From the NCBI GenBank assembly GCA_017614995.1, contig JAGAAX010000052.1:1-64000 (forward strand): DNA of 64,000 bases. The letters are read 5' to 3'. The notes under the pieces were generated by a model. The model did no database searches and was not told where the DNA came from. It saw only the letters and a list, made by a program, of their open reading frames with translations. Within the stretch, counting starts at the first letter, position 1; every line of letters begins with the position of its first letter. The translations under genes were made by a program, and so were the position numbers. Source of the stretch: Spirochaetaceae bacterium. Lineage in GTDB: Bacteria > Spirochaetota > Spirochaetia > Treponematales > Treponemataceae. Shown here piece by piece: positions 1 through 64,000 of this stretch.

Positions 1-22
1 AAGCTCTTGAAAAATAAAGTTA

Positions 23-808
23 CTAAAGATAAAATTTGTTCATACATAAGCGTATCCCTTTGATTTTTTTGTTGGGCAAAACAAATTTTAAAGGTTTACG
101 CTTTTTTTGTAAATTTTTACTGAAACTCGAAATTCGGGCTAGATAAGTAGTTTCAAAAAGCGATTTTAGATAGTTTTCTTTTTCATCTTCAGGCTTTAAA
201 ATTGCAAGTGGCATACCTCCGTGCCGCATGTATTCATAAAAGATTTCCTGCTTTCCAAGCTTGTTATCTGGTTTTGAATTTTCATGTTCATAATATTCCC
301 TGAAAGAAAGGGGAGCCATGTGAATTTCTGTTGCCTTGTCACGGAATTCTGTCACTATGTCGCTTGAAAGCATTTTTGAATTTGAGCCTGTTACATACAA
401 GTCAATGTTTTTTTCATGAGAAAGGCCAAGCACAACATCAACAAAAGAAATAACTTCTTTGTCGTCATCTTTTGCAAGAACGATTTTTCCGTCTGTCAAA
501 TCAGGATTTATAATTGTGTAAACCCTTTGTATTTCATCAAGAAAAACATAGAACTTTTTATTTTTCTTCTTTGCCAGTTCAAGTATGTGGCGGTTCAGTT
601 CAAGAGGGTTTCTGTATTGCGAATTTTTCGCGTCGTCAAGTTCAAGGATAATGATTTCTTCAGCTTTTACGCCGCAAGAAAGTAAATGGTCATAAAACAA
701 TTCTTTAAGGAGAAAAGATTTTCCGCAGCGACGGATGCCCGTAATAATCTTAGGAAATCCGTTCCACTTTGCGCTTACAAGCTGGTTAAGGTATTTTTGA
801 CGATTCAT
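23..808 (-). CDS. AAA-family ATPase (DUF4143-linked type), C-terminally truncated
   Basis: 261-residue protein with the N-terminal ATPase domain of the AAA_14/DUF4143 family. Walker A is at residues 24-31 (G-I-R-R-C-G-K-S), Walker B around 87-94 (YVFLDEIQ) and a sensor-like VTGSNSKML near 139-147. Family members are usually about 400 residues with a DUF4143 domain after the ATPase. Here the family-like sequence stops near FETTYL (about residue 224) and is followed by a short Lys-rich, AT-rich tail and a stop, so the C-terminal domain is missing. The family's cellular role is poorly defined. A 24-bp near-palindrome lies just upstream of the start and no good Shine-Dalgarno is visible. Probably a decaying accessory gene. 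Confidence 0.7.
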   Translation of the reverse strand: MNRQKYLNQLVSAKWNGFPKIITGIRRCGKSFLLKELFYDHLLSCGVKAEEIIILELDDAKNSQYRNPLELNRHILELAKKKNKKFYVFLDEIQRVYTIINPDLTDGKIVLAKDDDKEVISFVDVVLGLSHEKNIDLYVTGSNSKMLSSDIVTEFRDKATEIHMAPLSFREYYEHENSKPDNKLGKQEIFYEYMRHGGMPLAILKPEDEKENYLKSLFETTYLARISSFSKNLQKKRKPLKFVLPNKKIKGIRLCMNKFYL

Positions 809-820
809 GTTCTAATCTAT

Positions 821-844
821 AAATTTGTAGAATTCTACATATTT
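821..844. promoter_or_regulatory. 24-bp near-palindrome, candidate operator
   Basis: A perfect 14-bp palindrome TGTAGAATTCTACA (826-839) extends to about 24 bp with AAAT/ATTT flanks. It sits 13 bp upstream of the minus-strand ATPase start, the position expected for an operator over the promoter. The binding protein is unknown. Confidence 0.4.
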
Positions 845-1052
845 TTCGAATAGAATGCTAACACATTAAAGCATTTGAAGCAAGTTATTTGCAATAATTA
901 TGTCGTTAAAAATTGTGAGTTCAACTCTGTATTTCTTTTTCATAAAAAACGGCGTTTCAATCCGCAACATTGTGATAAAGTAACGCCTCTTGTTATTGCG
1001 AGGCTTGAATAACAGGCTTTATTCATGCAAAATAACCAAAGAAAGGTTTAAA

Positions 1053-2522
1053 ATGGTTTTTTCGTCTTTATTTTTTCTTTTTGGTTTTTTGCCGGCTGTT
1101 CTTGTTTTTTATTATCTTCCGTTTTTTAAGTCGCGTTCTTATAAAAATGCGGTGCTGCTTGCTGCAAGCCTTGCGTTTTACGCATGGGGCGAACCGTTTT
1201 TTGTGTTTGTCATGCTGTTTTCAATTTTGGTAAACTTTGCGGCAGGGCTGCTCATTGACAGCGCAAACCAAAAAAGCGGTGCAAAGTCTAAAAAGGCAAA
1301 AGCCTGGCTTATTGCAGCAGTAGTCTGGAATATCGGGCTGCTTTTTGTTTTCAAGTACCTTTCGTTTTTAACTGAAACAGTCCGCAAAGCTGCCGACATT
1401 CAGAGCCTTCCTGTTTTTAAAATAGCTTTGCCGATAGGCATTTCGTTTTTCACTTTTCAGATTCTTTCTTATATAATCGATGTTTACCGCGGACGCGTGC
1501 CTGTGCAAAAAAACATAGCGCGCCTTGCGCTGTACATTTCGCTTTTTCCGCAGCTTATTGCCGGCCCTATTGTCCGCTACGAGACCGTTCAAGACCAGAT
1601 TTTGAACAGAAAAGAGACGCTTGGCGGTTTTGTAAAAGGCTTTGAGCGCTTCATCATCGGACTTGGCAAAAAATGCCTGCTTGCAAATTATATGGCTATA
1701 ATTGCCGACACAATGTTCGGTATGCAGACGGCAGATTTGACTTTGTGGGGCGCATGGCTCGGCGCAATCGGCTATACTTTGCAGATTTATTTTGATTTTT
1801 CAGGTTATTCTGGTATGGCGATTGGGCTTGGGCTTATGTTCGGCTTTAAATTTGAAGAGAACTTCAATTATCCGTATTCGGCAAAATCAATTACCGACTT
1901 CTGGCGGCGCTGGCACATTTCGCTTTCAAGCTGGTTCCGCGATTACGTCTATATTCCGCTTGGCGGCAACCGCGTAAGTAAGCCGCGCGGCGTGTTTAAC
2001 CTTTTTGTGGTCTGGTGTCTTACAGGCATCTGGCATGGTGCAAATTTTACGTTCTGGGTTTGGGGCTTGTATTATTTTGTTCTGCTTCAAATTGAGCGCA
2101 GCACCGGTCTTGCCAAAAAAGCCGCAGAAGCAAAAGGCGCGGCTTCTGTCATGTTCCGGCTTGCAACGCTTGTGCTTGTTTTGTTCGGCTGGGTGCCTTT
2201 CAGGGCAGAGAACATTTCAAAAGCTTTTGAGTATTTTGCCTGTATGTTCGGAAGCACCTGTTTGAACGGGCAGGGCGGTGCGTCTTTTGACCAGGCTTTG
2301 TTTCTGCTTTTTAACAGCGCGTTTGTGCTTGCCGCCGCGATTTTTGCGTGTGTTCCGTATAAAGAAATTGCAGTGCGCAAGTTTCCGTCTCTTTTTGAAT
2401 CTGAAAAAGCGCGCAGCATGTTTTATTCCGCAAGGTCGGTTGCGCTTGTTGCTGTGCTTGCCGTTTCAATTTTGACTTGCGTTCAGTCAACTTACAATCC
2501 GTTTATCTACTTTAATTTTTAG
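1053..2522 (+). CDS. MBOAT-family membrane O-acyltransferase (AlgI/DltB-like)
   Basis: 489-residue polytopic membrane protein of the MBOAT family, which moves acyl groups (acetyl in AlgI) across the membrane onto extracytoplasmic glycans or teichoic-like polymers. It shows the signature FWRRWHISLSSWFRDYVYIPLGG-type segment (about residues 285-307) and the GIWHGANFTFWVWG segment carrying the conserved catalytic histidine (about 325-340). The ATG at 1053 is chosen over one 63 nt upstream because AAGAAAGG precedes it at normal spacing and the hydrophobic N-terminus then begins at once. The next gene, 9 bp downstream, encodes an AlgX/AlgJ-like partner, so the pair probably forms an O-acetylation module. 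The acceptor polymer cannot be told, as no polysaccharide synthesis genes are adjacent. Confidence 0.9.
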   Translation: MVFSSLFFLFGFLPAVLVFYYLPFFKSRSYKNAVLLAASLAFYAWGEPFFVFVMLFSILVNFAAGLLIDSANQKSGAKSKKAKAWLIAAVVWNIGLLFVFKYLSFLTETVRKAADIQSLPVFKIALPIGISFFTFQILSYIIDVYRGRVPVQKNIARLALYISLFPQLIAGPIVRYETVQDQILNRKETLGGFVKGFERFIIGLGKKCLLANYMAIIADTMFGMQTADLTLWGAWLGAIGYTLQIYFDFSGYSGMAIGLGLMFGFKFEENFNYPYSAKSITDFWRRWHISLSSWFRDYVYIPLGGNRVSKPRGVFNLFVVWCLTGIWHGANFTFWVWGLYYFVLLQIERSTGLAKKAAEAKGAASVMFRLATLVLVLFGWVPFRAENISKAFEYFACMFGSTCLNGQGGASFDQALFLLFNSAFVLAAAIFACVPYKEIAVRKFPSLFESEKARSMFYSARSVALVAVLAVSILTCVQSTYNPFIYFNF

Positions 2523-2531
2523 GGGCGCAGA

Positions 2532-3992
2532 ATGAAAAAACTGAATATACGCGTTTTTTGCACTTTTATCTGCCTTTTTATGCTGTTTTTGGGTGCGCTC
2601 TCTTATGTTGTGCGCATCGGTACGCGCACTTTTATTTCTTTAACTGGAAAAACCAACAGTTTTACGGCGTGGCTTTTTAAAGACCAGCCCACGCTCAATA
2701 ACGAACCGGAAAACAACCGCACTATAAAACCACCGGCATTTGTTGACTGGATATCGATGTATCCTTTCAGCGACGAAAGCCTTAATAAAGCCGGAGAAAT
2801 CAGTGTGGCGGTTAAAAATTCTGGCTCTGAATGTGCCGTAATACTTAACAAAAACCAAACTCAAATTCAAAATACTGAAACTACCGTTCCCAATTCCGGG
2901 AAGGTAATAACCATGCCGGATTTTAAGATTCCGGGCAAATTTGAGCTTGACCGCTGGTACAACAGATTTTTCAGAAAAGAATTGTTCTCACAGGCAATGC
3001 AGAAAATCGAGGACAAGTGCCGCTGGAATCTGATGCCGCCTTCGGGCAAAAGCAACATCGTTACAAGCGCAGTTAAGCTTAGCAATGACCATCTTTGCGT
3101 GCTTTCAAGCCGCCGCGACATGACCGCGCTTGCCGAATCAATCAAGAGCTTTGCCGCTTTTTTAAAGACAGAGAACATTCCGTTTGCCTATGTAATGGCG
3201 CCGTCTGTAATTGCGCCGGACGAAAAATTTGTAAGCGGCCGCTGGGATTTTTCTAACCAGAATGCGGATGAGCTTTTAGAGCGTCTTGAAAGCGCGGGCG
3301 TAAACACAATTGATTTGCGCAAATTTCTCGCCGAAGACGGCATTTCTTATGGAGATGCTTTTTTTATTACAGACCACCACTGGAAGCCCGACACCGGCGT
3401 ATGGGCAACCGGCAAAATTGCAGACTGGCTCAACAAGAATGCCGGTCTTAACTGCGACACAGAGCTTTACAAAAAAGAAAACTACGACAGAAAAGTTTAT
3501 CCCAAATGGTTCTTGGGTTCTTATGGAAGAAAAGCCACACTTGCGCGCACAAAACTTGACGATGTGGACATTCTGTTTCCTAAAAAGCCTGTGCAGTTTC
3601 ATTATGTGAACCCTTCTGTGCCATGTGAAAGAACCGGCGGCTTTGACGTGATTTATCACTATGAAAATATTGAGTCAAAAGAATTTTATGCGCAGAATTC
3701 GGTTGCTGCATATCTGAATAATAAATATGCCGCTTTTATCGACAATCTTGATGAAAGCACAAATGGCAAAGTGCTTGTAATAGGCGATTCATTTCTGATT
3801 CTTGTCGCGCCGTTTTTGGCACAGAGCGTAAAGCGCGTAGAATATCTGTCTTTGGATTATTTCGACGGCTCGCTTGAAGCCTACATAAAGCAGAACGGCC
3901 CTTATGACGCCTGCCTAGTCTTGTTCTACACCGGCGACTTAACCGACCGAATCGACTTTACCTCCCACCAAGATATGTTCGATTTCAGATGA
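2532..3992 (+). CDS. AlgJ/AlgX-like SGNH acetyltransferase (DHHW family)
   Basis: 486-residue exported protein with an N-terminal signal/anchor (residues about 7-27). It has the hallmarks of AlgX/AlgJ acetyltransferases: DHHW near residue 281 (catalytic Asp-His of the DHHW motif) and GDSF near residue 418, which carries the SGNH nucleophile serine. In the known systems this periplasmic protein takes acetyl groups delivered by the MBOAT partner and places them on the polymer. It lies directly downstream of the MBOAT gene and is almost certainly co-transcribed. The target is unknown; a surface glycan or glycosylated flagellar component are both only guesses. Confidence 0.82.
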   Translation: MKKLNIRVFCTFICLFMLFLGALSYVVRIGTRTFISLTGKTNSFTAWLFKDQPTLNNEPENNRTIKPPAFVDWISMYPFSDESLNKAGEISVAVKNSGSECAVILNKNQTQIQNTETTVPNSGKVITMPDFKIPGKFELDRWYNRFFRKELFSQAMQKIEDKCRWNLMPPSGKSNIVTSAVKLSNDHLCVLSSRRDMTALAESIKSFAAFLKTENIPFAYVMAPSVIAPDEKFVSGRWDFSNQNADELLERLESAGVNTIDLRKFLAEDGISYGDAFFITDHHWKPDTGVWATGKIADWLNKNAGLNCDTELYKKENYDRKVYPKWFLGSYGRKATLARTKLDDVDILFPKKPVQFHYVNPSVPCERTGGFDVIYHYENIESKEFYAQNSVAAYLNNKYAAFIDNLDESTNGKVLVIGDSFLILVAPFLAQSVKRVEYLSLDYFDGSLEAYIKQNGPYDACLVLFYTGDLTDRIDFTSHQDMFDFR

Positions 3993-4024
3993 TCTGACGG
4001 GTGCACAGTAGCGACAATTGCCGC

Positions 4025-5413
4025 TTATGCATTATACGGAATGGCGATTGTGAATGTGGTCAGTTGGTTTTGGGTATCAACTGAAATTGACCAGCCATGA
4101 GATTCGATAATGCTCTTTACGATTGAAAGCCCAAGCCCTGTGCCTTTTTCGCGGCGCGAGTTGCTTCCGCGGAAGAACGGGTCAAAGATGAACGGCAAAT
4201 CTTTTTCGGCAATCAGCGAACCTGTGTTGCTGATTTTCACCAAGATTTTGACGTCAGTAGCTTCAGCATTAAAAAAGATTTTGCCGCCTTTTTCAGAATA
4301 GCGGAGCGCGTTGCCCGCAAGATTTTCAAGCGCCCTTATAAGCAGTTTTTCGTCATAAGCGGCAAGCACAGAATCATCGATGTTGACTGCTGTGCGGACG
4401 TTTCTTTCAAGCAAATTGCCGTCTGATTCAAGCCGTCTTGCAAAGTCTTTTAAGAACGGCGAGAGTTTTTGCAGCTCAAGATTCTGCCGCCATTCGCCTG
4501 AATCAACCTTAACAAAATTGATAAGCTCGTCAATCATGTCCTCAAGTTGTTCAATCTTGTTGCCTACGATTTCAATTGACCGCTGTTTTTCTTCAGGGGC
4601 TGTAACAACACCGTCTGACAATGCTTCGGTATAGCCTTTAATAAGCGCAATCGGTGTGCGCAGGTCGTGGCTTATGCCCATAATAAGCCTTGTGCGCCGC
4701 AGATTGTCCTCTTTGAGCGCAAGCCGCATTTTGTTCAGGCTTTCTGTCAGTGAAGTAATTTCGTTGCTGCCTTTTATGCGCTCAACCGGCTCATCGAGGT
4801 TGCCGAGCGTTATCTGCTTTGTGGCTTTTTCAAGCATTGTAATTGAGCGCGTAATCGAGCGGCTTATAAGCGAGAGCATTACCGAGCAGAAAATAATCAA
4901 TATGCCGAAAACTTCTATGACAATCCAGTAAAACGAAATAAACGAATTTGGCTTTCTTATTGCCCTGCGCGGCAGCCGTGTTATTACAAAAAGTTCTGAA
5001 TGTTGTTCTGCCTCTTTTTCTATATTTCCGTTTTTAGGAACTTTAAACAGTGTCGGCGTGTCCATCTGATAATAGAACTGCCTGCTTGTAGAGTGAATGA
5101 GCTGCATGATTTCTTCGTCTGAATAATGCCTGTTCTGCTCAAGAACATTAATCGTAGAATATACAATTACATTGTCTGCTGTCAGCACCGAGACTTCTAC
5201 ATCTGCCGGCATGTGGTTGAGGGCGCGCTCTATTAGATGCCAGTCTTTCGGTGTTATTGAAACTTCAGCAATTTCTGAAATTTCGTTGTAGCCCGGAATA
5301 AGAACACGCTCAGGGCGGTTGTAATATCTTATAAGAAAAAGCGTCATAAACACGCAGAACGGAATTCCGATTATTCCAATGACAAAGATTGTAAATTGTG
5401 TGCGGATTTTCAT
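4025..5413 (-). CDS. two-component sensor histidine kinase
   Basis: 462 residues. TM1 lies at about 7-29, followed by a periplasmic sensor region of roughly 130 residues, TM2 at about 165-187 and HAMP. HisKA contains ISHDLRTP with the phospho-accepting His near residue 249, and the HATPase_c domain has an ENLAGNALRYS N-box and a KGTGLGLSIVKSI G-box. The start is preceded by GGAAGAAAC. It lies 22 bp downstream of the response-regulator gene on the same strand, and the pair diverges from a TolC/adaptor/RND operon, so it may control efflux. The signal is unknown. The gene is convergent with the AlgX-like gene. Confidence 0.92.
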   Translation of the reverse strand: MKIRTQFTIFVIGIIGIPFCVFMTLFLIRYYNRPERVLIPGYNEISEIAEVSITPKDWHLIERALNHMPADVEVSVLTADNVIVYSTINVLEQNRHYSDEEIMQLIHSTSRQFYYQMDTPTLFKVPKNGNIEKEAEQHSELFVITRLPRRAIRKPNSFISFYWIVIEVFGILIIFCSVMLSLISRSITRSITMLEKATKQITLGNLDEPVERIKGSNEITSLTESLNKMRLALKEDNLRRTRLIMGISHDLRTPIALIKGYTEALSDGVVTAPEEKQRSIEIVGNKIEQLEDMIDELINFVKVDSGEWRQNLELQKLSPFLKDFARRLESDGNLLERNVRTAVNIDDSVLAAYDEKLLIRALENLAGNALRYSEKGGKIFFNAEATDVKILVKISNTGSLIAEKDLPFIFDPFFRGSNSRREKGTGLGLSIVKSIIESHGWSISVDTQNQLTTFTIAIPYNA

Positions 5414-5435
5414 GTTTCTTCCATATTATTTATAT

Positions 5436-6140
5436 TCAAGATTTAAGTGAAAAGCAGTAGCCCATGCCGAAGACTGTTTTTAGGTATTGCGGCTTTGAAG
5501 GGTCTTTTTCTATTTTTTTGCGCAGACGCTGAACGTACACAGCCACAGCGGATAAATCGCCGAATTCTGTTTTCCAGACTTCAGCATAAATCTGTTCAGG
5601 CGACATCGGCGTTTCAATGTGCTCTATAAGACAGACTAAAACTTCATATTCTTTTGTAGAGAGCGGAACACGCTCAGGGCGTGGTGCACCGGGCACAATG
5701 CGCTTTAACGTAAAGCTGTTGTAGTCAAGCAGATACTCGCCGAAAGAGAAGGTTGAGCCGGCTGGGACGGCGGCTTCCTGGCTCCGGCGCATTATTGCCT
5801 TTATGCGTGCTACAAGCACTTTGGGCGAAAACGGCTTGGTGATAAACTCGTCTGCACCGCCGCCTAAGCCGCTTATTATGTCTTCGTCTGCATCGCGCGC
5901 AGAAACTATAATTACAGGCACTGAAAAATGGCTTCTGAACTGCTTTAAGAATTCAAAGCCGTCTATGCCGGGAAGGTTTAAGTCTAAAACGACAAGGTCT
6001 GGACTGTAAGATTCAAGCAGAGCAAGTGCGTCTTCTGCTGACTCGCACTGCATGGTGTCCATTCCTTCTTTTTTGAGATAAAGCGAAATTAAGTCAGACA
6101 TTTCTTTAACGTCTTCTATAATCAGTATCTTTGAGTTCAT
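5436..6140 (-). CDS. OmpR/PhoB-family response regulator
   Basis: 234-residue response regulator. The receiver domain has an acidic pair in ILIIEDV, the phospho-accepting Asp in DLVVLDLNLPG (about residue 51) and the conserved Lys in ITKPFSP. It is followed by a winged-helix Trans_reg_C domain ending in YLKTVFGMGYCF. The ATG at 6140 is chosen because GGAAGGAAG precedes it; an upstream in-frame start would add 27 residues of unrelated sequence. It is the first gene of a two-gene operon with its kinase. The divergent efflux operon starts about 230 bp away and is the likely target. Confidence 0.92.
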   Translation of the reverse strand: MNSKILIIEDVKEMSDLISLYLKKEGMDTMQCESAEDALALLESYSPDLVVLDLNLPGIDGFEFLKQFRSHFSVPVIIVSARDADEDIISGLGGGADEFITKPFSPKVLVARIKAIMRRSQEAAVPAGSTFSFGEYLLDYNSFTLKRIVPGAPRPERVPLSTKEYEVLVCLIEHIETPMSPEQIYAEVWKTEFGDLSAVAVYVQRLRKKIEKDPSKPQYLKTVFGMGYCFSLKS

Positions 6141-6156
6141 AGACTTCCTTCCTGTT

Positions 6157-6319
6157 AATGTACAGTTTTTATAGTGCCACACATGAAAGAATTTTGAAAC
6201 GTTTTTCCGGACAAATAACAAAAAATTAAAGCAGAATAACAGAGAATTCTAGTCTTAATTATTGCTTTAAACAGTGTTACAGCCTAAAATGGTAATATCG
6301 GAAGTTTAAAAATGTACAG
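6157..6319. promoter_or_regulatory. divergent regulatory region with repeated AATGTACAG
   Basis: This region separates the response-regulator gene from the efflux operon. AATGTACAG occurs as a direct repeat at 6157-6165 and 6311-6319, each containing the palindromic core TGTACA. The two copies lie near the two divergent start sites. OmpR-family regulators often bind direct repeats, but the spacing is wide, so the operator role is only a suggestion. Confidence 0.3.
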
Positions 6320-6368
6320 GCCGCATTTTTCTTCAAAGCTTTCTTTACTGACAGTCCGGAGGTTCCGC

Positions 6369-7703
6369 ATGAAGCATGCCCGTCAATTGCTGATTATAAT
6401 ATTGCTCTTACTGTCTGCTTTTATTTTTGCAGAGGACAGGCTTGTACTTACATTGAATGATGCATTTGAAACGGCCATAGCAAATAATGCAGATATTCAA
6501 AAACAGCTTATTACTCTTGAAGGCGCGCGCCGCGTAAAAAATGCGTCATGGAACATGTTCCTGCCGAATATTTCTGCGGTTACTGGCGGCGTCAGCAATT
6601 CTCATACACTCTATGACGGCACAGAAAAAATGTCTAAAGACGAAAAAAGTGCATGGTCATGGAGCGCTTCAACAGGCGTGTCTATAGGTTTTTCAACTTC
6701 AATTCCGTATAAGATTAAGCAGAATATTCTTAATTATCAGATAGCACAGACAAATTATGACAAGCTTGTTTCCAACTTAAAAATGAATATAACTTCGCAG
6801 TTCTATAATCTCACCGCGGAACTAAAGAATATTTCTATATTAAAGGACGCGCAGAAGCTTGCAAAAGACCAGCTTGCCGTTGTTCAGGCAAATTATAACA
6901 ACGGTCTTGCCTCAGAGCTTGAGCTTTTAAAGGCAAAATACGCCTATCAGTCTACAAGACCAAAAATCACACAGGCGCAGACCACATATAATGCAGACGC
7001 CGCAAACTTTCTGCTTCTTTTGGGCTTAGACCCTGCTATGAGTTTTTCGCTTAAAGGTTCGACTTCAACACAGAAGCTTAATCTTCCGTCTATAGGTGAA
7101 CTTTCGAGCAGATATCTTGAGTCGCGCTTTGACGTACAGCAGGCTGTTCAGAATCTGACAAGCGCAGAGCTTGGGCTTAGGACTACACAGCACAGCACGC
7201 TTGCTCCGTCTCTTAATTTGGGAGAAAACTTTCAGAGCGGCGGACAGATTAAAGACGGCGCGCCTAAGCCTTCTGTAAAGGGCTCTTTTTCAGCTTCTAT
7301 AAGCATTCCGCTTTCGGGTTGGATTCCGAATTCAAGCCAGAATCTTCCGATTAAGAGCGCGAAAGACGCCATAAAGCAGGCGCAGATTTCGCTTGAAGCC
7401 ACAAGAAAAAGCGCGCGCCTTGACATAAGCAAAAAAGTTGCGGAAGTAAACCGGCTTTACGAGTCTTTGGATATATTGAATTTAAACTGCCAGATTGCAA
7501 ACAGGGCTTATGAACTTGCAAAAGTAGGGTACAGTTCTGGTCTTGTTTCGCAGACAGAACTTGAAGGACAGCAGCAGGACAGGCTTTCTGCGCAGCAGTC
7601 GCTTATGCAGGGAGAGATAAGCTACATTACAAGTCTGCATACTTTGGCAAATGCCTTGAATATTTCTTATGAAGAGCTTATTGCATCTTACGGAGTTAAA
7701 TAA
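6369..7703 (+). CDS. TolC-family outer membrane efflux protein
   Basis: 444-residue protein with a signal peptide (residues 1-20, ending FIFAED) and two OEP repeats typical of TolC channels: alternating coiled-coil helices with QNLTSAELGLRTTQ and YEL..VGYSSGLVSQTELEGQQQD-type segments. The ATG at 6369 has GGAGG seven bases upstream and gives a clean signal peptide; an ATG 57 nt earlier does not. It forms the outer-membrane duct of a tripartite pump with the next two genes. Its stop overlaps the start of the adaptor by one base (TAATG), so translation is likely coupled. Confidence 0.92.
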   Translation: MKHARQLLIIILLLLSAFIFAEDRLVLTLNDAFETAIANNADIQKQLITLEGARRVKNASWNMFLPNISAVTGGVSNSHTLYDGTEKMSKDEKSAWSWSASTGVSIGFSTSIPYKIKQNILNYQIAQTNYDKLVSNLKMNITSQFYNLTAELKNISILKDAQKLAKDQLAVVQANYNNGLASELELLKAKYAYQSTRPKITQAQTTYNADAANFLLLLGLDPAMSFSLKGSTSTQKLNLPSIGELSSRYLESRFDVQQAVQNLTSAELGLRTTQHSTLAPSLNLGENFQSGGQIKDGAPKPSVKGSFSASISIPLSGWIPNSSQNLPIKSAKDAIKQAQISLEATRKSARLDISKKVAEVNRLYESLDILNLNCQIANRAYELAKVGYSSGLVSQTELEGQQQDRLSAQQSLMQGEISYITSLHTLANALNISYEELIASYGVK

Positions 7704-8770
7704 TGAAGATTACTAAAGAGCATTGGGCACAGCTTGTTGTTGTGATTTTAATTGCGGTATTTTTATTTCTGATTTTGCAGCAATGCAAATCATCTGGTAA
7801 ATCTGGCGGAATGCCGGGCGGAGCTCCGGGAGGCATGGGTGGCGCTCCAAGCGGTGCACCTGCCGGCGGCGCAGCCCCGAACGCAAAAGCAGGCAAAGAC
7901 GCTAAAAAAGGCGGAGACAAGGCGGCTGGTTTTGGCGGTGCGCCCGGTGCAGCAGGCGGAGCACAGCAGGATGCCGCGGCAAATACTGTTACTGTTTCGG
8001 CTAAGACTGTAAAGCCTGAGACAATCATTGCTACGGTTCATGTAAACGGCGATGTTTCTTCTAAATCTGAAGTAAGCACTTTCCCGATAACTTCTGGCAA
8101 AATTACGCAGGTGCGCTATGACATCGGCGATAAAGTCAATAAGAACGACATAATAGCTTATGTAGACCCGTCTAAGCCGGGCGCAAACTATGTCGCAAGC
8201 CCAGTAAAAGCGCCGGTTTCGGGCACAATAATCGAGTGCAATGTGCACGCGGGCGATACAGTAAGCCCAAACACCGTAATTGCTACAATCGGGTCTGTAA
8301 CAGACATCGAGATTGTTGTGTACGTAAGCGAAAAATATTCAAAATATCTTAAGAACGGGCTTCCGGCTTATCTTCATCTTACGGCTTATCCAGATGAGAA
8401 GTTTATGACCAAAATTACGTCAGTCAGCCCGGTTGTAGCCAAATCAACAAGAACCATAAAAGTTTCGCTGGAGCTTGAAAAATATGACGCCCGCATTAAG
8501 CCGGGTATGTTTGCTTCAATTGATTTGGTTATTCAGCAGCGTGACAATACGATTGTTGTGCCAAAAAAAGCTTTGCGCACATATAATGACGAGCAGTGCG
8601 TCTTTGTTATAAATCCGGCGACAAACACTGCGGAGCGGGTTATAGTCACTGTCGGGCTTACAAACGACAATGAGGCACAGATTACTTCTGGCCTTACCGC
8701 AGGACAAAAAGTTATTACAGCCGGTTCTGTAACAGAAGGCTGTCCTGTCCGCATTGCAGATGAATCATAA
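7703..8770 (+). CDS. RND efflux periplasmic adaptor (HlyD/AcrA family)
   Basis: 355 residues. One N-terminal transmembrane helix (about 9-27) is followed by an unusual Gly/Ala/Pro/Lys-rich linker of about 65 residues. The membrane-fusion core follows: a barrel-sandwich hybrid with GKITQVRYDIGDKV and ASPVKAPVSGTIIECNVHAGDTV, then a beta-barrel ending in the VPKKAL and VTVGLTNDNEAQITSGLTAG repeats. It links the inner-membrane RND pump to the TolC-like channel. The residues around Cys28 (LQQC) do not fit a lipobox, so it is read as helix-anchored rather than a lipoprotein. The low-complexity linker is the odd feature. Confidence 0.9.
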   Translation: MKITKEHWAQLVVVILIAVFLFLILQQCKSSGKSGGMPGGAPGGMGGAPSGAPAGGAAPNAKAGKDAKKGGDKAAGFGGAPGAAGGAQQDAAANTVTVSAKTVKPETIIATVHVNGDVSSKSEVSTFPITSGKITQVRYDIGDKVNKNDIIAYVDPSKPGANYVASPVKAPVSGTIIECNVHAGDTVSPNTVIATIGSVTDIEIVVYVSEKYSKYLKNGLPAYLHLTAYPDEKFMTKITSVSPVVAKSTRTIKVSLELEKYDARIKPGMFASIDLVIQQRDNTIVVPKKALRTYNDEQCVFVINPATNTAERVIVTVGLTNDNEAQITSGLTAGQKVITAGSVTEGCPVRIADES

Positions 8771-8780
8771 GGAAGGCTAA

Positions 8781-11700
8781 ATGGATATTGCAGAACTTTC
8801 TGTACGCCGGCCTGTTCTTATGGTCATGGTGTACATTTTAATTTGTGTTATTGCACTTGTTTTTGTTCCGCGCCTTGGAATTGCGCTGACACCTGACATT
8901 GAGTTTCCGAGAATAACCGTATCTACATCTTATCCGAATGTCGGTCCTGAAGAGATTGACACAAACGTTACTAAGGTGCTTACAAACCAGCTTACGCGAA
9001 TTAAGGGCTTAAAAAAGGTTACTTCAACTTCGCAGGCAGGTTCCAGCCGTATAAGCCTTGAATTCGGCTACAACAGCGACCTTGATGAAGTAACAAGCGA
9101 TGTTGAGTCTGCCATAGCAAGAGTTTCAAGCTGGCTGCCGGACGGATGCGGCTCGCCTTCCGTCTTTAAATTCAACATGTCAAACATGCCTATTCTGTTT
9201 CTTGCTGTTGAAGGCGACCTTCCTATAAATGAATTGAAGGCTATTGCTGAAGATACTGTAAGCCCTTATTTTGAGCGTGTTGAAGGTGTTGCGTCCGTAG
9301 ATGTTTGGGGCGGTGCTGCAAAAGAAATCCGCGTTGATGTAAGCACAAACAGGCTTGAAGCTTACGGCTTGAGTCTTTCTTCAATTGCTTCTGCTCTTGC
9401 CGCGAGAAACTTTCAGCTTTCAAGCGGAGAAATTACGCAGAACGGCATAGACTACGAAATTATTACAAGCGAATATTACCACAATCTTGATGACATAAGA
9501 CAGACGATTCTCTCGACTTCTAACGGCGCGGTTATCCGCGTTGATGATGTTGCGACTGTTTACGAGCAGTACGAACAGCTTGGACGCGAAGTTTACATAA
9601 ACGGTGTTCCGGGGCTTTATGTTGCTGTTTCAAACGAATCAGGCACAAATGCTTCGACCATATCAAAAGGAATTCATGCCGTCCTTGATACAGTAAACAA
9701 ATCTGTTCCGCCTGGAGTAAAAGTTTCTATATTAAGTGATAATACCACAATGATTGATGCCACGATGAATCAGGTTTATGTATCGATTATCGAAGGTATT
9801 ATCCTTGCAATGCTTGTAATCTATTTTTTCTTGAGGAACTTCAAGAGTACATTTATCATCGGTCTTTCGATTCCAATTTGTTTTTTGATTACGCTGCTTT
9901 GTATGGCTTTTATGGACATGACTATAAACCTTATGACAATGTGCGGTCTCATATTGGGCATGGGTATGGTCGTAGACTCTTCTATCGTTATTCTTGAAAA
10001 CATATACAACCGCCGAATTGAAGGCTATAAGCCTGCCGTTGCGGCGATTCTCGGCAGCAAGAACATGATTAACGCCATTATGGCGTCTACACTGACTACA
10101 ATCTGTGTATTTATTCCAATGCTTATTTACAAGGCTGACCTTAAAGAGATGGGACAGATTTTCTACGAAGCTATCGTAACGATTGTCTGCTCTCTTGTTT
10201 CTTCGCTCTTTGTTGCGGTTACGCTTGTTCCGGCTCTCTGCGGAAGTATTCTCAAGCTTGACCGCCCTGACGAGCGCCCGATTAAGTTCAAGCCGCTTCT
10301 GCTTTTTGACAATATGGTTGAAGGCATTATTAAAGCCACAGAAACGGTTTATGTAAAGTTTCTCGGCTTCTGCCTTAAAAACAGATTCATCATCGTTACA
10401 ATGGTCATTATAATGATGATTTATGCTATTACGCAGTTTGCCTCATTCGGCATGAACCTTTCGCCGCCATCGGACACAGACGACCAGGTTAATGTTACTA
10501 TTACACTGCCGATTGGAACAAACAAAGCTGTTGTACGCCGCTACCTGTTTGATTTTCAGGATATTGTTGAGAAAGAGTGCAAGGGCGCGTACAAGAACAT
10601 TATTCTGAATACTGGCGGCTCAAATTCGGGTTCTGTGCAGATTAACCTGCCTGAGCTTACAAAGCAGACGATGAAGCCGGCCGAAATAAAGGCGAAGCTT
10701 CAGCCTTATTTAAAGACTTGGTCTGATGCTACAGTTTCTTTCTCTTCTGGACGCGGCTTTGGCGGCGGTGCAAAGGCAATTGACGTTAAGCTTATTTCAA
10801 ATGATACAGTTGCCTCAAGAGAAACAGCCGACAAGATTGCAGCTGTCTTAAAGCAGATACCGTCTCTTGTTGATGTTGCCACGGACTTTGAGGACGGAAG
10901 CCCGCGCTATCAGCTTGTAATAAACACAGAAGCCGCTGCTGCAAGCGGTGTAAGCGTAAGCGCTATTGCAAAAGAGATAAGGGCTGCAATCAACGGCGTT
11001 ACGGCTACAACCTTTTATGACGAGGGCAACGAATACGATATTATCGTTGCTGTTCCGTCTGATGAGCTTGTCTCAACAAGCGACATTGGTACTATGTTTA
11101 TAAACACGCCAAGCGGAAGAATGTCGCTCGATAATTTTGTCACATATAAAGCTACAAATGCGCCGCAGAAGATTCAGCGAGAAGACGGTGACCGCGTAAA
11201 TCACGTTACAGCAGGTCTTGCTGCCGGCGTAACTGCTACAGAAGCACAGACTATGGTTGAAAAGGCTATAAAAGAAGGCATTGTTCTGCCTGAATCTGTA
11301 GAGCTTGCTTACGGCGGTGATGCAAGAGACATTAACACTATGGGAAAGACTTTTATCATAATTGCGCTGCTCGCCATATTCCTTGTTTTTGCGGTTATGG
11401 CTGCCCAGTTTGAGTCTTTAGTTGACCCGTTCATCATTTTCTTGAGTATTCCGCTGCTTTCTATTGGTGTTGTGGCTATTTATAAGATTACAGGTCAGCA
11501 GTTCAGCTTGTATTCTGCGGTCGGTGTTATCGCGCTGGTCGGTATCGTCGTAAACAACGGTATTGTTCTTGTTGACTATATCAATCAGCTTGTAGACCAG
11601 AAGATTCCGGTATTTGACGCATGTCTTGCTGCAGCCCGAAGCCGTCTGCGCCCTATATTGATGTCAACGCTAACCACTGTTTTCGGCATGGTTCCTATGG

Positions 11701-12251
11701 CGTTCTTTCCGGGCGAAGGCGCGGAGCAGATGCAGCCTGTCTGTATCACAATTGTCGGCGGTATGATGTCGGGCGCGTTTATGACGCTTTTCATTTCGCC
11801 GGTTATGTACACAGTCTTTAACAAGCGCCGTGAAAAACGCTTTAACGATCCGAATGCTTTGAAGAATCAGCTCGATTCTTACGACAGCGGTGAATACAAG
11901 AATATTGCTTTGGCTGAAGTAAAAAAGCACAAAGAAGAAGCTGCTTCGGCAGAAAAGACTGAACCGCAAAAGCCTGCAAGTGCGGCACAAGCACAGCCTG
12001 TAATGCAGCGCCCAGTACAGCGCCCGCAGCCAGTAGTGCAGGCGCAGCCGCAAAAGCCAGTGCAGCCTCAAGCGAAGCCGGCGGTGCAGGCACAAAGACC
12101 TGTGCAACCACAGCCGGTTCCGCCGCCGCGTCCGCAGACAACGGTTCAGCGTCCGGCTCATCCGCAGCAAGTGCAGTCAGCCGTCAAAAAAGACACTGAC
12201 GGAGTACAAGTGCCTGATGGTTTTTCCGCAGATTTCGACATTAAGTGGTAA
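8781..12251 (+). CDS. RND-family efflux transporter (AcrB/MdtB-like)
   Basis: 1156-residue inner-membrane proton antiporter subunit with the two-fold RND fold: TM1 at 12-30, a large periplasmic loop, TM2-6, TM7, a second loop and TM8-12. The TM4 proton-relay segment is GMVVDSSIVILEN, with one Asp where AcrB has two. The TM10 segment is GIVVNNGIVLVDY. After TM12 comes an atypical cytoplasmic tail of about 120 residues that is very rich in Pro, Gln, Ala and Val (about residues 1035-1145). It follows the adaptor by 10 bp and completes the tripartite operon. Substrate cannot be predicted. Confidence 0.93.
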   Translation: MDIAELSVRRPVLMVMVYILICVIALVFVPRLGIALTPDIEFPRITVSTSYPNVGPEEIDTNVTKVLTNQLTRIKGLKKVTSTSQAGSSRISLEFGYNSDLDEVTSDVESAIARVSSWLPDGCGSPSVFKFNMSNMPILFLAVEGDLPINELKAIAEDTVSPYFERVEGVASVDVWGGAAKEIRVDVSTNRLEAYGLSLSSIASALAARNFQLSSGEITQNGIDYEIITSEYYHNLDDIRQTILSTSNGAVIRVDDVATVYEQYEQLGREVYINGVPGLYVAVSNESGTNASTISKGIHAVLDTVNKSVPPGVKVSILSDNTTMIDATMNQVYVSIIEGIILAMLVIYFFLRNFKSTFIIGLSIPICFLITLLCMAFMDMTINLMTMCGLILGMGMVVDSSIVILENIYNRRIEGYKPAVAAILGSKNMINAIMASTLTTICVFIPMLIYKADLKEMGQIFYEAIVTIVCSLVSSLFVAVTLVPALCGSILKLDRPDERPIKFKPLLLFDNMVEGIIKATETVYVKFLGFCLKNRFIIVTMVIIMMIYAITQFASFGMNLSPPSDTDDQVNVTITLPIGTNKAVVRRYLFDFQDIVEKECKGAYKNIILNTGGSNSGSVQINLPELTKQTMKPAEIKAKLQPYLKTWSDATVSFSSGRGFGGGAKAIDVKLISNDTVASRETADKIAAVLKQIPSLVDVATDFEDGSPRYQLVINTEAAAASGVSVSAIAKEIRAAINGVTATTFYDEGNEYDIIVAVPSDELVSTSDIGTMFINTPSGRMSLDNFVTYKATNAPQKIQREDGDRVNHVTAGLAAGVTATEAQTMVEKAIKEGIVLPESVELAYGGDARDINTMGKTFIIIALLAIFLVFAVMAAQFESLVDPFIIFLSIPLLSIGVVAIYKITGQQFSLYSAVGVIALVGIVVNNGIVLVDYINQLVDQKIPVFDACLAAARSRLRPILMSTLTTVFGMVPMAFFPGEGAEQMQPVCITIVGGMMSGAFMTLFISPVMYTVFNKRREKRFNDPNALKNQLDSYDSGEYKNIALAEVKKHKEEAASAEKTEPQKPASAAQAQPVMQRPVQRPQPVVQAQPQKPVQPQAKPAVQAQRPVQPQPVPPPRPQTTVQRPAHPQQVQSAVKKDTDGVQVPDGFSADFDIKW

Positions 12252-12256
12252 TAAAC

Positions 12257-12287
12257 AAAAAGGGACGCAAGTAAGCGTCCCTTTTTT
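12257..12287. terminator. bidirectional intrinsic terminator
   Basis: AGGGACGC (12261-12268) pairs with GCGTCCCT (12275-12282), flanked by A-run and T-run on opposite sides. It therefore works in both directions between the convergent RND gene and the lipoprotein gene. Confidence 0.9.
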
Positions 12288-12302
12288 GTATGCTGTGTCT
12301 GC

Positions 12303-13325
12303 TTAGCGCAGTTTTGTCTGGTTGTTAAGCTTTTCAGAAGAACGTATTTCTGCGGCTGCCGAATTTGCAGCTTTTGCCGCGCGGCTGTCGCCTGTAGCTT
12401 TGTACAGCTCAGAGAAAATCTTGTAAGCTTCTTTCATGTTGCCCATTGCCTGGCTTATAAGACCTGCATTATAGGCTGCCTCAAAATATTGTGTAGTTCT
12501 ATAAATCTGCTGATAGCTTGTCTTTGCCTGTGCAAGCTTGCCCTTGCGTGCAAGTTTTTCAGCATCTTTCATAGCTCTGTCGTCGTGCTTCAAAAGCGTC
12601 AGTGAGTATGTCTCGTCATAAGGCTCAAACTCTTTCATAACGCGTGAAACAAAGTCGCTGATTTTTTTCTCAGCAAGTTCGCCCGGCATAGGCAGGTCTT
12701 TTTTGTGGCGTTCATCGTCAGAAGTAACTTTATAAGACCATTCAGTGTTTGCAAGAACCTGTCTCGTGTTTACGTCAACAACCTGATAGACCAAAGAAAG
12801 ATCGATTTTTTCGCGGTAGAAAGGTTCTTTTACCTTGATTTTATTGCCTTCTTTATCTTTGTACTCAACCTCTTTTTCAATAACTTCAACTTCACTTGTA
12901 AGATTTGAAATTCCGCCTGTTACGTACCAGTCAATTGGCGGCTGTCTGCCTCTCCTATAGGCATCTTCAACTGTACCTGCATCAACAACTGTAAGATAGT
13001 TTGACTTTATCAAAGAGCGTTCAAGCGCAGATGTCAGTTTTGTTACAAATTCGTTCTCGCCGTCGCCAAGCTGCCATGCAAGAAAGCTGTCTTTTTCGCG
13101 CCAGTAAAAGTCAAATGTCGCAACAGGATCAGTGTCATAAGAAGTGTAGTTCATCATTCTTGTTGTCAAAAACGGAAGAACTGCAATTCTTTCGGCTGAT
13201 GTTATGTCAAGTTCTGCCGGTCTTGTAACGCTTACCGGCACGCTTGTTTCGCAGCCTGAAAATAAAAATAATGCTGAAATTGCAATAAGAATGAAAAATA
13301 ATCTTTTTGCCCTAGTAAATACCAT
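12303..13325 (-). CDS. outer-membrane-type lipoprotein with TPR-like C-terminus (paralogue 1)
   Basis: 340 residues. The signal peptide has a lipobox ending LFSGC (Cys about 25). The middle region (IAVLPFLTTR, then WYVTGGISNL) resembles the CsgG/TolB-type fold of secreted 'penicillin-binding protein activator-like' lipoproteins. The C-terminal TPR-like repeats contain FEAAYNAGLISQAMGNMKEAYKIF. AAAGGGG sits upstream of the start. It is a clear paralogue of the lipoprotein at 14099-15088: both share a RPA-LD segment near the N-terminus, a V-PF strand, VTGG and the EA-YN-LLQA-G TPR helix pair. Exact function is unknown; an envelope stress or assembly role is only a guess. Confidence 0.8.
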   Translation of the reverse strand: MVFTRAKRLFFILIAISALFLFSGCETSVPVSVTRPAELDITSAERIAVLPFLTTRMMNYTSYDTDPVATFDFYWREKDSFLAWQLGDGENEFVTKLTSALERSLIKSNYLTVVDAGTVEDAYRRGRQPPIDWYVTGGISNLTSEVEVIEKEVEYKDKEGNKIKVKEPFYREKIDLSLVYQVVDVNTRQVLANTEWSYKVTSDDERHKKDLPMPGELAEKKISDFVSRVMKEFEPYDETYSLTLLKHDDRAMKDAEKLARKGKLAQAKTSYQQIYRTTQYFEAAYNAGLISQAMGNMKEAYKIFSELYKATGDSRAAKAANSAAAEIRSSEKLNNQTKLR

Positions 13326-13523
13326 AAATGCCCCTTTAATAATTTTACATAATCCTAATTAGAGAAACGCCAGTTGTCAAGTTTTTAAGATTAAAGCAAG
13401 ATTAAAGTTTAATTAGACGTGTTCAAAGACAGGTTTAAAGGAAAAACAATGCATAATTGCTGAAAAAAATCCACTTTTTTTGCGTTTTTTTCAATTCTTT
13501 TTGATGGTGCTTTAATTCCTGCT

Positions 13524-13541
13524 ACACCCCTGGTGTATAAT
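13524..13541 (+). promoter_or_regulatory. -10 box with overlapping palindrome
   Basis: TATAAT at 13536-13541 lies 40 bp before the hypothetical gene at 13581. The palindrome ACACC-CCT-GGTGT (13524-13536) abuts it, which could be an operator. No convincing -35 hexamer is seen. Confidence 0.4.
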
Positions 13542-13580
13542 AACTTTAGATTCACAAAACAGTTCTTTGAGGAGGTAATT

Positions 13581-13976
13581 ATGCTCACAATCACTATCAA
13601 AAAAGAAGTCAGCTATATGGGCTGCACAGATATTTACACTATTGAGCATGGCGAAAAGTCTATTCCAATTACTCACAAAGTCAGCGGCTTTATGCATAAG
13701 AAAGTAAAGCCTGAAACAAAGAGATTATCTCATACAGATTTTAGTCCTATTTACGATGCTTTCAATGATTTAGACTTCACAAAAGCTTGGAAAGAAAGCG
13801 GAGACTTCGTCGGCTGCGATGGTTGGACTCTTAAATGCACAATTTCAAATGAAGTGTCTGAAATATCTGAAATTGCTGTAAAACTATGGTGTCCAGAAAA
13901 ACACCAGTCAAAGCCGGAAACAACAAAATTACTTGAAGCCTGTGAAAAAGTATTCAGCCTTTTTGAAGAAAATTAA
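13581..13976 (+). CDS. hypothetical protein (accessory)
   Basis: 131 residues, no signal peptide, no recognised motif. It contains three cysteines (CTD, CDGW, CTIS contexts) and ends with an acidic helix. The ATG at 13581 has an excellent GAGGAGG ribosome site; an upstream in-frame ATG at 13533 lacks one and lies over the TATAAT box. It sits on the plus strand between two minus-strand paralogous lipoprotein genes, so it looks inserted. Its stop overlaps the start of a short ORF resembling the start of an AlbA_2 domain protein (TAATG). Confidence 0.65.
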   Translation: MLTITIKKEVSYMGCTDIYTIEHGEKSIPITHKVSGFMHKKVKPETKRLSHTDFSPIYDAFNDLDFTKAWKESGDFVGCDGWTLKCTISNEVSEISEIAVKLWCPEKHQSKPETTKLLEACEKVFSLFEEN

Positions 13977-14056
13977 TGTCTGAATCCCAGTTAATCGAAT
14001 ACAAAGAACCAAGTCGCGGGTGTTTGCCATTGAAGGCTTCTGCCTGTCCTCTTTAA
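13976..14056 (+). pseudogene. stub of an AlbA_2/Schlafen-type DNA-binding protein
   Basis: A 26-codon ORF starting at the TAATG overlap with the preceding gene. It begins MSESQLIEYKEP, which closely matches the usual N-terminus of AlbA_2 (divergent AAA-4) proteins, where S-E-x-x-x-I-E-x-K-E is the conserved opening. After 11-12 residues the match ends, the reading frame becomes unrelated and stops. A remnant of a gene once translationally coupled to its neighbour is the simplest reading. Confidence 0.4.
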
Positions 14057-14090
14057 GAATGCAGACGGCAGACAGCCTTTCTTGTTTTAA
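14035..14090 (+). terminator. hairpin terminator after the accessory gene
   Basis: GGCTTCTGCCTGTC pairs with GACGGCAGACAGCC across a short loop (14035-14077) and is followed by TTTCTTGTTTT. This gives a plausible intrinsic terminator for the plus-strand accessory genes. Confidence 0.5.
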
Positions 14091-14098
14091 CTGTTCTC

Positions 14099-15088
14099 TT
14101 ACTCTATTTTCTGCGTTTGCAGCTTGTTCTTAGAGGCTATTTCCTGTTCAAGAATTATCAGAGCTCTTTTGGCTTTGTCATTGTTAAAGCGCGCGTAAAC
14201 CTCTGACATGCGTTTATAAGCTTCTTCTGGTTTGCCTAATGCCTGAAGAAGAACGGCTGTGTTATAGCCTGCTTCAAAATAGCCCTTGTTATCATAAATC
14301 CGTTGAAATTGCTCAATGGCAAGGTCAATTTTTCCAAGCTGGGCGTTTGTGCTTGCTGTCTTCATAGCTGTGTCTTTATGAAACAGCAGAGTCAAAGCCA
14401 CTTCTTCTGTGTATGGAATAAAATCCTTGACAATCAGTCTTGAAAGCTCTTTAACCTGATTTATTGCCATGTCTGCGGCTTCTGGAACAAAAACGCGCTC
14501 TGGTGTCGGGTCTGAAGAAAGCGTATATTTAACTTCGCGGTTATCAAGCAGTGTGTTTGTCTTTGTTTCGTATACAAAGTACATAACTGTCAGCGTAATA
14601 TCACGCCAGTAATATGTTGTTCTGCGGACATTTCCGCCTTTTTTGTCTGTACTCTGGCGCTGCTCATTTTGAAGTGCCGTACCAAAATAGGTGAGGCCGC
14701 CTGTTACAACAAGGTCTGCCGGCACTTTTGTTTTTTCTGCCATAGCATGGCTTACCAGTCTTGAAGAAACAATCGAAAATCTGCCGGTTTTTTCAAAATT
14801 GTTGATGAGGGCTTCTGTCATTGCACTTGCAATCCGTTCTTCATCATCGAGTTTTAAAGGATTGCTTGTAAGTCCGTCAATATTTCTGTAAAGCTGAACA
14901 TTGTAAGTACCGTCATCTAAAATTTTAGCCATTTCAGTTGTACCTTTAAAAGGCATAACTGCTACTGTAGTTGAGTCTTTGACATCAAGAACTGCCGGAC
15001 GTTCAACTTTTGTATCTACTTCGGTCTGACAGCCTGTCATTAAAATCACTACTGCACAAAGAATACTTAACAAAATCTGCTTTTTCAC
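14099..15088 (-). CDS. outer-membrane-type lipoprotein with TPR-like C-terminus (paralogue 2)
   Basis: 329 residues. The signal peptide has a lipobox LMTGC (Cys about 20). A VAVMPF strand and VTGGLTYF segment follow, and the C-terminal TPR-like helices contain FEAGYNTAVLLQALGKPEEAYKR. It starts at GTG (15088) with GAGGGAAG upstream; TATAAT lies on the minus strand at 15123-15128. It is paralogous to 12303-13325, about 770 bp away, with an inserted plus-strand gene between. The two copies have diverged strongly, so the duplication is old. Function unknown. Confidence 0.8.
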   Translation of the reverse strand: MKKQILLSILCAVVILMTGCQTEVDTKVERPAVLDVKDSTTVAVMPFKGTTEMAKILDDGTYNVQLYRNIDGLTSNPLKLDDEERIASAMTEALINNFEKTGRFSIVSSRLVSHAMAEKTKVPADLVVTGGLTYFGTALQNEQRQSTDKKGGNVRRTTYYWRDITLTVMYFVYETKTNTLLDNREVKYTLSSDPTPERVFVPEAADMAINQVKELSRLIVKDFIPYTEEVALTLLFHKDTAMKTASTNAQLGKIDLAIEQFQRIYDNKGYFEAGYNTAVLLQALGKPEEAYKRMSEVYARFNNDKAKRALIILEQEIASKNKLQTQKIE

Positions 15089-15225
15089 TGTTGTTCTTCC
15101 CTCAATTCATAGATTTGTTTCTATTATACCACGATATCGGCATTTTTGGATATTTTTGATATTTTTTTTCTGCATGAAGAAAAAAAGCAGTATGAAAAAA
15201 GCAATGATTTTTGCAAAAAAACTTT

Positions 15226-15251
15226 TAAGTTTATTTTTTAAAAACCGATAT
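15226..15251 (+). promoter_or_regulatory. candidate sigma-28 promoter for the flgN-flgK-flgL operon
   Basis: TAAG at 15226-15229, 14 bp, then ACCGATAT at 15244-15251. This is close to the flagellar sigma-28 pattern TAAA-N15-GCCGATAA. It lies about 48 bp before the first gene of the flagellar hook-protein operon. Confidence 0.45.
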
Positions 15252-15298
15252 ACATAAAGAAGAGAAAGGCTTTTATCTGAGTCTTTATAGGAGAACTT

Positions 15299-15790
15299 AT
15301 GGTTAAAAGTGATGCAGTGGCATTACGCCTGAATGATTTGTTGTGCAAAGAAAATGAATTGTTGAACGTCATTTTAACAGAACAGCGCCTTATTCGGGAA
15401 ACAGTTAAAACCCGTGAATGGGCACAACTTGATGCGGCAATTTACCGCATTCAAAAAGTATCAGATGAATTCAAAAATCTTGAGACACAGCGCCTCGAAG
15501 TTCTTTATCAGTTTACCGGCGATGAATCTCTTGATATTTATCAGATTTCTCACATGTTCTCTCTTGATATGCGTCAGACATTGCTCGAAAGTTTCAGGCT
15601 TATGCGGCAGAAGCTTTCTGTTTCTAAAATAGAGAACAATGCACTTTCTGAGTACATACGCGTTACAAAAGATTTCCTTCAGGGCATCTTTGACAATGCT
15701 GTGCCTCAGGCAAGAAACACAGTTTATTCAAATACAGGAAAAGTTATCAAAGCAATGCCAGAGTCTTTGGTGCTTGACCAGATTATGTAG
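15299..15790 (+). CDS. flgN: FlgN-like flagellar export chaperone
   Basis: 163-residue, almost wholly helical, highly charged protein immediately upstream of flgK and flgL. Size, helical heptad pattern and position match FlgN, the cytoplasmic chaperone that delivers the hook-associated proteins FlgK and FlgL to the flagellar export gate. TAGGAG precedes the start at normal spacing. Sequence similarity to FlgN is too weak to prove by eye, so the call rests mainly on context. Confidence 0.65.
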   Translation: MVKSDAVALRLNDLLCKENELLNVILTEQRLIRETVKTREWAQLDAAIYRIQKVSDEFKNLETQRLEVLYQFTGDESLDIYQISHMFSLDMRQTLLESFRLMRQKLSVSKIENNALSEYIRVTKDFLQGIFDNAVPQARNTVYSNTGKVIKAMPESLVLDQIM

Positions 15791-15871
15791 TACATAAATG
15801 CAGTTTAAGAGGTGGTGGGCTTAAACTCAACGTGTAGATAAGAAGAATGCGCGCTTAAAAAGGAGTTTATT

Positions 15872-17782
15872 ATGGCATCTTCATTTGCAGGAATAGAATT
15901 GGGAAAAAGGAGCTTGATGGCTCAGGCTCAATCAATCAACACAGCAGGTCATAACATTTCAAATGCTGACACAGAGGGTTATTCACGCCAGCGTGTAAAG
16001 GTACAGGCTTTTGATCCTCTTTACAGACCTGATTTGACACGTGAAAATACACCGGGACAGATTGGTCAGGGCGTTACTGTAGAATCTGTAGAAAGAATCC
16101 GCGACACTTTGCTTGACAAGCGCATTGTTGCCCAGAGCAATCAGGAAAGCTATTGGGGCACACGCGAAAAATATTACGTAATGCTCGAAAATATCTACAA
16201 TGAACCAGATGCAGTTTCTATCAGAACTACAATGGACAAATTCTGGGAATCATGGCAGGAACTTTCGCTTTACCCTGAATCTACGGCTGCCCGCATGTCT
16301 GTAGTAAGCCGCGGCGATTCGCTTGTAAATTCAATTCACAACCGCTACACAGGTTTGATGGGCATCGGCAATCTTTTGAACGGCGACATTGAATCTTCTG
16401 TACGCCAGGTAAACGACATTGCAAACCAGATTGCAGAAGTAAACAAAGAGATTGTTAAGTCAAAGGCAATGGGCGACAATCCTAACGATTTGCTTGACCG
16501 CCGCGACTTGCTCGTAGAAAAGCTTTCAAGTCTTATCAATATAACAACAGACGACCGCGATGCTGATGAGTTCATGGTTCATCTTGACGGACATATTCTT
16601 GTACAGGGTGGGGTTGCAAGAAATTTTGCCGTAGAGCCATTAGTTGAGAACAACGGTTATTCTAAGGTTGTCTGGGCTGATACATGGAACGACGCTGTGA
16701 TTACAGGCGGTTCGCTCGGTGCATTGATTGAGCTCCGCGATGTAGATGTCCGTGAAGAGTTGCAGAGCCTTAACACAATGGTAATGAACTTTGCCGACCT
16801 CGTAAACGATGTACACCGCAATGCAATCGGTGCAAACAACGTTACAGGTCTTGACTTCTTTGTTGAGCAGCCATTTGTTACAAACATTAACGGAAACTAC
16901 GACAGAAACGGCGACGGCGTTGAAGACACTTCTTATGTTTTCCGTATCAGCGGAAAGAATTCGCTTATTCCGACAGAACAGGTTGGTCTTGAAGGCATAA
17001 TCACAATCGCCGGAAAAACACGCAATATCGAAGTTCCGTATCATGCAACAGATACAGTTGATGACATCGTTAAGAGAATCAACAACTACGACGGCGAAGT
17101 AAAAGCTTATCTTGATAAGAATAACAAGCTCGTGCTTAAAGCTACAGCAGCTTATGCAATGGAAAATCCTGATTTTGTTATCCGTCACGTTGAAGATTCA
17201 GGCCATTTCCTTGTAGGTTATGCAGGCATTTTAAGAGCGCGTGGTGAAGCCGGTGCTTTTGACTTTAACAGAGCTGACGCAGTAAACGCTCTTGTTGCAG
17301 ATACAGCCGAAATTGTTTCTGGCAAAATCGAAGGCGGCGCACAGTTCTCTGTAGCACCTGTAGCAAATCCTTCGGGCTACTTTACAATCAACCCGGCAAT
17401 CAAGAACGACGTGCTTTCTGTTGCAGCTTCTTACCCGATTCACAACACAAGCCGCGAGGACGGCGACGGACGTGCAGCTCTTGAAATTGCTTCTTTGCGC
17501 AATTCCGAAGTAATGATTGGCAAAGCTAAGACAATGGACGATTATTTTGCACAGACTGTTACAAATGTCGGTCTTAAAGGCGAGCAGGCAGAAATGAACC
17601 TTATGAGCCAGATGGCTATAATGGAAGACCTGCGCTCGTTGAGAGATTCAATTTCTGGCGTAAACATCGACGAAGAACTTGCTGACATTATCAAGTTTCA
17701 GCATGGCTACAACGCAGCGGCTAAGTTTGTTACTGTAATTGACGAAATGCTTGATACAGTAATCAACCGTCTCGGCGTGTAA
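15872..17782 (+). CDS. flgK: flagellar hook-associated protein 1 (FlgK)
   Basis: 636 residues. The N-terminal flagellar rod/hook motif contains INTAGHNISNADTEGYSRQRV (about residues 23-43). A long variable central region follows, and the C-terminal helical domain contains FQHGYNAAAKFVTVIDEMLDTVI. FlgK forms the first hook-filament junction ring. AAGGAG is upstream. It is second in the operon flgN-flgK-flgL, 14 bp before flgL. Confidence 0.95.
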   Translation: MASSFAGIELGKRSLMAQAQSINTAGHNISNADTEGYSRQRVKVQAFDPLYRPDLTRENTPGQIGQGVTVESVERIRDTLLDKRIVAQSNQESYWGTREKYYVMLENIYNEPDAVSIRTTMDKFWESWQELSLYPESTAARMSVVSRGDSLVNSIHNRYTGLMGIGNLLNGDIESSVRQVNDIANQIAEVNKEIVKSKAMGDNPNDLLDRRDLLVEKLSSLINITTDDRDADEFMVHLDGHILVQGGVARNFAVEPLVENNGYSKVVWADTWNDAVITGGSLGALIELRDVDVREELQSLNTMVMNFADLVNDVHRNAIGANNVTGLDFFVEQPFVTNINGNYDRNGDGVEDTSYVFRISGKNSLIPTEQVGLEGIITIAGKTRNIEVPYHATDTVDDIVKRINNYDGEVKAYLDKNNKLVLKATAAYAMENPDFVIRHVEDSGHFLVGYAGILRARGEAGAFDFNRADAVNALVADTAEIVSGKIEGGAQFSVAPVANPSGYFTINPAIKNDVLSVAASYPIHNTSREDGDGRAALEIASLRNSEVMIGKAKTMDDYFAQTVTNVGLKGEQAEMNLMSQMAIMEDLRSLRDSISGVNIDEELADIIKFQHGYNAAAKFVTVIDEMLDTVINRLGV

Positions 17783-17796
17783 GTTAGGAGATATAA

Positions 17797-19044
17797 ATGA
17801 AACGAATTAGTTCAAATATGGCAAACAGAGATGTGCAGTACAATCTGCGCACTCAGGAATCACGCTTTAATAAAGCCCAGAATCAGATGGGCTCACAGCG
17901 CCGCATTCAGTCTTTGAGAGACGACCCTCTTGCAGCCGGTCATCTTGTAAGATACGAATCTTACTCAAACAGACTGAATAAATTTGAACATAATGCGCAG
18001 ATTATAACAGACAATTATTCTGTTTCAGAAGGCTATGTAAACCAGTCGCTTCAGCTTATGCACCGCATTAGAGAACTTGCTGTTCAGGGTGCAAACGGCA
18101 CTTATACGCCGGAAGACTTGAAGAACATGTCTACAGAAGTTGACGAGCTTTTGAAAGAGCTTGTGCTTAACGCAAATGCACAGGGCCCTGACGGCACATC
18201 ACTTTTTGCCGGCACAAGAAGCAACACAACAGCCTTTGACATTGTTTACGGTTCAGTTGAAGGTTCAGGCGACATGCTTATTACAAGCGTAAACTACAAC
18301 GGCAATGTTGAAAGCAAAAACATTGAAGTTGACGAAGGCCAGTACCTTGAGACAACAGCATCCGGCAGCCGCATTTTCTGGGCAGAGCAGCAGGCACTTT
18401 ATGCAATGCGCGATGCAAGAGCTTATATTGTGCCGGAAGATTCTGTAATTTCAGTTGACGGCAAGCAGATTAAGCTTAAGGCAGGCGACAATGTTTATGC
18501 CATTATCGCAAAGATTAACGATTCTGGCGCAGCTGTAAAGGCAAATCTTGACCCTGTTACAAACGGTCTTACATTGAGAACAACTGATGCAAGACAGCTC
18601 TGGCTTGAAGACTTGAACGGCGGAAACACATTGAACGAGCTTGGTCTTATTAAAGACTCAAGCCAGCGTGCTCCTAACAACATCAACCCGACAGCAAAGC
18701 TTTCCGGCGGCTCTTTGTTTGATTCAGTTATTGCACTGCGCAATGCAATGCTTATAGGCGATCAGGAAGCTATCGGCGGACGTGTTTTGGGCGCAATCGA
18801 CCAGGGTATTTCAAGCTTGACCGGCAACCTTGCAGAAAGCGGTGCAAAATTTGAGCGCGCCGAGCAGAATCTTGCACGCATCTCTAACGAAATTGTGAAT
18901 GTTGACGGCATGATTTCAAGAGAAGGCGATTTGGACATAACACAGGCAATTACAGACTTGAAGATGCTTGATTATGTTCAGCAGGCAACAATGAGCACTG
19001 CCGCAAAGATGTACAAAAATACTCTTTTGGATTATGTAAAATAA
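17797..19044 (+). CDS. flgL: flagellar hook-associated protein 3 (FlgL)
   Basis: 415 residues, flagellin-fold ends: an N-terminal helix pair with QRRIQSLRDDPLAAGH and the RELAVQGANGTY segment shared with flagellins, and a C-terminal coiled-coil helix ending QQATMSTAAKMYKNTLLDYVK. FlgL is the second hook-filament junction protein. An intrinsic terminator follows, separating it from fliW-csrA, though read-through is possible. Confidence 0.95.
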   Translation: MKRISSNMANRDVQYNLRTQESRFNKAQNQMGSQRRIQSLRDDPLAAGHLVRYESYSNRLNKFEHNAQIITDNYSVSEGYVNQSLQLMHRIRELAVQGANGTYTPEDLKNMSTEVDELLKELVLNANAQGPDGTSLFAGTRSNTTAFDIVYGSVEGSGDMLITSVNYNGNVESKNIEVDEGQYLETTASGSRIFWAEQQALYAMRDARAYIVPEDSVISVDGKQIKLKAGDNVYAIIAKINDSGAAVKANLDPVTNGLTLRTTDARQLWLEDLNGGNTLNELGLIKDSSQRAPNNINPTAKLSGGSLFDSVIALRNAMLIGDQEAIGGRVLGAIDQGISSLTGNLAESGAKFERAEQNLARISNEIVNVDGMISREGDLDITQAITDLKMLDYVQQATMSTAAKMYKNTLLDYVK

Positions 19045-19060
19045 TTTTAGGTCAAAGAAT

Positions 19061-19091
19061 GCGGTGTAAGATTTTCTTGCACCGCCTTTTT
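19061..19091 (+). terminator. intrinsic terminator after flgL
   Basis: GCGGTGTAAG pairs with CTTGCACCGC (10 bp with one G-U) around a 5-nt loop, followed by CTTTTTAT. Confidence 0.85.
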
Positions 19092-19127
19092 ATATTTTAA
19101 GAACAACTATTTTTATAAGGCGATAAT

Positions 19128-19574
19128 ATGGAAATTGCAACCAAAGCAAATGGAACAATAACCATTGAAGAGAATCAGATTTATACTGTACCGAGCGGTC
19201 TTTTTGGTTTTGAAGAATACACCTCTTATGCTATGTACGAGGCTGAACAGAAACCTTTTTTCTGGTTTCAGTCTTTGCAGGATAAGAACCTTTCGTTTCT
19301 GCTGATTGACCCGTTTGCATTCTGTGCGGATTATGAGCTTGATATTGACGACGAAAGTTTAAAGACTATCGGCATTGAGTCTCCGTCTGATGTGCTTGTA
19401 ATGTCAATTGTTACAGTTCCCTGCGACGGTTCGCCGATTACAGCCAATCTTCAAGGACCTTTGATTTTCAATAAAAAGAACAACAAATGTATTCAGGTTA
19501 TTTCGTGTGACCCAAGATGGTTTACCAAGCATGATATTTTTGCCGAAGCGGCAAAGAGAGGTAGCTCATGCTGA
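19128..19574 (+). CDS. fliW: flagellar assembly factor FliW
   Basis: 148 residues with FliW features: an N-terminal [18 protein letters not shown] strand region, the [21 protein letters not shown] segment, and a C-terminal [19 protein letters not shown]. In Bacillus FliW binds cytoplasmic flagellin and antagonises CsrA, coupling flagellin synthesis to export. Here fliW overlaps csrA by 7 nt and lies between the hook-protein operon and the flagellin cluster, so the same circuit is likely. Confidence 0.95.
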
Positions 19575-19801
19575 TATTGACCCGAAAGACCAATGAGAAA
19601 ATCAGAATCGGAAATGATATAACTATTACAATTATTGAAGTCCGCGGCGATCAGGTAAAAGTTGGTGTAGAAGCTCCAAAAGACGTGAAAGTTTTCCGCC
19701 AGGAAGTCTTTAATGCCATTCAGAATGAAAACCGCGCCGCAGTTGTCAACACCGCCAACCTCGACGCCCTCTCGCAGTTTTCTTCTATTAAGAAAGAATA
19801 A
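19568..19801 (+). CDS. csrA: carbon storage regulator CsrA
   Basis: 77-residue RNA-binding translational regulator. It begins [20 protein letters not shown] and has the core [18 protein letters not shown], in which the Leu4/Arg6 strand and Arg44 region form the GGA-binding surface. The C-terminal extension past residue 60 is typical of CsrA from FliW-containing bacteria. Its start lies inside fliW. The flagellin leaders in this window carry GGA-loop hairpins that look like its targets. Confidence 0.97.
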
Positions 19802-19824
19802 ACTGACAAAATTTGCCGTTGAAA

Positions 19825-19872
19825 ACCCTCTGAAAGTGCCACAATGCGCCAGACTCAGAGGGTATTTTTTTA
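19825..19872 (+). terminator. intrinsic terminator after csrA
   Basis: ACCCTCTGA (19825-19833) pairs with TCAGAGGGT (19855-19863) and is followed by ATTTTTTT. Confidence 0.9.
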
Positions 19873-19895
19873 GTCTGATTTAATGTATAATAGAC

Positions 19896-20010
19896 GTGTT
19901 CAGAAACTTCAGTTGTCCGAACACGAACTTTAGCAAATCGCAATTTTGTAAGGCTTTAGCCTGAAAAATTGCAGCACTGTTCGAAAACTAACCAAGTTTC
20001 CGAACAGTGC
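19896..20010. repeat. three-hairpin intergenic element, copy A
   Basis: Three consecutive hairpins. Hairpin 1: GTGTTC...GAACAC (19896-19924) with inner AACT-TC-AGTT. Hairpin 2: CAATTTT...AAAATTG (19941-19971) enclosing AGGCT-TT-AGCCT. Hairpin 3: GCACTGTTCG...CGAACAGTGC (19974-20010). The arms of hairpins 1 and 3 share the GTTC..AAACT/AGTT..GAAC sequence. The same layout and the ACT-TC-AGT centre recur at 47263-47386 with different outer arms. Confidence 0.6.
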
Positions 20011-20033
20011 TAATGCTGATAAAAGGGAGCGCC

Positions 20034-20582
20034 ATGAGAAAAAGTTTATTCTGCTTAGTTTTAGTCTTAGTAATATTGCCGGTATTTACAAAAGCCCAAA
20101 AAGAAATTGCTGAAGAAAGAGATTGGAGCTGGTTAAATGATGAAAAATTAGCTAAGGAGAAATTTGAACATTCTAGAGAGCTTGTTGATAAATATGGGCA
20201 CAATTTTTGTCCAGAGAATTTTACAATTACACTTAAGAAAAGTTTTTTCAAGAAAAATACTGTGAAAATAAAATATAAAAACATTTCAGACAAAGATCTT
20301 TATATTTTTAAAGATGATATATCGACAAACAATGAATATTGTTATATCAATGTTTGTTATAAAATATTCGATTCTAACAATGAAAGTGTAGAATATATAG
20401 GAATACGTGCAAGCTTGTCATATTTTTTTGAAGATATAAATTTCACTTTGGTAAAAGCTGGAGAAACTATTAAAAATGAAGTTGATTTGAGTAAGTTTTT
20501 TGAATTAGATGCTAATGAAGTATATACAGTGCAATTTAAATACGGTGATATTGAATCTAATATCATAAAAATCAACGATTAG
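20034..20582 (+). CDS. AT-rich exported hypothetical protein
   Basis: 182 residues with a signal peptide (residues about 1-21, VLVILPVFTKAQ). The rest is rich in Lys, Asn, Asp, Phe and Tyr. The 95-175 region reads like beta-strands of a small immunoglobulin-like domain, for example ITLKKSFFKKNTVKIKYKN followed by VQFKYGDIESNII. The ATG at 20034 has AAAAGGGAG upstream; an earlier ATG lies inside the hairpin-3 arm. The gene is much more AT-rich than its neighbours and lies between two palindromic repeat elements, which suggests recent gain. Function unknown. Confidence 0.7.
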   Translation: MRKSLFCLVLVLVILPVFTKAQKEIAEERDWSWLNDEKLAKEKFEHSRELVDKYGHNFCPENFTITLKKSFFKKNTVKIKYKNISDKDLYIFKDDISTNNEYCYINVCYKIFDSNNESVEYIGIRASLSYFFEDINFTLVKAGETIKNEVDLSKFFELDANEVYTVQFKYGDIESNIIKIND

Positions 20583-20628
20583 CCAGATTTAGACTTATCT
20601 CAATAGCAACAATTGTCCATAATCTATC

Positions 20629-20703
20629 AAGTTTTGCGAAGCAAAACTTGCAGGGTTTGCCGATAAGACTATTTTGTAGATTTAGCCTCATTGCAAACCC
20701 GGT
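20629..20703 (+). repeat. two-hairpin repeat, copy C1
   Basis: Hairpin AAGTTTTGC-GAA-GCAAAACTT (20629-20649), then GGGTTTGC (20653-20660) pairing with GCAAACCC (20693-20700) across about 32 nt. The inner part matches copy C2 (31870-31947, opposite strand) at GCAGGGTTTGCCGATAA, TTGTA-ATTTA and TGCAAACCCGG, while the first hairpin's outer arms differ. It overlaps the last codons and the stop of tsaB. Confidence 0.7.
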
Positions 20704-21361
20704 TTTCTTCGGCTTCGCTTTTGCGTATGTACACAGGGCCATCGTAATCTTCAATCGGTGCGGCTTTAGCCTTGTACAATTTGTCAGCCATTACAATAAG
20801 CTGGTCTGCAATGCAGAGAGAACCTGAAAATATTGCGCATTTCTGAAGCGGTCTGATTTCAAGGATTTTTTCCTTAAACAAAGGCGCATCATCGCCAACT
20901 AAAAGAATATGCTCTTCGGGGTCAATCAGCTTCAAAGCTTCTTCGACAGACAAATCAGAATCTTCAACAGACTTTACGCCGCCGCGCCAAATAGAAAGAT
21001 AAAACCGCTCTTTTTTGGCATCAATAACCGGCACAATTGTTCCGCTGTATTCAGAAAATGGCGGCTGATATGCGTCAAGAGTCGGTATGCCGTAAAGCGG
21101 TGCGCCTGTTGCAAGAGAAATTGCCTTTAGCGCAGAAATGCCGAGACGCAGACCGGTAAAAGTGCCCGGGCCAAGCGCAACAGCAAGAAATTCCAAGTCT
21201 TTTACGTCAAGCTTTGCCTGTTCAAGCACATATTCAATTGCTGGTACAAGCTTTTCAGACTGTTTCAAGTCAGCCTGAATTATAAGCGAGGCGTGGGTGT
21301 CTTCATTCCATGCGGCAAGAGATATTTTGCTTATAGATGTGTCAACGGCTAAGGCTTTCAT
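20669..21361 (-). CDS. tsaB: tRNA threonylcarbamoyladenosine biosynthesis protein TsaB
   Basis: 230 residues of the TsaB/YeaZ ASKHA fold. It begins MKALAVDTSISKISLAAW and has the GPGTFTGLRLGISALKAISLA motif (about residues 69-89). With TsaD, TsaE and TsaC it makes the t6A modification of ANN-decoding tRNAs. The start overlaps the tsaE stop (ATGA) with CGGAG upstream. The final codons (VCNEAKSTK) and the stop lie inside repeat C1, so the C-terminus seems to have been reset by that element. Confidence 0.93.
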   Translation of the reverse strand: MKALAVDTSISKISLAAWNEDTHASLIIQADLKQSEKLVPAIEYVLEQAKLDVKDLEFLAVALGPGTFTGLRLGISALKAISLATGAPLYGIPTLDAYQPPFSEYSGTIVPVIDAKKERFYLSIWRGGVKSVEDSDLSVEEALKLIDPEEHILLVGDDAPLFKEKILEIRPLQKCAIFSGSLCIADQLIVMADKLYKAKAAPIEDYDGPVYIRKSEAEENRVCNEAKSTK

Positions 21362-21792
21362 TGTAAATCTCCGTAAGGCCAGTTTTCAATTGTAATAGTG
21401 CGGCTGTCGTCTGCGTTTGCTTCAAGACTGATAGTTATGGCTTTCTTTGGAATTTCAGACTGAACTTTTTCGCTCCATTCAATAATAGAAACGCCGTTGC
21501 CGTAAAGCATTTCGTCTGAACCCAGGTTGACAAAATCTTCAGATGAATCAAGACGGTAGACGTCTATATGGTATAAGTGAAGCTTTCCTTCGTATTCTGA
21601 GACAATTGTGAAAGTAGGGCTTGTTATTGTTTCTTCTATGCCTAAAGCGCGTGCAATGCCTTTGGTGATTGTCGTTTTGCCGGCTGCAAGAGTACCGCGC
21701 ATTGCAAGAACGTCACCAGCTTTAAGATATGAGCCGATTTTTTCGCCCAGCTTAATGGTTTCTTCGGCTGTCTGGGTTTTGACGGTAATCAG
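21358..21792 (-). CDS. tsaE: tRNA threonylcarbamoyladenosine biosynthesis protein TsaE
   Basis: P-loop ATPase of t6A synthesis: GTLAAGKTTITKGIARALGI, then the family's TSPTFTIVSEY and LYHIDVYRL segments, with IIEWSEK near the end. The first ATG (21702) would start immediately before the P-loop and cut off a strand and helix present in all TsaE proteins. The open frame continues upstream through TVKTQTAEETIKLGEKIGSY and DVLA, a normal TsaE N-terminus. The likely start is a CTG at 21792 (or ATT at 21789), overlapping the upstream stop as CTGA, with GAAGGA eight bases before. This gives about 144 residues, normal for TsaE. Confidence 0.85.
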   Translation of the reverse strand: MITVKTQTAEETIKLGEKIGSYLKAGDVLAMRGTLAAGKTTITKGIARALGIEETITSPTFTIVSEYEGKLHLYHIDVYRLDSSEDFVNLGSDEMLYGNGVSIIEWSEKVQSEIPKKAITISLEANADDSRTITIENWPYGDLQ

Positions 21793-22049
21793 GGTAGTTT
21801 TCCTTCTTTTTCAAGCTTTTCGATGTATTCTTTAAGCTTTTTCATTACAGGTAAAAGAGGATAATCGATTTTATCTTTTAGTTCAATGTCGAAATCTTTG
21901 TTGCCCATAGGCCCCATTTCGATGATAAAATCAAGCGGTACTTCAATTGTTTTTATTGGAAGTTCTATTACTGCAAGACCTGTGAAATTTCTTCTGTAGT
22001 ACAAGCCGGTCTCTTCTCGATAAAGATTTTTTATTTCAAGAACTTCCAT
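21789..22049 (-). CDS. conserved hypothetical protein
   Basis: 86 residues, no signal peptide. It consists of an N-terminal beta-rich part (VLEIKNLYREETGLYYRRNF, then VIELPIKTIEVPLDF) and a C-terminal charged helix (VMKKLKEYIEKLEKEGK). No family is recognised. TTGGAG precedes the start. It is joined to tsaE by a 4-nt overlap with the proposed non-AUG start, so it is the first gene of a three-gene unit with tsaE and tsaB. Confidence 0.75.
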   Translation of the reverse strand: MEVLEIKNLYREETGLYYRRNFTGLAVIELPIKTIEVPLDFIIEMGPMGNKDFDIELKDKIDYPLLPVMKKLKEYIEKLEKEGKLP

Positions 22050-22124
22050 CTCAAAAACTCCAATATCACTATTCTAATGCTTATGCTTTAGAAATTCAAG
22101 ATAAAATGGGATTAAAAATTCCTT

Positions 22125-22715
22125 TTATAAAGAATTCTGTAGCTTAGAAAGCTGATGAAGTCTTGGAGCAATTTCGTATTCGGCAAGGTCGCCAATCAGA
22201 ACTGTGTCATTAGATTCTACCGCTTTTCTGAAATCTTCAAGCAGAGAAGGGAAGTCGCTGACAAAAGAAGAAAGGCGCTTGCTTTCAATTGTGAGATTGT
22301 CAAAATTTTCCGGGAAAAGGTTGACGTAAGGAATAGTCTGGAAAAGCAGAGAAAGCGCGTCTGCAAGCTCTGTAACGGTGTTCATTGCAGTCTTGTCCTC
22401 GTTTTTCTGTAGCTGAACAGGAATGGCTTCAAGCTTTGTGGCGAGGTCTTCAAATGTTTCAAACAGGTGCTTGAGGACATCGGCTACTTCTTTAGCTGTT
22501 ACAGACTTAACTTCGAGCGTGTTGACTTTGTCAATCGGTGTCTCAAAAAAACTGTCTAATTTTTCAGCCGAAATAACTGTATTGTCGGCAGTTACTTCAA
22601 CCATTGTAGCAGAGTTCAATTCAAGCTCTCTTTCAAGGGCTTTTAGAATGTCACCGATATTCTTTTCGTTTTCAATAGTTATGTCCAGATTTACACCGTC
22701 TAATATAACGTTCAT
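22125..22715 (-). CDS. conserved hypothetical protein downstream of fliD
   Basis: 196 residues, acidic and mostly helical, no signal peptide. The N-terminal 60 residues form a small alpha/beta unit (MNVILDGVNLDITI, ILKALERELE); the rest is a helical bundle ending APRLHQLSKLQNSL. AGAGGA lies upstream, 12 bp after the fliD stop. FliD partners such as FliS or FliT are usually encoded here, and a small helical protein in this place may be a flagellar chaperone or regulator, but the sequence does not clearly match either family. Confidence 0.75.
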   Translation of the reverse strand: MNVILDGVNLDITIENEKNIGDILKALERELELNSATMVEVTADNTVISAEKLDSFFETPIDKVNTLEVKSVTAKEVADVLKHLFETFEDLATKLEAIPVQLQKNEDKTAMNTVTELADALSLLFQTIPYVNLFPENFDNLTIESKRLSSFVSDFPSLLEDFRKAVESNDTVLIGDLAEYEIAPRLHQLSKLQNSL

Positions 22716-22727
22716 GCAGTCCTCTTG

Positions 22728-24755
22728 TTATTGGTTATTTCCTGAATTCTGCTTGCTGAAATTAGAAATCTTTGTAGATTGAGATTCCAGCGTATTCAAA
22801 GTGCTTTCCATTTTGGTGTACTTTGTTTTAAGCTCGGCTTCTTTGTCTGCAAGCTGATCTTCCAGTTTTTTTATTTGTGTTTCAGTTGACTTAATTCTTG
22901 AGTCGACAGTTGTTGTTTTGGCGGCAATAATTCCGCCGACCTGTGTATATGAGTTCAGGTTTCTTTCTACTGAAAAACCGACGCCCATATCAGCTATCAT
23001 ATCATTATCGGCATCATAACCGAAAAGATTCTTGATTTCTGCCATATTATTCTTAAGCGCGTTGTCAAGAACTTTTTCGTCAATCTCAAGATAGCCGCGC
23101 ATCTGCGAAGGTGTCGCGCTGCCGCCGGCTGTTACTTTAGAAGAAATGCCGATTTGAGAGAGCATTTTTATTTTTTCGTTGTCTTCTATTGCATAAGGCG
23201 CGACAACTGCGCGTTGTAATGCCTGCTTGTTAGAAGTCAGCGTAAAATCTGCCTGAAAAAGCCCGAGGCGTTTTAATGCGTCTTTACGCTCGTCGTCTGT
23301 AAGGTATTCAAGCTCGTTTACGATTTCTTCTTTTGTTTGTGTAAGAATATTAAGCTCTGCCATAAGGCGGTTGTAGTTGCCTACAAACTCAATTATGGCG
23401 CTCTTTGCGTCTTCTGTGTTGTTTTCAACTGTAAGCGTAACCGGCTTTGATGAAGAATTCTGAAGATTCAGCGTTATATTTGGAATAATGTCGTCAATTG
23501 AATTTTCAGAGCGTGTCATTGTAATGCCTTCGTATTTTACGCGGGCATCTGCGGCAAGACTTACCGGGTTGAGCGGTATTACGTCTCTTATTGTCTGTGA
23601 GTCATAGGCACGCACGTCTGTAATTTCTGCGATTTTGCCTGTGTTGAAGTTCTTTATTACAATGCTTGAAATATCCGGGTAATCTGAAAGTTTGAATGAA
23701 ACTGTAGCAATTTCTTCTTTTGAAGAAATCTGACCCAGAGAAGTTTCTGTGCCGTTACTGCGGCGGACATAAACAAGCGAGTAGTTTTCTACTTTTTCAA
23801 GTTTTGGTGCCGGTTCAGAGTAGGGCAGGTCTAAGTCCATCGGAGCGTTTAAAATGCTTATTGAGTCAAGCTCAACTTTACCCGGCTCTTGAAGCACCGG
23901 TTTTGTCTCTTCAGCAGCTTTTGCTGTTTCAGTAATGTCTTGAGTCGGAATAAGCTTTATTTTAAGCGAAACAATGCTGTCCTGCTTGTTTAAGATTTCG
24001 TCTTTAAGAATAATTGCCGCTCCGCTTTGCGGCTTAAACTGCAATACGCCCGATTTTAATGCAACGCCGTCGCTTGAAAGCTGTGAGATGGGCTGCAAAT
24101 TTCTTGTAGACTGAAGAATCGGGGTAGAGGCGGTCTTGCTTTGAGCCTGAATTATGCCCATGCCGGCGGCTAATGCAAGTGCGTCGTCGCCAAAAGAAAG
24201 CTCGTTGTCAATGCCGGTTTTGAGCGATTCAATTGCCCAAACTTTTGTGTTTTCTGTTACGTTGATTAACGAGGCTTTTAATAAGTCGTTGCCTCTTTTG
24301 TTAAGTGAATCTGTAAATTCTGCCAAAGAGCCGCCGCGCCAGTTGAACGAAATAACCTTTGAGCCGACTTTGAAAGTGTATTTTCCGGCTTTTACAGAAA
24401 AATCTTTGGTGAGGTTATTTGAAAGAAATTTATCTGCTGCGGCAACCTGTTCGATTGTTATGCTATATTTACCGGCAGGCGTGTCTCTTTTGGCGTCTGC
24501 TGTAACTACAGAATCATCTGATGAGGATACAGATTTTTCGATGAATGGGTTGTTATAAGAAAACAGACCCCGGGCGTTGTCGCGTACCGAGGTCATGTAT
24601 TGATTGACCCGCTGCCAGCACTCTCTTTCGAGCTTGTAATTATCAAGTTTACTCTGCTCTCGTGTTAATGGAACTCTTTCGACTTCCATTAAATTTTTCA
24701 CGAGATCATTTGTCTTGTATTTGTCGCTGACACCAGGAATGTTTATTTCAGCCAT
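22728..24755 (-). CDS. fliD: flagellar filament cap protein FliD
   Basis: 675 residues. The N-terminal FliD_N segment contains INIPGVSDKYKTNDLVKNLMEVERVPLTREQ (read in part), the middle is a long variable region, and the C-terminal FliD_C coiled coil includes KNLFGYDADNDMIADMGVGFS and LKTKYTKMESTLNTLESQ. It caps the growing filament and promotes flagellin polymerisation. It follows flaG by 24 bp on the same strand. It is longer than enteric FliD (about 470), owing to an expanded middle region. Confidence 0.95.
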   Translation of the reverse strand: MAEINIPGVSDKYKTNDLVKNLMEVERVPLTREQSKLDNYKLERECWQRVNQYMTSVRDNARGLFSYNNPFIEKSVSSSDDSVVTADAKRDTPAGKYSITIEQVAAADKFLSNNLTKDFSVKAGKYTFKVGSKVISFNWRGGSLAEFTDSLNKRGNDLLKASLINVTENTKVWAIESLKTGIDNELSFGDDALALAAGMGIIQAQSKTASTPILQSTRNLQPISQLSSDGVALKSGVLQFKPQSGAAIILKDEILNKQDSIVSLKIKLIPTQDITETAKAAEETKPVLQEPGKVELDSISILNAPMDLDLPYSEPAPKLEKVENYSLVYVRRSNGTETSLGQISSKEEIATVSFKLSDYPDISSIVIKNFNTGKIAEITDVRAYDSQTIRDVIPLNPVSLAADARVKYEGITMTRSENSIDDIIPNITLNLQNSSSKPVTLTVENNTEDAKSAIIEFVGNYNRLMAELNILTQTKEEIVNELEYLTDDERKDALKRLGLFQADFTLTSNKQALQRAVVAPYAIEDNEKIKMLSQIGISSKVTAGGSATPSQMRGYLEIDEKVLDNALKNNMAEIKNLFGYDADNDMIADMGVGFSVERNLNSYTQVGGIIAAKTTTVDSRIKSTETQIKKLEDQLADKEAELKTKYTKMESTLNTLESQSTKISNFSKQNSGNNQ

Positions 24756-24779
24756 AGACTCTCTCTAGAAAGCAATAAC

Positions 24780-25145
24780 TCAAATCACCTCATCGACAAG
24801 CAAAGCACTGATGTGCTTCATTTTAATCTGAAGTGCTTGAACGTCTTCGGAAGGTATTTCCCTTATTACTTTATCGGTAGAAGGGTCAACAACCTTTACG
24901 ATTACTTTCCCAAGTTCTTGGTTGACATTAAACTGAACTTTTGTGCCTAATCTGCTTGAAAGTTCAGCTTGAACTCTTTCCATCTCAGCATTAACTGCTT
25001 CGAGGTCGAGTTTCTTTACAGTTGCAGGTGCAGGTGTAGTAGTAGGCAGCGTTGCCGGTACATACTGCTTCTTTACAGGGCTTTCAACTGTATTTGGACC
25101 ATCCATGGTCATGCGCGGCCCAAGTGCATTTAATGAAATAGACAT
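24780..25145 (-). CDS. flaG: FlaG family flagellar protein
   Basis: 121 residues with the FlaG core: AELSSRLGTKVQFNVNQEL, then VKVVDPSTDKVIREIPSEDVQALQIKM. FlaG proteins affect filament length. The N-terminal 45 residues are Pro/Thr-rich and poorly conserved. TAGGAGG precedes the start. It lies between flaB and fliD in one gene order. Confidence 0.9.
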   Translation of the reverse strand: MSISLNALGPRMTMDGPNTVESPVKKQYVPATLPTTTPAPATVKKLDLEAVNAEMERVQAELSSRLGTKVQFNVNQELGKVIVKVVDPSTDKVIREIPSEDVQALQIKMKHISALLVDEVI

Positions 25146-25164
25146 GGGCTAGCCTCCTATAAAA

Positions 25165-25196
25165 GAGCAAAAAGAAGTGGCGCTCCTTCTTTTTGC
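25165..25196 (-). terminator. stem-loop terminator after first flagellin
   Basis: GCAAAAAGAAG (25186-25196 on the minus strand) pairs with CTTCTTTTTGC (25167-25177) and is followed by TCTTTTA on the minus strand. The flaG ribosome site lies just after, so partial read-through may feed flaG-fliD. Confidence 0.7.
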
Positions 25197-25249
25197 TTTA
25201 TAACCACATCAAAAAGATGACATCCAGAAGTCTCTTTGATGTTTTTTAG

Positions 25250-26107
25250 TTAGCGCAAGATACTCAGAACGTTCTGAGATGTTAAATTTGCCTGTGCCAA
25301 CATTGCAGTACCAGACTGTGTGAGAATCTGGTTCTTGGTAAATTCAACCATTTGTTGTGCCATATCAGTGTCGCGGATGCGAGATTCTGAAGCTGTTAAG
25401 TTTTCAGCTGCAATTGCGATACCTTTAGAGGCAGTTTCAAATCTGTTCTGGAATGCACCCAAGTCTGCACGCTGTTTTGTAACAGTCTTCAAAGCATTGT
25501 CGATTGTAGCAATAGTCATGTTTGCATTTTCGGGAGTAGTAAGTGAAATGATAGAATCAGCGTCGCCGTTAAGACCAGCAAGGCCAAGAGCTGTAGCAGT
25601 CATTGTACCGACAAAAACTGAAACATTCTGGTCAACGTTTGCACCAACATGGAGCTGGAGGAAACGCTGGCTGCTTTCGTTGTTGGCAAATCCACCAGTG
25701 AGCAAGTTCATTCCGTTGAACTGTGCATGGCTTGCAATGCGGTCAACTTCAGCAACAAGCTGAGATACTTCAACCTGAATCTGGAGTCTGTCTTCAGTAG
25801 AGTAGATACCGTTGGCAGCCTGAACTGAAAGTTCGCGGATGCGCTGAAGAATATCTGTTGTCTCCTGGAGATAACCCTCTGTTGTCTGAATGAAAGAAAT
25901 ACCGTTCTGAATGTTGCGGTTTGCCTGGTTCAGACCACGAACCTGAGAGCGAAGCTTTTCTGATACAGCAAGACCTGATGCATCATCACTAGCTCTGTTT
26001 ATTTTCATTCCTGAACTGAGTTTTTCAATGTCCTTCTGAACCTGATCATTTGCGATTCCGAGCAAACGATTAGCGTACATTGAACTCATGTTGTGATTAA
26101 TTACCAT
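25250..26107 (-). CDS. flaB: flagellar filament core protein FlaB (copy 1)
   Basis: 285-residue flagellin of the spirochaete FlaB type. The D0/D1 N-terminus is [17 protein letters not shown] with the [24 protein letters not shown] motif; the TLR5-region-like [12 protein letters not shown] follows; the C-terminus is [27 protein letters not shown]. There is almost no D2/D3 domain, as usual for periplasmic flagella. The start has GGAGGG upstream, itself a possible CsrA site. It is one of two FlaB genes here; no FlaA sheath gene is in the window. Confidence 0.97.
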
Positions 26108-26115
26108 AGATATAA

Positions 26116-26151
26116 CCCTCCGTGTGTTAAATCAAAAGCATTCCATGCTTT
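26116..26151 (-). promoter_or_regulatory. putative CsrA-binding leader of flaB copy 1
   Basis: On the minus strand the leader has a hairpin AAAGCAT-GGA-ATGCTTT (26135-26151) with GGA exactly in the loop. About 13 nt further on is the Shine-Dalgarno ACGGAGGG (26116-26123), which contains a second GGA. This two-site layout is the one CsrA uses to block flagellin translation in Bacillus subtilis. Confidence 0.6.
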
Positions 26152-26215
26152 CTATACTGTGTATGTAGTGAGCAGAATAAAGCTATGCGCCCGCCTTATT
26201 CCGTTTTAGACTCAT

Positions 26216-26285
26216 ACAGCAGAAGCAGAAACTGCGTACAGTTTCCGCTCATGCTGTTACATACACCACGAAGGGTATTTGTCAA
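26216..26285 (-). promoter_or_regulatory. candidate sigma-70 promoter and 5' hairpin of flaB copy 1
   Basis: On the minus strand TTGACA (26280-26285), 16 bp, TATGTA (26258-26263). Transcription would begin near 26251 and give a leader of about 145 nt. At its start lies a nested hairpin ACAGCA...GAAACTG-CGTA-CAGTTTC...TGCTGT (26216-26257), which may stabilise the mRNA. Confidence 0.4.
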
Positions 26286-26317
26286 AGATCAACTATGCCT
26301 TCTAAAAACGGCACAAA

Positions 26318-26397
26318 TATAATGGCGAAAGCCGTTATATGAATAGTATCACAGAACGGCTTTCTTGTAAAACCTTTTTTGGTTTTACACCATTATA
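26318..26397 (-). repeat. nested palindromes between the two flagellin genes
   Basis: Outer TATAATGG/CCATTATA (26318-26325, 26390-26397) encloses GAAAGCCGTT/AACGGCTTTC (26327-26336, 26355-26364) and GTAAAACC-N6-GGTTTTAC (26367-26388). It lies 6 bp after the stop of flaB copy 2. There is no T-run, so it may be a 3' stability or attenuation structure rather than a classical terminator. Confidence 0.55.
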
Positions 26398-26402
26398 TTA
26401 CA

Positions 26403-27263
26403 CTATCTGAGCAAAGACAGAACATTCTGTGAATTGCTGTTAGCCTGAGCCAACATAGCAGTTCCTGCCTGTGTAAGGATCTGGTTCTTGGTGAATTCTA
26501 CCATTTCGCCAGCCATATCAGTATCACGGATGCGTGATTCTGAAGCAGTCATGTTCTCTGCTGTGTTGTCAATTCCGCGGACAGCATGTTCCAAACGGTT
26601 CTGGTAACCACCGAGATCTGCTCTCTGTTTGTTTACCTTTTTCAATGCTTCATCAAGTGTGTTGATTGCGCGGTTGGCATCATCCGGTGTAGCAAGGCTA
26701 AGAACTGCTTCACTACCAATTTCGCGAACACCAAGAGCAGAAGCAGTCATTGTACCAATGTACACCTGAATTCTCTGATCCATGTTTGCACCAATATGGA
26801 ACCACATAGATGCTGTAACAGCATTTTCTCCAGTTGGGCGAGCGAAACGACCTGTCAAGAGGTTCATTCCGTTGAACTGTGCCTGGCTGGCGATGCGGTC
26901 AACTTCAGCAACAAGCTGAGAAACTTCAACCTGGATCTGCATACGATCTTCAGAGGTATAGATACCGTTAGCTGACTGAACTGAGAGCTCACGAAGTCTC
27001 TGCAAAATATCAGTTGTTTCGTTCAGATAACCTTCTGTTGTCTGGATGAAGCTGATACCATTAGAAGCATTCTTTGAAGCCTGGTTCAAACCACGGATCT
27101 GTGATCTCATTTTTTCAGATACTGCAAGTCCTGATGCATCATCGCCTGCGCGATTGATTCTCATACCTGAAGAAAGTTTTTCCATATTCTTTTGTACTGC
27201 GAGGTTTGTAATACCGAGTACGCGGTGTGAATAGATAGCCGACATGTTGTGGTTGATGACCAT
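26403..27263 (-). CDS. flaB: flagellar filament core protein FlaB (copy 2)
   Basis: 286-residue FlaB flagellin, closely similar to copy 1 in both terminal helical regions ([17 protein letters not shown] start, [52 protein letters not shown]). It differs mostly between residues 140 and 200. The ATG at 27263 with GGAGGAAAAAT upstream is chosen; the open frame extends 50 codons further but that part has no flagellin similarity and contains the leader hairpin. Spirochaetes commonly carry several FlaB proteins that co-assemble into the filament core. Confidence 0.97.
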
Positions 27264-27304
27264 ATTTTTCCTCCATGGAAAGATGTCAAACAGCATCCGT
27301 GCTG
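27264..27304 (-). promoter_or_regulatory. putative CsrA-binding leader of flaB copy 2
   Basis: On the minus strand hairpin GCAGCA-CGGA-TGCTGT (core 27291-27304) exposes GGA in a 4-nt loop. The run GCACGGATGC is close to the CsrA consensus ACA-GGA-GT. The Shine-Dalgarno ATGGAGGA, 8-13 nt before the start, holds a second GGA. Same architecture as copy 1 with unrelated stem sequence. Confidence 0.6.
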
Positions 27305-27429
27305 CTTGTTTTGTGCAAAATAAGCTGATTAAGTACAAGGCCACTATTTTGCTTATTTTGCACGATGAAAAGCGATGCAGTCTGTTGACTTCTACGAAGA
27401 ACCTGACTGTCATAACTTCTCATAAGTAA

Positions 27430-27456
27430 GCTTCGGCAAAAAGATAAAAAAACTTG
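27430..27456 (-). promoter_or_regulatory. candidate sigma-28 promoter for flaB copy 2
   Basis: On the minus strand CAAG (27453-27456), exactly 15 bp, GCCGAAGC (27430-27437), resembling TAAA-N15-GCCGATAA. It would give a leader of roughly 160 nt. The rest of the gene-free stretch 27457-27571 is AT-rich with poly-A runs and shows nothing else. Confidence 0.4.
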
Positions 27457-27571
27457 AACAAAAAAATAAAAAAAAATTGAGTTTTTTTAGAAATTTTTTA
27501 GAAAAAGACTGAAAAATGAAGGGCTGCCCGGTAAAGCGGTGCTGAAGTGTCATTTTGACTCTGTTTTAAAG

Positions 27572-27597
27572 CCTCTACGCTATATGTAGTGTAGAGG
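27572..27597 (-). terminator. hairpin after rdgB
   Basis: CCTCTAC/GTAGAGG stem around a 12-nt loop, followed on the minus strand by CTTTAAAAC. It is a weak terminator candidate for rdgB. Confidence 0.45.
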
Positions 27598-27621
27598 TGT
27601 CTGTAGAAAGCTGTATTAAAA

Positions 27622-28296
27622 CTAAAAGCAGGTGTCTGCTGTGGCAAGAAGTGCGGCAAGTTTTTTGCCTGCTTTTCCGCGGTGAGAAACAGCGTTTTTC
27701 TGCTCTTCTGAAAGCTCCGCTACCGTCTTTCCGAAAGAGGGCAGAAAGACAACCGGATCATAGCCGAAGCCGCCTGAACCTGAAGCTTCTTCAAAGCTTG
27801 AAACAAGTCTGCCTTCAAGCGTCTCCTGAACGGCATAAAACCGTCCGCTGCCAAGATAAAGCACCATGGAACAGACAAAACGGCAGCTTCTAAGCTCGCT
27901 GTCAGAGCGTGTGTCGTCAGGCTTGTTTTTTCTGTAAGCGGCAAGCGCGCTGTTTGTCTGTTCGATAAGCAGCCTGTTCCGTTCCTGTGCGTCCAGCTTT
28001 GCACCGGCTTTTTCGCCTTTCATGTCGTTTATGCCGGCGTAACGCGCCGAGTAAATGCCGGGCGCGCCGTCAAGCAGATCTACGCAAATGCCAGAATCAT
28101 CTGCAATTACAGGCTCATGCACTATTTCCCAAAGAGCGCGTGCCTTGATAAGACTGTTCTCAACAAAAGAAGTTCCGTTTTCCAGCGGGTCAAATTCAAT
28201 TCCCTTGTCTGCCGGAATAAGAATCTCGTTCGGTTTGAATATCTGGGCAATCTCGCCCTGTTTGTGGCGGTTGCCCGAAGCTAGAAAAATTATCAT
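27622..28296 (-). CDS. rdgB: non-canonical purine NTP pyrophosphatase (RdgB/HAM1)
   Basis: 224 residues. It hydrolyses ITP, dITP and XTP to keep deaminated purines out of nucleic acids. The family's N-terminal IIFLASGNRHKQGEI, the EPVIADDSGICVDLLDGAPGIYSARYAG active-site block and the C-terminal GSGGFGYDPVVF and KNAVSHRGKA motifs are all visible. ATG 28296 is preferred over a GTG two codons earlier. No Shine-Dalgarno is present; instead TATAAT lies exactly 6 nt before the ATG, suggesting a leaderless mRNA. Confidence 0.95.
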   Translation of the reverse strand: MIIFLASGNRHKQGEIAQIFKPNEILIPADKGIEFDPLENGTSFVENSLIKARALWEIVHEPVIADDSGICVDLLDGAPGIYSARYAGINDMKGEKAGAKLDAQERNRLLIEQTNSALAAYRKNKPDDTRSDSELRSCRFVCSMVLYLGSGRFYAVQETLEGRLVSSFEEASGSGGFGYDPVVFLPSFGKTVAELSEEQKNAVSHRGKAGKKLAALLATADTCF

Positions 28297-28302
28297 GCGC
28301 AC

Positions 28303-28308
28303 ATTATA
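28303..28308 (-). promoter_or_regulatory. -10 box of rdgB, leaderless geometry
   Basis: TATAAT on the minus strand ends 6 nt before the ATG at 28296, so the expected +1 is the A of the start codon. No good -35 is seen. Confidence 0.5.
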
Positions 28309-28359
28309 GCTTGAAACAAAGTCTTTCCGCTATAGCCGGCCTTAATTATTTCAGTGCAG

Positions 28360-29232
28360 TTATTCAGGCTGCATTGAGACTTTCTTTCTAAAAAAATCTG
28401 GAAAAAGTTTATGCACATACCTTAGTTTATTATCAATGCTGTATACACTTACGCCGAGAACTTCCGCAATAAGGCGTGCCGGTGTCACAATTTGCGTGCT
28501 TTGCTGGTTTTCAAGGGATTTTTCATAATGTTCTTGAATTGAATCCATCTTCTCAGAAACAGCTTCATATCTGATTGAGGAAGAACCTTCAAGTAGGTCT
28601 CGTTCAAAAGAATAGCGGCATTTCATAAGATATATTGACGTTTTCCTTTGCGCAATTTTCCGTACGTTGTTTATTCTTGATTCAAGCCTGTCGTTCAAGA
28701 TGCGGATAATTCTGAACATTTCTTCAGCGTTTGTTTTGCTTATTTTAGCGATTTTCAGTATCTGCTCTCTGGTTACATAGGCAGAAGCTCTGTATGCAAG
28801 AAGAGGCAGAATGCTCAAAAAGCGTTCCGGCATGTTCAAGGATTTTGCAGTGACATCAAAGCCTGAGCCTGCATCAAAAGTTTCTTCTTCGTCATGCAGC
28901 AAATCACTTGCGAGCGAAAGTTTGTATTCACGCTCAATAAGATTTTCTTTTATATGATTTTTCACAGAAGCTTTTTGCCATGTGTTTTTATTCCGCGAAA
29001 TAATAAAACGGAGATACTGTTCAAGAGAGGCTTTCTTTTTGTCAAAAGACGCTGCAACCCGTTTCATTAGCGGCATAAGTGAAAGTATAAAATCATAGCG
29101 TTCATCTTCCTCAAGGTAATTGAGAAAAAAGAAGTCGTGGTGCTCGTAAACAAAGAACAAGAGTTGTTTTGGGTCAAGTTCTGTTTCTTCCATTTTTTTA
29201 AGTTGCTCTGAAATTTTGTGAAAATTGGTCAT
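28360..29232 (-). CDS. unknown helical protein with C-terminal HTH-like segment
   Basis: 290 residues, cytoplasmic, rich in helix-forming and charged residues. The segment EQYLRFIISRNKNTWQKA (about 80-97) and the general layout loosely recall sigma-factor-like helical proteins. The C-terminus TPARLIAEVLGVSVYSIDNKLRYVHKLF reads as a helix-turn-helix. The ATG at 29232 is chosen for its AAGGAG site, 18 codons inside the open frame. It stands alone between rdgB and nrnA. A regulator is possible, but no family is recognised. Confidence 0.7.
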   Translation of the reverse strand: MTNFHKISEQLKKMEETELDPKQLLFFVYEHHDFFFLNYLEEDERYDFILSLMPLMKRVAASFDKKKASLEQYLRFIISRNKNTWQKASVKNHIKENLIEREYKLSLASDLLHDEEETFDAGSGFDVTAKSLNMPERFLSILPLLAYRASAYVTREQILKIAKISKTNAEEMFRIIRILNDRLESRINNVRKIAQRKTSIYLMKCRYSFERDLLEGSSSIRYEAVSEKMDSIQEHYEKSLENQQSTQIVTPARLIAEVLGVSVYSIDNKLRYVHKLFPDFFRKKVSMQPE

Positions 29233-29437
29233 TGATACTCCTTTGCAGAGGTCTGCAAGGGAGTGAAAAAGCAAGAAATGTACCAACCCGTAAATTAATT
29301 TTGTAAACTTAAAAGTAAACGCAAATTTATATTTTTTGCATAAAATCAGATTGAAGATAAATTTTTATGTTAAAATGAATTATTTGTGCTAAACTGTGCG
29401 GCAAAACTGAAAGAACCTTCGCTTTTGATGCAGGCAT

Positions 29438-29474
29438 AAAAAAAAGGAAACGGCAAGATTTTCACCGTTTCCTT
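29438..29474 (-). terminator. intrinsic terminator after nrnA
   Basis: On the minus strand GGAAACGG pairs with CCGTTTCC around an 11-nt loop and is followed by nine T residues. Confidence 0.92.
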
Positions 29475-29513
29475 GAAAAATGAATTTGAAGTTAAGTTTA
29501 AGCCGTTATAATT

Positions 29514-30485
29514 TTACAAGATTTTTTGAAATTCTTGTAAAATCTGCGGGATAAGTTCTTTGATTACAGCCTTGCAGCACGCACCTGATGCGTTTTTGTG
29601 GCCGCCGCCGCCAAAGCAGGAAGCTACGCTGCTGACGTCAACCTGCTCTCTGGATCTGAAACCGATGGTGCACTGTTCCTCTGTTTCCTGCTTGATGTTT
29701 ACAATTGCCTCAACACCTTCTATGGCGAGCAGGTTCTGGTAAAGAGCGTCAGAGTCTCTGCCGTTTTGGCCGTATGCCAATGTGTCTTCCATTGTTTCGT
29801 ATGTTATGATTAGTTTTCCGTCAAAATAAGCTTCTGCATGGTCAAGCTGTTTTCCAAGCAGTTTTCTGCTTGAAAATGATTTGCCGCCGGTTATAAGATT
29901 GTACGTTTTCTTTGGGTTTGCGCCCTTACTGATAAGCCTTGAAGCAGCCATAAAAACATCGGCGCTGTTTGATTCCAAAAAACGGAAAAAACCGCTGTCT
30001 GTAGAAAGCCCGAAGAAAAGAATTTCGGCTGCGGTTTTTGTCACTTCGCCATGAACTGCTTCAAAAAGCTGCTGCACAAGATAAGCCGCTGCCGGTGCAG
30101 AAGCGTCAACAATGCAGTTTTCGCCAGAAGAATCTGAAGTTTTGTGGTGGTCTATAATGAATGTGTCAAAATCAAGGTTTACGATATTAAGCTCACCGAT
30201 TCTGTCTTTTGAAGAGCAGTCTGTAATGATAAGACCGTAATCACTGATGTTTTGAATATCATCAAATTCAGTTTTGAAAAGATGTTCATAAGCTTTTGTT
30301 TCGGTCTTTTTGAAAGGGCCGGCAGAGAGCAGTACCGTCTTTTTGCCTTTTAGCCGCAGAAGCTCGTCTAATGCAAGACAACTTGCTACGCAGTCACCGT
30401 CCGGCTCTTTGTGTCCTACAATGACAAAGGCTGAATGAGAATCAATAAATTGAAAAAAATTGCTAATTTTTTGTTCTGAAATCAT
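29514..30485 (-). CDS. nrnA: DHH/DHHA1 phosphoesterase, NrnA-like
   Basis: 323 residues. The DHH domain has GHKEPDGDCVAS (about residues 24-35), a TDCSS segment and IDHHKT (about 111-116); the DHHA1 domain ends with FGGGGHKNASG (about 289-299). NrnA proteins degrade short oligoribonucleotides (nanoRNA) and 3'-phosphoadenosine-5'-phosphate, and some cleave pGpG or pApA, the products of cyclic dinucleotide breakdown. That fits a genome carrying both a c-di-GMP EAL protein and a PgpH-type c-di-AMP hydrolase. No strong ribosome site is visible. Confidence 0.9.
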   Translation of the reverse strand: MISEQKISNFFQFIDSHSAFVIVGHKEPDGDCVASCLALDELLRLKGKKTVLLSAGPFKKTETKAYEHLFKTEFDDIQNISDYGLIITDCSSKDRIGELNIVNLDFDTFIIDHHKTSDSSGENCIVDASAPAAAYLVQQLFEAVHGEVTKTAAEILFFGLSTDSGFFRFLESNSADVFMAASRLISKGANPKKTYNLITGGKSFSSRKLLGKQLDHAEAYFDGKLIITYETMEDTLAYGQNGRDSDALYQNLLAIEGVEAIVNIKQETEEQCTIGFRSREQVDVSSVASCFGGGGHKNASGACCKAVIKELIPQILQEFQKIL

Positions 30486-30592
30486 GGCTTATAGTGAATA
30501 AAATAAGCAGCTTTGTCCAGTATATTTAAGGATTTGTTCTAAAAAGATACTAAAAAAGTAAAAAATAGTTTTACATTAAAAGAAAGTGAATG

Positions 30593-30630
30593 TACAATGT
30601 AAATATTAGAATTACAATGTAAATATCAGA
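30593..30630. repeat. 18-bp tandem direct repeat beside tRNA-Val
   Basis: TACAATGTAAATAT-T-AGA (30593-30610) and TACAATGTAAATAT-C-AGA (30613-30630), period 20, one mismatch. They lie directly after the 3' end of the minus-strand tRNA-Val. Confidence 0.7.
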
Positions 30631-30631
30631 T

Positions 30632-30705
30632 TGGGCGATACTAGAATCGAACTAGTGACCCCAAGCGTGTCATGCTTGTACTCTAACCAACTGAGCTAAT
30701 CGCCC
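30632..30705 (-). tRNA. tRNA-Val (GAC)
   Basis: Cloverleaf on the minus strand: acceptor GGGCGAT/ATCGCCC, D-arm with AGTTGG, anticodon stem CAAGC/GCTTG with loop ATGACAC (anticodon GAC), T-loop TTCGATT, discriminator A. CCA is not encoded. Confidence 0.93.
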
Positions 30706-30771
30706 CCAATGCGCAGAAATGTAGCATATTTAGGTTGTTAAGGTCAAGCGTGCAATGGTGGGAGAGATACG

Positions 30772-31650
30772 ATGAAATTTTTACTGTTTTCTAATTCTGC
30801 GGAAACACAATTCCGGGTCAGACGGATTGCAAACCCTGCTGAAGATTCGCTTGTTACAATAAAAGACGAGGCACTTTTTTTAAGGCTCATAAATTCATGC
30901 GGGTTTGACCTTTTTTTGATAGACTTGACTTCGGACTGTCATTTTTCAGATTTGCGCGCAAAAATGCGGGATTGCAGGCTTGAAACTCCATGGATTTTGC
31001 TGAGCACGCAGACAAATCTTTCTTATAAAAGCTATGTGAACTATTGGAATGCGTTAAACGGAATCAAGCTGTGCAAAAATGGTGCAGACTGTGTTTTGGA
31101 GAAAAAGCTTGAGGCACTTGCGTTTTCGCTTAAGCGCACAAACTGTCTTGATATAAGCAAAAATGCGCGGAAACTTCTGGAAGTTTTTTCAGAATTTCAT
31201 AATAAGCCGGTTGCCGCAGAGGCGCTTCAAGTCAAAGTTTTTGGTGAAGCATCAGAAAAGAACAGAAACCTGCTTTACGGGCTTATCCACGAAATAAGAA
31301 AGGCTGCCGGCGACGATTTGGAGCGTCCGCGCAATCTAATCCGCTGCAAAAAAGGCTGCTACAAGCTTACAGGTGTCTTTCCAGAAAGCAGTCTTGACAT
31401 CTGCATTTATGGCAGACCTCTCGAAAGCGAGTATGCAAGAATTTTTCCGTCTGCCGGAAGTGCAGGCTACGATGAAGTTGCGGAATTTGCAGAATACAAA
31501 GCAGAGACTGAAAATGAAAAATCTTTTACGGAATTTTTTGCAGAAATAGTGGAAGAGCGCAAAAAGTATTCAGATTATTGGTTCAGTTCTGTGCCGAACA
31601 CGCAGTATTTGTATGAGGCTGTTGAAAGGCTGAACGGCAAAAAAGGATAA
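30772..31650 (+). CDS. pseudo-receiver plus winged-helix regulator
   Basis: 292 residues. The N-terminal 120 residues have a receiver-like pattern (FDLFLIDLTSD holds an Asp at the phosphorylation position), but the acidic pair expected near residues 8-10 is replaced by FSNSAET, so metal binding and phosphorylation are doubtful. Residues about 128-205 form a winged helix of the Trans_reg_C type (ARKLLEVFSEFHNKPV, LQVKVFGEA, LIHEIRKAAGDDL, LIRCKKGCYKL). The tail of about 85 acidic residues is unassigned. GGGAGAG precedes the start. There is no partner kinase nearby, so it may be an atypical, phosphorylation-independent regulator. Confidence 0.65.
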   Translation: MKFLLFSNSAETQFRVRRIANPAEDSLVTIKDEALFLRLINSCGFDLFLIDLTSDCHFSDLRAKMRDCRLETPWILLSTQTNLSYKSYVNYWNALNGIKLCKNGADCVLEKKLEALAFSLKRTNCLDISKNARKLLEVFSEFHNKPVAAEALQVKVFGEASEKNRNLLYGLIHEIRKAAGDDLERPRNLIRCKKGCYKLTGVFPESSLDICIYGRPLESEYARIFPSAGSAGYDEVAEFAEYKAETENEKSFTEFFAEIVEERKKYSDYWFSSVPNTQYLYEAVERLNGKKG

Positions 31651-31679
31651 AAAAAGGCTAACCATTTCTGATTAGCCTT
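31649..31679 (-). terminator. terminator shared by tRNA-Met (minus) and the upstream plus-strand gene
   Basis: AAGGCTAA (31654-31661) pairs with TTAGCCTT (31672-31679). On the minus strand it is followed by TTTTTTT, terminating the tRNA. The plus-strand gene may also use the hairpin. Confidence 0.8.
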
Positions 31680-31681
31680 AA

Positions 31682-31754
31682 TAGCGGCAATGGGGCTTGA
31701 ACCTATGACCTGCCGGATATGAGCCGGATGCTCTACCAACTGAGCTATGCCGCC
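31682..31754 (-). tRNA. tRNA-Met (CAT)
   Basis: Minus strand: acceptor GGCGGCA/TGCCGCT (one G-U), D-arm AGTTGG, anticodon loop CTCATAT (CAT), T-loop TTCAAGC, discriminator A. The A-C mismatch in the T stem is also found in elongator tRNA-Met of E. coli, which favours Met over the lysidine-type tRNA-Ile(CAT). CCA is not encoded. Confidence 0.85.
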
Positions 31755-31853
31755 GTAATGTCTGGCATATTACATGAATCAAAAAAAAATGTCAAGGCGC
31801 TTCGCGCAAAAAAACAGGGTTTCAGCATAAAGACTTTAGAAAGAGATTTTGCT

Positions 31854-32007
31854 TGGCGGAAATCCGTTACCCGGGTTTGCATTTTGGATAAATTTACAAA
31901 TTAGCTTTATCGGCAAACCCTGCTAGTTTTTGCTCTGCAAAAACTAGTAAAGGATTGTGTGGCAAGCCATGAGGCAGTCCGCGTCCGCGATTCACTACTT
32001 TCCGCCA
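31854..32007. repeat. 154-bp segment with 9-bp inverted ends
   Basis: TGGCGGAAA (31854-31862) and TTTCCGCCA (31999-32007) are perfect inverted repeats enclosing repeat copy C2. This may be a small non-coding element. No target duplication was identified. Confidence 0.4.
31870..31947 (-). repeat. two-hairpin repeat, copy C2
   Basis: On the minus strand: CTAGTTTTTGC-AGA-GCAAAAACTAG, then GGGTTTGC...GCAAACCC. The second part matches copy C1 (20629-20703) while the first stem differs but stays paired. It lies in a gene-free region. Confidence 0.7.
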
Positions 32008-32065
32008 GAAAAACCTTTTTCGGTTGATTTGCTGATTTTGTTTAGCGTTTTCTTAAATATTTTTC

Positions 32066-32094
32066 TTGAAAAACCTTAAAATGCGATTTATACT
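32066..32094 (+). promoter_or_regulatory. sigma-70 promoter of the small exported protein
   Basis: TTGAAA (32066-32071), 17 bp, TATACT (32089-32094). It would give a leader of about 130 nt, whose first part can fold as AGAAAGGTTC...GAGCCTTCT. The remainder of this gene-free stretch shows nothing further. Confidence 0.65.
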
Positions 32095-32230
32095 TAGAAG
32101 AAAGGTTCACGGAAGAGCCTTCTGTTTTTTTCGGTTTTGTGCCTGTAGGGGGTGGTACTGCGTATAAAAAAGATTAAAACAGAACGTAAGTGCCGTTTCA
32201 GCCTGTTGCAACTAAGGAAGGAGTTTTGCT

Positions 32231-32626
32231 ATGAAAAAGACCGCTATTGTACTTGCATTATTACTTGTTGTTTCTGTATCTGTATTTGCTTTTAAAAATG
32301 AATCAGAGTACAGCTACAGAAATATTCCACTTCAGAAAGTGTATAACAACCAGAATGGGTATATTGCTTTGTTTACGCTTGACGGCTATAAGGTTTCAAA
32401 GTCTTATCTGCCTGTTGACTGGTTCCGTTTTGGAGATAACCGCGGACACGTTATTGCAGTACCAAAGGGATGCTACCCTTACATGACGATTGTTTACAAG
32501 AATAACGAGTTCCAGTACGTTACTCTTGCTGTGCCGAAGAATCCGGCTGACCCGTTCTGGGGCACATTGCCGGCAGGAACAAATCTTAAAGAGAAATTTG
32601 CAGTCGAAACTTTCCAGATTGACTAA
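32231..32626 (+). CDS. small exported hypothetical protein
   Basis: 131 residues. A clear signal peptide (residues 1-20, LLLVVSVSVFAF) is followed by a mature domain of about 110 residues rich in aromatics, with many YXX beta-strand patterns (YIALFTLDGYKV, HVIAVPKGCYPYMTIVYKN, FQYVTLAVP). A single cysteine is present. AAGGAAGGAG gives a strong ribosome site, with its own promoter upstream and terminator downstream, so it is a well-expressed single gene. Family not recognised; probably periplasmic. Confidence 0.8.
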   Translation: MKKTAIVLALLLVVSVSVFAFKNESEYSYRNIPLQKVYNNQNGYIALFTLDGYKVSKSYLPVDWFRFGDNRGHVIAVPKGCYPYMTIVYKNNEFQYVTLAVPKNPADPFWGTLPAGTNLKEKFAVETFQID

Positions 32627-32639
32627 TCTGTTATAGCAG

Positions 32640-32675
32640 GCAGGGCGGCAGTTTACCGCCCTGTTTCTTTTTTAA
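32640..32675 (+). terminator. intrinsic terminator
   Basis: CAGGGCGG pairs with CCGCCCTG around a 7-nt loop, followed by TTTCTTTTTT. Confidence 0.92.
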
Positions 32676-32741
32676 ATAAAAATTGAAAACCTACTTGAAC
32701 AAAAAAAAAGAATATGATACATTCTTAACCGTTAAATCAAT

Positions 32742-32814
32742 GGGCCATTAGCTCAGCTGGTAGAGCAACAGACTCTTAATCTGTGGGTCGACGGTTCGAA
32801 GCCGCCATGGCTCA
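32742..32814 (+). tRNA. tRNA-Lys (CTT)
   Basis: Acceptor GGGCCAT/ATGGCTC, D-arm AGCTGGTA, anticodon stem ACAGA/TCTGT with loop CTCTTAA (anticodon CTT), T-loop TTCGAAG, discriminator A. CCA is not encoded. Confidence 0.94.
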
Positions 32815-32848
32815 AAAAAGCGAATCTCTTATGATTCGCTTTTTTTTG
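32815..32848 (+). terminator. terminator after tRNA-Lys
   Basis: AGCGAATC (32819-32826) pairs with GATTCGCT (32833-32840), preceded by A-run and followed by eight T residues. Confidence 0.93.
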
Positions 32849-32907
32849 TTCTATTGCCTTTTCAGAAAATTTCCAGACAAAAATTTGACATAAAAATAAT
32901 ATTTTCG

Positions 32908-32941
32908 TTGTACGGCTGAAAAACTGTGATATAATAAAGCT
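32908..32941 (+). promoter_or_regulatory. promoter of the c-di-GMP protein, leaderless geometry
   Basis: TTGTAC (32908-32913), 16 bp, TATAAT (32930-32935), then exactly 6 nt to the ATG at 32942. There is no Shine-Dalgarno in this space. Confidence 0.6.
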
Positions 32942-35866
32942 ATGGGTAGTGTCAGCAGTGTAAAAAAAGCTACAGTGCTAATAATAGAAAGCAGCAAAGA
33001 AAATGCCGCGCAGCTTTCGGAAATTATTTCGCCTCATTACAATGTCGTCTGTGCATCTGACAAAAACGAAGTTCTTTCGTTGTTTAAAGATGACAGCGTT
33101 TCTGCTGCAATTATTGATATTCCAAATGCGCTTTCTGTATTAACTGAAATACGGCATGACCCGCTGCTTGAGGATTTTCCTGTATTAGTCAGTGTCGCTG
33201 AAAACGATTCATTTGTTGAAGACCAGCTTCTGGATCTTGGAGTTATTGATTTTCTTAAAAAGCCGTTTGCTGTCCGCAGTGTTTTAAGCCACTTAAAAAT
33301 TGCCGTACGTCTGTTTGAAGCAAACAGCGTTATTGACGAACTTGAACGCGATGATCTTACCGGCCTGTTCACCCGTCCTGCGTTTTTGCGCAAGTCAGAT
33401 GTGATGCGGCGTAAAAATCCTGATAAAACTTTTGCTATTATTGGCTTTGACTTTGATAATTTCAAAATGTCAAACACTCTGTATGGCGAAGAAAAATGTG
33501 ATGAATTCCTTGCATATACGGCGCATGAATTCAGAAGCCTGATTTCAGGCGGAATAATCGGGCGCTTCGGCGGCGACCAATTCGTTTTATTTATTGAGTA
33601 CAAAGATAAGGTTGATGCGGACAAAATACTGAAAATCAGCCGTCATCTGCTTGATTCAGCTCCAATTCCGCATCAGACAGTGAAAATCGGCATTTATGCG
33701 CCTGTAGATTTTTCTCTGCCGATTGTTATCTGTAGTGACAGGGCGTTTCTTGCTATACGCGATATAAAGGGCATTTACGGCAAGGATATTTCGTTTTACG
33801 AAAATAAATTGCAGAAGCAGCTTCTTAACGAGAAGCGCATCATAGAAACAATGGAAACCGCGCTCGAAGAAGAGCAGTTTGAAGTTTATTACCAGCCCAA
33901 GCATGAAACAATAACAGGCAAGATTGCCGGTGCAGAAGCTCTTGTCCGCTGGAATCATCCCGAATTCGGTTTTATGTCTCCGGGGCAGTTTATTCCGCTT
34001 TTTGAGCGCAACGGCTTTATCACAAGGCTTGACAATTTTATCCTTGACAAGGTTTGCAGTGACATAAAACGCTGGCAGAAAATGGGGCTGCCTGTTGTGC
34101 CGGTTTCTGCAAATGTTTCCCGCCGCGATTTTATGGAAAACAACGCCATCGACCATCAGGTGGATATTATCAACGGTCACAAGATTGACCATTCGCTTCT
34201 TCACATGGAAGTAACCGAATCGCTTTATTCTGAAAACACCGACCTTATCATCTCGCAGGTGAAAAAAATACAGAAGATGGGCTTTTCAATTGAAATGGAT
34301 GATTTTGGCTCAGGCTATTCTTCGCTCGGGCTTCTTTCAACATTTCCACTTGATATACTCAAGCTTGACATCAGTTTTGTCCGCAATATAAAAGAAAACG
34401 AAATCGTCATCGAGAATGTCATCAAGATGGCGCACCGCATGGGGCTTCTGACAATTGCTGAGGGCGTTGAGTCTAGCGAGCAGTTTAAGACGCTTAAGAC
34501 GCTCGGCTGCGATTTTATCCAGGGGTTTTATTTTTCAAAGCCGCTTACAGCCGCGCAGTACGAAGCCTATTTAAAGAACCAGTCTGTATTGACAGGCGGA
34601 AAAGCTCTGCTGAAAAAAGTCTCTGACTCTGATTATTCGTCTTTAAGCGACGACATGCTTATGGCGGCAAACGAAGTAGCAGAGGGAATCCCGGGCGGCT
34701 TCTTCTCGTATCATGCTGACGGCAACCTTGAGATTATTTCGTTTAACCATGAGCTTATGGATTTGTATGACTGTGAAACCGCCGAAGAGTTCCGTAAATA
34801 TACAGGCAATTCGTTTAAGGGCATTGTTTTTGAAGAAGACTTTGAAAGAGTTCAGCAGAGCATTGAAAGCCAGATTACGCCGGAAAACGATTTGGATTAT
34901 GCTGAATACCGCATAAAATCCAAAAACGGCACAATCAAAAATGTCAGAGATTACGGCAGATTTGTTCATACAGAAAAATACGGCGACATTTTTTATGTAT
35001 TTATACGCGACATAACAGAAGAGGAACGCAAGAAAAAACTTGCAGAAGAAGACCGCCAGAGAAAACTTGCGCTTGAGCATTATGCTGAAATTGCAGAAAG
35101 AACTAACAAGGCAAAAAATATCTTTATGTATAACATAGCAAGAGATATTATGCCGTCTGTAAAAGAAATTATCAGCGCAACAAATAAAATGCGTGAGAAT
35201 ATTTCAAAGCCGGAAATAATAAGCCCTCTTCTTGATGATGTCCGCAAATCAGAAGAGAATATGCTGAGCTTTATCAACAATATTCTTACGTTTACAAAGC
35301 TTGAAACAGGCGAAATCGAGCTTGTTGAAATTCCTACAGATTTTTCTCACGCAGTTGAATATACTTACGCGCTTATCGAAAAAGATGCAAAGGCAAAAAA
35401 CATCAAAGTTGAGTATTGGTCAGATATTACCAACCCGTACATTTATCAAGACCCGGTACATACGGCAGAAGTTGTTTCAAATATTCTCCGCAATGCCATT
35501 AAGTACACGCCTGAAGGCGGAACAGTCAGATTTGGCATAGAGCAGACACCGGGCAGAACAGCAGACGAATGTATTGTAAGCTTTATCTGCGAAGATACGG
35601 GAATCGGCATTTCTGAAGAATTTCTGCCGAACGCGTTCAGAAGCTTTTCACGCGAGGACAACGAGATAAACAGAGCATACCCGAGCGCAGGTCTTGGACT
35701 GAATATTGCCAAAACCCTTATACTTTTAATGCATGGTTCAATTGAAATTACAAGCAAAAAGGGCAAGGGCACAAAAGTTAAAACCTCTCAGCCGCACCGC
35801 TATGCAAAGCAGTCTGACATCGGCAATGATACAGATGTAATGTTTTCATCGAATGTACGCCTGTAA
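32942..35866 (+). CDS. receiver-GGDEF(degenerate)-EAL-PAS-pseudo-histidine-kinase protein
   Basis: 974 residues, soluble. Order: receiver-like domain (9-125, weak acidic pocket); GGDEF domain (about 135-290) with GGDQF in place of GGDEF near 208; EAL domain (about 297-545) with EALVRW (332), NVSRRDF, MEVTES, MDDFGSGYSSL, KLDISFV and AEGVE, so all usual metal and catalytic residues are there; a PAS domain (about 585-690); and a kinase-like end (705-945) in which the HisKA position reads NIARDIM, with Arg where His should be, while the ATP lid keeps N, DTGIGI and GLGLNI motifs. Likely a c-di-GMP phosphodiesterase with sensory and ATP-binding regulatory modules. Confidence 0.9.
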   Translation: MGSVSSVKKATVLIIESSKENAAQLSEIISPHYNVVCASDKNEVLSLFKDDSVSAAIIDIPNALSVLTEIRHDPLLEDFPVLVSVAENDSFVEDQLLDLGVIDFLKKPFAVRSVLSHLKIAVRLFEANSVIDELERDDLTGLFTRPAFLRKSDVMRRKNPDKTFAIIGFDFDNFKMSNTLYGEEKCDEFLAYTAHEFRSLISGGIIGRFGGDQFVLFIEYKDKVDADKILKISRHLLDSAPIPHQTVKIGIYAPVDFSLPIVICSDRAFLAIRDIKGIYGKDISFYENKLQKQLLNEKRIIETMETALEEEQFEVYYQPKHETITGKIAGAEALVRWNHPEFGFMSPGQFIPLFERNGFITRLDNFILDKVCSDIKRWQKMGLPVVPVSANVSRRDFMENNAIDHQVDIINGHKIDHSLLHMEVTESLYSENTDLIISQVKKIQKMGFSIEMDDFGSGYSSLGLLSTFPLDILKLDISFVRNIKENEIVIENVIKMAHRMGLLTIAEGVESSEQFKTLKTLGCDFIQGFYFSKPLTAAQYEAYLKNQSVLTGGKALLKKVSDSDYSSLSDDMLMAANEVAEGIPGGFFSYHADGNLEIISFNHELMDLYDCETAEEFRKYTGNSFKGIVFEEDFERVQQSIESQITPENDLDYAEYRIKSKNGTIKNVRDYGRFVHTEKYGDIFYVFIRDITEEERKKKLAEEDRQRKLALEHYAEIAERTNKAKNIFMYNIARDIMPSVKEIISATNKMRENISKPEIISPLLDDVRKSEENMLSFINNILTFTKLETGEIELVEIPTDFSHAVEYTYALIEKDAKAKNIKVEYWSDITNPYIYQDPVHTAEVVSNILRNAIKYTPEGGTVRFGIEQTPGRTADECIVSFICEDTGIGISEEFLPNAFRSFSREDNEINRAYPSAGLGLNIAKTLILLMHGSIEITSKKGKGTKVKTSQPHRYAKQSDIGNDTDVMFSSNVRL

Positions 35867-35910
35867 TTTTAGACGCTTCAAATTACAAGTTTTTGACGGC
35901 GGGCTACTAC

Positions 35911-35935
35911 TAAAAAACGCCATTTTTGCCGATAC
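35911..35935 (+). promoter_or_regulatory. candidate sigma-28 promoter of the LysM protein
   Basis: GCCGATAC (35928-35935) matches 7 of 8 bases of the flagellar -10. A TAAA lies 13 bp upstream, two short of ideal. Confidence 0.35.
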
Positions 35936-35944
35936 TCAAGTGAT

Positions 35945-36805
35945 ATGAAACGTTTTAGCTTTTTTATTTGCGCTCTGTCGCTTTTATTTATTTCTCAGTC
36001 TTTATTTGCCGCAGATATTATACATGTTGTTGAAAAAGGCGACACCATGTACAGCATAAGCCGGAAATACGGCGTTACTGTCGATGAAATTTGCTCTTTG
36101 AATAAGATTACCAATCCTGCAAAAGTTAAGCTCGGACAGTCGCTCCGCATTCCGCAGAAATCATCTTCTGCTGATAAAAAAACAGCTTATACAGATTATC
36201 TAGTTCAGCCGGGCGACACACTTTTCAGCATTGCAAAAAATTACAGCACATCAGTTGCCGCAATCAGAAGTGCAAATAACATGAGCGAGTCTGCAACTTT
36301 AAGAAGCGGACAGCGCTTAAAGATTCCTGCCGGTTCTTCTGCCGTTAAAACATCTGCTTCAAGCCTTGCAACAGTAAAAACAGAGTTGCCGGCCGCACAG
36401 GTTCCGCTTACAGACCCGCGTTCATATCAGACAAAAAGTGTAGATACTTCAACAGTCTGGCCGGTTAAGGCAAACGAATTGTGCTATGTTGAAGGCAAGA
36501 CCAACAGTGTTGTGCTCAACGGCAACAGAGGCGAAGCTGTTACAGCCATCAGAGGCGGCACAGTAATTTTCAGCGGTCTGTACCGCGGTTTCGGCAAAGT
36601 CGTGTTTATTCAGCCTAAATCAAGCGATTATGTCTATGTTTACAGCGGACTTGATACGCTTGCCGTTCAGAAAGGCGATGCCGTAGATTATGGCGCAGAA
36701 ATCGGCCGCCTCGGCATTGACACACGCACCCAGAAGCCGCAGCTCAATTTCATGGTCTTCAAAAACGGTTCAGCCATTGACCCCGCAATTGCACCGCGTG
36801 GATAA
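35945..36805 (+). CDS. LysM protein with degenerate M23 (LytM) domain
   Basis: 286 residues with a signal peptide (1-22). Two LysM repeats follow (about 25-70, HVVEKGDTMYSISRKYGV; about 81-128, YLVQPGDTLFSIAKNYST). The C-terminal LytM-like fold (about 175-285) lacks the catalytic metal ligands: the usual HLHF is QLNF and the usual YAHL is YSGL. Such proteins bind peptidoglycan and often activate amidases (EnvC/NlpD style) rather than cut it themselves. It has its own terminator. A sigma-28-like box upstream hints at a tie to flagellar regulation. Confidence 0.85.
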   Translation: MKRFSFFICALSLLFISQSLFAADIIHVVEKGDTMYSISRKYGVTVDEICSLNKITNPAKVKLGQSLRIPQKSSSADKKTAYTDYLVQPGDTLFSIAKNYSTSVAAIRSANNMSESATLRSGQRLKIPAGSSAVKTSASSLATVKTELPAAQVPLTDPRSYQTKSVDTSTVWPVKANELCYVEGKTNSVVLNGNRGEAVTAIRGGTVIFSGLYRGFGKVVFIQPKSSDYVYVYSGLDTLAVQKGDAVDYGAEIGRLGIDTRTQKPQLNFMVFKNGSAIDPAIAPRG

Positions 36806-36830
36806 GTATTTGTTCTTTCCTTTTCTTGTT

Positions 36831-36864
36831 AAAGCCCCGGACTTTTGCTCTGGGGCTTTTTTTA
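36831..36864 (+). terminator. intrinsic terminator
   Basis: AAAGCCCC pairs with GGGGCTTT around a 13-nt loop, followed by a T run. Confidence 0.92.
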
Positions 36865-36947
36865 TGCTTACACAAAACACCTTGTCAGATTCACATTATA
36901 AGCATATACTTTCAGCAGAAACAAATTACGCCATAGGGGAGAAAAAA

Positions 36948-37343
36948 ATGAAAAAAGTTGTTTTCTTGTTATTATTGATAAATATTGCCAGTCTTTATGC
37001 TGGCGCACAAGAAATTGTTGATTGGTATCATGCTTCAAGAAAAGAGCAGCGGGCAGTAGACAGAGGAAACAAGATAATAGCAGCACTTGAAACGTATTAC
37101 AACGACAATGGATTTTATCCACAGGAATTAGATGAACTTGTTCCAAAATATTTGCCAAAAATTGAAAATACAGGTTTGTTTAATTTCTTTATGAAACCTG
37201 TAAGCTTTATATATAGACCAGAATTTTCATATGTCCAATTTTCACAATATTATAATTTGTATTTCACATATTATTATTTTTTATTTTTTAACTGTGATTT
37301 TTGGTATTCTTCCGAACGCAAAATATGGAGCGTTTCTGATTAA
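36948..37343 (+). CDS. AT-rich exported hypothetical protein
   Basis: 131 residues. A signal peptide (1-19, INIASLYAGAQ) is followed by a helical segment RAVDRGNKIIAALETYYNDNG and FYPQELDELVPKYLP. This is the motif found after the stalk helix of type II secretion pseudopilin-like proteins (growing residues such as Y-x-x-D-N-G-x-Y-P). The C-terminus is Tyr/Phe-rich and AT-rich. The ATG at 36948 is set by AGGGGAG. Probably periplasmic. Its base composition differs from its neighbours, and palindromic repeats follow it. Confidence 0.7.
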   Translation: MKKVVFLLLLINIASLYAGAQEIVDWYHASRKEQRAVDRGNKIIAALETYYNDNGFYPQELDELVPKYLPKIENTGLFNFFMKPVSFIYRPEFSYVQFSQYYNLYFTYYYFLFFNCDFWYSSERKIWSVSD

Positions 37344-37397
37344 TTAGAGATTAGCCGCAATCATCAAATTTTCCGCCATCTTCATCAAGAATACTTC

Positions 37398-37466
37398 TTT
37401 TCGCATCAGTTTATTCTACGAATAAAGTCTAATCCGCGAAAAGTGTCGATTTTGCTTCGCAAAATC
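37398..37466. repeat. intergenic palindromes
   Basis: TTTTCGC/GCGAAAA (37398-37404, 37436-37442) encloses TTTATTC-TAC-GAATAAA (37410-37426). It is followed by GATTTTGC-TTC-GCAAAATC (37448-37466), the same TTTTGC/GCAAAA hairpin type as in copies C1 and C2. Confidence 0.6.
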
Positions 37467-37501
37467 TCAAGAATGAAGCAGATTTGTCAGGAATATGCGC
37501 A

Positions 37502-37684
37502 AAATATCAAATGATAATTGCCTTCTTTTCACATTTTGAGCGAAATATCAAATGAAATTTGCTTGCTTTTTGCGTTTTGGAGCAAATACCAAATGAAATT
37601 TGCTTCCTTTTCTCATTTTGGACGAAATATCAAATGAATTTTGTTTCCTTTTTTCATTTTGAGCGAAATATCAAATGAAATTTG
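37502..37684. repeat. 41-bp tandem repeat (minisatellite), 4.5 copies
   Basis: Units start at 37502, 37543, 37584, 37625 and 37666, exactly 41 bp apart. Each begins AAATAYCAAATGAAATTTG and ends near CATTTTGAGCG. Each unit includes the small palindrome CAAAT-GAA-ATTTG. Units differ by a few substitutions; the fifth is partial and a further decayed CAAATGAAATTT lies at about 37713. There are no unique spacers, and 41 is not a multiple of three. Confidence 0.9.
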
Positions 37685-37771
37685 ATAGATAGTTTTGTTT
37701 CCAATCAATTATCAAATGAAATTTTACTCATGGGGGCTTTATGGCTTCTTTTCGCAAAAGCCCACTCTGTT

Positions 37772-37821
37772 GGTCCTTTCGACTTGGTTCGGCTACGCTC
37801 ACCAACCGACGCTCAATGACC
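37772..37821. repeat. palindromic intergenic segment
   Basis: GGTC (37772-37775) and GACC (37818-37821) enclose TTGGT/ACCAA (37784-37788, 37801-37805) around CGGCTACGCTC. It resembles REP-like GGTC..GACC elements seen in many bacterial genomes. Confidence 0.4.
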
Positions 37822-37868
37822 GGATTAATCTGCGTAAGCGAAGTTATGCCTAAAATGTATGTACACAC

Positions 37869-37967
37869 GGGTTTCCAAAGGGCAGAGCCCTTTGGCCGTG
37901 GCCAAGGAAGGTGGGTTTAAGGGAGGAAACCAGCGGCCTTCGGACTCTGAGCTGGTGTCCTCCCTTT
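37869..37967 (+). ncRNA. candidate structured small RNA ending in a strong terminator
   Basis: Folds by eye into CAAAGGG-CAGAG-CCCTTTG, then GGCCGTGGCC, then a long terminator hairpin GGGAGGAAACCAGC...GCTGGTGTCCTCCC (37921-37964) followed by TTTTTT. GGTTTCC (37870-37876) can also pair with GGAAACC (37924-37930) inside the terminator arm, so two exclusive folds exist. There is no protein gene in the preceding 500 bp on this strand. Either a stand-alone RNA or an attenuator-like leader; uvrA appears to have its own promoter after it. Confidence 0.4.
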
Positions 37968-37975
37968 TTTGTGGC

Positions 37976-38010
37976 TTGAAACTTATCCCATATCTTAATA
38001 GACTTAGCCC
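37976..38010 (+). promoter_or_regulatory. uvrA promoter, leaderless geometry
   Basis: TTGAAA (37976-37981), 17 bp, TAGACT (37999-38004), then exactly 6 nt to ATG at 38011. There is no ribosome site. The -10 is a 4/6 match. Confidence 0.45.
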
Positions 38011-40884
38011 ATGGAAAAGCTGATTGTAAAAGGTGCCAGGGAGCACAATTTAAAAAACATAGATGTCGAAATGCCTAGAAACAAGCTTGTGGTTATTTCA
38101 GGGCTTTCGGGTTCAGGCAAAAGTTCACTTGCATTTGATACAATTTTTGCGGAAGGTCAGCGGCGTTATGTAGAAAGCCTTTCAGCCTATGCGCGTCAGT
38201 TTTTAGGACGCATGGACAAACCCGATGTAGACTATATAGAAGGACTTTCTCCGGCAATTTCAATAGAACAGAAAACAACGCATAAAAACCCGCGTTCTAC
38301 AGTCGGCACAGTAACAGAAATCTACGATTATTATAGACTGCTTTATGCGCGCATAGGCAAGCCGCATTGCCCGGTCTGCGGCAAAGAAATCAACGAACAG
38401 ACTACAGACCAGATAATTGACGCAATCATGAATCTCGACGAAGGCGCAAGGGTGCAGATTCTCGCGCCTGTTATACGCGGCAAAAAAGGCGAGCACACCA
38501 AAATATTGGAAGATGCGCGCAAGGCAGGCTACGTCCGCGCCCGCATCGATGGTCTTATGATAGAGCTTGAAGATTCTATAAAGCTCGACAAGCAGAAAAA
38601 ACATACGGTTGAGCTGGTCATTGACCGCATAATCATAAAAGACGGAATCCGGAAGCGCCTTGCTGATTCTGTTGAAGCTGCGCTTGCCGCTTCAAACGGA
38701 ATTCTCCTCGCTGTTCAGCAGATTCCTGTTGAGGGCGGCGAAGGCGACAAGCCTAAATTCAAAGAAAAAGAGACATTTTTCTCTCAAAAGAATAGCTGCC
38801 CTGACTGCGGTGTTTCTCTGCCGGAACTTCAGCCGCGCCTTTTTTCGTTCAACAATCCTTTCGGCGCATGCCCTGAATGTACAGGTCTAGGCGAAAAAAT
38901 GGAGTTCAGTGAAGAATTGATTGTGCCTGATAAGTCAAAGACTCTGAACGAGGACGCAATTCAAGGCTTTAACGTTGACTCAAACTGGAACAACTGCCGC
39001 ATTTCGGCACTGGCAGAAAAGCTTGGCTTTGATTTTGACACGCCGCTTGAAAAGCTTACTGACGCGCAGTACAGCGCAATAATGCATGGCTATGCCGAAC
39101 CGCTTCACTTTGTCTATACAAGGCAGGACGGTTCTGGTGTTTCAGACTTTAACCAGCCTTGGCCGGGCGTGCTGCCTGAGCTTAAGCGGCGTTATGCAGA
39201 GTCTTTCTCTGATTCTCAGCGTGAACGGATTGAGCTTTTGATGAGCCGCTGTACGTGCAAAAGCTGCGGCGGAAAAAGACTGCGCCCCGAAGCACTTGCT
39301 GTAACTGTCGGCGGAAAAACAATTTATGAGCTTACACAGCTTTCTGTAGATGCTTCGATTAAGTTTTTTGAAGAGCTTGAGCTTTCAGAAAACGAAAAGA
39401 AAATAGCCGCCCAAATTGAAAAAGAAATAAAAAACCGCCTTATGTTCCTTAAAAATGTAGGGCTTAATTATCTGACACTTGAACGCCAGGCGGCAACGCT
39501 TTCTGGCGGCGAGGCACAGCGCATAAGACTTGCAACACAGATTGGCTCAAGTCTTGTCGGTGTCTTGTACATTCTTGACGAGCCTTCAATCGGGCTTCAT
39601 CAGCGCGACAACCAGCGGCTTATAGACACTCTGCTTTATCTTAGAGATTTGGGCAACACGCTTATTGTTGTAGAGCACGACGAGCAGACGCTTAGAACGG
39701 CTGATTATCTTATAGACCTTGGTCCGGGCGCAGGCGTGCATGGTGGCAATATTGTTGCTGCCGGCACACCGGACGAAGTTGCAAAAGTCAAAGACAGTGT
39801 TACCGGTCAATATCTTGCAGGAACGCTCCGCATGAAGCTTCCGCTGGAACGGCGGAAAGGCAACGGCAGTTTTCTTGCTATAAACAACGTAACCGAGCAC
39901 AACCTCAAAAATATAAGCGTAAAAATTCCGCTCGGCGCGCTTACATGCATTACAGGCGTTTCTGGTTCGGGCAAATCTACGCTTTTAAGCGATGTAATCT
40001 GGCCTTCATGCTCAAACAAGCTTATGCGCTCAAATCTGCCGGTCGGCGCTTATGAATCTATAGAAGGTCTTGAAAATATTGATAAGGTCATCAACATTGA
40101 TCAAAGCCCGATTGGTCGCACGCCGCGCTCAAATCCGGCAACTTATGTCGGTGTATTCAATTCTATAAGAGATTTGTACGCAAGCCTGCCAGACGCAAAG
40201 GCGCGCGGCTATAGTGCCGGCAGGTTCAGTTTTAACGTAAAAGGCGGAAGGTGCGAAAACTGCCAGGGCGCAGGAACAATAACAATTGAGATGAACTTTC
40301 TGTCTGATGTTTATATTACCTGCGATGTCTGCCATGGAAAGCGGTTCAATCAGTCTACGCTTGAAGTGCTTTATAAAGGCAAGAGCATTGCAGACGTTTT
40401 GAGCATGACAATTGAAGAAGCCGCAAAATTCTTTGATTCAATTCCGCATATTGCGCGCAAGCTTGAAACGCTATGCTCTGTCGGTTTGGGCTATGTTCAG
40501 CTTGGTCAGAGTGCGCTTACGCTTTCTGGCGGCGAGGCACAGCGCGTAAAGCTTGCAAACGAGCTTGCGCGCCGTTCAACAGGAAAGACGCTTTATATTC
40601 TTGACGAGCCTACGACTGGGCTTCACTTTGCTGACGTAAAGCAGCTTATGGAAGTGATTCAGCGGCTTGTTGACCAGGGCAATACGGTGATAATGATTGA
40701 GCATAACCTTGATGTTATTGCACAGTCTGACTATCTGATTGATTTAGGGCCTGAAGGCGGAACAGGCGGCGGTACAATCGTAACTGAAGGTACGCCTGAA
40801 GAAGTTGCGGAATGTGAAAAATCTTATACAGGAATTTTCCTCCGCGAACAGCTTGAGCGCGAGCGTAAACGTGACAAAAAATAG
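38011..40884 (+). CDS. uvrA: excinuclease ABC subunit A
   Basis: 957 residues. DNA damage-recognition ATPase of nucleotide excision repair. Two ABC modules: the N-terminal Walker A is GLSGSGKSS (about 31-39) and the second GVSGSGKST (about 650). ABC signatures [12 protein letters not shown] and [12 protein letters not shown] are both present. Zinc-binding CXXC pairs occur at CPVCGKE, CPDC/CPEC, CKSC, and CENC...CDVC, plus the insertion domain. Usual full length. It precedes the lptD-like gene by about 40 bp. Confidence 0.98.
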
Positions 40885-40923
40885 TGATTCAGTCTGCTGT
40901 TAGACTTGCAGCAGTATTTTTCG

Positions 40924-43900
40924 ATGTGTAAAATGCCGATAGTAACAGGAATGCAAAAAAATCATTTTACTACTTTTCTAAGATTCTCACTAATAAGCCT
41001 GTGCTTTTTATGCGTGCAGCACTTTCTGTATGCAGAGCAGAGCATTGTAACTGTGCATCAGGCACAGCGCACAGAATCAAAGAAAAGTGAAGATGGACAT
41101 GATTTGATTGTATTTTCCGGCGATGTATATCTTACAATTGAGAAAGGCGATGTTCATATTACTATAAGTGCCGACAGAGTAAATTTCGACCGCGAGCGCG
41201 ACATGCTCTATGCTTCTGACAATGTAGTTATGACCGAAAATAACGGTGATAATTACAACAGAACCTTGAACGGCAATTCTCTGTTAATGAACACGTCGTC
41301 TCTTGAAGGCGTATTTGACGAAGTTCAGCTTACACAAAAACAGTCGAACACGCGCAACCTTTCGTCTGAAACAACGATGATTGTTTCTTCTGAAGTGTTC
41401 TCAAGAGAAGAGGGCGGAACTATAGTCTTTAAAAAGTCACGCCTGACTTTCTGTGATGATGAGAATCCGCACTGGCAGTTGCGTTCAAGCAGAATGTGGC
41501 TTCTGCCGGGTACTGAATTTGCGTTTTTTAACGCACTGCTTTATGTAGGGCGTGTTCCTGTGCTTTATCTGCCGTTTTTCTATTACCCGAAAGACGAGAT
41601 GATTTTTAACCCTGTTTTCGGTTACCGTCCGCGCGTCGGCTATTATACGCAGACAACAACATACTTAATCGGAAGAAAACCCCTGTCGGAAGAAAGCGAC
41701 GAAGGTGACGGACTTTTTAACTTTGCGCACCCTTCGCAGCTTATGGAGCAGAGACGTGAAGGGCTTTTCTTGAGAAACCTCGACACGCCTTTAAGCGACT
41801 ATTCAAGCGATTATCTAAAAGTGCTTGGTGATGTGTACTCAAATCTCGGCGCAATGATGGGTGTTCAGGGCGAGTTTGCTCCAAAAGATTCTTATTTTAA
41901 AAAGATTGCATTTACTGATTTGTTTGCGGTAAGCCGCAACCTCTACAAGCTTGAGGACGACGCGCTCTACAGTCCGAAAAACAAATACGGCGTTTCAGAG
42001 TGGAATAAGTCTGTCGTTTTCGGCAAGAAGCTGCCTTTCAGATTTGCGGCAGGGCTTGAAGCTCAGGGCTCAAGTGACCATACCACTTTTAATATTTCTC
42101 TGCCGTTTTATTCAGACCCTTTCTTTAAGGCTGACTTTTTGAACCGCAGCGAGCTCATGGACTGGATAAACTATGTTACTTCGCAGGGCATCAGCACAGA
42201 AGCCGAAATGGAAAAATTCGAAGACGATATACTTGAGTCTTATTCATGGAACATAAACGGCTCTATTACGCCAGACTGGGGCATGGTATCTGATTATTTC
42301 AATCTAAGGATTACTTCGATATCGTCAAAGCTGGACTGGGCTTCAAAGCAGGATAAAAGCGTTACTTCAGAAGTTTCTACAGACAGACAGTTTTTCTATC
42401 CGTCGCAGATTGTGCCGCTTTCGGTTTCTGCTTCAGTTACAGGCACTCTTTTCAGTTATCCGCGTAAAAAGAAGGAAGCTGCCGGAGCAGCGGTAGAACC
42501 GCCTGATATTGATTTGGAGACGCCTGGTGTCTGGACTTCTGAAAGCGAAGACGGTGAGAGCGGAGGCTCTTTCAGTAATGACGCGCCGTTCCCTGTGCTT
42601 GCGGTTAATTCACCGTCTGTAAAAGAAATAGAAAAATTCAAGTATTCGCTTGATTACAGCTACACACCGAATTTTACGTCTTTGTACAGTTATTCTGCTG
42701 AAGCATGGCCGAATGCCGCTGCAAATGCATGGAAAGACTATATGTCAAATTTCATTGCTTTTTCAGGTGATTTCAGAATTGCAAGCTCTGCTGTCTGGTA
42801 CAACGGTTTTGCCCAGCTTGATAATGACATTGTTTTCAGTCCGTCTTATCAGCACCACCCGGAGATTTCTGAGAAATTTTACCCTACGGTTGCAGCAAGA
42901 AACCAGGTAAGACAGTCTGACTATATGGCAAGAAAATTGGATTTGTCTAATACAAATACGCTGAAATTCAAACCTTTCATTTTGGACGATTATTGGTACG
43001 ATTCTTATATAGCCTGGACTCTTAAGCTGAATTTAATCCGCACTGAATATATTGGAAAAAACGGTACACCCGCATGGAAATATAACACAGTCAACGGCTC
43101 GCCTGAATCAATTCCGGAGCATAATATTACTTCGGCGGCAATTTATAAAAATGACGATATAACCGGCAGCTTTACTTTGATTACCAATTTGCCGCCGCAG
43201 CTTCCAAAATACGAGATGAAGTTTGCCGGCTCTGTTCCGCATTTTTCAACAAAAATGGAAAGCGGTATTGCCGTAAGATCCAGAGAAGACCCCAACTGGG
43301 ACTTTATGCCTTTTGTTGAAGAAGTGTCCGTAAACGGCTTTGACAATAAATTCACTATGTCTCAGTCTTATAAGTATCTGACAACCCAGCACAGAAATGA
43401 ATATTTGAATTTTTCTGCTGCTTATAACGGTTTTTCTGTTTCTTATTCAAGACTTTATACGACAGGCTTTAAATTTGATAATAAAACAGGCTGGAAGTCT
43501 GACGGCGAAGAAAGATTCCGCTCTTATCAGGGAAAAATCAGCTATGAAAGCCCAGCTAAATCATATTTCTGGTGGGGCAACAGAATCGGGCTTGCACCGT
43601 CTTTGTCTACCGCGCTTGTCTGGGATTTTCTGCGTCCGCCTTTGAGCTACTTTACTTTTTCGCCGGCGCTACACTTTAGAATCAACGACTTTATAGAGAT
43701 TAAGTTTTCTTCAGAGCATAGAAACGACGTAGTATTCCGCTATTTTCAGGGTGCGCTCGGCTATGAGCCTAAACTGCCCGGCGAGACAAATCTCTGGCAG
43801 GATTTGATGGATTCATTCAATTTTGCGGAATACGACAAGCGCAAATTGTCGGGCTTTAAGCTCAAGTCTCTTTCTTTAGAGATGAACCACAATCTGCATG

Positions 43901-44070
43901 ACTGGGACGTAAAATCAAAATTCAAGATTGAACCGCGCCTTTTGACTGAAAAAGGCGTTACAAGATATGACTATTCGCCTTATATTTCTGTTTCTGTTGT
44001 CTGGAAACCAATGACCGCAATGCAGAGCAATATTGTTGATGAATATGGTTCTGTTAAACTGAACCCTTGA
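40924..44070 (+). CDS. lptD: LptD/OstA-like outer membrane protein
   Basis: About 1048 residues. A signal peptide (ending FLYAEQ) is followed by an OstA-type periplasmic jellyroll (about 45-190: HDLIVFSGDVYLTIEKGDVHI, ISADRVNFDRERDMLYASDNV) and a long C-terminal beta-barrel rich in alternating aromatics. The segment LYVGRVPVLYLPFFYYPKDEMIFNPVFGYRPRVGYYTQT (in part) is characteristic of LptD. The Treponema pallidum protein TP0515 is a known LptD-like protein. The start is uncertain: ATG at 40924, 40933 or 40951 are all in frame without a good ribosome site; 40951 gives the neatest signal peptide. Its stop overlaps the phoH start (TTGA). Confidence 0.85.
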   Translation: MCKMPIVTGMQKNHFTTFLRFSLISLCFLCVQHFLYAEQSIVTVHQAQRTESKKSEDGHDLIVFSGDVYLTIEKGDVHITISADRVNFDRERDMLYASDNVVMTENNGDNYNRTLNGNSLLMNTSSLEGVFDEVQLTQKQSNTRNLSSETTMIVSSEVFSREEGGTIVFKKSRLTFCDDENPHWQLRSSRMWLLPGTEFAFFNALLYVGRVPVLYLPFFYYPKDEMIFNPVFGYRPRVGYYTQTTTYLIGRKPLSEESDEGDGLFNFAHPSQLMEQRREGLFLRNLDTPLSDYSSDYLKVLGDVYSNLGAMMGVQGEFAPKDSYFKKIAFTDLFAVSRNLYKLEDDALYSPKNKYGVSEWNKSVVFGKKLPFRFAAGLEAQGSSDHTTFNISLPFYSDPFFKADFLNRSELMDWINYVTSQGISTEAEMEKFEDDILESYSWNINGSITPDWGMVSDYFNLRITSISSKLDWASKQDKSVTSEVSTDRQFFYPSQIVPLSVSASVTGTLFSYPRKKKEAAGAAVEPPDIDLETPGVWTSESEDGESGGSFSNDAPFPVLAVNSPSVKEIEKFKYSLDYSYTPNFTSLYSYSAEAWPNAAANAWKDYMSNFIAFSGDFRIASSAVWYNGFAQLDNDIVFSPSYQHHPEISEKFYPTVAARNQVRQSDYMARKLDLSNTNTLKFKPFILDDYWYDSYIAWTLKLNLIRTEYIGKNGTPAWKYNTVNGSPESIPEHNITSAAIYKNDDITGSFTLITNLPPQLPKYEMKFAGSVPHFSTKMESGIAVRSREDPNWDFMPFVEEVSVNGFDNKFTMSQSYKYLTTQHRNEYLNFSAAYNGFSVSYSRLYTTGFKFDNKTGWKSDGEERFRSYQGKISYESPAKSYFWWGNRIGLAPSLSTALVWDFLRPPLSYFTFSPALHFRINDFIEIKFSSEHRNDVVFRYFQGALGYEPKLPGETNLWQDLMDSFNFAEYDKRKLSGFKLKSLSLEMNHNLHDWDVKSKFKIEPRLLTEKGVTRYDYSPYISVSVVWKPMTAMQSNIVDEYGSVKLNP

Positions 44071-45074
44071 CGGATAACAATGCGCAAGGTAAAATTGCTC
44101 TAGTGGAATCTTCTTATACGATTGTCGTTTCAGATACAGAGCTACTTTCTCAACTGTGCGGCATAAATGACAGTAATTTGCAACTCATCGAAGAACACTT
44201 GGGTGTAAGCGTTTTTTTGCGTGGAAACGAGCTTTCTATTTTTGATGCCGGTGCAGAGACTTGCGACCGTTTTAAGCTTCTGCTTGAGCGTGTAATAAAC
44301 GAGCTTTCTCACGACAGTTCCAATCCAAAAGATGTTATTCAGTCTGTTATAAAAGATTTTGCTGATTCAGACCAGAACGGCGGCGAGGAGATTCATCCGT
44401 CTCTTGCAAAAAATTTTATACAGATTCCCGGCGCGTTTCAGCGCGTTTATCCAAAAACAGCACAACAGGCGGCTTTTATTGCTGCTATGCGTAAATATGA
44501 TATGGTCTTCTGCTCTGGCCCTGCCGGCTCAGGCAAGACTTTTCTTGCTGTGGCAGAAGCATTGTCGCTTTTGCTTTCAAGAAAAAAGCGCCGGCTTGTG
44601 CTTACAAGGCCTGTGGTTGAGGCAGGCGAGAGCCTCGGCTTTTTGCCCGGCGACCTTGAACAGAAGATAAACCCGTATTTACGGCCGTTGTACGACGCAA
44701 TGGACAGCCTGCTGCCGAGAGATGTGCTCCGCCGTATGGACGAAAACGGCATGATAGAGATTGCACCGCTTGCATATATGCGCGGACGCACTCTGAATGA
44801 CAGTGTAATCATTCTTGACGAAGCGCAGAATACTACAACAGAACAGATGAAAATGTTCTTAACAAGAATGGGAGAAGGGTCAAAAGTATTTATTACCGGC
44901 GACATAACTCAAATAGATTTGCCGAAGCGTGTAACATCAGGGCTTATTCAGGCAACAGAGATTCTTTCTTCTGTTGACGGCATCTGTGTAATGCAGATGC
45001 ATGCTGATGATGTTGTGCGGAATCCTTTGGTGAAAAAAATAATTAGAGCTTATCAAAATGCGGAAGAATTTTAG
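44067..45074 (+). CDS. phoH: PhoH-like ATPase (YbeZ)
   Basis: 335 residues. An N-terminal KH-like region is followed by the PhoH ATPase with YPKTAQQAAFIAAMRKYDMVF, Walker A GPAGSGKTF (about 151-159), RPVVEAGESLGFLPGDLEQKI, Walker B VIILDEAQNTT and the ITGDITQIDLP motif. The start is TTG at 44067, overlapping the lptD stop by 4 nt. PhoH/YbeZ acts with YbeY in RNA maturation, and ybeY lies two genes downstream, as in other bacteria. Confidence 0.93.
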   Translation: MTDNNAQGKIALVESSYTIVVSDTELLSQLCGINDSNLQLIEEHLGVSVFLRGNELSIFDAGAETCDRFKLLLERVINELSHDSSNPKDVIQSVIKDFADSDQNGGEEIHPSLAKNFIQIPGAFQRVYPKTAQQAAFIAAMRKYDMVFCSGPAGSGKTFLAVAEALSLLLSRKKRRLVLTRPVVEAGESLGFLPGDLEQKINPYLRPLYDAMDSLLPRDVLRRMDENGMIEIAPLAYMRGRTLNDSVIILDEAQNTTTEQMKMFLTRMGEGSKVFITGDITQIDLPKRVTSGLIQATEILSSVDGICVMQMHADDVVRNPLVKKIIRAYQNAEEF

Positions 45075-46797
45075 TAGAAATCGTAACAGCCAGCACAAAG
45101 ACGGAATCTTATTGCATTACATTCATTCTATAATGGAATCTGTCAATAAATCAAAGTCATGTCTGCTTGTATTGCTTGCAGTGTTTTTGCTCGCGGCTTT
45201 TACTTCAATTATTGATTATGCAACCAGAAACAAGGCTGTTAAGCCGCTTTATACGGAATATGAAGTCGGACAGATTTCTGATATTACTGTTGTTGCAAAG
45301 CGGACAATAATTCCTGTGACAACAGACGGACTTGTTGTGCGTGCCGGCGAGAAGATTATCCGCAAAGGTTTTCCTATAACAGAAGAAGCTTACGAAAAGC
45401 TGAAAATTATTGCCGATGAGCCGTCAAAGATGGACTTTAAAGGTGTGGGCAGAACCGTTCTTTTTCTGCTTCTGCTTGTTCTTGTTGCACTGCTTTCATT
45501 TAAGGCGCTTCAGAAAAATCATATTTTCAAATTAAGAGAAGCTGTTTTCTTGGGCGCGCTGTTTATTCTTGTTTATTGTTTAGCCGCACTGATGGTAAAC
45601 ACAAAAACATTGCAGTCGCCGTTCTATCTTCTTGTAGTAATTCCGGCGGCACTGTGCACAATGCTTATTACCATTCTTATAAATATTGAGACGGCAAACT
45701 GTTTTTCGCTTATATTTGCAATGGGCAGCTTTGTAGCTACTTCTTATAATCCTGTAGTCTTTCTTTTTGTGCTGATTTCGAGCCTTATAAGCGCGCGCCT
45801 TGTCTGCAAAATGGAAAAACGCATTGATTTTATCTATGTGTCGTTTATTCTTGCGTTTTTAGATGCGCTTGTTCTTTTTGTCCTTTGGGTGATTTTCCCG
45901 CGTACATCCGCAAATATTGCTATAAGCCTTGTCGGAATTGCGTTCAACGGCTTTATTTCAGGTGTGCTTGTTCTGGGCTTTCTTACGCCGCTTGAGAGCC
46001 TGCTCAACGCTGTCACTGTTTTCCGTCTTATGGATTTGTCAGACTTGAACACACCGATTATGAAGCATCTTATGGTTACGGCGCCGGGAACATACAGCCA
46101 TTCTATGATGGTTGCAACGCTTGCAGAAAGTGCGTGCCGCGAGATAAATGCAAACCCGCTGCTTGCGCGTGTCGGTGCTTACTACCATGACTTGGGCAAG
46201 CTTGAGCAGCCCGAATACTTTGTAGAAAACCAGGGCGCGTACAACAAGCACGACGAGCTTAATCCGCGGCTTTCGGCTTCTATTATCAGGCGGCACGTCA
46301 AGAAGGGCGTAGAAAAGGCGCACCAGCTTCATCTTCCGCAGGAAGTTATCGACATTATCGCCGAGCATCATGGAAACGGAATTATCGCCTATTTTTATAA
46401 TGAAGCCAAAAAGCTTGATGAATCAATTTCGCCGGACGAGTTCTCTTATCCGGGCAATCCGCCTTCAACAAAAGAATCTGCTGTTGTAATGCTTGCCGAT
46501 ACTGTTGAGGCTGCGTGCCGCACGCTTGAGAAGCCTTCAGTTCCGCGCCTTGAGAAATTTATACGTCAGCTTGTAATGAAAAAGTACGAAGACCGTCAGC
46601 TTGACAAGTCTACTTTGACATTCAAAGAAGTTGACACAATTCAGGAAGTTTTTGTAAACACACTTGCAAGCTATTATCATTCGCGCATTGAGTACCCGAA
46701 CCAGAAAGACCCTGACCAGAATGATTCAAACGAGAAGGGCGATGATGGCGAGAAGCAGGAAAAACAGGAAAAGAAGAATGAATCTAAGGAAAACTAG
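45058..46797 (+). CDS. pgpH: 7TM-HD phosphohydrolase, PgpH-like
   Basis: 579 residues. TM1 lies about 33-52, then a short extracytoplasmic part of about 80 residues, then about six membrane helices (130-310). The cytoplasmic HD domain follows with APGTYSHSMMVATLAE, YYHDLGKLEQPEYF, RHVKKGVEKA, IAEHHGNGII and MLADTVEAACRTL, the full set of HD metal ligands. PgpH proteins hydrolyse c-di-AMP. The extracytoplasmic region is far shorter than in Listeria PgpH. It overlaps phoH by 17 nt and ends one base before ybeY. Confidence 0.9.
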   Translation: MRKNFSRNRNSQHKDGILLHYIHSIMESVNKSKSCLLVLLAVFLLAAFTSIIDYATRNKAVKPLYTEYEVGQISDITVVAKRTIIPVTTDGLVVRAGEKIIRKGFPITEEAYEKLKIIADEPSKMDFKGVGRTVLFLLLLVLVALLSFKALQKNHIFKLREAVFLGALFILVYCLAALMVNTKTLQSPFYLLVVIPAALCTMLITILINIETANCFSLIFAMGSFVATSYNPVVFLFVLISSLISARLVCKMEKRIDFIYVSFILAFLDALVLFVLWVIFPRTSANIAISLVGIAFNGFISGVLVLGFLTPLESLLNAVTVFRLMDLSDLNTPIMKHLMVTAPGTYSHSMMVATLAESACREINANPLLARVGAYYHDLGKLEQPEYFVENQGAYNKHDELNPRLSASIIRRHVKKGVEKAHQLHLPQEVIDIIAEHHGNGIIAYFYNEAKKLDESISPDEFSYPGNPPSTKESAVVMLADTVEAACRTLEKPSVPRLEKFIRQLVMKKYEDRQLDKSTLTFKEVDTIQEVFVNTLASYYHSRIEYPNQKDPDQNDSNEKGDDGEKQEKQEKKNESKEN

Positions 46798-47271
46798 ATG
46801 AAAAACAATGTTTTTGTTGATATGGAAGAAGGCTTTGACGCACCGTCCTGGTTTGGGCAGATTGAACCTTTCTTGCAGACTGTGCTTGAAAAGCTTGAGC
46901 TTGATCACTGGGAAGTGTCTGTATTGTTCTGCCGCGACCCGTTTATTCATGAGCTTAACAGACAGTACCGCAAGATTGACAACCCGACCGACGTGCTTTC
47001 TTTTGAGAACGGCGGCGAATACGAGGACGAGGCAGGCGAAAGCTGGTTTACAGCCGGAGACATTGTGATAAGCCTTGATACGCTTAAGTCAAACTGCAAA
47101 GAATTCGGCGAAACACCTGACAATGAGCTGAAACGTCTGCTTGTTCATGGTGTTTTACACTTAAAAGGCATGGACCATTCGGATAATTCACCTGAACAGG
47201 AAATGCTTGTTTTTCAGGAAGATTTTCTGAAAAAATTAGATTATAAACAAATTATTATAGGGAACCTCTAA
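46798..47271 (+). CDS. ybeY: endoribonuclease YbeY (rRNA maturation)
   Basis: 157 residues. The metal-binding motif HGVLHLKGMDH (about 118-128) and the N-terminal LNRQYRKIDNPTDVLSFEN segment are characteristic. YbeY processes the 16S rRNA 3' end and takes part in ribosome quality control. It starts immediately after pgpH. Its last codons (GNL) and stop TAA lie inside the left arm of repeat copy B, so its 3' end seems to be formed by that element. Confidence 0.95.
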   Translation: MKNNVFVDMEEGFDAPSWFGQIEPFLQTVLEKLELDHWEVSVLFCRDPFIHELNRQYRKIDNPTDVLSFENGGEYEDEAGESWFTAGDIVISLDTLKSNCKEFGETPDNELKRLLVHGVLHLKGMDHSDNSPEQEMLVFQEDFLKKLDYKQIIIGNL

Positions 47272-47386
47272 AAACTTCAGTTTTTAGAGGTAACTTTGAA
47301 AATGCGATGTTGTAAATCGCGCCATTTTAGCGATTTACAACTCGGCGGCAATCTCTAAAAAGTCACGGCAGTGAGTTTTTAGAGAT
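47263..47386. repeat. three-hairpin intergenic element, copy B
   Basis: Hairpin 1: CCTCTAAAAACT-TC-AGTTTTTAGAGG (47265-47290). Hairpin 2: GTTGTAAATCGC/GCGATTTACAAC (47309-47341). Hairpin 3: ATCTCTAAAAA-g-TCAC-GGCA-GTGA-g-TTTTTAGAGAT (47351-47386). CTCTAAAAA/TTTTTAGAG is used in both outer hairpins, so the arms are interchangeable. Same plan as 19896-20010, with different outer arms. It contains the ybeY stop codon. Confidence 0.75.
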
Positions 47387-47418
47387 GCCCTACAGACTGA
47401 ATAAATTAGGAATTGGGA

Positions 47419-48213
47419 ATGAAAGTTTTAGATAAACTATTTGGAAAATCTGGTGAGGAGGACCCTCACAGTAGCGGCTCTGCTGTAACAGCGGCAGAGC
47501 AGGAACAAATTCTAGAAGAAAAACGTGATATGATCCGCGGTGTTGAGGATTTGTCTGAGACCGCCGTAAAAGAGGTAATGATTCCGCGGATTGATGTTGA
47601 CTTTATTTCAGACGAAATGACGATGGACGAAATTCTTGAGACTGTAACTACAAGCGGCCATTCGCGTTTTCCTGTTTATAACGGCTCAATCGATAACGTA
47701 GTCGGTGTGCTTCATGTCAAGGATTTAATCCGTTCTGTGGCAAAACATGAGAAATTTGACCTGGATAAGGTAATTCGCAAGCCTTTTTTTGTTCCAGAGT
47801 CTAAACGTATTGACAGTTTGTTACGAGAATTTAAAAGACGGCATGTTCACATTGCTATTGCTATTGATGAATATGGCGGAATGTCAGGTATCGTATGTCT
47901 CGAAGATATAATCGAGCAGATTGTAGGCGACATTCAGGACGAGTTTGACAACGAGCGCGAAGATATTCTGGTGATTTCAGAAAATATGTGGCTGTGCGAT
48001 GCACGCGTAAATGTTGAAGACTTGAATGAAACAATAGCTTCTGATTTTCCTGATGAGGAATTCGATACTCTTGGCGGTTTTGTATTTGATTTGTTCGGTA
48101 AAATTCCAGTTAAGTACGAAAAAGTCAGTTGGAATTCTTATGATTTTATTGTGCAGGACATGGAAGGACACCGTATTAACCAGATTAAGGTTATTAAACG
48201 AACAGGAGAATAA
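47419..48213 (+). CDS. corC: CorC/HlyC-family CBS-domain protein (YbeX-like)
   Basis: 264 residues. Two CBS domains (about 60-190: VMIPRIDVDFISDEMT, HSRFPVYNGSIDNVVGVLHVKDLI, HVHIAIAIDEYGGMSGIVCLEDIIEQIVGDIQDEF) and a C-terminal CorC_HlyC transporter-associated domain. There is no membrane DUF21 domain, so it is the soluble YbeX/CorC type. The ATG at 47419 is supported by TAGGA seven bases away; a TTG two codons upstream is less likely. It follows ybeY, matching the widespread ybeZ-ybeY-ybeX order; roles in Mg2+ handling and ribosome biogenesis are reported for this family. Confidence 0.92.
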   Translation: MKVLDKLFGKSGEEDPHSSGSAVTAAEQEQILEEKRDMIRGVEDLSETAVKEVMIPRIDVDFISDEMTMDEILETVTTSGHSRFPVYNGSIDNVVGVLHVKDLIRSVAKHEKFDLDKVIRKPFFVPESKRIDSLLREFKRRHVHIAIAIDEYGGMSGIVCLEDIIEQIVGDIQDEFDNEREDILVISENMWLCDARVNVEDLNETIASDFPDEEFDTLGGFVFDLFGKIPVKYEKVSWNSYDFIVQDMEGHRINQIKVIKRTGE

Positions 48214-48215
48214 CG

Positions 48216-50234
48216 GTGGGTGGGAATAAAAAACGATTTTTGGTGTTAGTGTTTTTAGCAGTTGGTGCAATGCTTATTGCGCAGTCTGTTTTCGGCACAT
48301 CGGGCGCAAAAAAGCCGTCTGCTCTTGAATGGTACAATAGGGGAAAAGACGAGCAGGACGCGCAGAACTGGTATACTGCAATTGAGCTTTATCAGGAAGC
48401 GGTGCGCGCAAACCCGTCTTACGGACAGGCATGGCTTAGCCTTGCAGAATGTACTTATGCGCTTGGCGAATACGATTTGGCTATTTCCTATGCGGATACG
48501 GCTGCTGAATACTTAAAGAACACTACAGCAATTGACAACCTTAAAGGTTTTGCGTTAATCGGTCTTGCAAGACTTGATGAAGCCCGCGCTGTCTTTGACA
48601 AGGTGCTGACGCGCTATCCTAATGATACAGACGCGCGCTTTGGTCTTGCGGAGCTTGACATTTTTATCGGTAAAATCTCCGGGGCAGAGTCTTATTATCT
48701 TGATGCTCTTAAACGTCAGCCAGAAAGCCGCAAAGCGCTTCTTTCTCTGGCACTTGTTTCTTACGAACTTGGAAAGACAAAAGCCGCAAAAGAATATATC
48801 AATCAGGCTTTAAAATACCACAGCGACAATCCTGAAGTTCATTATTTTGCAGCCTATATTCTTGCAAGAGAAGGCTCTTGGATTGAGGCAGAAGGCCGCG
48901 TCCGCGCCGCCATTCAGCTTAAGCCCGGTTATGATGAAGCTTACAGTCTGCTTGCTTCAATTTTATACTCTACAATGAGATACCAGTCTGTTGTTGACAT
49001 CTGCGAATACCGCATAAGCCGCGACAGAAAATCTACATCTGCATGGTATTTGAAGGGTCTTGCACTTACAAGACTTAACCGCATAGAAGAAGCTATCGCG
49101 ACATATCAGAGCGGTCTTGAGATTGACCCCGAAGACGAGATTATGCGTACTGCCATGGAGCAGCTTGTGTGCTCTTATCTTGACATAGAAGACAAACGCC
49201 GCGCAAAGTGGGCGCAGTGGCACAGCAAAAAAGCCGAGGAATTTTCTCAAAAGTATCAGTCTTTGCAGGCACGCTACGAATACAAGCGCGCCCTTGTGCT
49301 GAACCCTTCAAGCGCGGCTTCGCGAATTGCATTTTCTGAGATTCTTCTCCGCGACGGCTATCCTGAAAACTATCTCGGACAGCTCCGCTTTATAAGAGAC
49401 CAGGGCAACGAGAGCCGCGACATTGCGGATAAGATTGAATCTTATACTTCTCTGCTTGAAGGCTCTCTTTCTAATAAATGGGAAGTTGACACATTTTATC
49501 TTGATAAAACAAGATACAAGATTGGGCTTTATTATATTCAGCCTTCTGTTCAGCTTGTTCACCCTGATTCTGAGCAGCTTACGTCGCAGATGCTTGCCGA
49601 GACACTTTCTTCAGACGGAAGACTCAAAGTTTCTGCCTATAATGCTTCAATAAGCGGTTATTCAGAGGCGTTCCGTCTTTCAAGACAGGGCAAGCAGGAT
49701 TATTTCGGTCTTGTTGAATTTGAAGAAAACGAAAGAGAACTTACAATTTCGCTTACATTGTACGTTGCAAGAACCGGCAATAAAGCTGCTGAATTTAAAG
49801 TTTACCGCACCGGCAACAACCGCTATGCAAATGCCCTGCGCCGCATGGGTCAGATTGTTTCAGAAGCTCTGCCTAAGCGTGCAAAGATTATCGGCAGAAA
49901 CGGCTCGACTGCTCTTATTGACTTTGGCAAGACCGAAGGCGCAGCCAAAGACATGGTGTTCAACGTAATCAAGAAGGACAAAGTTGTAACACAGGACAAA
50001 ACTTTGGGCACAATTTTTGACGAGCAGGATTTGTTCGGCACTGTTACAATCACGAACCCTTCTGAAGAGATTTCAGAAGCCACAATCAAGCAGAAAGGCT
50101 TCTACGACCGCATCAATGTCGGCGACGAACTGCTTCCTGTGCCGGAAACACTTGAAACGGCGGCAAAAGAAGAACCCGTTCCTGTTGATAAGCAGAAACC
50201 GGCTCTGATTACGCTGATTAAGTCTATTCAATAA
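48216..50234 (+). CDS. exported TPR-repeat protein
   Basis: 672 residues. The signal peptide (1-27) is followed by about eight to ten TPR repeats (about 38-385) with typical W-Y-T-A-I-E-L-Y-Q-E-A-V-R-A-N-P pattern. The C-terminal beta-rich domain (about 400-640) includes an NALRRMGQIVSEALPKRAKI segment and AKIIGRNGSTALIDFGKTEG, which looks like an RNA- or ligand-binding-type barrel seen in exported spirochaetal proteins. The start is GTG at 48216 with AGGAG upstream, 2 bp after corC. Probably a periplasmic scaffold. Exact role unknown. Confidence 0.85.
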   Translation: MGGNKKRFLVLVFLAVGAMLIAQSVFGTSGAKKPSALEWYNRGKDEQDAQNWYTAIELYQEAVRANPSYGQAWLSLAECTYALGEYDLAISYADTAAEYLKNTTAIDNLKGFALIGLARLDEARAVFDKVLTRYPNDTDARFGLAELDIFIGKISGAESYYLDALKRQPESRKALLSLALVSYELGKTKAAKEYINQALKYHSDNPEVHYFAAYILAREGSWIEAEGRVRAAIQLKPGYDEAYSLLASILYSTMRYQSVVDICEYRISRDRKSTSAWYLKGLALTRLNRIEEAIATYQSGLEIDPEDEIMRTAMEQLVCSYLDIEDKRRAKWAQWHSKKAEEFSQKYQSLQARYEYKRALVLNPSSAASRIAFSEILLRDGYPENYLGQLRFIRDQGNESRDIADKIESYTSLLEGSLSNKWEVDTFYLDKTRYKIGLYYIQPSVQLVHPDSEQLTSQMLAETLSSDGRLKVSAYNASISGYSEAFRLSRQGKQDYFGLVEFEENERELTISLTLYVARTGNKAAEFKVYRTGNNRYANALRRMGQIVSEALPKRAKIIGRNGSTALIDFGKTEGAAKDMVFNVIKKDKVVTQDKTLGTIFDEQDLFGTVTITNPSEEISEATIKQKGFYDRINVGDELLPVPETLETAAKEEPVPVDKQKPALITLIKSIQ

Positions 50235-50238
50235 ATTG

Positions 50239-50277
50239 AAAAGCCGACGGATTCACACATTCCGCCGGCTTTTTTTA
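50239..50277 (+). terminator. intrinsic terminator
   Basis: AAAGCCGACGGA pairs with TCCGCCGGCTTT (one mismatch) around a 9-nt loop, followed by a T run. Confidence 0.9.
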
Positions 50278-50307
50278 TGCTTATGGAATTTTTAGGAGAG
50301 TAACAAA

Positions 50308-50892
50308 ATGAAAAAATTTGCTTTAATTATTATTTCTTGTTTTTTGCTTACTTTAATTGGCTGCAAAAAGAATTATCTGAATAATGGTTGGGATTTAGTT
50401 AAAAAAATCGATTTTAACAAGAGCTTTGATGATAATTCAGAAGTTATAAATGAAGTTTTACTTAATTTTCGTCATGCTCAAGATATGAGAAAATCTGATT
50501 GGGAGGATGGATATGTTCAGGAAATACAATTCTATGAATATTTGTATTTCAGGAATAATTTAGTAACTAAAGATGCTTTTATGAGTAATGTTAGAGCTGT
50601 TTATGATAAATTTTATAAAAAGTACCCAGAATCTACAAAAAATATCTTTTCTTATTCGATTTTTCTATATCTAGATGGAAAAAAAGATGAAAGCTTGGCT
50701 TCGTTAAGAAAGATTTATAAAAAAGATTATGAATATAATCTGAAAGAATTATCAAATGCTGACATCAAGAACTTCGTTTGTGGAATTCTGCTTAATGATA
50801 TAGAACCTTCAGAATATGAAGAAACGATTTATTGTGATTTCTGTTATCCATCTGAAGATGATTTAATAGAAATGCTTCAAATAACTTGGTAA
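50308..50892 (+). CDS. AT-rich lipoprotein, hypothetical
   Basis: 194 residues. The lipobox LIGC puts the lipidated Cys at about residue 19. The mature part is helical, with a tetratricopeptide-like pair (VRAVYDKFYKKYPESTKNIFSYSIFLYL, then ASLRKIYKKDY) and an acidic end. TAGGAG supports the start. Markedly more AT-rich than the genes on both sides, and followed at once by a palindromic element, so it looks acquired. Family not recognised. Confidence 0.75.
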   Translation: MKKFALIIISCFLLTLIGCKKNYLNNGWDLVKKIDFNKSFDDNSEVINEVLLNFRHAQDMRKSDWEDGYVQEIQFYEYLYFRNNLVTKDAFMSNVRAVYDKFYKKYPESTKNIFSYSIFLYLDGKKDESLASLRKIYKKDYEYNLKELSNADIKNFVCGILLNDIEPSEYEETIYCDFCYPSEDDLIEMLQITW

Positions 50893-50893
50893 T

Positions 50894-50996
50894 AAAAGCG
50901 AAACAGCGAAGCTCATTTTGCGGAAACTTTGCACAAGCTGCTGGTTTTTGCTTTGCATAGACTGTCAGTTTTTGTTTAACAAAAACTGACGCTTTT
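50894..50996. repeat. palindromic element after the AT-rich lipoprotein
   Basis: AAAAGCG (50894-50900) and CGCTTTT (50990-50996) form inverted ends. Inside is the 27-bp palindrome GTCAGTTTTTGTT-T-AACAAAAACTGAC (50964-50990), of the same hairpin style as copies C1 and C2. It begins 1 bp after the stop codon. Confidence 0.55.
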
Positions 50997-51040
50997 CGCC
51001 AAATAGACTTCAATATAAGATTAAACTTCTGCGAAAAGAG

Positions 51041-52210
51041 TTATTTCAGCGCAATTACTGCGTCTATCCATTCGGCACTTTCAAGAGGGTACTGGTCTCT
51101 TAGTGAGAGAAAGAGCAGCAGCGACTGGCGTTTTTTGCCGAGGAAGTAATACGCTTCTGCAAGATAGAACTCGGCGCGCTGTCTTGCGCTGTTGGAGTTA
51201 GAAGCCGCAATATATTTGGAAAGCTCGTTTTCAGCTTTAAGCCAGTTTTTGGTAGAGAAACATGCAGAGATAATAGAGCTTAGCTCAGTTGTGCCGCCCA
51301 GATAGTCAGCCGTTTCACTTGGAAAAATGTACATCTCTTTTAAGTTAGAGCCGCCGGTGCTTTTGTCAGAATTTCCGGTTTCTGTATCATAATCAAAGAG
51401 CATTTCGATTGTGGCGCTGTCAGCAGGTTTTGCCGCTGAATCTATAGGAAGCGGTGCAATTCTTGCGGTCTGCGCTGTTGTGTTCAGTTTCGGGTTGGTA
51501 AGGCGAATGCTCACCGGCGCAAGCGAGGTTGTAACACCTCTTATAAAGCGGGCTGTGCCGTCACTTACAGAAGATTCTTCGATAAGGGCATAGTAAAAAT
51601 TCTGGTTCTGAGGCGGCACGTCTGTAAGCGGCGAGCCGTTGTCTGTAAAGCTTGCAATAAGCAGCGCATTTGCAAGGCTGTCAAGATTTACAAACGGATA
51701 AGGGCTTCTGTAAAGATTCAGCCTGTTCCCGCGGTTTTCGGTAGTGTATGTGATAATTACAGCCGAGTTTTGCGCAATGACATTAAAATTGCTTATATTC
51801 GCCTTTTCTACAAATTCCCAGTCGGAATATTGCCCGGTAATTGCGTCCTGCGTAGCATTCACACCCGGAATAACCGCGCCCGTCAAAAACGAATCGTCTT
51901 TTACAGCCATTACGGCGTAGTAATAATGGGCGGTGTCCGGCAGAATTTCTGAAAAAATAAGCTGGCTTGAATCCTGCTCTGCAATCAGTGTATTTGAGTT
52001 GACAGACAGCTTTGTAAGCGGTTTTGTGTCTCTGTAAATGCGGTAGTTTATGTCAGGCGAATAAGAATAGCCCTGACCGCGCTTCCATGTAATCTGCACA
52101 GACATATTGGTGACAAGCACAGAAATGTCAGTTACCGCCGTAACAGCCTGTGCCGTCAGCTCAAAGACAAAAAATGCTATAAAAATAAATGCCAGATAGA
52201 TTCGTTTCAT
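51041..52210 (-). CDS. exported protein with FN3-like domains and C-terminal TPR-like helices
   Basis: 389 residues. A signal peptide (1-20, FFVFELTAQA) is followed by two fibronectin-III-like domains (about 22-120: VQITWKRGQGY..YRIYRD..YYYAVMAV; about 135-235: VIITYTTENRGNRLNLYRSPYPF..NFYYALIEES). A linker follows, then a C-terminal helical part with SARQRAEFYLAEAYYFLGKKRQSLLLFLSL resembling TPR. Probably periplasmic or surface-associated. The start lacks a strong ribosome site. Single gene, divergent from the Cas2-like gene. Function unknown. Confidence 0.8.
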   Translation of the reverse strand: MKRIYLAFIFIAFFVFELTAQAVTAVTDISVLVTNMSVQITWKRGQGYSYSPDINYRIYRDTKPLTKLSVNSNTLIAEQDSSQLIFSEILPDTAHYYYAVMAVKDDSFLTGAVIPGVNATQDAITGQYSDWEFVEKANISNFNVIAQNSAVIITYTTENRGNRLNLYRSPYPFVNLDSLANALLIASFTDNGSPLTDVPPQNQNFYYALIEESSVSDGTARFIRGVTTSLAPVSIRLTNPKLNTTAQTARIAPLPIDSAAKPADSATIEMLFDYDTETGNSDKSTGGSNLKEMYIFPSETADYLGGTTELSSIISACFSTKNWLKAENELSKYIAASNSNSARQRAEFYLAEAYYFLGKKRQSLLLFLSLRDQYPLESAEWIDAVIALK

Positions 52211-52238
52211 AATTCTATAATTAACTAAAAAATACGGT

Positions 52239-52273
52239 TTGACAAGATACTTTGATTATCATATTCTTACAGT
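52239..52273 (+). promoter_or_regulatory. consensus promoter of the Cas2-like gene, leaderless geometry
   Basis: TTGACA (52239-52244), exactly 17 bp, TATTCT (52262-52267), then exactly 6 nt to ATG at 52274. There is no ribosome site. This is the strongest of the four leaderless-type promoters in the window. Confidence 0.65.
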
Positions 52274-52555
52274 ATGTTTGTTTCTGTTATTTTAGACCCG
52301 GGCGCAGCTGAATCTGCACAGGCTCTTGCAAAAATTCTTACTTTTTATGGTTATACAAAAAAACAGCGTTCATGCTGGGAGCATACCTCTGTAAGTGAAG
52401 AGCGGCTGCTTGCGTTGAAAAAAGACATTGACCGCGTAACTGATTATTATGACACGCTTCGTATTTATCAGTATCCTGTTCAGGGTGTAATGGCTATTAC
52501 TGAACTCAGCAAAAAGAAGTGGCGCAAAATGCTTATGCGCATGTCTGAATCTTAA
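52274..52555 (+). CDS. Cas2-like small protein, no CRISPR context
   Basis: 93 residues. It opens FVSVILDPGA, with an Asp at the end of strand 1 as in Cas2 (VYDI position). It continues with a helix (ESAQALAKILTFYGY), a segment RSCWEHTSVSEERLLALKKDID that parallels Cas2's Q-x-S-V-F-E plus helix, and a DTLRIYQYPVQGVMAI strand like Cas2's D-x-x-R-I-Y-x-L. No cas1, effector or repeat array is nearby. It may be a ferredoxin-like RNA- or DNA-binding protein of the Cas2/VapD type with a housekeeping role. It lies 52 bp upstream of prfB. Confidence 0.6.
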   Translation: MFVSVILDPGAAESAQALAKILTFYGYTKKQRSCWEHTSVSEERLLALKKDIDRVTDYYDTLRIYQYPVQGVMAITELSKKKWRKMLMRMSES

Positions 52556-52607
52556 ATACTCAGCCGCTCACTCTGACATTTCTGTAAAAACTATTTAAGG
52601 AAAAAAA

Positions 52608-53745
52608 ATGCTTGAAGAATTAAAAATCCCGCTGGCTAATTTAAAAGCCGAAATTCTTGAAATTTGGGGGCATCTTTGACTCTGCGGCAATTGAGTCAAA
52701 GATAGCTGAAAAAGAAGCCCTTACAGCAGAACCCGGCTTCTGGGACAATCCTCAGAAAGCCGAGAAAATCATGGGCGACATAAAATCACTTAAAGCGCGG
52801 GTTGAGCCGTGGAAAGAGCTTGTAGCCGCCATTGAAGACGCAGAAGCTCTTTACGAGCTTGCCGTAGAAGGCGCAGACGAATCTCTCGAAGAAGAAATCC
52901 GCACTTCGATGAACGGCATACGCGAAAAATTTGAAAAGCTCAGCGTGCTTAATCTGCTTTCTGACGAGGTTGACCGCAACGGCGCTTATCTTACAATTCA
53001 TGCCGGTGCAGGCGGCACAGAAGCCTGTGACTGGGCGCAGATGCTTTTCAGAATGTATTCGCGCTGGTGCGAGCGGCACAACTACAAGTGCGAGGTTGTC
53101 GATATTCTTGAAGCGGAAGGCGGCGTAAAATCAGTTACAGCCGAAATTACAGGCGACTACGCTTACGGTTATCTCAAGTCAGAAGCCGGAATTCACAGAC
53201 TTGTGCGCATAAGCCCTTTTGATGCAAACGCTCGCCGCCACACGTCTTTTTCGTCTGTGTACGTTTTTCCGGTTCTTGACGACAGCATTGAAGTTGAAAT
53301 AAGACCAGAAGATTTGCGCGTGGACACATACCGTTCAGGCGGTGCAGGCGGCCAGCACGTCAACAAGACAGATTCTGCCGTCCGCTTTACGCATATTCCA
53401 ACCGGCATTGTTGTTGCGTGTCAGACAGAGCGCAGCCAGACCATGAACAGGCAGACCGCCATGAGCATGTTGAAGGCTCGTCTTTATGAGTATTACCGCG
53501 CCGAAAAAGAAAAAGAAAACGCCAAATTCTCGCAGGAAAAGAAAGACATTTCCTGGGGCAACCAGATACGCTCTTATGTTTTTCAGCCTTATACAATGGT
53601 CAAAGACCACCGCACAAAATACGAAGTCGGTAATATTCAGTCTGTAATGGACGGAAATATCGACGATTTTATCGAGACCTATCTTAAGCAGAAATGGCAG
53701 GGGCTTGCATCTGATGTAGGCTCTGACGACGATATGGACGTTTAA
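52608..53745 (+). CDS. prfB: peptide chain release factor 2, with programmed +1 frameshift
   Basis: Two reading frames joined at a classical RF2 frameshift. Frame 1 starts at ATG 52608 and reaches CTT TGA (52674-52679). Skipping T52677 continues with GAC TCT GCG in the next frame to 53745. A Shine-Dalgarno-like GGGGG at 52666-52670 sits just before the shift site. The stop in frame 1 is UGA, the codon RF2 reads, so the protein controls its own level. The product, about 378 residues, has the RF2 anticodon-like SPF (RISPFDANARRH) and the catalytic GGQ (RSGGAGGQHVNKTDSAV). A start within the second frame would lose the N-terminal helix. Confidence 0.96.
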
Positions 53746-53756
53746 TTGGGGCATTT

Positions 53757-55460
53757 GTGGATAAGCAGATTAAGATTTATTTTAAGTTAATCTCTAAACT
53801 GAAGACACCGGTTTTTTGTCTGCTTATCTCTCTGTGTTCTGTCCTGCTTTTTGCAGAAGACTGGATTCTGACGGCTGTTCCTTTCAGTGCGAAAGCTTCG
53901 CAGTCAGAGCTTGAGTCTGCGCAAAAAGCGGCGGTAGATTTGCCTTCTTTGATTTTGGGCTGTCTTGAGGGCAGGGGCGGGCATCTTCTTGAAGAATCTG
54001 AAATTGAGCGCCGCGTCCGCTACGACTTGAAAGAAGAGCGCAAAGAGCTTTTTACTGATTTGACAAACGAGATAAGAGCCCGAGATGTAATCATGTTCAA
54101 TACAGATTCTAAAAGACAGCAGAAAAAGCTTTCAAAAGAATCTGACAAAAAAATCGAAGAAATCCGTAAGAAAATATCTTTAAATTTACAAAAAGCTTCT
54201 AACCCTTTGGGCGAAGACCCAAGTGTAAAGAAAAACATTTTTGCCATAAATCAAAAAGTTGTGTACGTTTCTGACGAACGCCCCGGAGACAAGCTTACTA
54301 TAAAAATCTGGCAGAATGATTCGTCAAGGCTTTTTGATGACAGGCGTGAAGACGAGAACTTTTATGATTTTGAAAAGCGTGTCTTAGATGAGCATGTTTC
54401 CGGCATTATAAGCGGCAGCGTCGTGGAGCGTTCGGGCTTTTTGAGCATAACCGTTGAACTTACGGTTTTTCCGGGCGGAATTATTACCGCAACACTGAAC
54501 GATGTTGGTAGCCTTGAAGATTTGCCTTCTCTTGCCGCGATTATGGCAAAAGAGCTTTATCCTTATGTGCTTAACTCAAAGCCGGTGCAGCTTCATTTTG
54601 AGATTATGCCTGAAGATGCCGCCAAAAAAGCGAGAATCTACATTGACGGCGCTCTTCCGCAGAATGTTGCCGAAATCGAAGTTGAGAACGGTAAGCATCA
54701 GATTTACATCTATTCTGACGGTTATGAAGCCAAGCACTTTAATTATGCTTTCACTGAAACAGACGAGTTTATAATTCAGGTGAAAATGTCGCCAAAGAAG
54801 ATTGTCAACGTTGCTTTTGAGGCGCAGACTGCAAACCAGAGCCTTTATGCTTTGGGACTTCCTGTAGAAAATCCTGAGCACGTTTCGCTTGAAAAAGGCA
54901 CAACTTTGGGCGAAGTTTCTGCCGGAAACGGCGTCAACCGTTTTTATATCGTAAAGAACAAAACCGACCGTACAGACTCAAAGAACGACCCGCTTGTTCA
55001 TGGCACAATTACGTTTCAGTCTGCAATGGACGATTATGCCGCTTCAATTGAAAAACAGCGCACCAATCTGTATAATTCTTATGCGATGCTGCTTTTTTCT
55101 GTGCCGATGCTTTTCTTCTCAAAAGGCATGTCTATAGCAACCAGAAATTCTGTGCTTTATAGCCGCGATGATTCGTCTGCGGCTGACCAATGGGAGATGT
55201 ACTATAAGTATTCCAAAGGCGCGACAATTACGCTCGGTGCGAATTTCCTTTTTCAGCTTGGGCGTTATCTGTACACTGCCAACAAGATTCTGCCGCAGTC
55301 TGTTGATGTTACAGAAAAGAAGGGCGGCAAAATTCACAGAAAAAACAGGCTTGAACTTGAGCCTTATGAAATAGAATTTGTTGATGAGTCAGAGGACGGA
55401 GAAACGCCGTCTGAGGACGAAGCCTTAGAAACAGAAAATCAAAATAATTCAAATAATTAA
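53757..55460 (+). CDS. exported spirochaetal protein of unknown function
   Basis: 567 residues. Signal peptide or anchor (about 16-34). A charged coiled-coil-like region follows (about 70-160, KKLSKESDKKIEEIRKKISLNLQKAS). The middle part (about 190-300) resembles the FlpD/TolB-N style of cell-envelope proteins (VSGIISGSVVERSGFLSITVEL, LAAIMAKELYPYV). A PEGA-like segment (about 300-345: ARIYIDGALPQNVAEIEVENGKHQIYIYSDGY) is followed by one or two hydrophobic stretches (about 440-460) and an acidic tail. GTG start. Likely envelope-associated; no specific role can be assigned. Confidence 0.75.
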   Translation: MDKQIKIYFKLISKLKTPVFCLLISLCSVLLFAEDWILTAVPFSAKASQSELESAQKAAVDLPSLILGCLEGRGGHLLEESEIERRVRYDLKEERKELFTDLTNEIRARDVIMFNTDSKRQQKKLSKESDKKIEEIRKKISLNLQKASNPLGEDPSVKKNIFAINQKVVYVSDERPGDKLTIKIWQNDSSRLFDDRREDENFYDFEKRVLDEHVSGIISGSVVERSGFLSITVELTVFPGGIITATLNDVGSLEDLPSLAAIMAKELYPYVLNSKPVQLHFEIMPEDAAKKARIYIDGALPQNVAEIEVENGKHQIYIYSDGYEAKHFNYAFTETDEFIIQVKMSPKKIVNVAFEAQTANQSLYALGLPVENPEHVSLEKGTTLGEVSAGNGVNRFYIVKNKTDRTDSKNDPLVHGTITFQSAMDDYAASIEKQRTNLYNSYAMLLFSVPMLFFSKGMSIATRNSVLYSRDDSSAADQWEMYYKYSKGATITLGANFLFQLGRYLYTANKILPQSVDVTEKKGGKIHRKNRLELEPYEIEFVDESEDGETPSEDEALETENQNNSNN

Positions 55461-55473
55461 AAAGAGGTTGAAT

Positions 55474-56346
55474 ATGGCAAATGGTTTTGCAGAAAAATTA
55501 AAATCGCTGTTTTCTCATAAATCGGAACTTTCATCAGATTTTTTTGACGACTTGGCTGACACATTGATAGAAGGCGACTTGGGCGCAAAAACCGCCTTTG
55601 AGCTTGCCGAGCAGACTGAAAAAGAATGTAAGAAAAATGGAACTCTGACGCAGGAAGGCGTTTTCGCCGTCTTAAAGCAGAATATCAGCTCTTTTGTCAA
55701 AGAGATTAAGCTTGAGCCGCCAGCCGGAAAAACTTCAATTTATCTGATGCTCGGTGTAAACGGCGTTGGCAAGACGACAACTGCCGCCAAAATTGGAAAA
55801 TACTTTGACGGGCGCGGATTCAGCCCGATTGTGCTTGCCGCCGCAGACACTTTCCGCGCGGCTGCAATTGAGCAGCTTCAGTATCATGGCGAAAAGCTCG
55901 GTCTCCGCGTTGTAGCGCACCAGAACGGCAGCGACCCGGGCGCAGTTGTTTTTGACGCAGCCGATGCTGTTTCTTCGCAGGGCGGCGGTCTTGTTATCGC
56001 GGACACAGCCGGACGGCTTCACAATAAAGGAAACCTTGTGCGCGAGCTTCAGAAAATTGACCGCATAGCCGCCCAAAAAGCAAGCGAAGGCTGCTACAAA
56101 AAGCTGCTTGTAATAGACGCAACAACAGGGCAGAACGCGCTGCGTCAGGCTGAAGTTTTCCATGAAGCTGTCGGTGTTGACGCTGTTGTGCTTACAAAAT
56201 ACGATTCTACTGCCCGCGGCGGAATTGCGGCTCTTGTCGGTAAAGAGCTTAATCTGCCTGTTGTTTTTGTCGGTACAGGCGAAAAATACGAAGATTTAAG
56301 CCTTTTTGACGCAAACTCTTATGTGGAAGCATTTATCGGACAATAA
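55474..56346 (+). CDS. ftsY: signal recognition particle receptor FtsY
   Basis: 290 residues. SRP-type GTPase: a short helical N domain followed by the NG core with G1 GVNGVGKTTTAAKIGKY (about 94-110), DTFRAAAIEQL, G3 DTAGRL, G4 TKYDSTARGG and the C-terminal GTGEKYEDLSLFDA. It lacks the long acidic A domain, as in many spirochaetes and Gram-positives. FtsY docks SRP-ribosome complexes at the membrane. The ATG at 55474 has GAGG seven bases upstream. Confidence 0.96.
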   Translation: MANGFAEKLKSLFSHKSELSSDFFDDLADTLIEGDLGAKTAFELAEQTEKECKKNGTLTQEGVFAVLKQNISSFVKEIKLEPPAGKTSIYLMLGVNGVGKTTTAAKIGKYFDGRGFSPIVLAAADTFRAAAIEQLQYHGEKLGLRVVAHQNGSDPGAVVFDAADAVSSQGGGLVIADTAGRLHNKGNLVRELQKIDRIAAQKASEGCYKKLLVIDATTGQNALRQAEVFHEAVGVDAVVLTKYDSTARGGIAALVGKELNLPVVFVGTGEKYEDLSLFDANSYVEAFIGQ

Positions 56347-56348
56347 GC

Positions 56349-57119
56349 ATGATTAATGCTAAAAAGCTGTTTCAAGTTTTAATCTGCCTTATTCTCTGCA
56401 ATTTAGTCTTTGCCGATGAGATTCATCTGGACACTCTCGGACGTTTCCGCATTTTAAAAAGCGGTTCTGGTTTCAGCGCGCAAAGTGCAGGCGATGTTTC
56501 TTACGCTGTGCGCTCGGCTGACGGCATAGATTCGCTGATACTGGCAGATGAAGAAGGCTACAAGCAGTGCTTTTTTGATGACGAGATGAATCTGCTTAAA
56601 GAGCAGAAATGGAGCTATTCTGACGGCGCGCCCGTTCTTGTCTTAGAAGCTTTTTACACTTATGCAGATTCTGAGAACGTGCTGCGCAAAAAGCAGCGCA
56701 CGACTACGCGCTTTGACGAAAGAACGCAGACAAAAACCAGATATGACACAAAAGGGCTGGTTGTGGCCGAATCGATTTTTGAGCTTAACGAAAGTGACCA
56801 GCCTAAAAAAAAGCCTATAAGTTCCTTTATGAAAAAATATGACGAAAAAGGCCGCGTAATTGAAGAACAGACCGCCGACTTGGAGCATGGGCTTATAAAA
56901 AAGACTTTCTCTTATGACGGCAAAGGTACACGCCCCGACGAAAAGCGCTTTGAAAAAAACACCGAAGTTTACGACAAGACCTACATAAATGAAACAGATT
57001 ACCGCGAAAAAGTCTTTTTTGATGACGGAACAGCTATTGTAACAGATTACGAGAACGGCGTAAAAAAAGCCCAGTATGTTGAGCGTGACGGACAGTTCGT
57101 CAGGAGCATTAAGCAATGA
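56349..57119 (+). CDS. exported protein with YD-like repeats
   Basis: 256 residues. A signal peptide (1-22) is followed by a beta-rich body with short repeating units such as TTRFDERTQTKTRYDTKGLVV, MKKYDEKGRVIEEQ and KTFSYDGKGTR, similar in style to RHS/YD or MORN-type antiparallel strands. It probably lies in the periplasm or outer membrane. It is 2 bp after ftsY and its stop overlaps lolC (ATGA), so it may belong to the lipoprotein-transport operon. Function unknown. Confidence 0.75.
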   Translation: MINAKKLFQVLICLILCNLVFADEIHLDTLGRFRILKSGSGFSAQSAGDVSYAVRSADGIDSLILADEEGYKQCFFDDEMNLLKEQKWSYSDGAPVLVLEAFYTYADSENVLRKKQRTTTRFDERTQTKTRYDTKGLVVAESIFELNESDQPKKKPISSFMKKYDEKGRVIEEQTADLEHGLIKKTFSYDGKGTRPDEKRFEKNTEVYDKTYINETDYREKVFFDDGTAIVTDYENGVKKAQYVERDGQFVRSIKQ

Positions 57120-58411
57120 AAAAGAGATTTTCGCTTTCGTGGCTTGTGTTTGTCTCAAGAAGATTCGCGACTGTAGACAAAAAGGGGCGCGGTGCGCTTA
57201 CCTCGCTGCTGGCTTCTTTGGGCATTGCTTTTGGCGTAATGACGCTTATAACGATAATCTCTGTCATGAACGGACTTCAGATGAGCTATATCGAAAGTAT
57301 TCTTGAAATAAGCTCTTATCATATACGCGTAAAAGGCGGCACATTTTCTGAGTACAATGATTTTTTAAGACATGCTGCCGCCGATGCTGACGTGCTCGCA
57401 GCCGTTCCTTTTTATGAAGGGCAGACACTTATAGCCGCAGACAGAGGACGGCAGAGCGGTGCAATTATTCATGCTGTAAACCCTGATGTGTACAAAGAAG
57501 ATTCGGGCTTTAGAAAAGAAGTTAAGATAACCGGCGGCAGCTTTGACCTTTCAGAGCCGGACTACATTGTTTTGGGCGACGACCTTGCGTATGAGCTTAA
57601 TGCCTTTGTCGGCGACGAAGTAACGCTTGTCGCGGTTTCAGGCTCTTCTGCCGTAAGCCTTATCGACACAAGCAGGGTCTATACGGTTTCGGGCATTTTT
57701 ACAAGCGGCTATTCTGGCATAAACTCTTCTTTTGTGTTTGTCTCTGACGGGAACAAAGAAACTCTGTTTGGCGAGAATGTTCTGCCTGTTATCGGGCTTA
57801 AGCTAAAAGAAAGCGGTACTGACAGCCGCTACATCGCCAAAGCTTCAAAGGCTTTTCCTACATTGTCGTTTGAGTCTTGGAGAAGCTATAACCGCGCTTT
57901 TTTCGGCGCGCTCCGCATCGAAAAGAACATGATGATGCTTTTAGTGCTCCTCATTTTTGTGGTAGTCGGCGTGAACATTTTTAACAGCCTGCGCCGCATT
58001 GTTTTTGAGCGCAAGGACGACATTGCCGTTCTTTCCGCTTTGGGCGCAAAAAAGAACGAGATTCAGTCTATTTTTATTTTTCAGGGCTTTTTGACGGGCT
58101 TTGCCGGCGCAATTCCCGGCACTGCGCTCGGGCTTTTTTTATGCACAAACATAGACAGAATTCTTCTGCTTATTTCAAATTTTTCGTTTCATTTCAGACA
58201 CGCTTTTTACCAGTTTTTTGCGCCCGAAAAAATGCAATATATCGAACAGAGCATGATGTACAATATTTTTGCGTCTGTTCCGCCGAGGATAATCTTGAAC
58301 GAAGTATGCCTTATTTCAATTTTTGGAATATTTGCTTCTCTTGTTGCGGCATGGGCGGCAAGCCGCGGCGTGCTTAATTTGTCTTGTGCAGAGGTTTTAC
58401 GCGATGAATAA
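57116..58411 (+). CDS. lolC: lipoprotein-releasing ABC transporter permease (LolC/LolE type)
   Basis: 431 residues. TM1 lies at about 29-50 (SLLASLGIAFGVMTLITIISVMNG) with the MNGLQ motif. A periplasmic MacB-PCD-like domain follows (about 55-255), then the FtsX-type three-helix end with LRRIVFERKDDIAVLSALGAKKNEIQSIF. LolCDE extracts outer-membrane lipoproteins from the inner membrane, consistent with the many lipoproteins here. It overlaps the upstream gene by 4 nt and the next by 8 nt. Confidence 0.93.
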   Translation: MKKRFSLSWLVFVSRRFATVDKKGRGALTSLLASLGIAFGVMTLITIISVMNGLQMSYIESILEISSYHIRVKGGTFSEYNDFLRHAAADADVLAAVPFYEGQTLIAADRGRQSGAIIHAVNPDVYKEDSGFRKEVKITGGSFDLSEPDYIVLGDDLAYELNAFVGDEVTLVAVSGSSAVSLIDTSRVYTVSGIFTSGYSGINSSFVFVSDGNKETLFGENVLPVIGLKLKESGTDSRYIAKASKAFPTLSFESWRSYNRAFFGALRIEKNMMMLLVLLIFVVVGVNIFNSLRRIVFERKDDIAVLSALGAKKNEIQSIFIFQGFLTGFAGAIPGTALGLFLCTNIDRILLLISNFSFHFRHAFYQFFAPEKMQYIEQSMMYNIFASVPPRIILNEVCLISIFGIFASLVAAWAASRGVLNLSCAEVLRDE

Positions 58412-59087
58412 CGAGCCTTTAATAATAGTGGAAAATCTTTCTAAGATTTATAACACCGAAAGTGAACAGCTTGAAATATTGAAGAATCTCTCGCTGACGG
58501 TAGACCGCGGTTCTAAAGTGGTTATAACAGGCGAAAGCGGTTCTGGCAAAAGCACTTTGCTGAACATAATAGGCGCGCTTGATTCTCCGTCGAGCGGTTC
58601 TGTAAAAGTCGGTGATTTTCTTGTAAGCGCGCAGAACGAAGACAAACTGACGCATTACCGCTCAAAAACGCTCGGGCTTATTTTTCAGTTTCATTATCTG
58701 CTCAAAGATTTTACGGCAGTGGAAAATGTCGCGATGAGTGCGCTTATTGCAGGCGTGCCGCAGCGCAAGGCTCTTGACCATGCAAAAGCGCTTCTGTGCG
58801 ATGTAGGGCTTGAAAAGCGCGCGAACCATTTTCCGTCTCAGCTTTCGGGCGGAGAGCGTCAGCGTGTTGCAGTTGCCCGCTCGCTTATAAATGACCCTGA
58901 GCTTATTCTTGCTGATGAACCTACCGGCAACCTTGATCCGGCAAATGCACAGGCTGTCGGCAGCCTTTTGTTCTCGCTTGTTGACCGCTACAAAAAGACG
59001 CTGCTGCTTGTAACACATGACATGAAGCTGGCGCAGAGTGGCGATGTGGTTTACACAATAAAGAATGGAAATCTGACTGCCTTATGA
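58404..59087 (+). CDS. lolD: lipoprotein-releasing system ATP-binding protein
   Basis: 227 residues. ABC ATPase: Walker A GESGSGKST (about 43-51), Q-loop FQFHYLLKDFTA, signature LSGGERQRVAVARSL, Walker B LILADEPTGNLD, H-loop THDMK. The LLKDFTAVENVAM segment is typical of LolD/MacB-type ATPases. The ATG at 58404 lies in the end of lolC; an earlier in-frame start would add 27 residues that are only lolC codons in another frame. Confidence 0.95.
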   Translation: MNNEPLIIVENLSKIYNTESEQLEILKNLSLTVDRGSKVVITGESGSGKSTLLNIIGALDSPSSGSVKVGDFLVSAQNEDKLTHYRSKTLGLIFQFHYLLKDFTAVENVAMSALIAGVPQRKALDHAKALLCDVGLEKRANHFPSQLSGGERQRVAVARSLINDPELILADEPTGNLDPANAQAVGSLLFSLVDRYKKTLLLVTHDMKLAQSGDVVYTIKNGNLTAL

Positions 59088-60454
59088 CAATTTCAACTAT
59101 AATGCGTCTGGCTTTAAGGTTCATGTTTCCGTCAAAGCCGGAGGCGGCAATTGCAGACAAGACTTCCTCAAACAAAAGCCCTGCAAAAAAAAGCGTTTTC
59201 GCCGCTATGATTTGCGTAGCTTTCAGTGTTATTCCGCTTATTGTAGTGCTTGTGTTTTCAGACAGCATGATAAAGGGAATGACCGACAGAATCGTAGAGC
59301 TTTCGTCTTTTCATTTGCAGTCAATTCAATATAAGGCGCAGACTGATATTTTCGGCAATATCGAAAGCTTAAAAGAACAGGCTGCCGAACTTGAAAAGCT
59401 TGACGGCGTTGAAGCCGCATACATTGAGCGCACAGGCATGGCACTTGCCGCAGGCAAAAAAGAGCGGAGCGGTGCTTCAGTGCGCGCGGTTGAGCCAAAG
59501 CTCTTTGCCGAAAATGCGTCTTTCAAAGATCTTTTTGAAGTTAAAAGCGGCGCTCTCGCTTTTGAAGGCGAAAGAAGCGCGGTAATCGGCAGTGCGCTTG
59601 CCGAAAAGACAGGGCTTGCTGTCGGCGACACGCTTCACTTGATTACAATGCGCAATCTGCCTAACGGCAAGGTTGTGCCCAAAACAGCCGCATTTACGGT
59701 TTCGGGCATTGTTTCTTCGGGCTATCAGGAATTGGATGCGCTCTGGGTTTTTGTGCCTCTTGAAGCAGGTTTTGAGTTTTTGGCTTCTAATGTTTCGCGC
59801 GTGTTCATCGGCATAAAGACTAAGGACGCTTTTTCAAAGAATCTTTACGCCGTTCAGAACGAGTGCCAGAAAATCGCGGGCAAGGGTTACGGCGTCTATA
59901 CATGGCAGGAGCTAAACCGCTCAACTTACGAGACTTTCAACACAACAAAGACAATGCTGCTTTTCATTATGTTTTTGATTGTGCTTGTGGCGTCTGTAAA
60001 TGTTTCTTCTGCGCTGATTATGCTTACAATGGAAAAACGCAAGGAGATTGCGATTCTAAAGGCAATCGGTGCATCGCCGAAAGAAATCCGGCTGACCTTT
60101 GTCCTGACGGGCTTTTTCACAGGTCTTGGCGGCGTAATTATCGGGCTTCCGCTCGGCATATTGTGCGCCATAAAATCAAACGAAATTATCAGTTTTTTTG
60201 AAAAAATTGTAAACATATTCGCTTATTTGGGATATACTGTCAGTCATGTCGGTGCAGGTGCTGCGGCAGAGGGCTTTATTTCAGTCAGACTGCTTGACCC
60301 TGAGTTTTATCTGACAAATATTCCTATTGCTGTGCCGTTTGCAGAAATTTTTGCAATTGCGGCAGTAACACTGCTGCTTTCAACTGTTGTCTCGCTTATA
60401 CCGGCTTATAAGGCCGCAAACGAGAAGCCGCTTGAGAGTTTACGAAAAATTTAA
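59084..60454 (+). CDS. lolE: lipoprotein-releasing ABC transporter permease, second subunit
   Basis: 456 residues, same topology as the first permease: TM1 about 41-62 (FAAMICVAFSVIPLIVVLVFSD), a periplasmic domain, then helices with TMEKRKEIAILKAIGASPKEIRLTFVLTGFFTGLGG and a last helix before YKAANEKPLESLRKI. It overlaps lolD by 4 nt. The N-terminus carries an extra 30 residues before TM1. Two different permeases plus one ATPase match the LolCDE layout. Confidence 0.93.
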   Translation: MTISTIMRLALRFMFPSKPEAAIADKTSSNKSPAKKSVFAAMICVAFSVIPLIVVLVFSDSMIKGMTDRIVELSSFHLQSIQYKAQTDIFGNIESLKEQAAELEKLDGVEAAYIERTGMALAAGKKERSGASVRAVEPKLFAENASFKDLFEVKSGALAFEGERSAVIGSALAEKTGLAVGDTLHLITMRNLPNGKVVPKTAAFTVSGIVSSGYQELDALWVFVPLEAGFEFLASNVSRVFIGIKTKDAFSKNLYAVQNECQKIAGKGYGVYTWQELNRSTYETFNTTKTMLLFIMFLIVLVASVNVSSALIMLTMEKRKEIAILKAIGASPKEIRLTFVLTGFFTGLGGVIIGLPLGILCAIKSNEIISFFEKIVNIFAYLGYTVSHVGAGAAAEGFISVRLLDPEFYLTNIPIAVPFAEIFAIAAVTLLLSTVVSLIPAYKAANEKPLESLRKI

Positions 60455-60463
60455 GGTTTTTTT

Positions 60464-61000
60464 ATGAAATGCGATATTTGCGGTATACGGAACGCTGTGC
60501 TTTTTGTTCAGCAGGTTTCGGCTACAAGAACTGTTGAGCTTCATCTTTGTGTTGAATGTGCAAAAGAACGCGGAATAAATGTTGCTGGCAAAAATGTTGA
60601 GGTTGCCTTCAATAATCTGCTTTCTGGAATTTTGCAGGACGCAAACAATTCAAATCAGATTTCACAGCCGTCTTATGCGTGCCCTGTCTGCGGAAGAACT
60701 CTGGCTGATTTAAAAAGAATCAAGTCAGCAGGCTGCCCGGAATGTTATACAGTCTTTAAAAGCGAAATTTTCAGCATTTTAAAAAATCATGGAATTGAAG
60801 GCACTTATCATGGCGAGCTGCCCAAAAAGCTCGCGCATTTCCGCTCTGTGCTTACAGACAGAATGATGTACCAGGAAAAACTTGCAGAAGCTGTTGCTGT
60901 TGAGGACTACGAGAAAGCCGCAGTTTACCGCGACCGGCTCCGCGCTTTAGAGACACGTTCTGCACAGCCGTATTATTCAGAAGGTGAATCTGATGAGTAA
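60464..61000 (+). CDS. mcsA: McsA-like activator of protein arginine kinase
   Basis: 178 residues. Four CXXC zinc pairs: CDIC (3-6), CVEC (28-31), CPVC (71-74), CPEC (90-93). A C-terminal UVR motif follows (YQEKLAEAVAVEDYEKAAVYRDRLRALE). In Bacillus McsA binds and activates the protein arginine kinase McsB. It is directly followed by mcsB (8-nt overlap) and clpC, matching the Firmicute operon except that ctsR is absent. Confidence 0.92.
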   Translation: MKCDICGIRNAVLFVQQVSATRTVELHLCVECAKERGINVAGKNVEVAFNNLLSGILQDANNSNQISQPSYACPVCGRTLADLKRIKSAGCPECYTVFKSEIFSILKNHGIEGTYHGELPKKLAHFRSVLTDRMMYQEKLAEAVAVEDYEKAAVYRDRLRALETRSAQPYYSEGESDE

Positions 61001-62093
61001 AAATTCATCTTCTGAGGGGCAGACTTTAGACGCATGGTATTCTGCTCCCGGCCCTGAAAATGACATTACGCTTTCAACGCGCGTAAGGCTTGCACGCAAT
61101 CTTGCTGATTTTGTGTTTCCAAAGTATTTGACAAGCGACGATGCCGAGCGCGTGCAGACGCTTATATTTGATTCTTTTACACATGTTGAAGATGCCGAAA
61201 ATTATCAGGCTCTGCGGGCGGCAAATTTAGACGCGCTCGGTCAGCGTATCTTAACAGAAAGGGGAATATTTCCATATTCAATGTACGCACAGCCTTGGAC
61301 AGGCGGCGTTCTGCGCGGAGACGGAAAAGTTTCATGTTCTGTAAACAGCGAAGACCACCTGCGCATAGCAAGCTTTGCAAGCGGCTTTGACTGCGAAAGC
61401 GCTTTTGTTGAGTCTAAAAGACTTGATTCAGAATTGCAGAACTATCTTCAGTTTGCCGCCTCAAATGAATTCGGCTACCTTACTTCGCTTATGCGCGATT
61501 TGGGCAGCGGAATGAAGCTTTCATGCGTGCTTCATCTGCCTTCTATGGTTATGGCTGGCACTTGCGAGAAGTTTTTCCGCGCAGCGATGCTTGACGGCTG
61601 TGCTGTAACTGCTTTTTTTGGGCCTAACGACAGCTCAACTCCGCTCGGTTCGTTCTTTCTTGTTCAGAACAGGCAGGCTTATCAGGGCTCAGAGGACGAG
61701 CAGGTTGCGCGCTTTGAAGTTGCGGTTCTTAAGCTTATTGAAAACGAGCGCGGGCTTGCGATGAATCTTCTTGACGGAAGGACAACCCGCATAAAAGATT
61801 TGATTTATCGGGCTATTGCGACGGTAAAATATAGCCGATTAGTTACAAATAGGGAAGGTATTGACCTTGTTTCAAAAATAAAGTGGGGACTTAATTTAGG
61901 GCTGCTTTCCGGTATAAAGCACAATGAATTAACGGCTTTGCTTTACAGAGTTCAGAATGCTCATCTGACTTATGTTATTCGTAACGGAACTTTCAATTTT
62001 GAACAGGACATTGCTACTGAAGACGAAAAAATAGAGCGTTTGCGTGCTTTGGTTTTGCAGGAAGCACTTTCTAACGTTCATTTGGAACTATAG
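60993..62093 (+). CDS. mcsB: protein arginine kinase McsB
   Basis: 366 residues (Firmicute McsB is about 360). It has the phosphagen-kinase-type fold: STRVRLARNLADFVFP (about 33-48), VNSEDHLRIASF with catalytic-loop residues, and RFEVAVLKLIENERGLAMN near the C-terminal half. McsB phosphorylates arginines and marks proteins for ClpC-ClpP. The ATG at 60993 is supported by AGAAGGTG; a GTG three codons earlier is less likely. The C-terminal EDEKIERLRALVL region only weakly recalls the pArg-binding RDxxRA motif. Confidence 0.92.
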   Translation: MSKNSSSEGQTLDAWYSAPGPENDITLSTRVRLARNLADFVFPKYLTSDDAERVQTLIFDSFTHVEDAENYQALRAANLDALGQRILTERGIFPYSMYAQPWTGGVLRGDGKVSCSVNSEDHLRIASFASGFDCESAFVESKRLDSELQNYLQFAASNEFGYLTSLMRDLGSGMKLSCVLHLPSMVMAGTCEKFFRAAMLDGCAVTAFFGPNDSSTPLGSFFLVQNRQAYQGSEDEQVARFEVAVLKLIENERGLAMNLLDGRTTRIKDLIYRAIATVKYSRLVTNREGIDLVSKIKWGLNLGLLSGIKHNELTALLYRVQNAHLTYVIRNGTFNFEQDIATEDEKIERLRALVLQEALSNVHLEL

Positions 62094-62113
62094 TTAAGTT
62101 TCAGAGGTTTGGT

Positions 62114-64000
62114 ATGTTAAAGGGATTGACCGATAGAGCGAAGAAAATTCTAACTGTGCTTGCACAGGAAGAAGGACGTAAAAACGGCAGCGAACAGCTT
62201 CTTCCTGAACATGTGCTTTTGGCAATGCTCAGAAACGGAGAAGGCCGGGCTGTTCTTATATTAAAGTCTTTAAAAGTGAATATTCTTTCGTTTCAGCTTG
62301 TGCTTGAGCAGTCTCTGCCTATTAAGTCGTCTTCTATGTCTTTCGGTGATTTGCCCCTTTCAAGGCGGCTTAATACGCTTCTCAATACGGCACAGATTGA
62401 AGCAAGAAGCCTGCGCCAGGAATATGTCGGCACAGAGCATCTGCTTTTGGCAGCCATAAGAGAAGAAAAAAGCCCGTGTGCCATATTTTTTGAAAAACAG
62501 CACCTTTCTATAGATGATGCAAGAAAAGCTGCTGACATTTTAAATAGAACATCAAACGAAGAAAGCCAATATGCGGAACGCGACCCTGATTTTGCGGCGC
62601 AGCCGAGATACCCGGTTTTTCCGCAGATGCAGGCTGCCGGTGCTTCTGGCGGCTTTAATGCACAGCCGGGCAGAGCGCAGACAAACGGCATTTTGAAAAA
62701 CTATTCGCGTGATTTAACAGCTCTTGCGCGTGCGCAGAAGCTTGACCCTGTTATCGGGCGCGATGCAGAAATTGCCCGCGTTGTTCAGATTCTTTCAAGA
62801 CGTTCAAAGAACAACCCTGTGCTTGTCGGCGAGCCGGGTGTGGGCAAAACCGCAATTGTAGAAGGGCTTGCACAGCGCATAGTTTCTGAAAGAGTACCGA
62901 GAAATCTCTGCAAAAAGAGAGTGCTTACGCTTGACCTTGCTTCTGTTGTTGCAGGTACAAAATACCGCGGTGAATTTGAAGAGCGTTTCAAGCGTATTAT
63001 GAAAGAAGCAACCGAAAACAAGAACATAATTCTTTTTATAGATGAACTTCATACATTGATTGGTACAGGCGGTGCAGAAGGCGCAATGGATGCGTCAAAT
63101 CTTTTAAAGCCTGCTTTATCAAGAGGAGAGATTCAGTGTATCGGTGCTACAACATCGAAAGAATTCCGCCAGTATTTTGAAAAAGATGCGGCTCTTGCCC
63201 GCCGTTTTCAGCAGGTAAGGGTAGAAGAGCCGTCTGATGCAGATGTCCGCCTGATTCTTGAAGGGCTTAAAAAGAAGTACGAAGAATTTCATGGCGTTAT
63301 CTACGGCGATGATGTAATAGAGCTGATTATGCGCTACAGCCGCCGCTTTATTACAGACCGCTATTTTCCTGATAAGGCTATCGATGTGCTTGACGAAGCA
63401 GGCTCAATGAAAAAAATTGCGGCTGACATAAGACCTCCTGAACTTGCCGACATTGAATCAAATATTGAGCAGCTTAACAAAGAAAAGCAGCAGCTTGTAA
63501 ACAGCCAGAATTACGAGCGCGCCGCCGAGGTCAGAGACCAGGTGCGCGAGCTTAGACAGAAGCTTGATATTGTGCGCAATTACTGGCAGACAGCCGATGT
63601 AAACGGCTCAAATGTCGTTACTCCAAATGATATTAAGAAAGTGCTTGCAATAATGACAGGCATTCCGCTTGAAAATATTGATACTTCTGAATCTGCAAAG
63701 CTTATAAACATGGAAGCAGAGCTGCATAAGACTGTTGTCGGTCAGAATGAGGCTGTTTCGCTTATAAGCTCTGCAATCAGACGCTCGCGTTCCGGCATTT
63801 CGTCTGTGCGCCGTCCTTTGGGTTCGTTTATCTTCTTAGGTCCTACCGGCGTTGGCAAGACACTGCTTGCAAAAACACTTGCAAAGTTCCTTTTCGGCAC
63901 AGAAGATTCGCTTATCAGAATTGACATGAGCGATTATATGGAAAAGCACAATGCAAGCCGCCTTGTCGGCGCACCGCCGGGTTATGTCGGCTACGAGGAA
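62114..64000 (+). CDS. clpC: ATP-dependent Clp protease ATPase subunit ClpC (partial, 3' end beyond window)
   Basis: 629 codons visible, reading frame open to the last base. An N-terminal Clp repeat domain (RAKKILTVLAQEE, then LNTLLNTAQIEARSLRQEYVGTEHLL) is followed by a linker rich in Gln/Ala. AAA-1 has GEPGVGKTAI and LFIDELHTLIG; the UVR-type middle segment ENQVRDQVRELRQ is close to NYERAAEVRDQVRELRQKL; AAA-2 has GPTGVGKTLLAKTLA and the start of GYVGYEE. The UVR-type middle and size mark it as ClpC rather than ClpB. AGAGG precedes the ATG. It unfolds pArg-tagged proteins for ClpP. Confidence 0.95.
   Translation, partial: MLKGLTDRAKKILTVLAQEEGRKNGSEQLLPEHVLLAMLRNGEGRAVLILKSLKVNILSFQLVLEQSLPIKSSSMSFGDLPLSRRLNTLLNTAQIEARSLRQEYVGTEHLLLAAIREEKSPCAIFFEKQHLSIDDARKAADILNRTSNEESQYAERDPDFAAQPRYPVFPQMQAAGASGGFNAQPGRAQTNGILKNYSRDLTALARAQKLDPVIGRDAEIARVVQILSRRSKNNPVLVGEPGVGKTAIVEGLAQRIVSERVPRNLCKKRVLTLDLASVVAGTKYRGEFEERFKRIMKEATENKNIILFIDELHTLIGTGGAEGAMDASNLLKPALSRGEIQCIGATTSKEFRQYFEKDAALARRFQQVRVEEPSDADVRLILEGLKKKYEEFHGVIYGDDVIELIMRYSRRFITDRYFPDKAIDVLDEAGSMKKIAADIRPPELADIESNIEQLNKEKQQLVNSQNYERAAEVRDQVRELRQKLDIVRNYWQTADVNGSNVVTPNDIKKVLAIMTGIPLENIDTSESAKLINMEAELHKTVVGQNEAVSLISSAIRRSRSGISSVRRPLGSFIFLGPTGVGKTLLAKTLAKFLFGTEDSLIRIDMSDYMEKHNASRLVGAPPGYVGYEE

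Follow-up and report, generated by a model that had tools for sequence, protein, structure and literature searches.

The locus studied here raised the question of what a histidine kinase module that lacks its histidine may be doing at the end of a phosphodiesterase of cyclic di-GMP (c-di-GMP). The gene lies in a window (the whole stretch of DNA analysed, 64,000 nucleotides) from the draft genome of a Spirochaetaceae bacterium (3.05 Mb, 64 contigs), in which we counted 14 EAL matches. A sequence-only reading had described here an EAL domain with its catalytic motifs, a GGDEF motif changed to GGDQF, and a HisKA site with arginine in place of histidine and with the ATP-binding motifs kept, and had suggested that either the energy state or a partner kinase could influence c-di-GMP breakdown. 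The open reading frame, at positions 32942-35866 of the plus strand as given in that reading, starts with ATG and encodes 974 residues. On the basis of the ORF list, the translation and Pfam, its domain order was assigned as receiver (REC), degenerate GGDEF, EAL, PAS, pseudo-HisKA and HATPase_c, all on the plus strand.

The receiver (residues 12-118, 32975-33295) scored 32.1 bits with Pfam Response_reg, against a cut-off of 30.2, and was followed by the degenerate GGDEF domain (residues 136-252, 33347-33697; 56.3 bits), which indeed reads GGDQF at residues 210-214 (33569-33583). The EAL phosphodiesterase domain (residues 303-534, 33848-34543) scored 223.7 bits, and E332, N391, E423, D453, D454, K474, E507 and Q527, which we take to be the catalytic residues of EAL, were all present. 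The PAS domain (residues ~570-690, 34649-35011) was delimited by a Pfam PAS_3 match at 614-678 and by the secondary structure of our model, and the DHp-like, i.e. HisKA-like, helical hairpin (residues ~724-795, 35111-35326) by Pfam, the model and superposition; the HisKA match itself (residues 751-790) was sub-threshold in Pfam, with 18.4 bits against a cut-off of 26.9. The HATPase_c (CA) domain (residues 837-949, 35450-35788) scored 75.1 bits and kept its ATP-site residues, with the N, G1 and G2 boxes reading NILRNAIKYT, EDTGIGIS and SAGLGL. All of the residues named in the sequence-only reading were therefore correct, and what it had missed were the receiver (12-118) and the PAS domain (614-678).

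The H-box of the window protein reads FMYNIARDIMP, with R734 (codon AGA, 35141-35143) at the position of the phosphoacceptor histidine. In the phmmer sequence alignment R734 was placed opposite His260 of HK853, in what we take to be the residue numbering of 2c2a. To this we could add a structural superposition. The model of residues 566-956, built from a 62-row alignment, had a mean pLDDT of 91.3 and matched the HK853 complexes (5UHT) with Z 24.5 over 231 residues at 2.7 A, and DivL (4q20) with Z 24.0 over 225 residues at 3.1 A (Foldseek, VIA-align). Model residues 153..389 were superposed on residues 244..480 of 5UHT, and the offset was 91 at both ends of the range; thus model residue 169, which is R734, corresponds to residue 260. 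The full-length model was poor (pLDDT 65, pTM 0.32) and cannot serve as an argument for any contact of the tail with the EAL domain.

A nearby in-frame histidine at the active site had been named beforehand as the observation that would speak against a missing phosphoacceptor. We found no such residue within the DHp helices (~724-795) of the window protein; from residue 690 on, histidines occur only at 713, 803, 840, 931 and 952. Position 773 was considered as an alternative acceptor and rejected, as it is His in 18 of the 38 family proteins but Asn in the window protein.

Following the check proposed in the sequence-only reading, we next asked whether orthologues lack the histidine as well. 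A family-wide scan at E <= 1e-50, with the window's own tail as the query, gave 39 matches, spread over 38 of 274 Treponema-family genomes and 3 of 20 genera; such a query favours similar tails, and more distant fusions could escape. The occurrence was patchy: within the genus of the window 6 of 8 genomes had the tail, and among genomes with a completeness of 90% or more and a contamination of 5% or less it was present in 11 of 128. Open frames without stops, of 961-1078 aa, were present in 37 of the 39 matches, the remaining two being of 864 aa and, at a contig edge, of 142 aa. The contig-edge match (L187), which does not reach the His site, was left out, and this gave 38 proteins of 37 genomes (two in G233). 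The set of 19 distinct proteins was obtained by leaving out L039, L048, L049 and L050 as near-duplicates (>97%) of L014, L018, L017 and L012. Twelve named orthologues, found via EAL-domain peptides among the best 80 of 543 relatives, belong to Treponema bryantii (L041), to further members of Treponema, and to MAGs with the label Treponemataceae or Spirochaetales, from which we take Treponemataceae to be the family of the window. A set of 148 relatives' genomes yielded the window protein and ten full-length orthologues.

In the 38 readable Treponemataceae proteins, the residue at the His site was K in 15, R in 10, Q in 7, L in 2, H in 2, N in 1 and D in 1, and in the 19 distinct proteins K in 7, R in 5, Q in 5, L in 1 and H in 1. 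None of the 12 named orthologues had His there. The loss is therefore conserved, with 36 of the 38 readable proteins lacking the histidine and the ATP site being kept. The control kinases behaved differently. Of 24 loci matched by the same tail query, 23 had His opposite the site and the remaining one was not aligned there; kinases in the flanks and among the relatives of the EAL-peptide search (best 80 of 543) had it in all 49 rows, of 55, that cover the site; and 40 ordinary kinases, picked by hand from 64 kinase stretches for length and spread, had it in 40 of 40. In the available part of one survey, HisKA domains without His made up 0.9% of the sample, 722 of 76,471 (PMC12632262).

The two proteins with His are L019 (from G089) and a near-twin from G149, 99.9% identical over the stretches compared. 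The His codon of L019 is CAC, and the other four rows of its supported five-row clade have Gln, encoded by CAA or CAG. Since its clade-mates have Gln, the simplest reading of the alignment is that His in L019 arose by a change from Gln after an ancestral loss and is not an ancestral His, the branching inside the clade being uncertain. In L019 the acidic residue that adjoins the site (just after it), D or E in 30 of the 38 family proteins, is replaced by Asn.

The CA domain gave the opposite picture. N851, K854, Y855, D885, G887, G889, F902, E905, G917 and G919 were present in 38 of 38 family proteins, Arg904 of the F-box/lid was R in 36 and K in 2, and N847 was N in 35 of 38. Mean pairwise identity over 19 family sequences was 41.2% in DHp and ~62% (62.0-62.5) in CA; in the 40 ordinary kinases the order of the two domains was reversed, with 51.9% in DHp and 36.7% in CA, and it is this order that can be compared and not the levels, the 40 kinases being diverse paralogues and the 19 being orthologues. 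The reversed order indicates that the phosphotransfer helices were released from a constraint which the nucleotide-binding domain still bears. Identities in the other domains over the 19 sequences were 42% in REC, 63% in GGDEF, 74% in EAL and 68% in PAS. In five pairs dN/dS was 0.05-0.10 for EAL and 0.06-0.17 for CA, and it was also well below 1 for PAS; for DHp it reached 1.03 in one pair (L010/L011), a value resting on a dS of 0.02, and for the C-terminal tail it was 0.70 in the pair L017/L042.

The family therefore combines a predicted kinase fold, a histidine lost across the lineage, and selection, as expected of pseudo-histidine kinases; compared with an ordinary histidine kinase, the window protein has the ATP-site residues and the predicted DHp-CA fold and lacks the phosphoacceptor His and a HisKA score above cut-off. 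The degenerate state of the HisKA, REC and GGDEF motifs alike could also point to a decaying gene without special function. We find this barely conceivable, given the full open frames in 37 of the 39 matches, the dN/dS well below 1 in EAL, PAS and CA, and the invariant CA and EAL sites. By sequence and predicted fold, the tail is a conserved pseudo-histidine kinase attached to a predicted c-di-GMP phosphodiesterase, and the EAL domain is probably active, as judged from its residues. The earlier suggestion of an ATP-binding pseudo-kinase joined to EAL is thus well supported at the level of sequence and predicted fold, because the histidine is absent in 36 of 38 proteins in which the ATP site is kept; the response of c-di-GMP breakdown proposed in the same reading is a conjecture that goes beyond this.

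Directly after the CA domain we noticed a family-specific C-terminal motif, QPHRYA, with a histidine (His952, 35795-35797) that is invariant in the family alignment (38 of 38). Such a residue, together with the kept CA-site residues including Arg904 and the acid after the His site, would be in line with a CA domain that is still a catalyst in trans and phosphorylates, within a heterodimer, a partner kinase or Hpt on its His, or some other residue. We regard this as very unlikely: the DHp helices are divergent, His952 lies outside them, and no conserved partner gene was found beside the family loci.

The eight EAL residues listed above were invariant in 38 of 38 family proteins. The GGDEF motif could be read in 35 of the 38 and was GGDQ in 34 and SGDQ in 1, with Q213 in 19 of 19 distinct proteins; the motif of active diguanylate cyclases, GG(D/E)EF, was found in none of those 35. 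The phospho-Asp of the receiver was D in 8, Y in 6, E in 3, N in 1 and S in 1 of the 19 distinct proteins, i.e. it was lost in 11, and the window protein keeps it as Asp59. In 68 wider REC-GGDEF-EAL relatives, among the best 80 of 543, the EAL residues were intact in 68 of 68 and the receiver Asp was D in 59, and the E of the EF of GGDEF was missing in 65 of the 67 readable ones. With this E left in just 2 of 67, the GGDEF domain seems to have degenerated early in the history of the wider family; what sets the Treponema branch apart, in the same alignments, is that it has the pseudo-kinase tail and has often lost the receiver Asp.

PdeA is a FimX-like case of regulation by GTP through a GGDEF-type site. 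Along these lines, GTP in the GGDQ site and the PAS domain could be the regulators that matter, with the kinase-like tail serving merely as a dimerisation handle. The near-invariant GGDQ, the generally degenerate GGDEF of the wider family and the activation of FimX by GTP, which raises its phosphodiesterase activity via the degenerate GGDEF according to the accessible part of a review (PMC8846402), are consistent with such a role. However, an ATP site that hardly varies among 38 proteins from 37 genomes would be superfluous in a pure dimer handle, and we consider this explanation quite unlikely.

The active histidine was lost in nearly all relatives yet the ATP-binding site was kept, and for this reason the kinase-like tail probably works as a switch operated by ATP or by a partner, and not as a kinase. 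Our tentative explanation, which we would put a little short of an even chance, is that the nucleotide-bound tail gates the EAL dimer, with former phosphorelay parts now serving to regulate its conformation. The architecture, the conserved loss of His, the kept ATP-site and EAL residues, the purifying selection and the predicted fold were computed. The C-terminal DHp/CA module would no longer autophosphorylate, ATP would bind the intact CA domain, and CA would dock on DHp in a state with Lys, Arg or Gln at the old His position, possibly touching the gamma-phosphate. This docking state, the signal from PAS and GTP in the GGDQ site, for which FimX offers a precedent, would together set the geometry of the dimer and in this way the activity of EAL; we infer here that ATP and GTP are bound, that the phosphodiesterase is active, and that these functions are coupled allosterically.

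The prevalence of Lys or Arg (25 of 38) at the place where the gamma-phosphate would meet the histidine suggests, speculatively, that this residue acts as a clamp. A version of the mechanism that we judge unlikely makes the protein an energy-gated phosphodiesterase, in which the tail would be an ATP/ADP sensor, Lys or Arg would clamp the gamma-phosphate and lock CA on DHp, and ATP (in CA), GTP (in GGDQ) and a PAS ligand would jointly control c-di-GMP breakdown. Several points count against gating by the nucleotide-bound tail in general: the acid largely kept next to the His site, for which a pure switch has no use, the His found in 2 of 38 proteins, the chance that the CA domain is kept for a partner instead, the elevated ratio for DHp in L010/L011, and the example of DivL, the best characterised pseudo-kinase, which works by docking a response regulator and binds ATP poorly.

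Among the window's neighbour genes tested beside the 12 named orthologues (tblastn 1e-4), none was found, the sole exception being one locus in which uvrA gave weak matches of the ABC type, and no gene family of the flanks was family-wide across 13 loci (the 12 named and the window), the widest reaching 6 loci and clustering in L040, L041, L042, L044 and L049; some of the contigs are short (4.1 kb for L046, 8.3 kb for L042), and absence there means little. The 12 named loci contained no match to the gene for a LysM/M23 peptidase, which starts 78 bp downstream of our gene, nor a tRNA (aragorn), a flagellin-like ORF or FliD. A terminator-like hairpin (32814-32845, plus strand; pattern match only) follows the upstream tRNA (32742-32814) and would part the gene from the upstream genes. 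The hairpin and the lack of a neighbour conserved across the family suggest a stand-alone gene, without a cognate kinase or regulator alongside.

We also observed a perfect TATAAT at 32930-32935, six bases before the ATG and absent from the promoter-scan output, with no clear ribosome-binding site visible; this may point to a leaderless mRNA or to a true start a little further downstream. Elsewhere in the window, a 292-aa protein (30772-31650, plus strand) matched an OmpR-type DNA-binding domain with 24.1 bits against a cut-off of 26.2, without a Pfam receiver match, and is possibly an atypical regulator, and the ORF at 45058-46797 (plus strand) encodes a 7TM receptor with an intracellular HD hydrolase domain (7TM-7TMR_HD, HD), a possible further cyclic-nucleotide enzyme. 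The window also holds genes for FlgK, FliD and flagellin (15872-17782, 22728-24755 and 26403-27413), a plausible output of c-di-GMP control.

The main rival to gating by nucleotide is a partner module similar to that of DivL, the pseudo-histidine kinase of Caulobacter, in which the pseudo-DHp would dock a phosphorylated response regulator or pair with an active kinase and report this to EAL, with ATP being secondary. The match of our model to DivL, tied with that to HK853, agrees with this, as do nine kinase-like matches to the tail in the window's genome (G000; the window protein included, and kinase-like by tail match alone). According to the part of the DivL study that was available (PMC4211667), the output core of DivL is repurposed as a sensor of phosphorylated response regulators, which it docks; its His site has a conserved Tyr, with Ala in one species, and TNP-ATP is bound weakly, at 57 uM. 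In the window family K, R or Q instead predominate at the site, with L, N, D or H in the few other proteins, and the ATP-site residues hardly vary; moreover, conservation is lower in DHp than in CA, and there is no conserved partner gene next door. We therefore hold a module of this kind to be somewhat unlikely.

To our knowledge, few pseudo-histidine kinases have a known job. They are rare, and the one described here, present in 38 of 274 Treponema-family genomes, is joined to an enzyme whose output can be measured. Nature also supplies variants with K, R, Q and even H at the decisive position, so that the role of a His-less kinase fold becomes testable by a phosphodiesterase assay. A pseudo-kinase-phosphodiesterase fusion was not found described in the open-licence PMC literature, searched by titles and abstract openings, among the matches listed.

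Several known systems share parts of this architecture. HK853 and ordinary HisKA kinases have in common with the window family the (predicted) DHp-CA fold and the ATP-site residues, and differ in the phosphoacceptor His, which the family lacks, and in the inverted pattern of conservation. The 68 REC-GGDEF-EAL relatives (L051-L118, among the best 80 of 543), mostly from gut Clostridia, share REC, the degenerate GGDEF and the intact EAL at 33-46% identity, but their EAL ORFs have no kinase-like tail (BLAST E 1e-8), except for five clostridial single-chain fusions with a kinase tail that keeps the His (L059, L062, L096, L099 and L104; 1381-2204 aa). The sequences of L059, L062 and L104 also show a terminal receiver. 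In three Lachnospiraceae REC-GGDEF-EAL proteins (L055, L101 and L111) the C-terminal PAS domain is 52-58% identical to that of the window protein and the chain ends there; the idea of a split gene was rejected, as no kinase half was seen by eye on the plus strand within 1.8 kb (L055, L101) or within ~0.4 kb to the contig end (L111).

The FimX-type GGDEF-EAL proteins share the degenerate GGDEF ahead of EAL and are not known to have a pseudo-kinase tail. In the accessible part of the review of c-di-GMP sensing, ATP is mentioned just for CBS domains (PMC8846402). The hybrid response regulator LvrB of Leptospira (8vc9) has, like the window protein, an N-terminal receiver and a C-terminal kinase-like CA domain in one chain, and the available part of its description does not mention EAL or GGDEF (PMC5863495). 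For CckA (title of PDB 5idm) and RavS (PMC6707612), c-di-GMP is reported to bind to the CA domain, and we considered that it might bind the CA domain of the window family in the same way. DivL shares PAS, DHp and CA, and a phospho-His replaced family-wide, and differs in that no enzyme domain is attached to it, whereas the window family has EAL in the same chain. Pseudo-histidine kinases and EAL-kinase fusions are thus known kinds, and a pseudo-kinase on a phosphodiesterase, conserved across related genera, would be a new combination of them.
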